Assembly: GCA_003009755.1 (NCBI GenBank)
Contig: PXUB01000040.1
Span: 1-38,862, forward strand
Direction of reading: 5' to 3'
DNA: 38,862 bases
Source of the DNA: Thermoplasmatales archaeon SW_10_69_26
GTDB taxonomy: Archaea; Thermoplasmatota; SW-10-69-26
Numbering within the stretch: the first letter of the stretch is position 1; every line of letters starts with the position of its first letter. The translations under genes were made by a program, and so were the position numbers. The notes under the pieces are model-generated. The model was not told where the DNA came from. It searched no databases and worked only from the letters and a program-made list of their open reading frames with translations. This document shows positions 1 to 38,862 of this stretch, one piece after another.

Positions 1-252
1 ACGTGAATCTACCATTCCTGCCAACGAGGGCCCGTTCTTCACCCTTCTTGGCCCCCGCGCCTTGTGTGTCGACGCCAGCTGCGCGTCGGCTGGTCCGGGT
101 GTGTGGTGAGGTTCTCCTCCGGGCCGTTGGGTTCGTCAACGACCTCGGTGGATTGCTCAGGATCCGCCGAGCCACCACGGGGAACGTTGAAATAGGACCC
201 CTCTTATGGCCGCGGCGCTGCAGGAGGTCCTCCCGGACCGTTCGCACTGCGC
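1..252. other. Leader/upstream region of the rpl1 operon, no supported gene
   Basis: No gene can be supported here. A weak T/A-rich box (ttgaaatagg, about 187-196) could be the TATA element of the ribosomal operon, with initiation expected near 215-222. A Shine-Dalgarno-like aggaggt follows at 222-228, but it lies about 24 nt before the GTG chosen for L1, an unusually long spacing. rpl11 is not found immediately upstream, so rpl1 seems to head its own operon. A 17-codon reading frame starts at the ATG at 206 and ends across the L1 start; it could be a leader peptide but has no other support. Confidence 0.4.
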
Positions 253-906
253 GTGGTGACGACTTTGGTCGATCGCGAAGAGATCCGAGAGGCTGTCGAA
301 GACGCCCTCGAACGAGACGAGGGCCGCAACTTCACCCAGTCCGTGGACCTCGCCATCAACCTCCGGGACGTCGATCTCGCCAACCCCGAAGAGCGGGTCG
401 ACAAGGAGATCCTCCTCCCGGAGGGGCGAGGCAAGGACGTGAACGTGGGGTTGTTCTGCACCGAGGAGATGGCGACGAAGGCCGGCGACGTGGCCGACGA
501 GGTCGTGCTCCCCGAGGAGATCGAAGACCTCGGCGACGACGACAACGAGGCCAAGGCGCTGGCTCGCGAGATGGACTTCTTCCTCGCCGAAGCCCCCCTC
601 ATGCCGGACATCGGTCGCACCCTCGGACCCGTGCTCGGGCCGCGAGGGAAGATGCCGAACCCGGTCCAGCCGGGCACCGACCCCTCCGAAACGATCGACA
701 ACCTGCGTCGCACTGTGCGAGCTCGGTCGCGCGACCGCCGGACCTTCCACCTCGCGGCCGGCACCGAGAACCACAACCCCGACGAGCTGGCGACGAACAT
801 CCGCCGGCTCCTCCGCGAGATCACCATGGATCTCGAACGGCACGAGCACAACTTGGACGCCGTGTACGTGAAGACGACCATGGGTCCGTCCGTCCAGATC
901 CTCTGA
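253..906 (+). CDS. rpl1: 50S ribosomal protein L1 (uL1)
   Basis: This is a 217-aa protein, the usual length for archaeal L1. It builds the L1 stalk beside the E site and in archaea also acts as a translational repressor of its own operon. The clearest family signature is the loop at residues 119-137, where Leu-Gly-Pro, Gly-Pro-Arg-Gly-Lys-Met-Pro-Asn-Pro and a following Pro are visible. The C-terminus (VKTTMGPSVQI) is also typical. The first codon is GTG (253), followed by a second GTG (256), and no ATG lies in frame nearby. The gene heads rpl1-rpl10-rpl12 and ends 10 nt before the L10 start. The protein is much more acidic than L1 of non-halophiles. Identification is secure; the exact start is less so. 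Confidence 0.93.
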   Translation: MVTTLVDREEIREAVEDALERDEGRNFTQSVDLAINLRDVDLANPEERVDKEILLPEGRGKDVNVGLFCTEEMATKAGDVADEVVLPEEIEDLGDDDNEAKALAREMDFFLAEAPLMPDIGRTLGPVLGPRGKMPNPVQPGTDPSETIDNLRRTVRARSRDRRTFHLAAGTENHNPDELATNIRRLLREITMDLERHEHNLDAVYVKTTMGPSVQIL

Positions 907-916
907 GGTGCGATCG

Positions 917-1978
917 ATGGCAACGAGAACGCAGGCACGCGTCGCCCCCTGGAAGAAGCAAGAGGTGCAGGAGCTCGTCGACCTCCTGCGCGAGCACTCC
1001 GTCGTCGGCGTGGCTCGCATCGACAGCCTGCCCAGCCAGCAGTTCCAGGAGGTCCGCGCCACGGTTCGCGATCAGGCCCAGATCCGCGTCGGTCGCAACT
1101 CGCTGATCGAGCGAGCGATCGACGAGCTCGAGGATGAGAGGGACGACCTCGCGGACATCAAGCCGTTCATCAGCGGCCAAACGGCCCTCATCCTCTCCAA
1201 CGAGAACCCCTTCAACCTGTTCACGACGGTCGAGGAATCCAAGCAGAACGCGCCTGCCAACCCGGGCGACGTTGCCCCCAAGGACATCTGGGTCGAGGAA
1301 GGCGACACGCCCTTCGACCCCGGTCCCGTGGTCGGCGACCTGCAGAAGGCCGGGCTGCCCGCCAAGATCGAGGGCGGCAAGGTCGTGATCTCGGAGGACG
1401 AGCTCGTCGCCGAGGAAGGCGACGAGATCGGCGCCGATCTCGCCGACGCTCTCAGCCGGCTCGAGATCCACCCCATGATCGTCGGGCTGGATCTCCGCGC
1501 CGTCTGGGAAGAGGGCACGGTCTTCGACCGCGACACCCTCGACGTCGATCAGGAAGCCTTCGTCGACGACCTGGGCGCCGCCCACGGCCGCGCTCGCGCG
1601 CTCGCCGTCGAGGTGGCCTACCCGGCGGCTTCGGTCCTACCGGAGCTCGTCTCGTCCTCGGCAGCCGAGGCCCGCAGCCTCGCGCTCGAGGCCGAGTACC
1701 CCGCCTCCGACATCGTGGACGAGATCCTCGCCCGCGGCCACTCCCAAGCGCTGGCCCTCGCCGGCCAGCTGCCGGACGAGGCGCTCAGCGAGGACGTCCA
1801 GGACCAGCTCGGGGCCCAACAGGCCCAGCCCACCCCCGAGCCCGACACTGAGGACGAGGACGACACCGAGGCCGAGGAGGCCGAAGACGAAGACGACGAC
1901 GAGGGCGAGGGCGAGGGCGAGGGCGAGGAGGTCTCCGAGGAGGAGGCCGCCGAAGGGCTGGGCGAGATGTTCGGCTGA
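917..1978 (+). CDS. rpl10: Ribosomal stalk protein L10 / P0 (uL10)
   Basis: L10 anchors the L12 dimers and forms the GTPase-recruiting stalk of the large subunit. The start is the ATG at 917, supported by gaggtg at 905-910; the upstream in-frame GTG at 908 lies inside that ribosome-binding site. The predicted protein is 353 aa, the usual archaeal P0 size. The N-terminus (WKKQEVQEL, then SLPSQQFQEVR) is the rRNA-binding domain, followed by the archaeal/eukaryotic insertion domain and the helical spine that binds L12. From about residue 300 it becomes almost pure Asp/Glu with a Gly-Glu repeat, then ends in SEEEAAEGLGEMFG, the short tail that contacts elongation factors. Nearly the same tail ends L12. 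It is the second gene of the stalk operon. Confidence 0.95.
   Translation: MATRTQARVAPWKKQEVQELVDLLREHSVVGVARIDSLPSQQFQEVRATVRDQAQIRVGRNSLIERAIDELEDERDDLADIKPFISGQTALILSNENPFNLFTTVEESKQNAPANPGDVAPKDIWVEEGDTPFDPGPVVGDLQKAGLPAKIEGGKVVISEDELVAEEGDEIGADLADALSRLEIHPMIVGLDLRAVWEEGTVFDRDTLDVDQEAFVDDLGAAHGRARALAVEVAYPAASVLPELVSSSAAEARSLALEAEYPASDIVDEILARGHSQALALAGQLPDEALSEDVQDQLGAQQAQPTPEPDTEDEDDTEAEEAEDEDDDEGEGEGEGEEVSEEEAAEGLGEMFG
1901..1927 (+). repeat. Hexanucleotide tandem repeat (gagggc) in rpl10
   Basis: Four copies of gagggc plus a partial fifth encode alternating Glu-Gly in the acidic hinge of L10. Because the unit is a multiple of three, copy-number changes would alter hinge length without breaking the frame. 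Confidence 0.85.
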
Positions 1979-2005
1979 CGATCAACAATCACGGAGGAAC
2001 ACACA

Positions 2006-2350
2006 ATGGAGTATGTCTACGCTGCACTGTTGCTGAACGCGTCCGGTCAGGACGTCGACGAGGACGGGATCACCGAGATCCTCGAAGCCGCTGGCACCGA
2101 CGTGGACGAGTCCCGCGTCAAGGCGCTCGTGTCCGCCCTCGACGGCGTCGACATCGAGAACGCCATCCAGTCCGCGGCCGTCTCCGCGCAGGCTGCCCCC
2201 GCCGCCGGTGGCGGCGGGGGCGCGGCCGAGGCTGCCGAGGCCGACGAGGCCGAGGAAGCCGAGGAGGCCGAGGGGGCCGAGGAAGACGAAGAAGAGGAGG
2301 ACGTCTCCGAGGAGGAGGCGGCCGAGGGCCTCGGCGAGCTGTTCGGCTGA
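2006..2350 (+). CDS. rpl12: Ribosomal stalk protein L12 / P1 (archaeal aL12)
   Basis: This 114-aa protein is the archaeal P1-type L12, unrelated in fold to bacterial L7/L12. The N-terminus (MEYVYAALLLN, then an Asp-Val-Asp-Glu-Asp-Gly turn) is the dimerisation and L10-binding helical domain. An Ala/Gly linker with five glycines follows at about residues 68-74, then a Glu-rich hinge and the GLGELFG tail that recruits elongation factors. The ATG at 2006 is preceded by ggagg at 1993-1997 with good spacing, and lies 27 nt after the L10 stop, so it is the last gene of the operon. Its last 14 residues differ from those of L10 by a single residue (Leu for Met). Confidence 0.95.
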   Translation: MEYVYAALLLNASGQDVDEDGITEILEAAGTDVDESRVKALVSALDGVDIENAIQSAAVSAQAAPAAGGGGGAAEAAEADEAEEAEEAEGAEEDEEEEDVSEEEAAEGLGELFG

Positions 2351-2481
2351 TCGCCGCTCGCCTCGATCGACCCTCGATGGACCGGGGCCGGGCCCAGCGT
2401 CGGCAAGGGCCACCCCGCGTCCCCTCGTGATCGGACGCCGCTCCGGTCGTTCGGTGCTCGTCACCGGACGGCCGGCTCACT

Positions 2482-2511
2482 TCCGTTTTCTCTCTGTCTC
2501 TTCCCCTTAGC
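2482..2511 (+). terminator. Pyrimidine/T-rich tract after the stalk operon
   Basis: A run of T-rich sequence (ttccgttttctctctgtctc and on to ttccccttag) lies about 130 nt after the L12 stop, in otherwise GC-rich DNA. Archaeal RNA polymerase stops on oligo-T without needing a hairpin, so this is a plausible terminator. It is also where the convergent minus-strand operon ends. Confidence 0.45.
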
Positions 2512-2516
2512 TTCCG

Positions 2517-2957
2517 CTAGACTGCCGGCTGTGCTTGGGTTAAGCTCTCGCTCGGCCTCAGGCGGTGAAAGCGCGGAGCCGAGACGAAGGAGTAGCCGGA
2601 GGCTACTTCGAGGTCGAAGGCGACAACGCTTGGAAACCTCACAACTTGCAAGGATCGTATCATCGCCGCCTGAGGGCGGCCTCGCGTGGAGGCGCCGGTC
2701 TGAGGCGGGCAATCTCGTTGTCGCCCTCCGTCGAAAACCCACAGGATCGCCTCCCGCGGCAACCGGTACACGGCCTCGTCGTCGGCCAGCCACAGCGCGT
2801 CGTCGGTCAACGCGACCGGTGGACCGCCCTCGCCGAACACCTCGATCGGGGTCTCGCCGCGCTCGCGAGCGCGAGCGTCGATCGCCTCGGCGGACGTGTC
2901 CACGTTCACGCGGTAGCGGGACAGCGGGTCGGCGGCGGCGGGATCCACCTCGCTCAT
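2517..2957 (-). CDS. Small acidic protein of unknown function, third gene of the alaS operon
   Basis: I do not recognise a family. The ATG at 2957 lies 10 nt after the alaS stop with a gaggg element between, so it is probably co-transcribed with alaS. The first 85 or so of 146 residues look like an ordinary acidic cytosolic domain (SRYRVNVDTSAEAI, then VFGEGGPPVALTDDALWLADDEAVYRLP). After about residue 85 the composition shifts to an Arg/Gln/Cys-rich tail (GGRQRDCPPQTG) translated from the inverted-repeat region at 2556-2725. The tail may therefore be non-native, with the gene cut and extended by a repeat element. No signal peptide or membrane segment is seen. Confidence 0.55.
   Translation of the reverse strand: MSEVDPAAADPLSRYRVNVDTSAEAIDARARERGETPIEVFGEGGPPVALTDDALWLADDEAVYRLPREAILWVFDGGRQRDCPPQTGASTRGRPQAAMIRSLQVVRFPSVVAFDLEVASGYSFVSAPRFHRLRPSESLTQAQPAV
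2556..2725. repeat. Interlocked inverted repeats, possible structured RNA or small element
   Basis: Two perfect 10-nt inverted repeats alternate. cctcaggcgg (2556-2565) pairs with ccgcctgagg (2666-2675), and ggcgacaacg (2619-2628) pairs with cgttgtcgcc (2716-2725). A 9-bp hairpin with a gga loop (ggagtagcc/ggctacttc, 2589-2609) lies inside. The stretch around 2630-2665 is less GC-rich than its surroundings. It overlaps the 3' half of a predicted minus-strand gene. No known RNA family was recognised. Confidence 0.5.
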
Positions 2958-2967
2958 GAGGGGACCC

Positions 2968-5790
2968 TCACGTCTCCAGCAGCTCGCGGGCCCGCTCCCG
3001 AGCGGCCTCGATCGCCTCGTCGGTGTTCTCGGCTTGGGGACCGCCGGCGCGGGCCATGTTCGGCGAGCCGCCTCCGCCGCCGCCCAGCGCTTGGCCGCCG
3101 GCGTTCACGACGTCGCTGGCGTCGACGTCCACGTTCGAGCTGGTGGCGACAGCGATGCCGGCCTTGCCGTCGTCGACGCCGCCGACGATCGCGACCACGT
3201 CGTCCTCGTCCACGAGGTCCCCCGCCGCGGACACGACATCGTCCAGCGCGAGGTCCACTCGGGTGGCCACGAGGCGGACGCCGGCCACCGCCTCGGCCTC
3301 GGCCAGCTGCTCGGCGAGGCGGTGGCTGGCGAGCTCGCCGCGCAGCTGCTCGGCCTCCTTCTTGTAATGCTTCCACTCGTCGAAGAACCGGTTGGCCGTC
3401 GAGGGCAGGTCCTCGATGGGGACCTCGAAGGCGTCGGCGGCGTCGTGCAGCAGGTCCTCGCGCTGCTGGACCTGCGTGAGCGCGGCCAGCCCGGCCGCGT
3501 ACTCGATCCGCTCGACGCCGTCCTGCACGCGCTCGGTGCCGAAGATCTTGACCAGGCCCAGCTCGCCGGTCGAGCCGACGTGCGTGCCACCGCAGGCTTG
3601 CACGTCGAACTCGCTGATGCGCACGACGCGGATGTCCTCCTCGTCGGGCACGCCGCCCTGGTAGAGGCGGAAGCCGTGGTTCTGCTCGGCGGTGACGCGG
3701 TCGACCCACGTCTTCTCGACGGGTCGACCCTCGAGCACGATCAGGTTGGCGAGGGTCTCGATCTCGCGGATCTCCTCCTCGGTCAACCGCTGGTAGTGCG
3801 TGATGTCGAGCCGCGAGCGCTCGGTGCCCTTCTGGGCGCCGGACTGCCAGACGTGGTCGCCGAGCACGCTGCGCGCGGCCGCCCCGATGATGTGGGTCGC
3901 GGTGTGGTTGCGCGTCAGCGCCTGGCGGCGCCCCCAGTCGACCTGACCGCGCACGGACTCGCCGACCTTGATCTCCTCGGGCACCTGGTGGACGACGAGA
4001 CCGTCCCACTCCTGCACGTCCTCGACGGGGATCGCCTCCTCGCGAGCGAACAAGAACCCCTCGTCGGCGGGCTGTCCGCCGCCCTCGGGGTAGAAGCCGG
4101 TCTGGTCGAGGATGACACCGTAGCCCTCGTCGACGGGGTCCTCACCGACCCAGAGCACGGTCGCGTTGAAGTCCCTCGTCGTCGCCTCGTCGTAGTACAG
4201 GCGATCGGTCTCCGGCAGGTCCGGCGGCTCGGGACCGGTCTCGATCTCGGCAGCGTCGGCGTCGGCGTGGCGCTGGTTGACCCGCCGGTAGAAGTCGTCG
4301 GGCAGGTCGATGGCGACGCCGGCCTCCTCGGCCACGTCGGCCACGATCTCCGGCGGCATGCCGTGGCTGTCGTACAGCTCGACGAGCCGGTCCGTGGACA
4401 AGCCGTTGCCGGCCTTGGCCTCGAGCTCGCGTCGCACGAGACGCCGGCCGCGCTCGAGCGTGCGATCGAACTTGTCGGCCTCGGTCTCGATCATCGACTG
4501 GATCGAGTCCCGGGCCCGCCACAGGTGGTCGTAGTCCTCGCGCAGCTCGTCGAGGTGGGTCTCGATCACGTCGTAGAGCGGGACGTCGATGGCCACCTCG
4601 TCCATCAGGCGCAGGCTCTTGCGGATGAGCAACCGGGCCAGGTAGCCGGCGCGGACGTTGCTGGGCACGATGCCGTCGCCGAGCATGAACGCCAGGCAGC
4701 GCGTGTGGTCGGCGATGGCGTAGATCCGCTCGAGCGGGGCCAGCCGCTCGGCCAGCTCCTCGGGCCCGATGTCGAACCCGCGCTCGTTCAACCGGTCGGC
4801 GACCTGCTCGCGCAGGTGCCCGAGCTTGGCGCCTGTGTCGACCTCCAGCATGCAGCTCAGCTTGGCGTGCTCGGCGAGGATGTCGGCGGTGGCCGGATCC
4901 TCCCGCGGGTCGACGCCGGCGTGCTCGGTGAGCACGTCCACCGTCTGGGGGAACACGCTCTCGTAGATCGTCGGTGTCCCCTGGCTGGCCCAGACGAACC
5001 GCTCGAGCCCGTAGCCGGTGTCGACGATCGTGAGCGGCATCTCCGCGTAGGGGTCGCCTTTGACCTCGATCGGGCCCTCGGGGTCGGCCTCGTACTGCAT
5101 GAACACGAGCGTCGAGACCTCGAGCCCGTGCGTGAGCACCTCGAAGGCGGGCCCGGCGTTGCCGCCGCCCGCCCACGGGTTCTCCTTGTACGTGACCGTG
5201 TCCGTGTCGACGCCGAGGCTCTCCAAAAGCCCGTGGCAGAGGTTGACGGTGCGCTCCTTGAAGTAGAAGTCGTCGGGGTCGCCGGCTTTGCCCTGCCGGA
5301 TGAACTCGTGACCGTCGGGGTAGTTGAAGCAGTGGTGCCCCATCATCTCGAACATCGTCAGGTGCCGGCCCGAGCGGCCGACGCTGTCCACGTCGTTCAG
5401 CCGGATGCACGGCTGGGAGACGGCCAACGGGTTGGCCGGCGGCGGCACGTTGCCGCTCGTGACGTGAGGCTGGTAGTTCGCGATCGAGGCGATGTTGAGG
5501 TAGATGTCGTCGCGCCAGCGGGCTACGGTCGGCTGCGGGCGCACGCGCTCGTGACCCTCGGCGTCGTGGAACGCGAGGAACCGCTCGCGCATCTCGGACA
5601 GATCGAAGCTCTCGTCGGTGATCGGGGATCCGATGAAGCTGTACTCCGTGCAGGGGGGATCGCCGCACAGCTCGGTGTCCGGGTCCTGCGTCCAGAACCA
5701 GCTCTCGCAGGACGGGCACTGCTTGCGGGAGAACCCGTGCTCGTCGAAGAACCTCAGCCGGTACTCGTCGCTCAGGTCCACGTCGGTCAC
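2968..5790 (-). CDS. alaS: Alanyl-tRNA synthetase, archaeal type
   Basis: The enzyme charges tRNA-Ala and edits mis-charged Ser/Gly. The 940-aa product opens with the archaeal N-terminal zinc-binding segment (KQCPSCESWFW, then CGDPPC), followed by the class II catalytic core (TSGNVPPPANPLAVSQPCIR; MFEMMGHHCFNYPDG). The editing domain shows HTATH in the loop HTATHIIGAAARS and the second metal-site motif QACGGTHV. The C-terminal oligomerisation domain contains VDDGKAGIAVA and ends in the Gly-rich QALGGGGGGSPNMA segment. The start is a GTG at 5790 that overlaps the stop of the upstream aminotransferase (GTGA), a sign of translational coupling. Any longer frame would run antisense through that gene. 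Many long frames on the opposite strand are GC-rich artefacts. Confidence 0.97.
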   Translation of the reverse strand: MTDVDLSDEYRLRFFDEHGFSRKQCPSCESWFWTQDPDTELCGDPPCTEYSFIGSPITDESFDLSEMRERFLAFHDAEGHERVRPQPTVARWRDDIYLNIASIANYQPHVTSGNVPPPANPLAVSQPCIRLNDVDSVGRSGRHLTMFEMMGHHCFNYPDGHEFIRQGKAGDPDDFYFKERTVNLCHGLLESLGVDTDTVTYKENPWAGGGNAGPAFEVLTHGLEVSTLVFMQYEADPEGPIEVKGDPYAEMPLTIVDTGYGLERFVWASQGTPTIYESVFPQTVDVLTEHAGVDPREDPATADILAEHAKLSCMLEVDTGAKLGHLREQVADRLNERGFDIGPEELAERLAPLERIYAIADHTRCLAFMLGDGIVPSNVRAGYLARLLIRKSLRLMDEVAIDVPLYDVIETHLDELREDYDHLWRARDSIQSMIETEADKFDRTLERGRRLVRRELEAKAGNGLSTDRLVELYDSHGMPPEIVADVAEEAGVAIDLPDDFYRRVNQRHADADAAEIETGPEPPDLPETDRLYYDEATTRDFNATVLWVGEDPVDEGYGVILDQTGFYPEGGGQPADEGFLFAREEAIPVEDVQEWDGLVVHQVPEEIKVGESVRGQVDWGRRQALTRNHTATHIIGAAARSVLGDHVWQSGAQKGTERSRLDITHYQRLTEEEIREIETLANLIVLEGRPVEKTWVDRVTAEQNHGFRLYQGGVPDEEDIRVVRISEFDVQACGGTHVGSTGELGLVKIFGTERVQDGVERIEYAAGLAALTQVQQREDLLHDAADAFEVPIEDLPSTANRFFDEWKHYKKEAEQLRGELASHRLAEQLAEAEAVAGVRLVATRVDLALDDVVSAAGDLVDEDDVVAIVGGVDDGKAGIAVATSSNVDVDASDVVNAGGQALGGGGGGSPNMARAGGPQAENTDEAIEAARERARELLET

Positions 5791-6917
5791 CGCCCCAGCT
5801 CGTCGTGGATCGCTTGCGCCGCGGCTCCGTGCTCGACCTTGGAGCCCAAATCGCGCAGCACGCCCTCGAGGTTGGCGTAGAAGGCCACGATCTCGCGCAC
5901 GTCGACCTGTCCCATGTGGCCCACGCGGAAGATCTCGCCGCTCATGTGGCGCTGCCCGCCGGCGATCACGATGCCTTCCTGCTTGAGCGCCCCCAACAGC
6001 TCCTCGCCCTCGATGCCGTCGGGGACCTCGACGGCGGTCAGCGTGTCCGAGCGGTGCTCGGGCTCGGCCAGCAGGTCCAGGCCCAGCGCCTGGGCGCCGG
6101 TGCGCGTGGCTTCGGCGACCCGATGCACGCGCTCGAAGCGCTCCTCGAGACCCTCCTCGAGCACGATGCGCAGCGCCTCGCGCGTCGCCAGGTGCAGGTG
6201 CGTGGCCGGGGTCCAGGGGGTCTGGTGGTCCTGCCAGCGGTCCAGGTACTGCGGGAGATCGATGTAGTAGGAGGGATGCTCGTGCAGCTGTTCCCGGGCT
6301 CGCTCGGACAGGCTCACGAACGAGAGCCCGGCCGGCGCGCCCAGGCACTTCTGCGAGCCGGAGACGCACGCATCGAGCCCCAGCTCGTCGACCGGCACGT
6401 CGATGCCGCCCAAGCTCGTGATGCAGTCGGCGATCACCAGCGCGTCGTGGCCCTCGGCGATGTCTGCCAGGTCCTCGATCGGGTGCGTGAAGGCCGCCGA
6501 CGACTCGTTGTGCGTGAACAGCAACGCGTCGGCGCCGTGCATCGCCTGGTCCACCGTCGCCAGGTCGAAGGGCTGGCCCCAGGCCTGCTCGAGGTGGGTG
6601 ACCTCGCCGGCATAGCGGTGAGCCAGCTTGGCCATGCGGTTGCCGAACTTCCCGTTGTCGAGGACGACCACCATGTCCGACCCGTCGACCAGGGACCCGA
6701 CCGCGGCGTCCATCGCCGACGTGCCCGACCCCGACAGGCACAGCACGGGGTCGTCGGTCTGGTAGACGTCCTGCAAGAGCTCGAACAGCTCGCGGTTGAC
6801 CTCGGTGAACTCCGGGCTCCGGTGAGCGTGGGCGGGCTGCGCCATCGCTCGTTGGACCCGGGGATGCAGGTCGACCGGGCCGGCGAGGAGGAAGAGGTTG
6901 TCCTCGACGTCGTACAT
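5787..6917 (-). CDS. Class V PLP aminotransferase (alanine-glyoxylate / serine-pyruvate type)
   Basis: The 376-aa protein belongs to the fold-type I, class V aminotransferases. Members transfer the amino group of alanine or serine to glyoxylate or another 2-oxo acid. Visible features are the N-terminal LLAGPVDLHPRV, the cofactor-binding SGSGTSAMDAAV (about 62-73), the Asp of ADCITSLGG (about 163-171), and the Schiff-base lysine in SGSQKCLGAPAG (Lys190). The near-C-terminal ESxT-like stretch is absent; the substrate arginine is probably in FRVGHMGQ. The start is the ATG at 6917, placed 27 nt after a TATA-like box. The gene is first in an operon with alaS, whose GTG overlaps this stop. Because alanine is its likely amino donor, pairing it with alaS makes metabolic sense, though that is inference. 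Confidence 0.85.
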   Translation of the reverse strand: MYDVEDNLFLLAGPVDLHPRVQRAMAQPAHAHRSPEFTEVNRELFELLQDVYQTDDPVLCLSGSGTSAMDAAVGSLVDGSDMVVVLDNGKFGNRMAKLAHRYAGEVTHLEQAWGQPFDLATVDQAMHGADALLFTHNESSAAFTHPIEDLADIAEGHDALVIADCITSLGGIDVPVDELGLDACVSGSQKCLGAPAGLSFVSLSERAREQLHEHPSYYIDLPQYLDRWQDHQTPWTPATHLHLATREALRIVLEEGLEERFERVHRVAEATRTGAQALGLDLLAEPEHRSDTLTAVEVPDGIEGEELLGALKQEGIVIAGGQRHMSGEIFRVGHMGQVDVREIVAFYANLEGVLRDLGSKVEHGAAAQAIHDELGR

Positions 6918-6940
6918 CAGGCCGCCCTACCGCAGCCGGG

Positions 6941-6948
6941 GTTAAAGG
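6941..6948 (-). promoter_or_regulatory. TATA box of the aminotransferase-alaS operon
   Basis: On the minus strand the box reads cctttaac. Its centre is about 27 nt before the ATG at 6917, so the transcript is expected to begin at or next to the start codon (leaderless). Confidence 0.65.
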
Positions 6949-7042
6949 GCTTGTCGCCCGGTGCTGCCGGAAGCCGGCGGGAACCGTTGGCGAACGTCCA
7001 CGTTCGACACGTTGAAGGGCCAAGGGCGCGCCATCAGGTTCC

Positions 7043-7186
7043 ATGCCCGAGCTGCCCGGGACCGAGTGCCCGCGTTGCGGGGCCCTCGCCGACCGCGAGG
7101 AGACCAGCGTCGGGATCTTGCTCGCGTGCCCGGACTGCGGGTTCGAAGCCGGCGACCCGCTCGATCTCGACTTCAAGTCGGACTGA
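7043..7186 (+). CDS. Small zinc-ribbon protein (47 aa)
   Basis: A 47-codon frame begins with ATG at 7043 (MPELPGTECPRCG) and contains two CxxC knuckles, CPRC and CPDC, about 22 residues apart. This is the spacing of a single rubredoxin-like or zinc-ribbon knuckle pair that binds one Zn2+. The rest is acidic, like its neighbours, and it ends FKSD. Such tiny zinc ribbons are common in archaea, often with unknown roles, and a specific function cannot be assigned. It lies between the divergent aminotransferase gene and the DUF72 remnant, with 49 nt to the latter. Confidence 0.7.
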   Translation: MPELPGTECPRCGALADREETSVGILLACPDCGFEAGDPLDLDFKSD

Positions 7187-7235
7187 GGGCTCGCCCGGGC
7201 CAACGCGTAAGCTCGCCGAGCCTGCTGGGTCACCG

Positions 7236-7605
7236 ATGGCCGAGATCCTCGTCGGCACCTCGGGCTGGTCCGAAGACGACTGGGTCGGACCGTTCCACCC
7301 GAAGGCCGTCGACCGCTCAGACTGGCTGGGTTACTACGCCCAGCGGTTCCCGACCGTCGAGGTCAACTACACCTTCTACCAGACGCCCGCCGCCGACCGC
7401 ATGCAGACGCTGGCCGGCCGCTTCGCCGATCCCGATCTCGAGGGCGTGTTCGAGGCGCCGCAGACGATCACGCACGAGGCGATCGTGGACGGCCGCGAGC
7501 CGTTGGCCCAGCGGCGGCTGGCGACGTTCTTCGACGCGATGCAGCCCGTGGCCGAGGGCGGGCGCGACGGCGGGCGCGGTCCAGATGCAGCCTCGGGCCG
7601 GGGGA
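7236..7605 (+). pseudogene. DUF72 (YecE-like) protein, frameshifted and truncated
   Basis: The first 108 or so codons from the ATG at 7236 match the start of DUF72 TIM-barrel proteins: ILVGTSGWSEDDWVGPFHP, then YYAQRFPTVEVNYTFYQTP, then an FEAPQTITHEA strand. The homology stops near 7563. The next expected segment (a GxVLxQLPP-like strand) is only faintly visible in a different frame as GAVQMQPRAG at about 7573-7602, implying a frameshift. After this nothing resembling the remaining roughly 130 residues of the family is seen. Family members are about 240-300 aa, so more than half the gene is lost. DUF72 function is uncertain. Confidence 0.7.
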
Positions 7606-7713
7606 GACCAGCACGAGCACGAGCAGGCAGGCCGTGGCCCGACGCACGCCCAGCCAGCGTCCGTGCCTGGCAAGAGGCTTGGGGCGAGGCTCCCAGGCGG
7701 CGTCGATCCGGCC

Positions 7714-8013
7714 CTACCCGTCGTCTTCGGCGATCGCCGGGACCTCGACGTTGTGGACGGTGGCCTCGTCGGCGTGCCCGTTCGTGCGCAGGCCGGCGAT
7801 CCGGTTGGCGGATTCGCCCAGCCAGTCGGCGAAGGCCTCGCGGCACTCGGGGCAAAGCTCCAGCTTCTCGCGGCGACGTATCGGCAAGAACGAGCTGGAC
7901 TCGGGGTCGTCGAACTTGATCGTGAGATCGAGCTTGGTCTGCTCGATCTCGGCTTCGCGCATCTCCCGCTCGCAGCGGTCGCACACGAGGATCGTCACCT
8001 TCATCGCGGTCAC
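7714..8013 (-). CDS. Zinc-binding small protein with two CxxC motifs
   Basis: The 99-aa product has CDRCE near the N-terminus (about residues 11-15) and CPEC near residue 54, which together could hold one zinc. An acidic stretch lies between them and an acidic tail follows (VEVPAIAEDDG). The family was not recognised. The start is uncertain between GTG at 8013 and ATG at 8004; a TATA-like box centred about 28 nt upstream of 8013 favours the GTG as a leaderless start. The gene converges on the DUF72 remnant, and the stretch between them (about 7606-7713) holds nothing I can interpret. Confidence 0.7.
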   Translation of the reverse strand: MTAMKVTILVCDRCEREMREAEIEQTKLDLTIKFDDPESSSFLPIRRREKLELCPECREAFADWLGESANRIAGLRTNGHADEATVHNVEVPAIAEDDG

Positions 8014-8037
8014 CGCACCCAGCGTTAGCCAGACGGC

Positions 8038-8045
8038 GTATAGGG
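8038..8045 (-). promoter_or_regulatory. TATA box of the CxxC protein gene
   Basis: The minus strand reads ccctatac, with its centre 28 nt before the GTG at 8013. Confidence 0.5.
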
Positions 8046-8091
8046 GTTGTTCCGAAGATGTCGAAACGTTGCCTCGCTTGAGGAGGATGGC

Positions 8092-8280
8092 TCAGGCGAA
8101 GGCCCAAAGCGTCGGCTCCTCGGCGCGCGCGAACCGGTCCTCGAGGCGGTCCTCGTCCCAGCCGGTCGGCATCAACAGCGAGGCAAGCCCGCGCAGCACG
8201 AGCTGCTGGTCGTGCTCGCGGTCGTAGGCCCTGCTCGATGTCGTCCTCCTCTTGCCCGGCTTGGCTGTGCGAGGGCGCAT
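8092..8280 (-). CDS. Small hypothetical protein (62 aa)
   Basis: The frame starts with a basic N-terminus (MRPRTAKPGKRRTTSSR) and continues as an amphipathic, acidic segment (LASLLMPTGWDEDRLEDRF). Composition in the second half resembles genuine proteins of this genome, and antisense frames here look worse. No family, metal site or membrane segment is recognised. No clear promoter is seen, and the real start may be internal. Treat it as tentative. Confidence 0.35.
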   Translation of the reverse strand: MRPRTAKPGKRRTTSSRAYDREHDQQLVLRGLASLLMPTGWDEDRLEDRFARAEEPTLWAFA

Positions 8281-8327
8281 CCGGCGGCGTGGTGAGGCAC
8301 CCGTAGAGGCGGTTCGGGGCGCCTCGC

Positions 8328-8376
8328 GGCAACCCCGTTTTCTTTGGCCGAGTGGTTTCTTTTTCCGGGGGTTGCC
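8328..8376. repeat. Inverted repeat with T-rich loop downstream of pheS
   Basis: ggcaacccc (8328-8336) pairs perfectly with ggggttgcc (8368-8376). The flanking cgcct/ggcg adds further pairs past a small bulge. The 31-nt loop is unusually T-rich for this genome. It follows the pheS terminator region on the minus strand and may reinforce transcription end or belong to a small repeat element. Confidence 0.5.
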
Positions 8377-8392
8377 AGGCGTCAGGGGCCCT

Positions 8393-8406
8393 GAAAAAGG
8401 GGAAAG
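8393..8406 (-). terminator. Oligo-T terminator after pheS
   Basis: Immediately after the pheS stop the minus strand reads ctttcccctttttc. This is a typical archaeal oligo-T stop signal and is strongly atypical for the local base composition. Confidence 0.6.
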
Positions 8407-8410
8407 ATTC

Positions 8411-9952
8411 CTACCACCGCATGGGCTCCTCTCTGAGCCACTCGACGTCGCTCATGTACAGATCGCGGATGTCGTCCAGCCCGAGCACGACCATCGCCAA
8501 CCGTTCCAGGCCCAGGCCCCAGGCGAGCACGGGCACGTCCACGCCCAAGGGCTCGGTGACCTCGGGGCGGAAGATGCCGGCGCCGCCCATCTCGAGCCAC
8601 TCGTCGTTGTAGACGACCTCGACCTCGAGGCTGGGCTCGGTGTACGGGAAGTAGGCTGGACGCACGCGCACGTCGTCGAAGCCCATCTTCTCGTAGAAGG
8701 TCTCCAGCAGGCCGACGAGCATGTCGAGGCTGGCGTCCTCCTCGACGACGATGCCCTCGACCTGGTGGAACTCCGGCAGGTGGGTCGCGTCGATCTTCTC
8801 CTTGCGGAACACGCGCCCGATCTCGAACACGCGCTGGGGCGCCTCGGGGTTCTGCGCCAACCGCGTGATTGTGTCGACCGTCGTGTGGGTGCGCAACAGC
8901 GTGCGGCGGGCCTCCTCGCGGCTCCAGTCGCCGCCCCAGCCCTTCGAGCCGGTGTCGCCGCCGGCCTCGTGCACGGCCTCGACCTTCTCGACGACCTCGG
9001 GATCGTTCAGATCGGTCTCGTCGTGGGGATCGGCCAGGTAGAAGGTGTCCTGCATCTCGCGAGCCGGGTGGTCTTGCGGGATGAACAGAGCGTCGAGGTT
9101 ACAGAACGCCGAGCGGGCGTAGTGGCCGCCGAGCTCGTGGAACCCCATGTCGAGGTAGATGCGGCGGATCTTCTCGATGATGTCCCGCATCGGGTGCCGC
9201 TTGCCGGGGTGCTCGGCGCTGGCGAAGGCCTTGACGTCGTAGGAGCGGATGTCGGCGTCCTTCCAGGCGCCGGATTGGAGGATCTCGGGCGTGAGCTGGG
9301 TGATCTGCTCGGTGATCGCCAGATCGCGGGCGGCGACCTGTGAGCCCTCGGAGGTCAAGCGGACGCTGCGGATCGCCTCGTCGCGCTTGTTGAACAGGTC
9401 CGGGCGCGTGGCGAAGTGCTCGAACCCGTCCTCCTCGATGCCGCGCAGCTCCTCCTCGCTGGCCTCGCCCTCGGCCAACCGGGCCAAGATCGGCTCCTCG
9501 GGCAGCTGGCCGTCGGCGGCGTCCTCGCCGGCCTCGGTCAGCCGGATCGTGCCTTGGTCGATCTCGACCAGGTGCTTGGACTTCAGCTGGCCGATGGCGA
9601 CGCCGCGCTCGTGCTCCTCGAGCGTCTCGTGCGTGGTCAGCGTCTGCATCGGGCACTCGCCGCCGGCTTCGGACAGGACCCGCAGCGCGCGCCGCTCGGG
9701 CAGCTCGTTCGCCACGCAGTGGCGGCCCTCGTCGGTCAGCCGGAACATCCGACGCACGTTCTCGTCCTGGCGGACCAGGCCTTTGGATTCCAGCCACGAG
9801 GAGGCGTTCATGACCTCGACGAGCTCGTCGAGCTCGGTCTCGGCGACCAGGTCCTCGGGTTGGATCTCGCCCGTCTCGCGGAGGGCGTCGAGAACGTGTT
9901 TCTCCTCGTTCGTGAGCGTCTCGACGACGTCGGCGATCTCGTCCTCGTCCAT
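8411..9952 (-). CDS. pheS: Phenylalanyl-tRNA synthetase alpha subunit
   Basis: PheS is the catalytic subunit of the alpha2-beta2 enzyme that charges tRNA-Phe. The 513-aa protein begins with winged-helix tRNA-binding modules (about 1-200; EKHVLDALRE, then DEGRHCVANELPERRAL), as in archaeal/eukaryotic enzymes. It continues with the class II core: motif 1 region HPMRDIIEKIRR, motif 2 region NPEAPQRVFEIGRVFRKE, and motif 3 AWGLGLERLAMVVLGLDDIRD near the end. The ATG at 9952 lies 2 nt after the trpS stop; the ribosome-binding ggagg sits within the last trpS codons, so the two are translationally coupled. The beta-subunit gene pheT is not adjacent and does not lie in this window. Confidence 0.96.
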   Translation of the reverse strand: MDEDEIADVVETLTNEEKHVLDALRETGEIQPEDLVAETELDELVEVMNASSWLESKGLVRQDENVRRMFRLTDEGRHCVANELPERRALRVLSEAGGECPMQTLTTHETLEEHERGVAIGQLKSKHLVEIDQGTIRLTEAGEDAADGQLPEEPILARLAEGEASEEELRGIEEDGFEHFATRPDLFNKRDEAIRSVRLTSEGSQVAARDLAITEQITQLTPEILQSGAWKDADIRSYDVKAFASAEHPGKRHPMRDIIEKIRRIYLDMGFHELGGHYARSAFCNLDALFIPQDHPAREMQDTFYLADPHDETDLNDPEVVEKVEAVHEAGGDTGSKGWGGDWSREEARRTLLRTHTTVDTITRLAQNPEAPQRVFEIGRVFRKEKIDATHLPEFHQVEGIVVEEDASLDMLVGLLETFYEKMGFDDVRVRPAYFPYTEPSLEVEVVYNDEWLEMGGAGIFRPEVTEPLGVDVPVLAWGLGLERLAMVVLGLDDIRDLYMSDVEWLREEPMRW

Positions 9953-9954
9953 CC

Positions 9955-11325
9955 TCACTCCTCCCGAACGAGCTGGTCGATGGCGGCTTCGGCCTCGGCG
10001 CGGTCGCTTTCGTGCTCGTTCAGCATCGCGTCGGCTCGCTCCTTGGCGATGCCCTTGCACTCCCCGCAGAGGATGTCCCCGCCCGAGCAGCGGGCCTCGA
10101 TGTCCTCGAGGTCCTCGTCGTCGGGCATCAGGTGGTAGGTGTACAGCTCGAAGATCGGGCACTCGTAGGGGTTGGCGCCCTCCTTGCGCTGCTCTTCGGC
10201 CGTCGGCTTGCCGCCCGTCTTGGCCTGGTTGATCTTGTCCTCGGCCGTGGCGGGCGGGTCGGAGAGGAAGATCGCGGTTTCGGGCGCGCTGGAGCTCATC
10301 TTGTCGCCGGTGAGCCCGGTCTGGAACCGGTGGTAGGTCGAGGCGGGCGCGATCAGACCCAGCTCGCCCAGGTCCTGTTCGCGTCGGGCCAGCGGGACGT
10401 CGATCTTGAAGCGATCCTCGGCCGTGGCAGCGGGCGCATACAGGGCGCGGTAGCCGACGTTCGTCTCGAGGTCGGCGAAGCCCAGATCCGTGAGCACGTC
10501 GGCGGCCTCGTCCAGCAGGTGCTCGACGATGTCGTCCTCGGCGACGCCGATCCGCTCGGCAACGCGGGCCAGGTTGCGATCCGCCTCGTCGGACTTGACG
10601 AAGACGCCCAGCCCGTGCTCGGTGTCCTTGATCGAGAACAACCGCGTGGCCTCGGCGAGGTCACGGGTCAGGCGGATGTGGGGGTCCTGGTCGACCCCGA
10701 CGGGGACCAGCGTGGGTCGGGACTGGCCGTACTCGGGCAGCTGGGGATGCAGGATGTCGGCGGCTTGCACGAGCGGGGACAGCATGTGGCTCATCGAGTC
10801 CTCACCGTCGAACCCGTACAGGGCCTGCATCTTGGACAGGTTGACGCGGTCGGCGAGCAGGAACGCCAGCCGCTGCACCGGCGATCGCTTGGACTGGAAG
10901 TAGACCTGCGCGTCGTCGGGGTCGAGTCCGAGCGCGAGGTAGTTCTTCGCATACTCCTCGAGCGCGAGCTCGCGGCCCTCCTCGAGATCGATGCCCCGGG
11001 TCGCGTAGGCTTCGAGATCCGCGACGCCGACGAACACCTCGGCACCGACGTCCTGGAAGTACGTGACCTGGTCGAGCACCATCTTGTGGCCCAAGTGCAT
11101 CTGCCCGCTGGGCATCAGGCCCGTCATCACCGCCCAATCCTCGTCGAAGCGGATCGCGCGCTCGACGGGCTGGAACCCACGGTGGGCGAACACGATGCCG
11201 CGCCGGAACAGCGAGGGCGGATCGGGCAGCTCGTCCACGACCCCCTCGAAGGACGCCAGCCCGAACTCGTCCCGCAGGCGGTCGTAGTCGGCGAACTGGT
11301 GGGAGGACCACGGATCGATTTGCAA
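9955..11325 (-). CDS. trpS: Tryptophanyl-tRNA synthetase
   Basis: This class I synthetase charges tRNA-Trp. It closely resembles archaeal/eukaryotic TrpRS: the N-terminal QIDPWSSHQFADY, then RRGIVFAHRGFQP, the HIGH-equivalent PSGQMHLGHKMV, and the KMSKS-equivalent GDKMSSSAPETAIFLSD. Starting at the TTG at 11325 gives 456 aa, and the family motif begins just two residues later. No ATG or GTG lies close by in frame; upstream candidates would add an implausible Arg/Pro-rich extension. A TATA-like box (tttgatac) centred about 29 nt upstream supports a leaderless TTG start. The gene leads the trpS-pheS pair. TrpRS appears complete, with both ATP-binding signatures intact. Confidence 0.93.
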   Translation of the reverse strand: MQIDPWSSHQFADYDRLRDEFGLASFEGVVDELPDPPSLFRRGIVFAHRGFQPVERAIRFDEDWAVMTGLMPSGQMHLGHKMVLDQVTYFQDVGAEVFVGVADLEAYATRGIDLEEGRELALEEYAKNYLALGLDPDDAQVYFQSKRSPVQRLAFLLADRVNLSKMQALYGFDGEDSMSHMLSPLVQAADILHPQLPEYGQSRPTLVPVGVDQDPHIRLTRDLAEATRLFSIKDTEHGLGVFVKSDEADRNLARVAERIGVAEDDIVEHLLDEAADVLTDLGFADLETNVGYRALYAPAATAEDRFKIDVPLARREQDLGELGLIAPASTYHRFQTGLTGDKMSSSAPETAIFLSDPPATAEDKINQAKTGGKPTAEEQRKEGANPYECPIFELYTYHLMPDDEDLEDIEARCSGGDILCGECKGIAKERADAMLNEHESDRAEAEAAIDQLVREE

Positions 11326-11350
11326 CGTGGCCCGAGCCAGGATAGGGAGG

Positions 11351-11358
11351 GTATCAAA
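11351..11358 (-). promoter_or_regulatory. TATA box of trpS-pheS
   Basis: The minus strand reads tttgatac, with its centre about 29 nt upstream of the TTG at 11325. Confidence 0.5.
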
Positions 11359-11420
11359 GGGTTGCGGTGCCGGCCGGGAGGAGGGCAGAGGTGAGAGAGG
11401 GCGCAAAGCGCCGATCCCGA

Positions 11421-11437
11421 TCACAGAGGCACGGAGG
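11421..11437 (+). repeat. 17-nt repeat copy 1 (tcacagaggcacggagg)
   Basis: A perfect inverted copy of this 17-mer lies at 13477-13493, so the pair brackets the HAD gene. Degenerate relatives (cacagagacgg, cgcagagg) follow directly. Similar CACAGAGGCACGGAG-type repeats are scattered in intergenic DNA of many environmental microbes. Confidence 0.8.
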
Positions 11438-11610
11438 CGCAGAGGATCCCACAGAGACGGGCGGGTGAGGGGGAGCAGACGGAGGACAAGCAAGCGAGGG
11501 GGGCGCAGGGTCACCGGACGGTGTGGACCCAAGGAACCGGGCCCCAAGCCGGGGTTCACGGGGCAACCAAGCGATGATTGGGGTGGGCAAGCCCTCGGCT
11601 CGGCCGAACC

Positions 11611-11618
11611 CTATTTAG
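11611..11618 (+). promoter_or_regulatory. TATA box of the HAD/crotonase gene
   Basis: The box ctatttag has its centre about 28 nt before the ATG at 11643, which implies a leaderless transcript. Confidence 0.7.
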
Positions 11619-11642
11619 GGGAAAAGCGTTAGCCGGGACGCG

Positions 11643-13223
11643 ATGGACGTTCGCCCCACGGACAGCCACTGGCCACGTGATCTGGAGCCGGTGGCCATCA
11701 TCGGAGCGGGGGGATCCGGCCTTGCCCTGGCCGAGTTGGCCCTCCACTTCGGGTACCCGACGAGGATCGTCGACACAGACAAGAGCAAGCTCAAGAAGGT
11801 CCGCGATCGGGTCGCCGGCAAGCTCGGCGACCTGAAGGACAAGGGCCTTCTCCACGACGACGTGGACACCTTCCTCGACGGGCTCACGACGACCAGCTCG
11901 CTGGAGGAGGCTGTCGAAGACGCCGGCATCATCGTCGAGGCCCTCCCGGAGGATCTCGACCTCAAGCGCGGCGCCTTCGAGAAGCTCGCCGACGCCGACG
12001 GAGACCCCGTCATCGGGACGGACACCTCGCTGTTCTCCGTCAGCGAGGTCGCCGAGGGCAACCCGGCGGCCGACCGCATCGTCGGCACGCACTTCTACGG
12101 GCTCGGCCGCCAGATGCCGCACGTAGAGATCATCCGTGGGGACAAGACCAGCGAGGGGACCGTCGATCGCGCCGAGGAGTTCGTCCGCGGCATCGGCAAG
12201 GACTACGCCATCGTCGGCAAGGACGAGCCCGGCTTCGTCACGACGCGCGTCCTCTCGCGCCTGTTCCACCGCTGCGCCGAGGCGACCGAGGACGACGACG
12301 TCGAACCGGCCCGCATCGACGCCGGCTTCCGCGAGCTCGGCTTCCCGCGTGGCCCGTTCCAGCTGATGGACGAGATCGGGCTCGACCGGGTCGAGCTCGT
12401 CGCCGAGCACCTCGACGGCGAGGCGCCCGACGCGATCGGCGAGCTCGTCGAAGAGGACAAGCTGGGCAAGAAGACCGGCGTCGGCTGGTACGAGGGCCCG
12501 CCGCCCCGCGACGTCGAACCGGCCGACCCCTGGCCCTACCTGCCCGACTTCCTCGTCGAAGCCGCCCGCATGGTCGAGGAGGACTTCGCCGACGCCCAGA
12601 CCGTCGATCGCCTGCTCCGCCTGGGCGCCAAGTGCCCCGGCGGCCCGTTCCAGCTCGTCCACAAGAAGGGTCTGGACGAGATCGTCGAGCTCGCCGAGGA
12701 CAACGACGTCGACCCCTCGCCGCTCGAATCGATCGAGCTCCCCGAGGAGACGAACGGCGTCGAGGTCCACCAAGCCGGCGACCTCACGCTCATCAAGTTC
12801 GTGCAAAGCCACCGCGGCAACCGCCTCACGGAGGAGGCCGCCGACGCGTTCGCCTCCGCCGTCTGGGAGGTCGACGGCCCGCTCGTCATCGCCAGCGAGG
12901 GTCGCTACTTCCTGCACCCCGACCAGGAGCGCTTCCCCGACGAGACCCTGGACGCGCTGCGCAAGACGGAAAGCGTCGCGCTGCTCCACGGTCCCCTCGG
13001 TGGTGGCGCCATGAGCGTCGCCCGCGCCTGCCGACGACGCGTGGCCCGCGTCGACGCCGCGATCGGCATCGACCGTCCCGTGCCCGCCACGCGCGCCGTG
13101 CAGCTCGAGCTCGTCGACGCCGTCGCGCACCCGCTGTGGCTCAACAGGGCGGTCAAGAGCGTGCTCGGCACAGTCGCCGACGTCAGCGAGCGCAGCCTCG
13201 ACCGCCTGCTCGAGAACCTGTAA
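11643..13223 (+). CDS. 3-hydroxyacyl-CoA dehydrogenase / crotonase-like fusion, divergent active site
   Basis: The 526-aa protein has the layout of archaeal beta-oxidation fusions. It starts with a Rossmann NAD domain (GAGGSG at 21-26, acidic residue Asp44 at the second strand). C-terminal dehydrogenase domains follow (about 193-290 and 300-355, with WYEGPPPR between). A crotonase-like domain completes it (about 365-526; LLHGPLGGGAMSVARAC is the crotonase GGG segment). Catalytic residues are mixed: Ser129, His150 and Glu162 are present, but the Asn after the catalytic His (HFFN) is Gly153 and the second conserved Asn (GFxxNR) is Thr201. Activity on 3-hydroxyacyl-CoA is therefore uncertain. 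At 526 aa it is shorter than typical fusions. It stands alone, flanked by inverted 17-nt repeats, next to an acyl-CoA racemase-like gene. Confidence 0.85.
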   Translation: MDVRPTDSHWPRDLEPVAIIGAGGSGLALAELALHFGYPTRIVDTDKSKLKKVRDRVAGKLGDLKDKGLLHDDVDTFLDGLTTTSSLEEAVEDAGIIVEALPEDLDLKRGAFEKLADADGDPVIGTDTSLFSVSEVAEGNPAADRIVGTHFYGLGRQMPHVEIIRGDKTSEGTVDRAEEFVRGIGKDYAIVGKDEPGFVTTRVLSRLFHRCAEATEDDDVEPARIDAGFRELGFPRGPFQLMDEIGLDRVELVAEHLDGEAPDAIGELVEEDKLGKKTGVGWYEGPPPRDVEPADPWPYLPDFLVEAARMVEEDFADAQTVDRLLRLGAKCPGGPFQLVHKKGLDEIVELAEDNDVDPSPLESIELPEETNGVEVHQAGDLTLIKFVQSHRGNRLTEEAADAFASAVWEVDGPLVIASEGRYFLHPDQERFPDETLDALRKTESVALLHGPLGGGAMSVARACRRRVARVDAAIGIDRPVPATRAVQLELVDAVAHPLWLNRAVKSVLGTVADVSERSLDRLLENL

Positions 13224-13532
13224 GGGTTCCGCGAGCGCGGTGTCCGCGCACAGAGCCCCAGAGGCTCGTGGGTACAGAGGCTGGACAGGGAAAGGGTGGA
13301 TCGGATGGGGAGCTCCGGCCGCCTCGATAGCTGAGGGAGGGGGGTCGGGCCCCTCCGAGGCATCACGTCTGCGACGATCTGATCGAGCACGACGGGGGGG
13401 AGCTCACACCGCTCGGCCTCCGCGGCCGGTTGCTGCGCTCCGCCGACCAGCTCCGTCCTCTCGACCGTCGTTCGGTCCTCCGTGCCTCTGTGACTCCGTG
13501 TCTCTGTGTGGTCACCGTCGAGGGCGACTGCG
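13224..13532. other. Repeat-bearing intergenic region after the HAD gene
   Basis: No gene is supported in this 309-nt gap between convergent genes. It contains the second 17-nt repeat (13477-13493), followed by a related ctccgtgtctctgtgtgg, and a looser cagagccccagagg at about 13251-13264. The DNA has the mixed base use of non-coding sequence. Confidence 0.65.
13477..13493 (-). repeat. 17-nt repeat copy 2, inverted relative to copy 1
   Basis: cctccgtgcctctgtga is the exact reverse complement of 11421-11437. A degenerate second unit (ctccgtgtctctgtg) follows at 13494-13508. Confidence 0.8.
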
Positions 13533-14582
13533 TCACGGTCCGAGTTCCGCCAGCACGTCGTCGGTGTGCTCGCCCAGCCCCGGCGCGCCCTCGAGATCCG
13601 ACTCGCCGTCGACGCCGGGCGGGTCGGTGCTGGCCAGCTCCAAGGGCTTGGCGAGGGCCTCCTGCGTCGAGCGGACGGGAGCACACGGGACACCGGCCTC
13701 GCGCAGCCGTGACAGCCAGGCTTCCCGCGGCTGGCGGGCGATGCGGTCGGCGAGGATCTCGCGCGCCTTCGCCGGGTCCTCGGGATCGACGGGATCGCCG
13801 AGCGCGTGCAGCTCGCGGTCGCCGATCGCCATGCAAAGGCCCTGCCAGTAGTCCGGCTCGAGCGCGCCGATCGCCAGCCAGTGGCCGTTCTCGCACTCGT
13901 ACACATCGTAGCCGGGATGGCCGCCGGTCAGCGGGTCCTCGCCGCCGGCGACACCGATCGCGTCCTGGACGATCGCCGGGGCCTGCAGGGCGCCGGTGAG
14001 GCTGGGCTCCAGCTGGTGGCAACCCGTCGCGTGGAGGTGGGAGACGGCCAGCAGGGCAGCCCACAGCGCGCTCGTGGCGTCGGCGGTGGGCAGGTTGGGC
14101 AGCCGGGGGCGCTCGTCGTCGAGGGTGCCGGCCCACGCCTGGTAGGTGAGATCGTGACCGGGCTCGCCGGCCATGGGGCCCTCGGGTCCGAACCCGCTGA
14201 TGCGGACGTAGACGAGGTCCTCGCGGTCCTCGGCCAGCGTGTCGAACCCGACCGCGAGGTCCTCGGAGACGCCGGGCCGGTAGCCGTCGATCACGACGTC
14301 CGAACGGTCGGCGAGCGCGCGGTAGGTCTCGACGTCCTCGTCGTCCTCGAGGTCGAGCTGGACGCTCTTCTTCGATCGGTTGAGGGCGCAGAAGACCGCG
14401 CCGGTCTCTCCCTCGTCCACGAACGGGGGAAGGTTGCGCGTGGCATCGCCCAGCGGGGATTCGACCTTGAGGACCTCGGCGCCGAGCTCGGCCAGCACCA
14501 GCCCCGCGTAGGGGCCGGGGAACAGGTGGGCGAACTCGAGCACGCGCACGCCGTCGAGGGGCGTGGTCTCGCGAGACGACAC
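13533..14582 (-). CDS. CaiB/BaiF-family protein, alpha-methylacyl-CoA racemase-like
   Basis: The 349-aa product belongs to family III CoA-transferases and racemases. The N-terminus (LDGVRVLEFAHLFPGPYAGLVLAELGAEVLKVE) is diagnostic. The racemase subgroup is favoured: GHDLTY (His143-Asp144), the Asp in TADATSA (Asp168) and Glu242 in GALEPDYW correspond to the His/Asp/Glu acid-base set known from methylacyl-CoA racemase, and its length also fits. The likely job is epimerising 2-methyl-branched acyl-CoA so that beta-oxidation can proceed, which matches the nearby dehydrogenase fusion. The GTG start at 14582 is chosen because homology begins about 9 residues in and a weak TATA-like stretch (ggtaacc) lies about 26 nt upstream. 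It is divergent from the ABC operon. Confidence 0.82.
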   Translation of the reverse strand: MSSRETTPLDGVRVLEFAHLFPGPYAGLVLAELGAEVLKVESPLGDATRNLPPFVDEGETGAVFCALNRSKKSVQLDLEDDEDVETYRALADRSDVVIDGYRPGVSEDLAVGFDTLAEDREDLVYVRISGFGPEGPMAGEPGHDLTYQAWAGTLDDERPRLPNLPTADATSALWAALLAVSHLHATGCHQLEPSLTGALQAPAIVQDAIGVAGGEDPLTGGHPGYDVYECENGHWLAIGALEPDYWQGLCMAIGDRELHALGDPVDPEDPAKAREILADRIARQPREAWLSRLREAGVPCAPVRSTQEALAKPLELASTDPPGVDGESDLEGAPGLGEHTDDVLAELGP

Positions 14583-14690
14583 GCGCCAGGCAACGGCGCG
14601 CGGCGGGTTACCGTTTTCGCCGGCCGAGCCGCCGGTCGCTCGCCTCAGCGATGGACGCCCGCTCGGCCCGTTCGATGGCGATACGGAAGG

Positions 14691-14697
14691 CTTATCC
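14691..14697 (+). promoter_or_regulatory. TATA box of the ABC operon
   Basis: The box cttatcc predicts initiation near 14720, about 12 nt before the GTG at 14733, giving a short leader. Confidence 0.5.
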
Positions 14698-14732
14698 TCT
14701 GGCAGGCTGGTCCACCTCGCGGTGCCGTTGGG

Positions 14733-15665
14733 GTGATCTGGTGCGAGGGGTTCTCCCGGTCGTTCGGGGAGCACGAGGCCGTCGTCGGGGTCGACCTCGA
14801 CATCGACGAGGGCGAGGTGTTCGGGTTCCTGGGCCCCAACGGCGCGGGGAAGACGACCACCACGCGGATGCTCACCACCCTGCTGGAGCCGGACACCGGC
14901 GAGGCGCGCGTGGCCGGGTACGATCCTGTGACCGAGCCCCTCGAGGTGCGCCGCCGGATCGGGTACGTTCCGGACGAGCTGCCGGTATACGAGCGCCGAA
15001 CCGCGCGCGAGTTCCTGCGGTTGTTCGCCCACCTGGAAGGCATGGACCGGCGCGAGGCGAATCGGCAGGCCGAGACGCTGCTGGAGCGCGTCGGGTTGCC
15101 GGACGTGGCTGGGAAGCCGGTCGGCCAGTTCAGCAAGGGCATGAAGCAGCGGCTGGGCCTGGCCCGGGCGCTGCTCGGCGACCCGGAGGTCCTGTTCCTC
15201 GACGAGCCGGCCTCGGGCCTGGACCCGATGGGCCAACGCGAGATCCGGTCCTTGATCAAGGAGACCTCCACCGGCGGCGTCACCGTGTTCCTGTGCAGCC
15301 ACGATCTGTCGGAGGTCGAGGAGGTCTGCCAGCGGGTCGCCGTCATCCGGGACGGACGCATCGTGCGCGAGCAGGCGCTCGACCGCGCCCGGCGGACCGT
15401 CATCCGGTTGGATGTGGACGGCCAGCCGCCGACGTTGCGCGAGCGGCTCACGCGCTTGCCGAACCTGCACGCCTACGAATCCGACGGCGAGGTCGTCCGC
15501 GTGACGTTCGAGGGCCCGGTCGACCGACGCGACGTCGCGCGCGCGGCCCAGGAGGGCGGCGCGATCCTGCTCGACATCGAGGAGGAGCAGGTGGACCTCG
15601 AGCGCATCTACGAGGACGCCGTCGTCGACGGTGACGCTACCCGCACCCGGGAGGGGCCACCTTGA
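14733..15665 (+). CDS. ABC transporter ATP-binding protein
   Basis: The 310-aa ATPase has Walker A GPNGAGKTT (about 34-42), the Q-loop region, the signature segment QFSKGMKQRLGLARAL, Walker B VLFLDEPASGLDP and the switch His in LCSHDLSE. It is a DrrA/CcmA-type subunit, energising an ABC-2 exporter. The C-terminal domain of about 80 residues is variable. The start is the GTG at 14733; there is no in-frame ATG. It ends within the start codon of the permease gene (TTGA overlap), so the pair is coupled. The substrate cannot be read from the sequence. Confidence 0.92.
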   Translation: MIWCEGFSRSFGEHEAVVGVDLDIDEGEVFGFLGPNGAGKTTTTRMLTTLLEPDTGEARVAGYDPVTEPLEVRRRIGYVPDELPVYERRTAREFLRLFAHLEGMDRREANRQAETLLERVGLPDVAGKPVGQFSKGMKQRLGLARALLGDPEVLFLDEPASGLDPMGQREIRSLIKETSTGGVTVFLCSHDLSEVEEVCQRVAVIRDGRIVREQALDRARRTVIRLDVDGQPPTLRERLTRLPNLHAYESDGEVVRVTFEGPVDRRDVARAAQEGGAILLDIEEEQVDLERIYEDAVVDGDATRTREGPP

Positions 15666-16423
15666 CGCGGTTCCCGATGGTCGGCAAGGCGACCTACGAG
15701 CTCGTGCTCGACCGTCGCGTCCCGATCGCGTTGCTGCTCGTCTCGGCGTTGTTGACGCTCACGTTCGGGTTCATGACCGGCCAAACGGCGTCGAACCCGG
15801 CCTCCCCGATGGACTTCGTGGAGCCCCTGCGGTTCGTCGGGCCGATCATCGTGGGCCTGTTCGCCATCGCGCTCGCCGGCGACGCGATCTCGCGCGAACG
15901 ACAAGACGGCACGATCCGCCTGTTGTTCACGGCCCCGGCGACGCTCACCCGGTACTGGGCAGCCCTGACCGCGGCCCACGTCCTCGCGTTCGCCACCTTG
16001 ACCGTCGTCACGCTCGCGTTCGCCGCCCTCGTCGGCGTCGTGGCGGGCTGGGTCGCGCTGAAGGCGACCCTCATCTTGGTGGGGCTGGCCCTGTTCCCCC
16101 TGTTCCTGACGCTGGACATGGGCCTGCTCGCCGCGTCGGCCCGGTTCACGAGCGGTCGAACCTCGCTGGTCGTCGCCACGCTGACGGTCGTCGTGCTCTG
16201 GGGCACCGGATCCGTCGGCCCCCTCGGCGAGCTCCTGAAGGGGGTCGACCTCTGGAGCTACGTGAGCCCCTGGCACCCGTTCGACCTCGCCTACGGCGTG
16301 GGTTCCTCGCTCCTCGACGAGGGGATGATCGCCTGGCAGGACGTCGGCAAGGCCTACCTCGAGGCGGCAGCCGCCGCCGGGATCGCCTGGGCGAGCCTGA
16401 TCCGGATGGAGGTGGGCCTGTGA
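15662..16423 (+). CDS. ABC-2 type permease
   Basis: The 253-aa protein is hydrophobic with about six predicted membrane helices, for example LLLVSALLTLTFGFMTG, then FVGPIIVGLFAIALAGDAIS, then VLAFATLTVVTLAFAALVGVVAG. The cytosolic DAISRERQDGTIRLLFTAP between early helices is typical of NosY/ABC-2 permeases that pair with DrrA-like ATPases. The start is the TTG at 15662, preceded by gggaggggcc with correct spacing and overlapping the ATPase stop; ATG 15677 is an alternative. Its stop overlaps the next gene's GTG. Confidence 0.9.
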   Translation: MTRFPMVGKATYELVLDRRVPIALLLVSALLTLTFGFMTGQTASNPASPMDFVEPLRFVGPIIVGLFAIALAGDAISRERQDGTIRLLFTAPATLTRYWAALTAAHVLAFATLTVVTLAFAALVGVVAGWVALKATLILVGLALFPLFLTLDMGLLAASARFTSGRTSLVVATLTVVVLWGTGSVGPLGELLKGVDLWSYVSPWHPFDLAYGVGSSLLDEGMIAWQDVGKAYLEAAAAAGIAWASLIRMEVGL

Positions 16424-17985
16424 GGCGGCGGCTGACGGTCGCCGCCCTCCTCGTCGCGCTGCTCGCGGCCCCGGCCGCGCTGGCCGCCCACGAGGAGGGG
16501 GATCGTCGGCGCGAGCGGCCCCTCCTCGGCTCGGGACCCCAGATCCTCGTCGAGATTGAGCCCGACCGGACGGCGGTAACCCCGCCCGCCAACGTGTCCG
16601 CCGAGGTCCGGTTCACGGGCAACGCCCGGACCTCGCTCGCGGTCGACGCGACGCTGGGACTGTCCACTCCCCACGGATCGGCCGAACGGGAGGGCGAGGC
16701 CGAGCAGAGATCGGCCCAGCCGGGCGGCGGGCTGGCCAGCTTCCAGCTCGACCTCGACCCGGGCGAGGCGGTCACCCGATCGGTCACCGTCCCCGTCGAC
16801 GGGATCGGCAATTGGCAGATCAACGTCGACGCCGTCACCCGCGACGGCGGCCGGCACCTCTCCACGCACGTGGCCCCGCTCGAGCTCGTCGGCCTCGCAC
16901 CGCTCGAGGTCACCCCGGTCGATGCGCCCGAGCGACGCCTGGTCAGCCTCCCGGATGAACCGGCCACGTACACCGTCCGATTGACCGCGCACGAGGACGC
17001 CAACCTCTCGGACCTCCGGCTCGCCGGCCGAGGGACGGGCGAACCGGCCGAGATCGGCTCCCTCGAACCTGGCTCGTCCACCGAGGTGACGCTCCAACCG
17101 GCCCGGGAAGAGCACGACCCCCGGCGTCCGACCGGCATCGAGAAGACGGTCCTCCTGCCGCGCCTGTCGGGACGGGTCGACGGCGTCGCGTTCCAGCATC
17201 CCCTCCACCTGACCTCCGGCGAGGAGCCCAGCCTCGTCCATCCGCCGGTCTACGTGGTCGCCTCGACGGGTCTGGCGCTGATCCCGCCCGCGGACGCCGA
17301 ACTCGGGTCACCAACCGAGATCGAGCTCGTGTTGGCGAACACGGATGCCTCGCCGGTCCAGGCGACGCCGACCGTCCACATGGAGCCCGAGAGCCTGCCC
17401 AGCCTGACCGAACAGCGCGAGGTCCGGCTCCAGGCCGCCCCCGGCGAGGTCGCGGTCCAGCTGGTCACCTGGACGCCGCCGGCCTCCGGACAGTGGGACC
17501 TCGTGGCCCGCCACGACCTGGGGCGCCACGCCGTGAGCAACGACCTCCACGTGGCCGGCCCGATCCAGCGGGCCGACATCGAGCTCCCCACCCAGACCAT
17601 CGAACGGGGTGAGACGATCGAAGCCACGGTGACGTTCACCGCCGGCGAAGCCACCACGGTGAACGGGTTCTCGCTCACGACGTGGAGCGCACCGAAGGAG
17701 GGGACGATCGGCACGCGGGACATCCTCCGTCTCGAGGGCCCCGGCTCGCTCGACCTCTCGCCCTCGCAGCCGACGGAGACCACGCTGCAGCTGACCGCGC
17801 AGGCCAGCGGGGGCTACCAACTGTTCCTCGTCGCCGAGACCGCCGAAGGCCCCTCGATCCACCGGTTGACGCGCTTGACGGTGGACACGAACGCCGGCGG
17901 CTGGGGTCTGGCCCTGGTGCCGACCGGTCTCCTCCTGGCCGGGCTCGGCTTGCACACGGTCTGGCGCGCCCGTTGGGTCGAGTGA
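16420..17985 (+). CDS. Exported membrane-anchored surface protein linked to the ABC exporter
   Basis: The 521-aa protein starts with a classical signal peptide (RRRLTVAALLVALLAAPAALAAH) and ends with one membrane helix (GWGLALVPTGLLLAGLGLHTVW) and a short basic tail. Most of it would therefore be outside the cell, tethered to the membrane. The body is built of beta-rich, Ig-like segments with alternating hydrophobic and charged residues, each carrying ETIEATVTF- or TEIELVLAN-like strands. This resembles NEW3/CARDB-type domains, though I cannot assign a family. The GTG at 16420 overlaps the permease stop (GTGA). The coupling suggests that the protein works with the exporter, as partner or cargo receptor. 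Confidence 0.8.
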   Translation: MRRRLTVAALLVALLAAPAALAAHEEGDRRRERPLLGSGPQILVEIEPDRTAVTPPANVSAEVRFTGNARTSLAVDATLGLSTPHGSAEREGEAEQRSAQPGGGLASFQLDLDPGEAVTRSVTVPVDGIGNWQINVDAVTRDGGRHLSTHVAPLELVGLAPLEVTPVDAPERRLVSLPDEPATYTVRLTAHEDANLSDLRLAGRGTGEPAEIGSLEPGSSTEVTLQPAREEHDPRRPTGIEKTVLLPRLSGRVDGVAFQHPLHLTSGEEPSLVHPPVYVVASTGLALIPPADAELGSPTEIELVLANTDASPVQATPTVHMEPESLPSLTEQREVRLQAAPGEVAVQLVTWTPPASGQWDLVARHDLGRHAVSNDLHVAGPIQRADIELPTQTIERGETIEATVTFTAGEATTVNGFSLTTWSAPKEGTIGTRDILRLEGPGSLDLSPSQPTETTLQLTAQASGGYQLFLVAETAEGPSIHRLTRLTVDTNAGGWGLALVPTGLLLAGLGLHTVWRARWVE

Positions 17986-18013
17986 TCGCTGCCAGCCGCG
18001 GGCGAGGCGTCCC

Positions 18014-18667
18014 TCAGGGCTCCCAGCCACCGCCGGGCCCTTCGAGGGTCGGGCCAAGGCTTGCATCCGGGTCCTCGCGCTCGAGCACGAGGCAGCTGGC
18101 CAAGTGGTCGTGCAGGGCCTGGTTGCGCTCGCTGGAGAAGACCATCAGGAACCCCAGGCCCAGCGGCAGCGCGGACAACAGCTTGCCGACGTAGCGACCG
18201 GTGGCGCGCAGGAACGAGATCGGCTCGCCCTGCTCGTCGGTGACCTGCAGGCCCAGCAGGTGCTTGCCGAGCGTGGCCTGCAGGGTCGAGCTCTCGAACG
18301 AGGCGAAGTAGGTCCACGCGATCACGCCGTTCAGGGCGTAGTAGGGCCACAGCTCATCCAAGGCCGCCGGTGCCAACGGATCGATGTCGGCAGGCGGCTG
18401 GCCGCCGAGGATGGCCTCGGCCGCCACCGTGGTCGCCACGAAGATCACGACCGCGTCGAGCAGGTAGGCGCCCAACCGCCGCCAGAAGCTGGCCGGGGTC
18501 TCCCGGCGAGGCGCCGCACCGGTTGGACTGGGCTGGGGAGCCGGCTCGGGGGTGTCGGTCTCGGCGCCGAGGTCGACCTCGGCGCCGATCGCCGACCCGG
18601 AGCCGCGGTGGACGTTCTCGCCGCCTCGCTCGTCGGGGTCGTCCCAGGAGCCCGGCTGCGTGGTCAC
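18014..18667 (-). CDS. RDD family membrane protein
   Basis: The 217-aa protein has a disordered, Pro/Glu-rich N-terminal 60 residues. The RDD domain follows: FWRRLGAYLLDAVVIFVATTVAAEAI (Arg-Asp pair at the first helix), then YYALNGVIAWTYFASFESS, then the conserved TLGKHLLGLQVTDEQG, and a last hydrophobic segment LLSALPLGLGFLMVFSS ending in HDHLASCLVL. RDD proteins are poorly understood; some transport ions. The start is the GTG at 18667. It lies downstream of the convergent ABC operon with only 28 nt between them. Confidence 0.85.
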   Translation of the reverse strand: MTTQPGSWDDPDERGGENVHRGSGSAIGAEVDLGAETDTPEPAPQPSPTGAAPRRETPASFWRRLGAYLLDAVVIFVATTVAAEAILGGQPPADIDPLAPAALDELWPYYALNGVIAWTYFASFESSTLQATLGKHLLGLQVTDEQGEPISFLRATGRYVGKLLSALPLGLGFLMVFSSERNQALHDHLASCLVLEREDPDASLGPTLEGPGGGWEP

Positions 18668-18742
18668 GGGCGGGGAACCGGTTCCCCCTCTTTCGCGTTA
18701 CGGCCGGCCGGTGGCTGCCGGCCCGCGGGGTGGCCGGCTGGC

Positions 18743-19822
18743 CTACCCGTCGAAGCCGTCCTCGTACCAGAACGTGCCATCCCGCTGGACGACCTCGCCG
18801 TCGACCTCGATGCGCGAGCCCTCGCCCATCGTCTTGATGAAGTCCTGGTGCACGGCGGACTCGACCTCGCCGTTACACTCCTTGTAGGCCCGACCCAGCG
18901 CGAGGTGGATCGTGCCGCCCATCTTCTCGTCGAGCAGGATGTTCCTCGTCGGCCGGTCGATGCCGCGGTTCATGCCGATCCCGAGCTCCCCGAGCTTGTC
19001 GGCGCCCTCGTCGGTCTCGAGCAGGCTCTCGAGCGCTTCCTCGCCGCGCTCGGCGCTGTACTCGACGACCTGGCCTTCCTCGAACGTGAGGTGGATGCCC
19101 TGCACCTCCCGCCCCTCGACGACGGCGGGCAGGTCGATGTAGGCCTCGCCGGTCGTGCCGTCGAGGATCGGCGCGGTGAACGCCTCCCCGCTGGGCAGGT
19201 TCTTGTCGCCGATGCTGGCGACGAAGTGGCGATCGGTGACCGGCATCGTGAGGTCGGTGCCTTCCCCGACCAGGCGGACCTCGTCGGCCCCGTTGAACCG
19301 ATCGGCCACGCGCTCGATCTCCTGGGCGAACTCGGCCCAGTCGATCAGTACCGCGTCGTAGTACAGATCGGCGAAGGCCTCGGTGCTCATGCCGGCCTCC
19401 TGCGCGAGCGCGTCCGTCGGGTGCATCGTCAGGCACCAGCGCTTGGACAGGCGCTCTTCGCGGATGTCCTCGACCGCCTTGCGGCGCCGAGCCTGGGCCT
19501 GGCTGGGCACGTCGCTGGACTCGCGCGTGTTCTGGCCGGCGCGCAGGTGGACGACGACGTCGGCCGCCTCGGTCGCGGCTCGCGCGTGCGCCGGCTCGGT
19601 GGCGATCGTCTTGTCGTCGGCCCGACGCAGGAACGCGCGTCCGGCCTTGCCCGACTTGTAGGTGACCAGCGGCTGGCCGCCGCGGTCGGCGACCTCGCCC
19701 ACGAGGGCTCGGGCCAGCTCCTCGGCGCCCTCCTGACAGTGGATCATGACCTGGTCGCCTCGGGAGATGTCCGTGCTCCAGTCGGCGACGATCTCGGCGT
19801 GCTCGCGGATGCGCGCGTCCAT
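18743..19822 (-). CDS. M29-family metallo-aminopeptidase (AmpS / aminopeptidase T type)
   Basis: This cytosolic dinuclear metal aminopeptidase has 359 aa. Every metal or catalytic residue known for the family can be seen: Glu213 in PSGEAFTAP, Glu279 in LGELGIGMN, His306 in TIHLALG, Tyr313, and His325 and Asp327 in AVHQDF. It removes N-terminal residues from peptides with broad specificity. The start is the ATG at 19822, with a TATA-like box about 28 nt upstream. It seems to be its own transcription unit, 75 nt before the RDD gene on the same strand. Confidence 0.93.
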   Translation of the reverse strand: MDARIREHAEIVADWSTDISRGDQVMIHCQEGAEELARALVGEVADRGGQPLVTYKSGKAGRAFLRRADDKTIATEPAHARAATEAADVVVHLRAGQNTRESSDVPSQAQARRRKAVEDIREERLSKRWCLTMHPTDALAQEAGMSTEAFADLYYDAVLIDWAEFAQEIERVADRFNGADEVRLVGEGTDLTMPVTDRHFVASIGDKNLPSGEAFTAPILDGTTGEAYIDLPAVVEGREVQGIHLTFEEGQVVEYSAERGEEALESLLETDEGADKLGELGIGMNRGIDRPTRNILLDEKMGGTIHLALGRAYKECNGEVESAVHQDFIKTMGEGSRIEVDGEVVQRDGTFWYEDGFDG

Positions 19823-19846
19823 CGACGGGCGAGCGTGGTTCAGCCC

Positions 19847-19854
19847 TTCAAAGG
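19847..19854 (-). promoter_or_regulatory. TATA box of the M29 aminopeptidase gene
   Basis: The minus strand reads cctttgaa, centred about 28 nt before the ATG at 19822; this predicts a leaderless mRNA. Confidence 0.55.
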
Positions 19855-20076
19855 ATGTGGCCGTGGGCCTCGTCCGTCACGGCCCGGTGAGGCGTCCGAG
19901 GACCAGCTCCACCGAGGTCCCGCGATCCGCGGTCTCGGCGAGGGCAGGTCCACAGGGGATCGATCGGCTCGATGGGCTCGCTCGGGGGGCGGAGAGCAGG
20001 ACTGTGTCCCGCAGACACCGCGCTCGGTGCCTCTCTCGATGAACCCCTCCCTTCCATCCTCTGTGAGCTGTTTGAA

Positions 20077-20337
20077 TCATTCCCCGATCTTGTCGTAGAT
20101 CTCCTTGGCCTGCTCCTGGGCCTTGCCCTCGCCGACGTTCTTCTTGATCAGGACGCTTTGGACCTCCCAGTCGTCGGAGCCTTCCTTCTTGCCGGTGCGG
20201 ACCTCGGCGCCCTGCGAGACGGACTGGGCGGCGTTCTCGGCCCAGTCGGGTGTCCGGATCGTGTCGTAGTCGTCGGGGTCGTGGAACCGGACGTGCGTGT
20301 ACTCGTCCTCGGTCTCGACCTTGTCGATGCTGGCCAT
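20077..20337 (-). CDS. Conserved-looking small acidic protein (86 aa), function unknown
   Basis: It starts at the ATG at 20337 ([13 protein letters not shown]), 27 nt after a TATA-like box; a longer frame would add an unlikely Gly/Pro-rich extension. The body [21 protein letters not shown] reads like a short beta-strand domain, followed by a strand pair ending SVLIKK and a C-terminal helix ([12 protein letters not shown]). It is soluble, without cysteines or membrane segments. No family is recognised. It is monocistronic, divergent from gyrA. Confidence 0.65.
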
Positions 20338-20360
20338 GGATGCCGGTAGTCGAGGGCCCG

Positions 20361-20368
20361 GTTTCAGG
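20361..20368 (-). promoter_or_regulatory. TATA-like box of the 86-aa protein gene
   Basis: The minus strand reads cctgaaac, centred 27-28 nt before the ATG at 20337. Confidence 0.4.
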
Positions 20369-20539
20369 CACCCGCCCATCGAAGATGTACGGCCTTTCAT
20401 CCGAGCCCGTCACGGATCTCGCCGTATCGTCGGGCGTCCGTCATGGACGTTGCGTCCAACCCCGAAAGGAAGGGCCGTCTTCGGGAGGGGTGCACGGATG
20501 GCGAGGCCTCGATCCCGCGCGCACGCGCACACACGGAAG

Positions 20540-20548
20540 CTTTTATCC
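20540..20548 (+). promoter_or_regulatory. TATA box of gyrA
   Basis: cttttatcc is one of the clearest A/T boxes in the window. Initiation is expected near 20567-20572, after the in-frame ATG at 20561 but before the ATG at 20606. This favours the latter as the real start, with a leader of about 35 nt. Confidence 0.6.
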
Positions 20549-20605
20549 CAGGGGTCTTGCATGGCCCCGCAAGGCGGGGATGGGGCCTGCCTCTGTTGTG
20601 ATTCC

Positions 20606-23146
20606 ATGCCGGAGGAGATCGACGAAGACGTAGCCGAGGACCTGCCAGGCGAACCCACCGACGTCGGGGACGCCACGGTCGAGGTCACGGTCGAGGAGGA
20701 GATGCGCAGCTCGTACATCGATTACGCGATGAGCGTCATCGTCGGCCGCGCCCTCCCCGACGTCCGCGACGGCTTCAAGCCGGTGCATCGGCGCATCCTG
20801 TACGCGATGGACGACATGGGTCTCAACAGCGACGGCCCGCACCGGAAGTCGGCCCGCGTCGTGGGTGAGGTGCTCGGGAAGTACCATCCCCACGGCGACA
20901 CGGCGGCCTACGACACGCTCGTCCGCATGGCCCAGGAGTTCTCGCTGCGCTACCCGCTCGTCGACGGTCAGGGGAACTTCGGCTCGATGGACGGCGACTC
21001 CCCCGCTGCCATGCGTTACACCGAGGCTCGGTTGACGCCGATCGCCGAGGAGATGCTGGCCGACATCGACGAAGACACGGTGGACTTCACGCCGAACTTC
21101 GACGCCTCGATGGAGGAGCCCACCGTCCTCCCCGGCAAGTTGCCGAACCTGCTCGTCAACGGGTCGGCCGGGATCGCCGTCGGCATGGCCACGAACATGG
21201 CCCCGCACAACCTGGGCGAGATCGTCGACGCGCTCGTCCTCCAACTGGACGACCCGGACGTCTCCATCCAACGGCTCATGCAGGCCGTGCCGGGACCCGA
21301 TTTCCCGACCGGCGGCATCATCCAAGGCACCGGCGGCATCCAGAAGGCCTACGCAACCGGGCGCGGCATCGTCCGCATGCGAGCCCGGATGCACGAGGAG
21401 GACGAGGGCGGCCGACTGGTCGCCACCGAGATCCCCTACCAGGTCAACAAGGCCAAGCTGGCCGAGGACATCGCCCAGCTCGTCCGCGACGGCAAGCTCG
21501 AGGGCATCAGCGACCTCCGCGACGAATCCAGCCGCGAGGGCGTGCGCCTCATCATCGAGCTCAAGCGCGGCGCCAACCCCGAGATCGTCAAGAACCAATT
21601 GTTCCAGAAGACCCAGCTCCAGGACAGCTTCGGCATCAACAACGTCGCGCTCGTCGACAACGAACCCAAGGTCCTGAACCTCAAGGAGCTGCTCCAGTAC
21701 TGGATCGAGCACCGGCTCGAGGTCATCGTCCGCCGCACCCAGTACCGGCTCGACGAGGCGCTCGACCGCGCGCACATCGTCGAGGGCCTGCTCACCGCCC
21801 TTCGCAACATCGACGACGTGATCGAGACGATCCGCGCGGCCGAGGAGACGGCCGACGCCCGCGAGGCCCTCATAGCGGACTTCGAGCTCACCGAGGAGCA
21901 GGCCCGCGCCATCCTGCGCATGCGCCTGTCCCGGCTCACCCGGCTCGAGCAAGCCAAGCTCGAGGACGAGCTCGAGGGCCTGCGCGAGGACATCGAGCGC
22001 TACCGCAACATCCTCGACGACGAGGAGCGCCAACGCGGCATCATCAAGCAGGAGCTGGTCGACCTCAAGGAGGACTACGACGACGAGCGCCGCACCGAGA
22101 TCCGCGAAAGCGAGGGCCAGCTCGTCATCGAGGACCTGGTCCCCGACGACCCGGTCGTCATCCTCCGCACCGACCAGGGCTACGTCAAGCGCGTCCCGCT
22201 GGAGAAGTACCGCGTGCAGCGGCGTGGTGGCCGTGGCGTCATCGGGATGGAGACCAAGGAAGGCGACCACGTCGTGGACGTGCTCACCTGCACCAACCAC
22301 GATCGGTTGCTGTTCCTCACCGAGGAGGGGATCGCCCACGACATGAAGGCCTACCAGGTGCCCGAGGGCGACCGCTACGCCCGTGGCTCCCCGGTGCAGA
22401 GCCTCTTCGAGCGCTGGGACCCCGACACCGACGTCGAGAAGATCCTCCCCGTCGACAGCTTCGACGAGGATCGGTTCCTGTTCTTCGCCACCCGGCAAGG
22501 CAAGGTCAAGAAGACGCCCCTCGACGAGTACGAGCGCATCAACGTCAACGGCAAGATCGCCATCCGGCTCGAGGACGGCGACCGGATCGTCGACGCCACG
22601 ATCACCGACGGCGACCGCGACATCGTGCTCGTCAAGACCAGCGGCAAGGGCCTGCGCTTCCCCGAGAAGCAGGTCCGACCCATGGGCCGGGTCGCCTCCG
22701 GCGTGAAGGGCACCGAGCTACGCGGGGACGAGGAGGTCGTCGGGCTCGTCGCAATCGAGGACCCCGACGAGACGCTGCTCACCGTCACCCGCCAGGGCCA
22801 GGGCAAGCGCACGCCGTTCTCCTCCTACCGCCCGAAGAACCGCGGCGCCTGGGGCATCTACATGCACGACGTCGCGGAGGACGAGACCGGCCCGGTCGTC
22901 GCCGCCGTCGAAGCCCACGACGGCGACGAGATCGTGTTCACCTCCCGCGAGGGCGTCCTCATCCGCAGCCTCGCGGGGGACATCAGCCGCATCTCGAGCG
23001 GCCAAGCGATGGGCGTCATCGTGCAACGGCTCGAGGACGGCGACGAGACGGTCGCCGTCTCCCGGCTGACCGAGGACGAGCTCGGAGCCCTCGAGGACGC
23101 CGAGGACGAGGCCGACGCCGAAGAGGCCCCCGCCACGGAGGCCTGA
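20606..23146 (+). CDS. gyrA: DNA gyrase subunit A
   Basis: GyrA is the breakage-reunion subunit of the type IIA topoisomerase that introduces negative supercoils. The 846-aa protein contains [29 protein letters not shown], the [13 protein letters not shown] helix and the catalytic tyrosine in AMRYTEARL (Tyr138). The C-terminal pinwheel carries the GyrA box QRRGGRG (from Gln538), which separates gyrase from topoisomerase IV. It ends in an acidic tail. An in-frame ATG at 20561 would add 15 residues including three Cys, but the TATA position argues against it. gyrB is not next to it, unlike in many archaea with gyrase. Archaeal gyrase is of bacterial origin. Confidence 0.95.
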
Positions 23147-23268
23147 CACCGCCGTCGGGCCCACCCCGGGCCCCGTCCGAAACGGGGCCAGTCGCCTCCC
23201 TGGGAGACAGGATTTCGCCCCGCTTGCGAGGGTCTACCTCGAAGTTGAGGTGGGCCCAATCGGGGGTA

Positions 23269-23282
23269 CATTTATCTAAATG
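23269..23282 (+). promoter_or_regulatory. SUF operon promoter with palindromic operator candidate
   Basis: CATTTA-TC-TAAATG is a perfect 6-2-6 palindrome that contains the TATA element (tttatcta). Initiation is expected near 23300, leaving a leader of about 29 nt before the regulator ATG. A dimeric Rrf2 protein binding here would block TBP, so autoregulation by the first gene of the operon is the simplest reading. Confidence 0.6.
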
Positions 23283-23328
23283 GGACGACTCAGGTGCGAT
23301 TGCAACCTGTGCCGCCGAGGAACACCCC

Positions 23329-23834
23329 ATGTTGAGGATCTCACGCCTAACCGACTACGCCTTCATCCTCCTGGCCGAACTCGCCGAGGCCGAGGAGGGC
23401 GAGGTGCTCAGCGGGAGCACGCTCGCAGAGCGCACGCCGCTTCCGCTACCCACGGTGCGCAAGGTCCTCAAGAAGCTCGGTCAGGAAGGCCTGCTGGAAT
23501 CCCACCAGGGGGCCCACGGCGGGTACGCGCTGACGCGCTCCGCCGACGAGGTCTCGGTGACCGAGGTCATCTCCGCCATGGAGGGCCCGATCGCCGTGAC
23601 CACGTGCACGGACGCCGACGAGGTCTGCGAGATCGAGGAGGCCTGTCCGACCAGCGAGAGCTGGAAGGTCATCAACGAGGCGATCCGCGCCACGCTGGAC
23701 GAGCTGACCCTGGCCGACCTCCACGGTCCCGACACCGAGACTGTGCAGGCGGCCCTCAGCCGAGCCGGTTCCTCGGGATCCGCCCCATCACCGGGGGGAC
23801 GCTCACCTGACGATCCCCCACGGAGGTCGAACCC

Positions 23835-23838
<4 letters not shown>
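23329..23838 (+). CDS. Rrf2-family Fe-S-sensing SUF regulator
   Basis: The 169-aa product starts [19 protein letters not shown], the characteristic opening of the bacterial SUF-associated Rrf2 regulators. The winged-helix recognition region follows ([31 protein letters not shown]). Three cysteines in [19 protein letters not shown] are positioned like the cluster ligands of IscR, so it probably holds an Fe-S cluster and senses its loss. The last 15-20 residues are Ser/Pro/Arg-rich. Its TGA overlaps the sufB ATG. A longer frame upstream would pass through the promoter and is rejected. Most relatives known to me are bacterial, so transfer with the operon is likely. Confidence 0.88.
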
Positions 23839-25292
<1,454 letters not shown>

Positions 25293-25327
25293 GCAAGATC
25301 AACACCGATACCAACGAGGAATCAACC

Positions 25328-26118
<791 letters not shown>

Positions 26119-26122
<4 letters not shown>

Positions 26123-27459
26123 CCCAGACCCAGCCACAGCTCGACGTCCACCTGGCCAACCGCCGCGAGATCGAGGGCCAGCTACCGGGTTCGACCGACT
26201 GGGTCAGCGACCTCCGACGCCGCGGGCTCGAGACGTACGAGGAGGAAGGCTGGCCCACCCAGGACGAGGAGGCCTGGAAGTACACCAGCCTGCAAGCGGC
26301 GCGCGAGACCGAGTACGCCTCCCCGCTGACGCTCGACGAGGCCGACGTCTCGCGTGAGGACCTCGCGGAGTTCACCTTCGATGCAACGACGGCTCAGCTC
26401 GTGTTCGTCAACGGCCGCTACCGCGCGGACCTGTCCAACCTCGACGCCGTGCCCGAGGCCGCCACCGTGCGCCCCCTCGCGGACGTGCTCGACGAGGACC
26501 CCGGCCGCGTCCGCGGCCTGCTCGGCGAGTACGCCGAGCCCGAGGACGAGCCGCTGACCGGGCTCAACACGGCCAACTTCGCCGACGGCGCCTACGTCGA
26601 GGTGCCCGAGACCGAGGTCGTCGAGGCCCCGATCCACGTCCTCTACCTCACCACGGACGTCGGCGAACCGATCGCCGTCCACCCGCGCACCCTGATCGTC
26701 GCCCACGAGAGCAGCCAGGTCCCCGTCGTCGAGACCTACGCCGGCCTCGACGACGTCGAAGCGTTCACGAACGCCGTGACCGAGGTTTTCACGGCCAAGA
26801 ACGCGACCGTCGACCACGTCAAGCTCAACCGGGAGAGCCCCGAGACGATCCACGTCGGCACGCAGGAGTTCGAGCAGGACCGCGACAGCGTCGTCCGCTC
26901 GAACACCGTCACGTTCGGGTCCAAGCTGACCCGCAACAACGTGTACGACATGCTCGTCGGCGAAGGCATCGATGCCAACCTCAACGGGCTCTACATGGGC
27001 ACCGACGACCAGCACATCGACAACTACACCCGCATCAGGCACGACGAGCCCCACGGGGACAGCCACCAGCTGTACAAGGGCATCCTCGACGACTCGTCGC
27101 GCGGCGTGTTCCGCGGCACGATCTTCGTCAGCCCCGGCGCGCAGAAGACCGACGGCTACCAGCACAACCCGAACATGATCGTCAGCGAAGACGCGCTGGC
27201 CAACAGCGTGCCCCAGCTCGAGATCTTCGCCGACGACGTGAAGTGCAGCCACGGCTCGACGACCGGTGACGTCGACGACAAGTGGATCTTCTACCTGCGC
27301 TCGCGCGGCCTCTCGGAGGACCAGGCCCGCGATCTGATCGTCTACAGCTTCGCCGGCGAGGTCGTCGAGGACATCACGATCGAACCCGCGCGCGACACCG
27401 TGCGGGAGCTCGTGCTCGACAACCTCGACCACGGTGACGCGGTGAGGGACGCTCTATGA
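26119..27459 (+). CDS. sufD: Fe-S cluster assembly protein SufD
   Basis: SufD pairs with SufB and is needed for iron entry. The 446-aa sequence has the SufD N-terminal helical part with DEEAWKYTSLQ, a central beta-helix, and the C-terminal signatures QKTDGYQHNPNMIVSEDA and PQLEIFADDVKCSHGSTTG, whose His lies at the proposed cluster site. The family-typical FYLRSRGLSEDQARDLIVYSFAGEV ends it. It overlaps sufC at the start and sufS at its end, both through ATGA, so the whole operon appears to be translated in a coupled way. Confidence 0.96.
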
Positions 27460-28721
27460 GCGGCTCCGGCAGCGTCGTCGAACCCCCCCCCCCCGGCTCG
27501 TCCCCGCTCGACGTGGACGAGATCCGGGCTGAGTTCCCCGCCCTGGACCAGCAAGTCCACGGCCGGGACCTGGTGTACCTCGACAACGCTGCCACCGCCC
27601 ACAAACCCAACCGCGTCATCGACGCCGTGCGCGAGCACGACCGCGCGACGAACGCCAACGTCCACCGCGGCGTCCACGCCCTCAGCCAACGCGCCACCGA
27701 CGCCTTCGAGGAGGCTCGCGACACCACGCGCGCCTTCCTCGGCGCCGAGGACCCCGAGGAGATCATCTGGACCCGCGGCACGACTGAGGCGATCAACCTC
27801 GTCGCCGACGCCTGGGCCCGCCGCGAGCTGGGCCCCGACGACGAGATCGTGCTCACCGAGCTCGAGCACCACTCCAACATCGTCCCCTGGCAGCGCGTCC
27901 GAGAGGAAACCGGCGCCCGACTCCGCGTCGTCCCGATCGACGACGACGGCGCCGTCGAGATGGACGCCCTCGAGGACGCCGTCGGACCCGACACCGCGCT
28001 CGTCACGCTCGCCCACGTCTCCAACGCGCTGGGCACGGTGAACGACGTGCACGCGGCCACCGAGATCGCCCACGACGCCGACGCGCTCGCGCTCGTCGAC
28101 GGCGCCCAAGCCGTCCCGCACATGGACGTCGACGTGCAGGACATCGGGTGCGACTTCTACGCCTTCAGCGGCCACAAGGTGTACGGCCCGACCGGCATCG
28201 GCGCCCTCTACGGCCGCCGGGAGCTGCTGGAGGAGATGCAACCCTACCAGGCAGGGGGCGAGATGATTCGCCAGGTCACCTTCGAGGAGACCACCTACGC
28301 CTGCCTGCCCGCCAAGTTCGAGGCCGGCACGCCGAACATCACCGGCGCCGTCGGCCTCGGCCACGCGCTCGACTTCGTCACCGACCACGGGCGCGACAGC
28401 ATCCGAGCGCACGAGGACCGTGTCCTCTCGGCCGCCACCGAACGCCTGGCCGCGATCGACGAGGTCGAGATCCTCGGCACCGCCGAGGACAAAGCCAGCG
28501 TGCTGTCCTTCGTGATCGAGGACGTCCACCCCCACGACGTGGGCACCGTGCTCGACCGCGAAGGCGTGGCCATCCGGGCCGGCCACCACTGCACGCAACC
28601 CGTCATGGACAAGTTCGGCGTGGCCGCCACCTGCCGCGCCAGCTTCGCCATGTACAACACGGTCGAGGAGACCGAGGCCCTCGCCGACGCCGTCCGAGAG
28701 GCGATCGAGATCTTCCACTAG
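27456..28721 (+). CDS. sufS: Cysteine desulfurase SufS
   Basis: SufS takes sulfur from cysteine and passes it to SufU or SufB. The 421-aa PLP enzyme has the group II features: YLDNAATAHKP, the Schiff-base lysine in FSGHKVYGPTG (Lys241), and the persulfide cysteine in RAGHHCTQPVM (Cys379). The N-terminal 18 residues are poorly conserved and contain PPPP, encoded by a run of 12 C residues (27483-27494). Slippage there would shift the frame within the first 15 codons. The ATG at 27456 overlaps the sufD stop. Confidence 0.96.
   Translation: MSGSGSVVEPPPPGSSPLDVDEIRAEFPALDQQVHGRDLVYLDNAATAHKPNRVIDAVREHDRATNANVHRGVHALSQRATDAFEEARDTTRAFLGAEDPEEIIWTRGTTEAINLVADAWARRELGPDDEIVLTELEHHSNIVPWQRVREETGARLRVVPIDDDGAVEMDALEDAVGPDTALVTLAHVSNALGTVNDVHAATEIAHDADALALVDGAQAVPHMDVDVQDIGCDFYAFSGHKVYGPTGIGALYGRRELLEEMQPYQAGGEMIRQVTFEETTYACLPAKFEAGTPNITGAVGLGHALDFVTDHGRDSIRAHEDRVLSAATERLAAIDEVEILGTAEDKASVLSFVIEDVHPHDVGTVLDREGVAIRAGHHCTQPVMDKFGVAATCRASFAMYNTVEETEALADAVREAIEIFH
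27483..27494 (+). repeat. Homopolymer tract C12 in sufS
   Basis: This is the longest mononucleotide run I noticed in the window. It lies in codons 10-13 of sufS, and the frame is open with exactly 12 C. Confidence 0.85.
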
Positions 28722-28730
28722 AGGGACACC

Positions 28731-29186
28731 ATGGTCGACGCCACCGATCTGTACCAAGAGATCATCATGGACCACACGAAGTCCCCCCGCAACTACGAGC
28801 ACCTCGCGGACGCCGACCACGAGGCCCAGGGGGACAATCCCCTCTGCGGGGACGAGCTGACCGTCTACATCAAGCTCGACGACGGCAAGGTCACCGACGT
28901 CACGTTCGAAGCCGATGGCTGCGCCATCTCCACCGCCTCCGCCAGCGTCATGACCGAGGCCGTCGAAGGCCGCGACATCGACGACGTGGAGGAGCTCGTC
29001 GAGACGTTCAAGAACCTCGTCACCGGCGAAGAGGACGCCAACGCCATCGACCCCGCCGAACTCGGTGACCTGGCCGCCCTCCGCAACGTGCAGAACTTCC
29101 CCACAAGGGTCAAGTGCGCGACCCTCTCATGGCATACCCTGCAGGCGGCCCTCAACGGTCGCGACGAGCCCGTCACCACGGAGTGA
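28731..29186 (+). CDS. sufU: Sulfur acceptor/carrier SufU
   Basis: This 151-aa IscU-like protein receives persulfide sulfur from SufS. The three expected cysteines are present: Cys39 in NPLCGDE, Cys64 in DGCAIS and Cys129 in RVKCATLSWHTL. The 18-20-residue insertion that separates SufU from IscU is visible between about residues 82 and 118. The N-terminus (DLYQEIIMDHTKSPRNY) is canonical. A gaggg element precedes the ATG, 9 nt after the sufS stop. The pairing with a SufS directly upstream is the usual SufS-SufU unit of bacteria. Confidence 0.95.
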   Translation: MVDATDLYQEIIMDHTKSPRNYEHLADADHEAQGDNPLCGDELTVYIKLDDGKVTDVTFEADGCAISTASASVMTEAVEGRDIDDVEELVETFKNLVTGEEDANAIDPAELGDLAALRNVQNFPTRVKCATLSWHTLQAALNGRDEPVTTE

Positions 29187-29190
29187 TCGC

Positions 29191-29754
29191 ATGCGGTCCC
29201 ACAACAACACCTGGATCGAGACCGAGCGCGATGTGCCCGCGACCGTCATCCCCAGCGGGGACGACGTCACGCTGAACGAGGGCACGAAGGTGATGATCAA
29301 CCAGGAGATGGGGGACCAGTTCACGTTGCGAACCCAGCGCGGCCACCTCGTCCGCATCGAAGCCGAGGACGCCGACGCGATCGGCCGCGAGCCGCCCTCG
29401 GGCGACGACGAGACCGACGCCACCGACGAGGAGCTCGAGGGCCCGGTCGAGGACCGGGTCTGGGACAAGCTATCCGAGGTCTACGATCCCGAGATCCCGA
29501 TCGACGTCACCGAGCTGGGCCTCATCTACGAGTGCAACGTCGAGGAGAACGACGACGGCAACCACGACGTCCACGTCGAGATGACGCTCACCGCGCCCGG
29601 TTGCGGCATGGGCGACGTCATGGCCCAAGACGCCATGCAGAAGGTCGAAAGCCTCCCCGACGTCGACGCCTGCGACGTCGAGATCGTCTTCAACCCGCCC
29701 TGGACCCCCGACCGCATGAGCGACGAGGCCCGCCTCGAGCTCGGCATGATCTAA
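29191..29754 (+). CDS. sufT: SufT, DUF59/MIP18-family Fe-S maturation protein
   Basis: The 187-aa protein has two parts. The N-terminal about 70 residues (TERDVPATVIPSGDDVTLNEGT) match the region special to long-form SufT. After an acidic linker rich in Asp/Thr comes a DUF59 domain with VYDPEIPIDVTELGLIYE, then LTAPGCGMGDVM with its conserved Cys, and the end motif VFNPPWTPDRMSDEARLELGM. SufT helps deliver clusters to target enzymes. The ATG at 29191 lies 4 nt after the sufU stop, making this the last gene of the SUF operon. Confidence 0.94.
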   Translation: MRSHNNTWIETERDVPATVIPSGDDVTLNEGTKVMINQEMGDQFTLRTQRGHLVRIEAEDADAIGREPPSGDDETDATDEELEGPVEDRVWDKLSEVYDPEIPIDVTELGLIYECNVEENDDGNHDVHVEMTLTAPGCGMGDVMAQDAMQKVESLPDVDACDVEIVFNPPWTPDRMSDEARLELGMI

Positions 29755-29830
29755 GCCGGGCCCCTTACCGCTCGCCGGCCGCCGACCGATCCGCCCTCGG
29801 CCACGGCAGCCAGCCCCCTGCCTCTCTCAC

Positions 29831-29850
29831 CTTCCTTGTTAACGTTCCCC
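29831..29850 (+). terminator. T-rich end of the SUF operon
   Basis: About 80 nt after the sufT stop comes cttccttgttaacgttcccc, the most T-rich stretch of the gap. It is a reasonable archaeal termination site, without a hairpin. The rest of 29755-29993 shows nothing else apart from the subtilase promoter. Confidence 0.4.
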
Positions 29851-29962
29851 TAAGCGGCCCTCCGCCCGCAAGGTCGAACGTTGCCTCCTCGCCGTTCACG
29901 GGTCGGACGGCTCGTCCCTCGTCATGAGGCGCTCGTCCGCCCTGGGCCCCCCGCGAGCCCCT

Positions 29963-29969
29963 ACTTATG
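29963..29969 (+). promoter_or_regulatory. TATA box of the subtilase gene
   Basis: acttatg is centred 28 nt before the ATG at 29994. It lies across another in-frame ATG (29967), which is thus excluded as start. Confidence 0.6.
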
Positions 29970-29993
29970 CTGGACCCGGGGAGCCTGGGGGTG

Positions 29994-31757
29994 ATGCGTC
30001 GCCGCGTCCTGCTCATCGCCTCGCTTCTCCTCCTCGCCGGCGGGACCCAGGCCGTCGGAGGCCTGGACGAGGACCCCGCCCCCGCCGAGGAGCCGGTGCT
30101 CGTCACGCTCGACACGTGGCCACCCCAACGATCGCTGATGGAGACGATGGACCACCTCGGCGTCGAGGAGCGCGAGCGCTTCGACGTGGCGCAGACGATG
30201 CTCGTCGACGCGCCGGTGACCAGCCACCGACACCTGGCGATGCATCCCTCCGTCACCGGCATCTACGCCGACGAACCCCTCGACCCCCAGCTGGCCTCCA
30301 GCAAACCGGCCGCAGGCGTGACCGAACGCCTGCACCGGGCTGGCGTGACCGGCGAGGACGTCACGGTCGCCGTCGTCGACAGCGGGATCGCGGCCGACCA
30401 TGCCGGGCTCGACGAGGAGATGGCCGGCCAGTACACCGTCGACGACGACGGCGTTCACGGCGGCGCCGACGACCCGTCCAAGCACGGGACCCACGTCGCC
30501 GGCATCCTCGTCGGCAGCGGCGAAGGCGCTGGCCCCGATCGAGGCGACGTGCGCGGCGTCGCACCGGCCGCCCAGGTCGTCTCCTTCGACATCAGCCAGG
30601 ACTTCACGACGTCGAACGCGCTGAGGGCCTTCGAGTGGATCTACGAGAACCACGAGGAGGAGGACATCGACGCCGTGACGAACGCCTGGGGCCGCCTGGA
30701 GAACCCGGCCACCTACGACCCCGACGACCCCGTCGTGCGCGCCTCGAGCGCGCTCGTCGCCGACGGCCTCGTGACCGTGTTCTCCGCCGGGAACGGCGGC
30801 GGGCAGGACAGCCGCATGACGGTCGAGGCCACCAACCCCGACGTGATCACGGTCGGCGCCGCCACCGACCAAGGCGAGATCGAGTCCTACTCCTCGCGCG
30901 GACCCGTCTACGACACCGACGGCAACCCGGTGAACTGGACCAAACCCGACCTCGTCGCCCCGGGCAGCCACGTCGTCTCCACGCAGCCCGCCGGCGAGCC
31001 CGGACCGGCCTACACCACGATGAACGGGACCAGCATGGCGGCCCCGCACGTCGCCGGCACCGTCGCCCTCGTGCTCGACCAGCGCCCCGATCTGGCGCCC
31101 GAGGAGGTCAAGAGTCTGCTCGTGCGCGCCGCCCAGGACGTGGGCCCCACCGGAGTCGACGACGCCTCCGGGGCCGGCATGGTGGACGCCGAATCCGCGA
31201 TCCGCCTCCTCGAGGAGTCCTCCGGCACGATGGAGAGCCGCCAACGCTCCAGCCAGCACTCCGAGCAGCTCACCGGACCCGCCCAGGGCGAGGCCGTGTT
31301 CGGCCAGGCCGAGATCGACAACGAGGACACGATCGAGATCGACGTCCCGGCCAACGGCACGAAGCTCGAGACCGAGATCCGCTGGGGCGGCGAGGGCGAC
31401 CTCGAGGCCAGCTTCCAGCGGCCCGACGGGTCGACGGCGCGCACGATCGATGTGAGCGCCGAGCGATCGCTGGCCATCCAAGACCCCGTCGAGGGCGAGT
31501 GGACGATCTCCGTGCAACCCCAGGACGTGTCCCGCGGCAGCTACCACGCCAACGTGACCGTCACCTGGCTGGAGCCGGTGAACGGGAGCACGGTTCCCTT
31601 CAGCGCCGAACGCTCGGCCGAGGGCACCTTCCCGTCGACCGGTGGCCCGCTGGACCCCTGGGCCGAATCCTGGCTGCCGGGCGTCCCGAACATCGCGCTC
31701 ATGGTGGCGGGGGCCGCGTTCTCGGTCACGATGCTCGTCGGCCGGATCCGACGCTGA
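29994..31757 (+). CDS. Secreted, membrane-anchored subtilisin-like serine protease (S8)
   Basis: The 587-aa protein has a signal peptide (MRRRVLLIASLLLLAGGTQA), a pro-region of about 85 residues, and a complete catalytic domain. The triad is Asp129 (VAVVDSGI), His164 (KHGTHVAG) and Ser347 (NGTSMAAPHVAG), with the oxyanion Asn267 in SAGNGGG. A beta-sandwich domain resembling a P-proprotein/PPC module follows at about 400-525, then a linker and one C-terminal membrane helix (NIALMVAGAAFSVTMLVG) with basic end. The enzyme would act outside the cell while staying attached. The first 9 codons of the longer frame are rejected because the signal peptide begins at 29994 and the TATA box overlaps them. 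Confidence 0.93.
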   Translation: MRRRVLLIASLLLLAGGTQAVGGLDEDPAPAEEPVLVTLDTWPPQRSLMETMDHLGVEERERFDVAQTMLVDAPVTSHRHLAMHPSVTGIYADEPLDPQLASSKPAAGVTERLHRAGVTGEDVTVAVVDSGIAADHAGLDEEMAGQYTVDDDGVHGGADDPSKHGTHVAGILVGSGEGAGPDRGDVRGVAPAAQVVSFDISQDFTTSNALRAFEWIYENHEEEDIDAVTNAWGRLENPATYDPDDPVVRASSALVADGLVTVFSAGNGGGQDSRMTVEATNPDVITVGAATDQGEIESYSSRGPVYDTDGNPVNWTKPDLVAPGSHVVSTQPAGEPGPAYTTMNGTSMAAPHVAGTVALVLDQRPDLAPEEVKSLLVRAAQDVGPTGVDDASGAGMVDAESAIRLLEESSGTMESRQRSSQHSEQLTGPAQGEAVFGQAEIDNEDTIEIDVPANGTKLETEIRWGGEGDLEASFQRPDGSTARTIDVSAERSLAIQDPVEGEWTISVQPQDVSRGSYHANVTVTWLEPVNGSTVPFSAERSAEGTFPSTGGPLDPWAESWLPGVPNIALMVAGAAFSVTMLVGRIRR

Positions 31758-31766
31758 CGGGCCGCA

Positions 31767-33095
31767 CTAGCCCGGCTCCCACCGGTCCCCGTCGACGGTC
31801 ACCGCACCGTCGTCGACGAGCTTGGCCAGGTGGGCCCGCGTGCTGGCGTGGGTCAGCTGCGTGGGCGCCTTCGGCTTGTCCTCGTAGGCGCGCCTGGCGA
31901 TCGCGGGCAGCTGGCGAGCGCCGGCCTCGACGGCGTCCAGCACCTCGACCTCCCGCTCGCGCCGGTGCTCGAGTGTGTCGCGGAACGTCTGGCCCGGACC
32001 GAACACCGGCGGCCCGTGCGCGGGGAACGCCAGCCGGACCCCCTCGTCCTCGCACAGGTCCGCCATGCGCGCGAGGCTGTCCATGTAGGCGGCCATGTCG
32101 CCCTCGTCGGGGTCGACGAGCACGGTCCCGATCCCAGCCACGAGGTCCCCGGGCAGCACCGCGCGTGCCTGGGGCACGTGGAAGGCCAGGTGCCCGGGCG
32201 CGTGGCCGGGCGTCTCGAGCGCGACGAGCGCGTGCTCGCCCAGATCGAGTTCGTCGCCCTCCGCGAGGAGGACGTCGGCCTCGGGCTCGATTCGCTCGGC
32301 GGTGGCCGGCGAGCAGGCCAGCTCGGCGTCGAACTCCTCGAGCAAGGCCTGGACGCCGCCGACGTGGTCGCCGTGGTGGTGGGTGAGGGCCACGTAGGCC
32401 AGGTCCTCGGCGTCGGTCTCCAACGCGTCGAGCGCGTCGAGCAAGGGATCGAGCTCGGGGGGCCCGGCGCCGGGGTCGACGACGGCCAGCTCGTCCTCGC
32501 CGACGACGAAGGCGTTCGTGTGCGTGTGCGGCGGCAGCGTCGAGGTTTCCAGCGGCTCGACGCGCAGCCCGGGCAGGAACGTGATCGGGAACGAGTCGAC
32601 CTCGGTGCCGCGGGCTCGCACCGCCTGGGGCCCGTCGTCGGCGAGCAGCTCGAGCGTGTGGATCACCGGGGGCGGCAGCTTGACCTCGCCGGCTTCCCAG
32701 CCCTCGATGGCGGCCGCGGGCGTGGTCCAGCTGCCCCCCGCCAGCTCGGGTTCGCTGGGCTCGGGCTCGCAAGCCGCGTCGACGTCGGCGAGGAAGAACT
32801 GCGTCCGGTAGCGGATCGGGGAGAAGGGCGGCGTGACGACGACGCCGGCCGGGGCCAGCTCGTCGGGGCTGACCTCGACGCGGGTCTCCTCGCGCAGCTC
32901 GCGGGCCGCGCAGGCGCGCAGCGTCGCCAGCTGGTCCTCGGCCTCGTCCTCGGGCTCGACGCCGCCGCCAGGGAAGGCGTGGAAGCCGGGGAAGAAGCTG
33001 GCCGATCGCGGGCGACGGACGAGGTAGATCTCGCCGTCGGGTCGGCGCAGGATGACGACGGCGCTCGGGTCGGGATCGGGCGGGTGATCGTCCAC
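31767..33095 (-). CDS. Nudix - metallo-beta-lactamase - winged-helix fusion hydrolase
   Basis: Three modules are visible in 442 aa. Residues about 10-150 form a Nudix domain with FPGGGVEPEDEAEDQLATLR and AARELREET; the insertion inside the box resembles NUDT19-type CoA-related hydrolases. Residues about 165-375 form an MBL domain with metal site HHHGDH (239-244), a further His in GHAPGHL, and Asp in LPGDLV. Residues 380-442 form a small winged helix as in LACTB2-type RNases (HASTRAHLAKLVDDGAV). The substrate could be nucleotides, CoA derivatives or RNA; the parts do not decide. The GTG at 33095 lies 4 nt after the stop of the upstream MBL gene, so the two are an operon. Confidence 0.87.
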   Translation of the reverse strand: MDDHPPDPDPSAVVILRRPDGEIYLVRRPRSASFFPGFHAFPGGGVEPEDEAEDQLATLRACAARELREETRVEVSPDELAPAGVVVTPPFSPIRYRTQFFLADVDAACEPEPSEPELAGGSWTTPAAAIEGWEAGEVKLPPPVIHTLELLADDGPQAVRARGTEVDSFPITFLPGLRVEPLETSTLPPHTHTNAFVVGEDELAVVDPGAGPPELDPLLDALDALETDAEDLAYVALTHHHGDHVGGVQALLEEFDAELACSPATAERIEPEADVLLAEGDELDLGEHALVALETPGHAPGHLAFHVPQARAVLPGDLVAGIGTVLVDPDEGDMAAYMDSLARMADLCEDEGVRLAFPAHGPPVFGPGQTFRDTLEHRREREVEVLDAVEAGARQLPAIARRAYEDKPKAPTQLTHASTRAHLAKLVDDGAVTVDGDRWEPG

Positions 33096-33099
33096 GCGA

Positions 33100-34002
33100 T
33101 CAGCCCTGTTCGTCGAGCCAGTCCCAGACGCCGCGCGTGTTCATCCGCACCTCGTGGCGGAACGTGGCCTCGTCGTAGACCTCGAGCCCGGCGTCGTACT
33201 CCTTCATCAACCGCTGCACGGTCTCGTCGAAGGGGTGGCCCTCCGCGCGCAGCTCGCGGATGCGGTCGACCCAGGCCTCGAGGTCGCCCCGGAAGGTTGC
33301 CAGGTGGGCACCGTCGACGACGTTGAAGTGCGTCAAGGCCACGTGATCGGGCTCCAGGGCCTCCAGCTCGTCGAGCGTGTCCCGCCAGGCTTCGAGATCG
33401 AAGGCCGGCGGCGGGGTCGTCATCAGCAACGGTCTCCCCTCGCAACGGATGCCGGCGGCGTCGCCCACGTAGAGGACGCTGGCCTCCAGGTCGAACACGT
33501 TGTACTGGTGGGGGGCGTGCCCGGGCGCGTCGACGAGCTCGAGTTCGCGGCCGCCGAAGGCGACGGTCTCGCCGCCCGCGATCGAGCGCGTCCGGTCGAC
33601 GTCGATCGGTTGCAAGGTCCCGTACTGGGGGAACCGCTCGCTGCCGACGGCCGCCTCGACGGAGGTCATCAGCTTGCCCACGAGCTCGGGGTCGGTGAGG
33701 AACGCGATCCCGTTCTCGTGGATGTGAGCCCTCGCGTTCGGGCACTCCTCCAACAGGCGCCAAGTCGCCCCCGCGTGGTCGAGGTGGATGTGCGTGGGCA
33801 GGATGTCGGTCACGTCCTCCGGCGAGAAGCCCTGCTCCTCGATCGCGTCGAACACGCGATCCACGGTCACGCTGGGTCCGGTGTCCACGATCGCGAGCTC
33901 GTCCTCGCCCGGCAGGAGGAAGAACCCGCAGTAGCCCTCCATCGAGAACCCGCCTGTGTCGTACAGGTAGGCGGGGCCCGGCAGCTTGCGCTCGGCAGGC
34001 AT
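33100..34002 (-). CDS. Metallo-beta-lactamase-fold hydrolase
   Basis: The 300-aa protein is of glyoxalase II/MBL type: the metal-binding HIHLDHAG (71-78), a later His in DAPGHAPHQ, Asp in YVGDAAG, and the final His in LTHFNV. The N-terminus (GPAYLYDTGGFSMEGYCGFFLL) places a first beta strand in the usual position. Beyond the fold nothing fixes the substrate. The start is the ATG at 34002, exactly 28 nt after the strong TATA box tttatcc. It leads a two-gene operon with the Nudix-MBL fusion. Confidence 0.88.
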   Translation of the reverse strand: MPAERKLPGPAYLYDTGGFSMEGYCGFFLLPGEDELAIVDTGPSVTVDRVFDAIEEQGFSPEDVTDILPTHIHLDHAGATWRLLEECPNARAHIHENGIAFLTDPELVGKLMTSVEAAVGSERFPQYGTLQPIDVDRTRSIAGGETVAFGGRELELVDAPGHAPHQYNVFDLEASVLYVGDAAGIRCEGRPLLMTTPPPAFDLEAWRDTLDELEALEPDHVALTHFNVVDGAHLATFRGDLEAWVDRIRELRAEGHPFDETVQRLMKEYDAGLEVYDEATFRHEVRMNTRGVWDWLDEQG

Positions 34003-34026
34003 CGCGCCCGCCAGTGCGGACGCGCA

Positions 34027-34034
34027 GGATAAAG
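34027..34034 (-). promoter_or_regulatory. TATA box of the MBL operon
   Basis: The minus strand reads ctttatcc, the best TATA match in the window, with its centre 28 nt before the ATG at 34002. Confidence 0.75.
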
Positions 34035-34140
34035 AATGCGGGGGTCGCGACACGACGAGGACGCCGGGCGAGCAACCTGCGACCGGCCGTTCGAGACCCC
34101 TCGCGGTCGCGGGGGGGTTCGACGATCCGCCCGGATCGGA

Positions 34141-34183
34141 GATCCGGGCTCACGTCACGAACAAGCCTGTCTGCCTACTCCCA
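34141..34183 (-). repeat. Partial guaA 3'-end copy C (attachment-site-like)
   Basis: Positions 34145-34167 repeat 34375-34397 exactly (23 nt), and the flanking sequence matches as well. The motif gcctactccca at 34173-34183 equals 34398-34408. Read on the minus strand, it still encodes the last residues of GuaA (VEWE) followed by a TAG stop. Confidence 0.8.
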
Positions 34184-34285
34184 CTCGACCGCGAGGATTC
34201 GGCCCTCAGCCAGGAACCCTCGCGATTCGGACGAACCGACCGTTATCCGCCGGTTCGTACTCTCGAGCGGGAGTTCGCTGGCGCT

Positions 34286-34319
34286 CACTCCCACTCGACG
34301 GTTCCCGGCGGCTTGTTCT
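34286..34319 (-). repeat. Partial guaA 3'-end copy B (attachment-site-like)
   Basis: Positions 34298-34318 repeat guaA bases 34413-34433 exactly (21 nt). On the minus strand the copy reads [10 protein letters not shown] and then TGA. It thus keeps the GuaA ending, with two synonymous changes and another stop codon. Confidence 0.85.
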
Positions 34320-34381
34320 GCGGTTCGAGACCCTCGCTTCGCTCGGGTCTCGAGTTTCGCCTGAATCAGAGATTCGGGCTC

Positions 34382-34440
34382 ACGTCACGAACAAGCCGCC
34401 TACTCCCATTCTACGGTTCCCGGCGGCTTGTTCGTGACGT
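34382..34440 (-). repeat. 19-bp perfect inverted repeat around the guaA stop codon
   Basis: acgtcacgaacaagccgcc (34382-34400) is the exact reverse complement of 34422-34440. The 21-nt loop holds the last five sense codons (TVEWE) and the first two bases of the stop, whose last base starts the other arm. In the guaA mRNA this would form a very stable hairpin. Confidence 0.9.
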
Positions 34441-35347
34441 CGTACACGACCCGGTTGACGTGGTCGCCGAGCTGGTTCGTGATACGCGTGCTGATCGAAT
34501 CCAGCACGTCGAGGGGGACCTCGCTGAACGAGGCCGTCATGCCGTCGAGGCTGTCGACGGCGCGGACGGCGATCGTCTCGCCGTAGGCGCGCACGTCGCC
34601 CTGGACGCCGACCGATTGGACGGGGAGCAGCGCGGCGTAGTACTGCCAGGGCCGCTGCATCTTGCCCTCCTCGGCAGCCTGCTCGAGCTCCTCCTCGACG
34701 ATCGCGCACGCCTCGCGCGTGACGTCGACGCGCTCGGGCGTGACCTCGCCCAGCGTGCGGATCGCCAGGCCCGGACCCGGGAACGGTTGGCGCTCGGCGA
34801 CGGGCAGATCGAAGTGACGGGCGACCTCGCGGACCTCGTCCTTGTACAGGTCGTACAGCGGCTCGACGACCTCGAGATCCATCTTCTCCGGCAGGCCACC
34901 AACGTTGTGGTGGCTTTTGATCGTGTCGCGCGTCTCGTCGCCGGACTCGATCCAGTCGGGCGCGATCGTGCCTTGGACGAGGTACTCGGCCTCGAGGCCC
35001 TCGGCCTCCTCCTCGAAGACGCGGATGAACTCCTCGCCGACGACGTTGCGCTTCTCCTCGGGGTCCGTGACGCCCTCGAGCGCGTCGAAGAACCGATCGC
35101 GGGCGTCGACGAAGTCCAGCTCGATCCCCATGTCCTCGAAGATGCGCTCGACCTGCTGGGGCTCGTCCTTGCGCATCAGGCCGGTGTCGACGAAGACCGC
35201 GGTCAGGTGCTGGGGTACCGCCTTGCCGGCCAGCACGGCCGCCACCGTGGAGTCCACGCCACCAGAGCAGGCGATGATCGCGGGACCGTCGACGATCTGT
35301 TGGATCTGCTCGACCTGCTCTTTCACGAAGGCCTCGGGGTCGACCAT
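34400..35347 (-). CDS. guaAB: GMP synthetase, ATP pyrophosphatase (synthetase) subunit
   Basis: The enzyme adenylates XMP and converts it to GMP with ammonia supplied by a separate amidotransferase subunit, the two-subunit archaeal arrangement. The 315-aa protein has the PP-loop [14 protein letters not shown] (24-37), the [11 protein letters not shown] and [14 protein letters not shown] segments, [13 protein letters not shown], and the C-terminal dimer domain ending [12 protein letters not shown]. The amidotransferase gene is not in the window. The ATG at 35347 follows a T/A-rich box (cttgtacc) by about 33 nt. The last 40 nt form one arm and the loop of a perfect hairpin, and the 3' end is partly duplicated downstream. 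Confidence 0.96.
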
Positions 35348-35426
35348 GGGCGCTCGCTTGAGGGTAGCCGGCCGGGGTACAAGAAGGTGGTGGCAGGTCG
35401 TTGCATTTCAACGAGGTCAGCACACG

Positions 35427-35434
35427 CCTTTTGG
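35427..35434 (+). promoter_or_regulatory. TATA-like box of the lipoprotein gene
   Basis: ccttttgg is centred 28 nt before the ATG at 35458. Confidence 0.45.
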
Positions 35435-35457
35435 CCCGCCCCGCCGCTGGCCACCGT

Positions 35458-36030
35458 ATGCACCGACGTTGGATCCTCGCCGGCCTCGTTGCCCTGGCGT
35501 TGTTGGGAGCCGGTTGCCTGGGCCTCGGCGGCGATGACGGCGGGGACCCAGCCCCCGCCTTGGACGATGACTCGGGCGGTCAGGAGAGCGGCGGCTCGTC
35601 GACGTCCGACGACGCGAACGCGACCTCGGCCTCCTACTTCTCGGCCCCCGGCGACGCGAAGGCCATCGTCGCCGAGGTCCGCTGGGACGGGACCGCCGAC
35701 ATGGACCTGGCCCTCTGGAGCCCGCAGTTCTGCTCGGAGACGACCGCGCCGGAGCCGGCAGGCGAACCCGCCTGCACCATCGGGTACTTCGCCACGGGCG
35801 ACGAGACGCACGCCTACGGCACCGATCGCGCCTCGCCCGCCGTCCAGGAACGACGAGCCGAGGTGCGCGTCGACGCGACCACGATCGCCGAGGAGGCCTG
35901 CGAGACCCCGCCCTGCGAGTGGCAAGCCCACGTGAACCCGAACGTGGCCGTGGACTCGGCCTTCGAGCTGCGCGTCAGCGTCTTCCCCCACCACTCCCCG
36001 CCCGAGGACTACTCGGCGTTCGACGAGTAA
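35458..36030 (+). CDS. Exported lipoprotein of unknown function
   Basis: The 190-aa protein starts with a short signal peptide and a lipobox (RRWILAGLVALALLGAGC), so Cys20 or so is probably lipid-modified and anchored outside. A low-complexity Gly/Asp/Ser linker of about 35 residues follows. Then comes a compact domain with four cysteines (FCSETTAP, PACTIGYF, EEACETPPCEW) that could make two disulfides. It ends EDYSAFDE. No family is recognised. It is divergent from guaA, and the next reading frame downstream also begins with a lipobox. Confidence 0.8.
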   Translation: MHRRWILAGLVALALLGAGCLGLGGDDGGDPAPALDDDSGGQESGGSSTSDDANATSASYFSAPGDAKAIVAEVRWDGTADMDLALWSPQFCSETTAPEPAGEPACTIGYFATGDETHAYGTDRASPAVQERRAEVRVDATTIAEEACETPPCEWQAHVNPNVAVDSAFELRVSVFPHHSPPEDYSAFDE

Positions 36031-36074
36031 GCTGCCGGCACCACGCTCGAGGCCCGCCGCGAGCATCGCCGCGC

Positions 36075-36290
36075 ATGCGAGGGACCCACGTGGTTCTCGT
36101 GCTCGCGCTCCTTGCTACCTTCGCCCTCGCGGCCTGTCGACGGCGGCGACGGCGGCTCCGGCTTCGCGCGGACGGAGGAGGAGTGCGAGCCCCCGGGTCC
36201 AACGCGACGTCGACTGCGCTGGGGCGATCGAGGAGGAGCCGGTCGCCGAGCCCGGACCCGATCCGGCCCACGCTAGGGGCCAGGATCGGA
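36075..36290 (+). pseudogene. Degenerate lipoprotein gene, frameshifted
   Basis: The ATG at 36075 opens a clear lipoprotein signal peptide (MRGTHVVLVLALLATFALAAC). Immediately after the cysteine the same frame turns into poly-Arg. The frame one base further instead reads VDGGDGGSGFARTEEECEPPG, as expected for a mature lipoprotein, and another shift gives VDCAGAIEEEPVAEPGPDP. At least two small indels would be needed, so I call it a decaying paralogue of the preceding lipoprotein or a sequencing problem. It overlaps the end of the convergent membrane-protein gene by about 18 nt. Confidence 0.5.
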
Positions 36291-36755
36291 TCCGAAGCCG
36301 ATCTCGGCGCGGAGGACGTCCGCCAGGGCCACCGCGAGGCCCGCGAGGGCGGCCACCTTGTAGAGACCGACCCCCCAGAGCAGCTCCCGGTCCTCGCACA
36401 TGAAGCACAGGAGCCAGGCCCAGTCGTTCCACGCTAGCGCCGGGATCGCCACGAGCGTCCATACGCCGAGCTGGGCCCACCGTCTCGTCCGCGAGGTCCG
36501 CAGGATGGCGAACACCAACAGCCCCAGCAGCGCCAGCAGGAGGAGCGGCGTCGCGGCCTCGTAGCCGCGCTGGACGACGAGGGGTCGCTTGGACGAGCCC
36601 CAGAAGCCGTCGAAGAACGGCCGGCCGCGAACCCACGGCGTCGCCAGCGAGATCGCAAGCAGCGTGTACGGCACGAGCAGCAACCGCTGCAGCCGACCGG
36701 CTTGCTCCCAGACGCGACGAGCCCACGGGCGAGCGTGAACCTGCATCCCCACCAC
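36273..36755 (-). CDS. Four-helix membrane protein of unknown function
   Basis: The 160-aa protein has four hydrophobic segments: LLLVPYTLLAISLATPWV, ATPLLLLALLGLLVFAIL, LGVWTLVAIPALAWNDWAWLLCF and LLWGVGLYKVAALAGLAVALADVL. The basic N-terminus would be inside the cell. A CEDRE motif with a nearby Cys lies between helices 3 and 4. It starts at the GTG at 36755 (the ATG at 36746 is possible); both a TATA-like box 26 nt upstream and a ggagg element precede it. No family is recognised. It lies downstream of the CDF exporter gene but has its own promoter. Confidence 0.75.
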   Translation of the reverse strand: MVGMQVHARPWARRVWEQAGRLQRLLLVPYTLLAISLATPWVRGRPFFDGFWGSSKRPLVVQRGYEAATPLLLLALLGLLVFAILRTSRTRRWAQLGVWTLVAIPALAWNDWAWLLCFMCEDRELLWGVGLYKVAALAGLAVALADVLRAEIGFGSDPGP

Positions 36756-36776
36756 CTTCCTCCGCGACGGTGGTCG

Positions 36777-36784
36777 AGAAAAGG
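36777..36784 (-). promoter_or_regulatory. TATA-like box of the four-helix protein gene
   Basis: The minus strand reads ccttttct, centred about 26 nt before the GTG at 36755. Confidence 0.5.
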
Positions 36785-36849
36785 CTTGGGATCGACGTTT
36801 CGACCATCGTGGCGAGTCCCGGTTCGCCGGTCTTCGACCTTCGGGGAAC

Positions 36850-37782
36850 TCAGCGGCCCGCGGGCGCGTCGGCCTTCGTGCCGGGCTCGACGAACACGTA
36901 GCTGAGCACCGGCACCGCTCGGCGCAGGTCGGCCTCGATGCGGTCCATCGCCGCCTCGGCCTCGTCGCTGTCGAGGCCGTCGGCGAGATCGATCTCCACG
37001 CCGAGCAGCACGTCCTCGTGGCCCAGGTACATGCTCTGGATGCGGAAGACGTCGTCCACGGCAGGGTCCTCGGCGAGCACCGCCTGGACGCGGCGACGGT
37101 CCTCGCTCGAGAGGCCGCGGCCCAACAGCAGGCCTTTGACGCGCCAGGCGAGGAATGTGGCGAAGCCCATGAGCAACCCGCCGATCATCAGGCTGCCGAT
37201 CCCGTCCCAGATCGGGTTCCCGGTGACCACGGACAGGATCATCGAGCCGGCCGCGATCGGCAACCCGACGAGCGCCAGCGAATCCTCGACGATCACCGTC
37301 AACAGCGTGGCGTCCCGGGTCTCCGTGAGGAACTCCCCGACCGATCCCATCCCCTGGTCCTCGGCCGCCTGGCGGGCCTTGCGGACCGCGATGAAGAGCA
37401 CGATGCCCTCGATCACGAACGCGGCCGCCAGCACGAGCAGCGAGAGCCGAATCGAGCCCAACGGGTGGGGATCGAGGACCTTGTGGACGCCCTCGTAAAG
37501 GCTGTAGAGCCCAGCCACACCGAAGAGGAGCACGGCCACGAGGAACGGCCAGAAGTAGGCCGACTTGCCCCGCCCGAACGGGTACTCGTCCGTCGGCGAG
37601 GGCTCGGCCCGCTGCAACCCGAGCAACAACAGGACCTGGTTGCCGGTGTCGGAGAAGCTGTGCGCGGCCTCGGCCAGCATCGCCGAGCTGCCGGCGGCCA
37701 GCCCGGTCACGAGTTTCAAGATCGCGATGAGCAGGTTGCCCACGAGGGCGGCGATTACGCTGACGAGGCTTCCCGACGCCAC
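36850..37782 (-). CDS. Cation diffusion facilitator (CDF) metal exporter, SLC30A9-like
   Basis: The 310-aa protein exports Zn2+ or similar divalent cations in exchange for protons. The family's membrane metal site is visible as His41/Asp45 (AEAAHSFSDTGNQ) in helix 2 and Glu166/Asp167 (VIVEDSLALVG) in helix 5; the NQ after the first and the ED in the second are typical of the ZnT9/SLC30A9-like subgroup. Six helices precede a cytosolic C-terminal domain (about 225-310; LGRGLSSEDRRRVQAVL, then YLGHEDVLLGVEIDLADGL). The GTG at 37782 is chosen because the first helix follows directly; a longer frame would add an Arg-rich tail. It is divergent from the last gene. Confidence 0.93.
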   Translation of the reverse strand: MASGSLVSVIAALVGNLLIAILKLVTGLAAGSSAMLAEAAHSFSDTGNQVLLLLGLQRAEPSPTDEYPFGRGKSAYFWPFLVAVLLFGVAGLYSLYEGVHKVLDPHPLGSIRLSLLVLAAAFVIEGIVLFIAVRKARQAAEDQGMGSVGEFLTETRDATLLTVIVEDSLALVGLPIAAGSMILSVVTGNPIWDGIGSLMIGGLLMGFATFLAWRVKGLLLGRGLSSEDRRRVQAVLAEDPAVDDVFRIQSMYLGHEDVLLGVEIDLADGLDSDEAEAAMDRIEADLRRAVPVLSYVFVEPGTKADAPAGR

Positions 37783-37940
37783 GGCGAGCCGACACCGGCG
37801 CGCGCGGTTGAGAGTTTCGGGTCGACGGCGCCCGAGGGGACGCCACCCAGCTGACCCCGCCCGTGCTCGACGACCCCGCAACGCACGAGCGACCCGACGA
37901 CGTCTGAGGTCTCCCTTGGCTAGGGGTTCTGGCCGTAACC

Positions 37941-37949
37941 GTTTCAAGG
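37941..37949 (+). promoter_or_regulatory. TATA-like box of the last gene
   Basis: gtttcaagg is centred about 25 nt before the GTG at 37969. Confidence 0.45.
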
Positions 37950-37968
37950 AGCAGGCCCTTCCCGTGGT

Positions 37969-38862
37969 GTGGTCCAGGACACGATCGTCGGAGTGCTCGG
38001 CGCCGTCCTGATCGTCGGCTCGATGGTCACCGCGATCAACGTCCAGGACACGAGCGCGCCTGGCGAGGGCGAGGTGCAGGATGCCCCCCCCGCGATCGGC
38101 ACCTCGACCTGGAAGGCCTCGAGCTGCGAGGCCGGCTCCGTGTACTGGACCCCGGCGCTCGAGGACCTAGACGAGGTCGTCGGCCCCAACCTCGAACCAG
38201 CCGAGGGACCCTTGCCGGACCGGGGCTTGTTCTGGCTGTTCGTCTTCGATTGCGATCGCTCCAGCGTGAACGGGCTAACCATCTCCCCGCCGACCGGCGC
38301 CTCGGCGCTGGTGGCCGTGGAAGAGCCCGACGACACCCGCAACGTGACCGCCCCCGACGGATGGGCGGCCATCCCCAGCCAGTACGGCAGCGCCGACAGC
38401 CAGATCGCCGACATCTTCGACAAGCACGGCTTCAACTACACACCCGCGCAAGCGGCCGTCGGCACGTCCTCGACCCCGCTCAGCGACGACGTGCGCCTCA
38501 CGCTCGACACGCCCACCGGCTACTTCGAGGCCTCGCTCACCCTCACGGGCCCCACGAACGAGCGCACCGTCGAGGGCGCCATCGTCGGCACCAGCGAGGA
38601 CCGGTTCAGCGTCTTCTCCGGCGAGGAGCGCATGGATCGGCGCGAGAACGGCACGTCCACGATCGAGACCCGCGGCACGACGTGGGTCGAACGGCTGAAC
38701 CTCGATCCCAACCCGTACGCGATCAGCTACGACAAGGGGATGACGTGGAACTTCACGTTCGAGGACGAGCCCTTCGACGGGAACGCGAGCGAGCCCTCGG
38801 GCAACGGCCTCGACACGTCCCGGACGATCGACGACGTGGCGAGGGACCGACCGACGGACGGG
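37969..38862 (+). CDS. Membrane-anchored exported protein, 3' end beyond the window
   Basis: The frame is open from the GTG at 37969 to the last base (298 codons) and so lacks a visible stop. It begins with one membrane helix (TIVGVLGAVLIVGSMVTAI). The rest is polar and acidic with several N-glycosylation-type sequons (NVT, NYT, NGT, NFT), as expected for the outside of an archaeal cell. Two cysteines (SSCEAGS and FDCDRSS) might pair. Strand-like repeats such as VRLTLDTPTGYFEASLTLTG suggest a beta-rich fold. The family was not recognised. A TATA-like box upstream supports a leaderless GTG start. Confidence 0.75.
   Translation, partial: MVQDTIVGVLGAVLIVGSMVTAINVQDTSAPGEGEVQDAPPAIGTSTWKASSCEAGSVYWTPALEDLDEVVGPNLEPAEGPLPDRGLFWLFVFDCDRSSVNGLTISPPTGASALVAVEEPDDTRNVTAPDGWAAIPSQYGSADSQIADIFDKHGFNYTPAQAAVGTSSTPLSDDVRLTLDTPTGYFEASLTLTGPTNERTVEGAIVGTSEDRFSVFSGEERMDRRENGTSTIETRGTTWVERLNLDPNPYAISYDKGMTWNFTFEDEPFDGNASEPSGNGLDTSRTIDDVARDRPTDG

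Follow-up and report, generated by a model that had tools for sequence, protein, structure and literature searches.

The SUF operon in the window (the whole 38,862-nucleotide stretch of DNA that was analysed) probably has an autoregulated core promoter in which an inverted repeat serves as the TATA box, the dyad at 23283–23297 is the operator of an Rrf2 regulator, and holo-Rrf2 blocks RNA polymerase. The features of this region are as follows.

23269–23282, no strand assigned: inverted repeat CATTTA-TC-TAAATG, an A/T box in register with the TATA boxes of the orthologs and read as the TATA box (TTTATCTAAA), its symmetry probably accidental
23283–23297, no strand assigned: putative Rrf2 operator GGACGACTCAGGTGC, a degenerate copy of GAC-N7-GTC that aligns with the GGAC-N7-GTCC of the orthologs, comes first by matrix score and corresponds to the core of the RisR footprint
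23317–23320, + strand: GAGG, likely ribosome-binding site, 8 nt 5′ of the ATG, read from the sequence
23329–23835, + strand: SUF-type Rrf2 regulator carrying C93, C100 and C106, matching TIGR02944 and Pfam Rrf2, its end placed by translation to the stop codon
23835–25292, + strand: SufB (NCBIfam SufB, 850 bits)
within 25016–26122: SufC-like ATPase, from a reading of the frame only
26122–29754, + strand: remainder of the SUF operon (SufD-type protein, SufS-type aminotransferase, SufU and FeS_assembly_P protein)

The host belongs to the Thermoplasmatota. The preliminary description had placed an Rrf2 gene downstream of the inverted repeat, and profile scores agree: the protein reaches 143.7 bits against TIGR02944, the SUF system Fe–S cluster assembly regulator family (cut-off 110.65), and it stands beside SUF genes as members of that family do, with SufB directly 3′ of Rrf2 in the window as well as in all nine orthologs inspected. 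It falls far below the IscR cut-off (73.8 versus 207.55 bits). The cysteines C93, C100 and C106 are invariant in a four-way alignment, the pattern of Fe–S-binding Rrf2 repressors of the IscR/RisR type. The gene for DNA gyrase subunit A (gyrA, 20297–23146) lies directly 5′ of the SUF operon on the same strand, and a subtilase-family protease (Peptidase_S8, 29967–31757) lies directly 3′ of it.

Between the end of gyrA (23146) and the Rrf2 gene lies a gap of 182 bp (23147–23328; 65% GC), and its only stretch with at least nine A/T in ten positions is the box at 23269–23282 (CATTTATCTAAATG), which ends 46 nt 5′ of the Rrf2 ATG (23329). The earlier view of this box as the only strong A/T box in a GC-rich gap is thus accurate. 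Its description as a perfect 14-nt palindrome holds for the 6-bp arms, which are fully complementary, and not for the asymmetric TC centre, which is unpaired, hence an inverted repeat whose arms flank a 2-nt spacer. By the criteria of at least 60% A/T, arms of at least 6 bp and a gap of at most 4 nt, it is the sole such repeat in the window, and a 418-kb genome sample (20 stretches totalling 379 kb, plus the window) yielded five entries representing four different sequences. Such a repeat arises in 2–3% of simulated or shuffled A/T boxes of equal size and is found in one of the 27 real A/T boxes of the sample; a 6-bp-arm inverted repeat of any kind appears somewhere in the gap in 27% of gap shuffles. 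The symmetry is above chance for this location, yet not compelling. With its centre left free, the 14-mer has a single copy in the 2.82-Mb genome even when one mismatch is allowed, and the inverted repeat was consequently rejected as a regulon motif, the use for which a genome scan had been suggested.

Nineteen Thermoplasmatota genomes, the window's included, encode a TIGR02944 protein above the cut-off, and for comparison we examined the 18 others. The sole same-family relative among them is G001, whose Rrf2 is 60% identical to that of the window; a contig search with the window Rrf2 protein alone returned two loci, one of them G001. In the G001 counterpart (CCTTTATCAAAATG), two of the six pairs (pairs 2 and 6) are broken and the TTTATC.AAA TATA core is kept. 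This is the outcome that the preliminary description had itself set against its proposal, since the symmetry is lost and the TATA core stays. None of the 18 other orthologous promoters, G001 included, carries the intact inverted repeat. On these grounds of conservation we rejected the inverted repeat as the operator, and 23269–23282 is best read as a TATA box whose symmetry is probably accidental.

What is conserved at these promoters is a different dyad. Directly 3′ of the TATA box, GGAC-N7-GTCC is present in G001 (AGACCGCTCAAGTCC), G003 (GGACCGCTTTTGTCC) and family f6 (GGACTAATTTGGTCC and variants). An exact GAC-N7-GTC occurs in 10 of the 18 orthologs (shuffle P between 0.001 and 0.019 for each), six more carry it with one mismatch (5/6 letters) and the G008 copy keeps 4/6, counts that come from only about five independent lineages (G001, G003, g65, g9 and G399), many of the f6 sequences being closely related. 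In the G399 dyad (GTATTAATTTAATAC; locus L049) two pairs are altered on both sides, giving a doubly compensated variant in which both half-sites have changed symmetrically relative to GGACTAATTTGGTCC; it lies 26 nt 5′ of the Rrf2 start, inside a perfect inverted repeat with 11-bp arms.

In the f6 genomes the perfect site is essentially confined to the Rrf2–SUF promoter, so the circuit looks like single-operon feedback. A second perfect operator copy was seen in G393 (C18, 9818–9832), 5′ of a 69-aa partial Rrf2 frame, and may reflect a duplicate strain contig in the assembly. At the f6 loci L012, L016, L017, L018, L046 and L049, the Rrf2–SUF operon is divergent from one of two genes: nadA, which encodes the Fe–S quinolinate synthase, or, where the genome belongs to genus g9 of f6, an A-type Fe–S carrier gene. 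The same f6 loci hold a second conserved TATA-like block (GATATAAATTTAATGTT) in the opposite orientation, and the f6 operator may serve both divergent directions.

The window's own copy of the dyad is imperfect. It has five of the six core letters (one mismatch) and weak outer symmetry, and taken by itself gives a shuffle P of 0.29. Scored with a lineage-weighted matrix built from the other 18 orthologs, the window left out, position 23283 ranks first of 168 positions in the 182-bp gap, and a fraction of 1.6 × 10⁻⁴ of positions in the 418-kb sample score at least as high. Over the TATA box and operator the window is 67–80% identical to G001, a value that drops to about 20% in both flanks. The GTGC end of the window dyad is also found in f6 genus g9. 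The window copy, though imperfect, is probably functional and bound by Rrf2.

The proposal that CATTTA-TC-TAAATG is itself the target of an Rrf2 dimer, which would thereby keep TBP away, perhaps after the operator had moved onto the TATA box and the old GAC-N7-GTC had decayed, draws on the perfect 6-bp arms in a GC-rich gap, on the single genomic copy and on the imperfection of the window's downstream site. We consider it unlikely: G001 has broken the symmetry and kept the TATA core, the other orthologs do not have the repeat, and such symmetry arises by chance in the 2–3% of A/T boxes given above. Its half-sites are also unlike GAC…GTC, and its centre is 14.5 bp from that of the conserved dyad.

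The dyad proposed here as the Rrf2 operator closely resembles a bacterial site. The Myxococcus xanthus Rrf2 protein RisR (IS6 subgroup), which represses suf and isc, has the footprint T(t/g)GAC-N7-GTCC(t/a) (PMC9973013), and the match is independent, because the archaeal dyad was extracted before the RisR motif was read. Like the window protein, RisR is a three-cysteine Rrf2 repressor encoded by the first gene before suf genes, and its GAC-N7-GTC operator, exact in the 10 archaeal orthologs above and 5/6 in the window, overlies the core promoter (PMC9973013). RisR differs in acting at bacterial −35/−10 promoters of two operons (isc and suf), as against one operon with a TATA promoter in the window. 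Among tested motifs that of RisR comes closest, but the archaeal proteins do not have the recognition helices of the bacterial ones, which counts against the proposed operator. Covariation between this helix and the site (A in G399 versus mostly R/K) was not counted, since G081 has N and an unchanged site.

A second likeness is to the IscR type-1 site of gamma-proteobacteria, whose Escherichia coli core, GACTRWWWYAGTC (PMC3899308), matches GACTAATTTAGTC of G081 letter for letter; in IscR, as proposed for the window, the cluster-loaded form feedback-represses an Fe–S assembly operon. The window differs in the low IscR score of its Rrf2, in which E43 is not conserved, and in the poor match of its copy to the type-1 core. 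The same core is matched letter for letter by GACTGATTTAGTC, upstream of an Ignavibacteria Rrf2 gene followed by SufB (L010). At 2976–2989 the upstream region of L010 holds AATAGGACTGATTTAGTC, nearly the same string as archaeal TATATAGGACTGATTTAGTGC. Among bacterial Rrf2 genes with a SufB/SufS-like neighbour, all seven have an exact site no more than about 100 nt away (60 nt or less in six, −89 in L100), versus 1 of the remaining 24 bacterial Rrf2 genes in the sample within 60 nt; these 24 include L072, whose exact match is more distant (−126).

These bacterial sites also bear on the reading of the conserved block 3′ of the TATA box as a core-promoter or initiation feature and not an operator. 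The block closely accompanies the TATA box in every ortholog, as such a feature would, but its dyad symmetry and the compensated variant of G399 are poorly accounted for, and it stands before Rrf2 genes of bacteria, which have no TATA/TFB system. It is also absent from promoters of SufB genes that lack this regulator, for example L102: in Thermoplasmatota, 0 of 10 such genes have an exact site within 200 nt upstream, a set in which several are operon-internal and few are true promoters. A core-promoter role is for these reasons quite improbable. We regard it as very improbable that the inverted repeat is bound by some other dimeric protein, such as a metal or redox repressor from a different family, in concert with Rrf2 at the downstream site, since, for all its exact symmetry in an A/T box, it has no second genomic copy at up to one mismatch and no conservation.

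For the preferred arrangement, with the TATA box at the inverted repeat and the Rrf2 operator at 23283–23297, the position of the dyad suggests how repression might operate. If TTTATCTA is the TATA box, transcription would presumably start near 23301, given the general archaeal spacing, and the dyad would therefore span about −18 to −4. When Fe–S clusters are ample, a cluster-loaded Rrf2 dimer would occupy the DNA that separates the TATA box from the start site and prevent RNA polymerase from being recruited to TBP/TFB; the footprint of the dimer may also encroach on the 3′ part of the TATA box. On cluster loss, through oxidation or iron shortage, apo-Rrf2 would leave and the operon would be expressed. 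Cluster dependence is suggested by the three cysteines and by analogy to RisR and IscR. Since the dyad borders the TATA box downstream, an RNA polymerase block fits better than the pure TBP exclusion put forward previously, although competition with TBP is possible because a RisR-like footprint of about 30 bp would extend into the TATA box at its 3′ end.

There is an archaeal parallel for such a block. LrpA of Pyrococcus furiosus, which represses its own gene from a site adjoining the TATA box on the downstream side, is reported to block RNA polymerase, with TBP/TFB able to stay bound (PMC2995911). LrpA differs in belonging to the Lrp family and not to the Rrf2 Fe–S proteins, and for the window a similar mechanism is suggested by position only.

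The original observation was right, and the site first named is most likely only the TATA box. Autorepression by Rrf2 at an archaeal promoter survives as an idea, now tied to another site that has more support. What carries the idea is a SUF-type Rrf2 heading the SUF operon and a conserved dyad, suited to a dimer, at the TATA box; TBP exclusion as the blocked step probably does not survive.

Archaeal Rrf2 proteins form one clade in a small Rrf2 tree with long branches. We tentatively suggest that an Fe–S-sensing repressor was transferred together with its operator between bacteria and archaea and that the pair was adapted from a bacterial promoter to a TATA box, after which site and protein would have co-evolved within the archaea, as the compensated variant of G399 may reflect; this scenario is somewhat less likely to be right than wrong. 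If true, a single operator sequence is effective against transcription machineries of two unrelated kinds.

In the open literature searched, we found no experimentally studied archaeal Rrf2 regulator, and a RisR survey contained five archaeal sequences among 641 Rrf2 proteins (PMC9973013). Judged from sequence, it looks as though a feedback switch of bacterial style has been added by an archaeon to a eukaryote-like promoter of its own. With a site common to bacterial and archaeal SUF promoters, archaeal Fe–S feedback can be put to a direct test by mutating a precisely defined sequence, and the case shows how a bacterial-type repressor can fit a TBP/TFB promoter.
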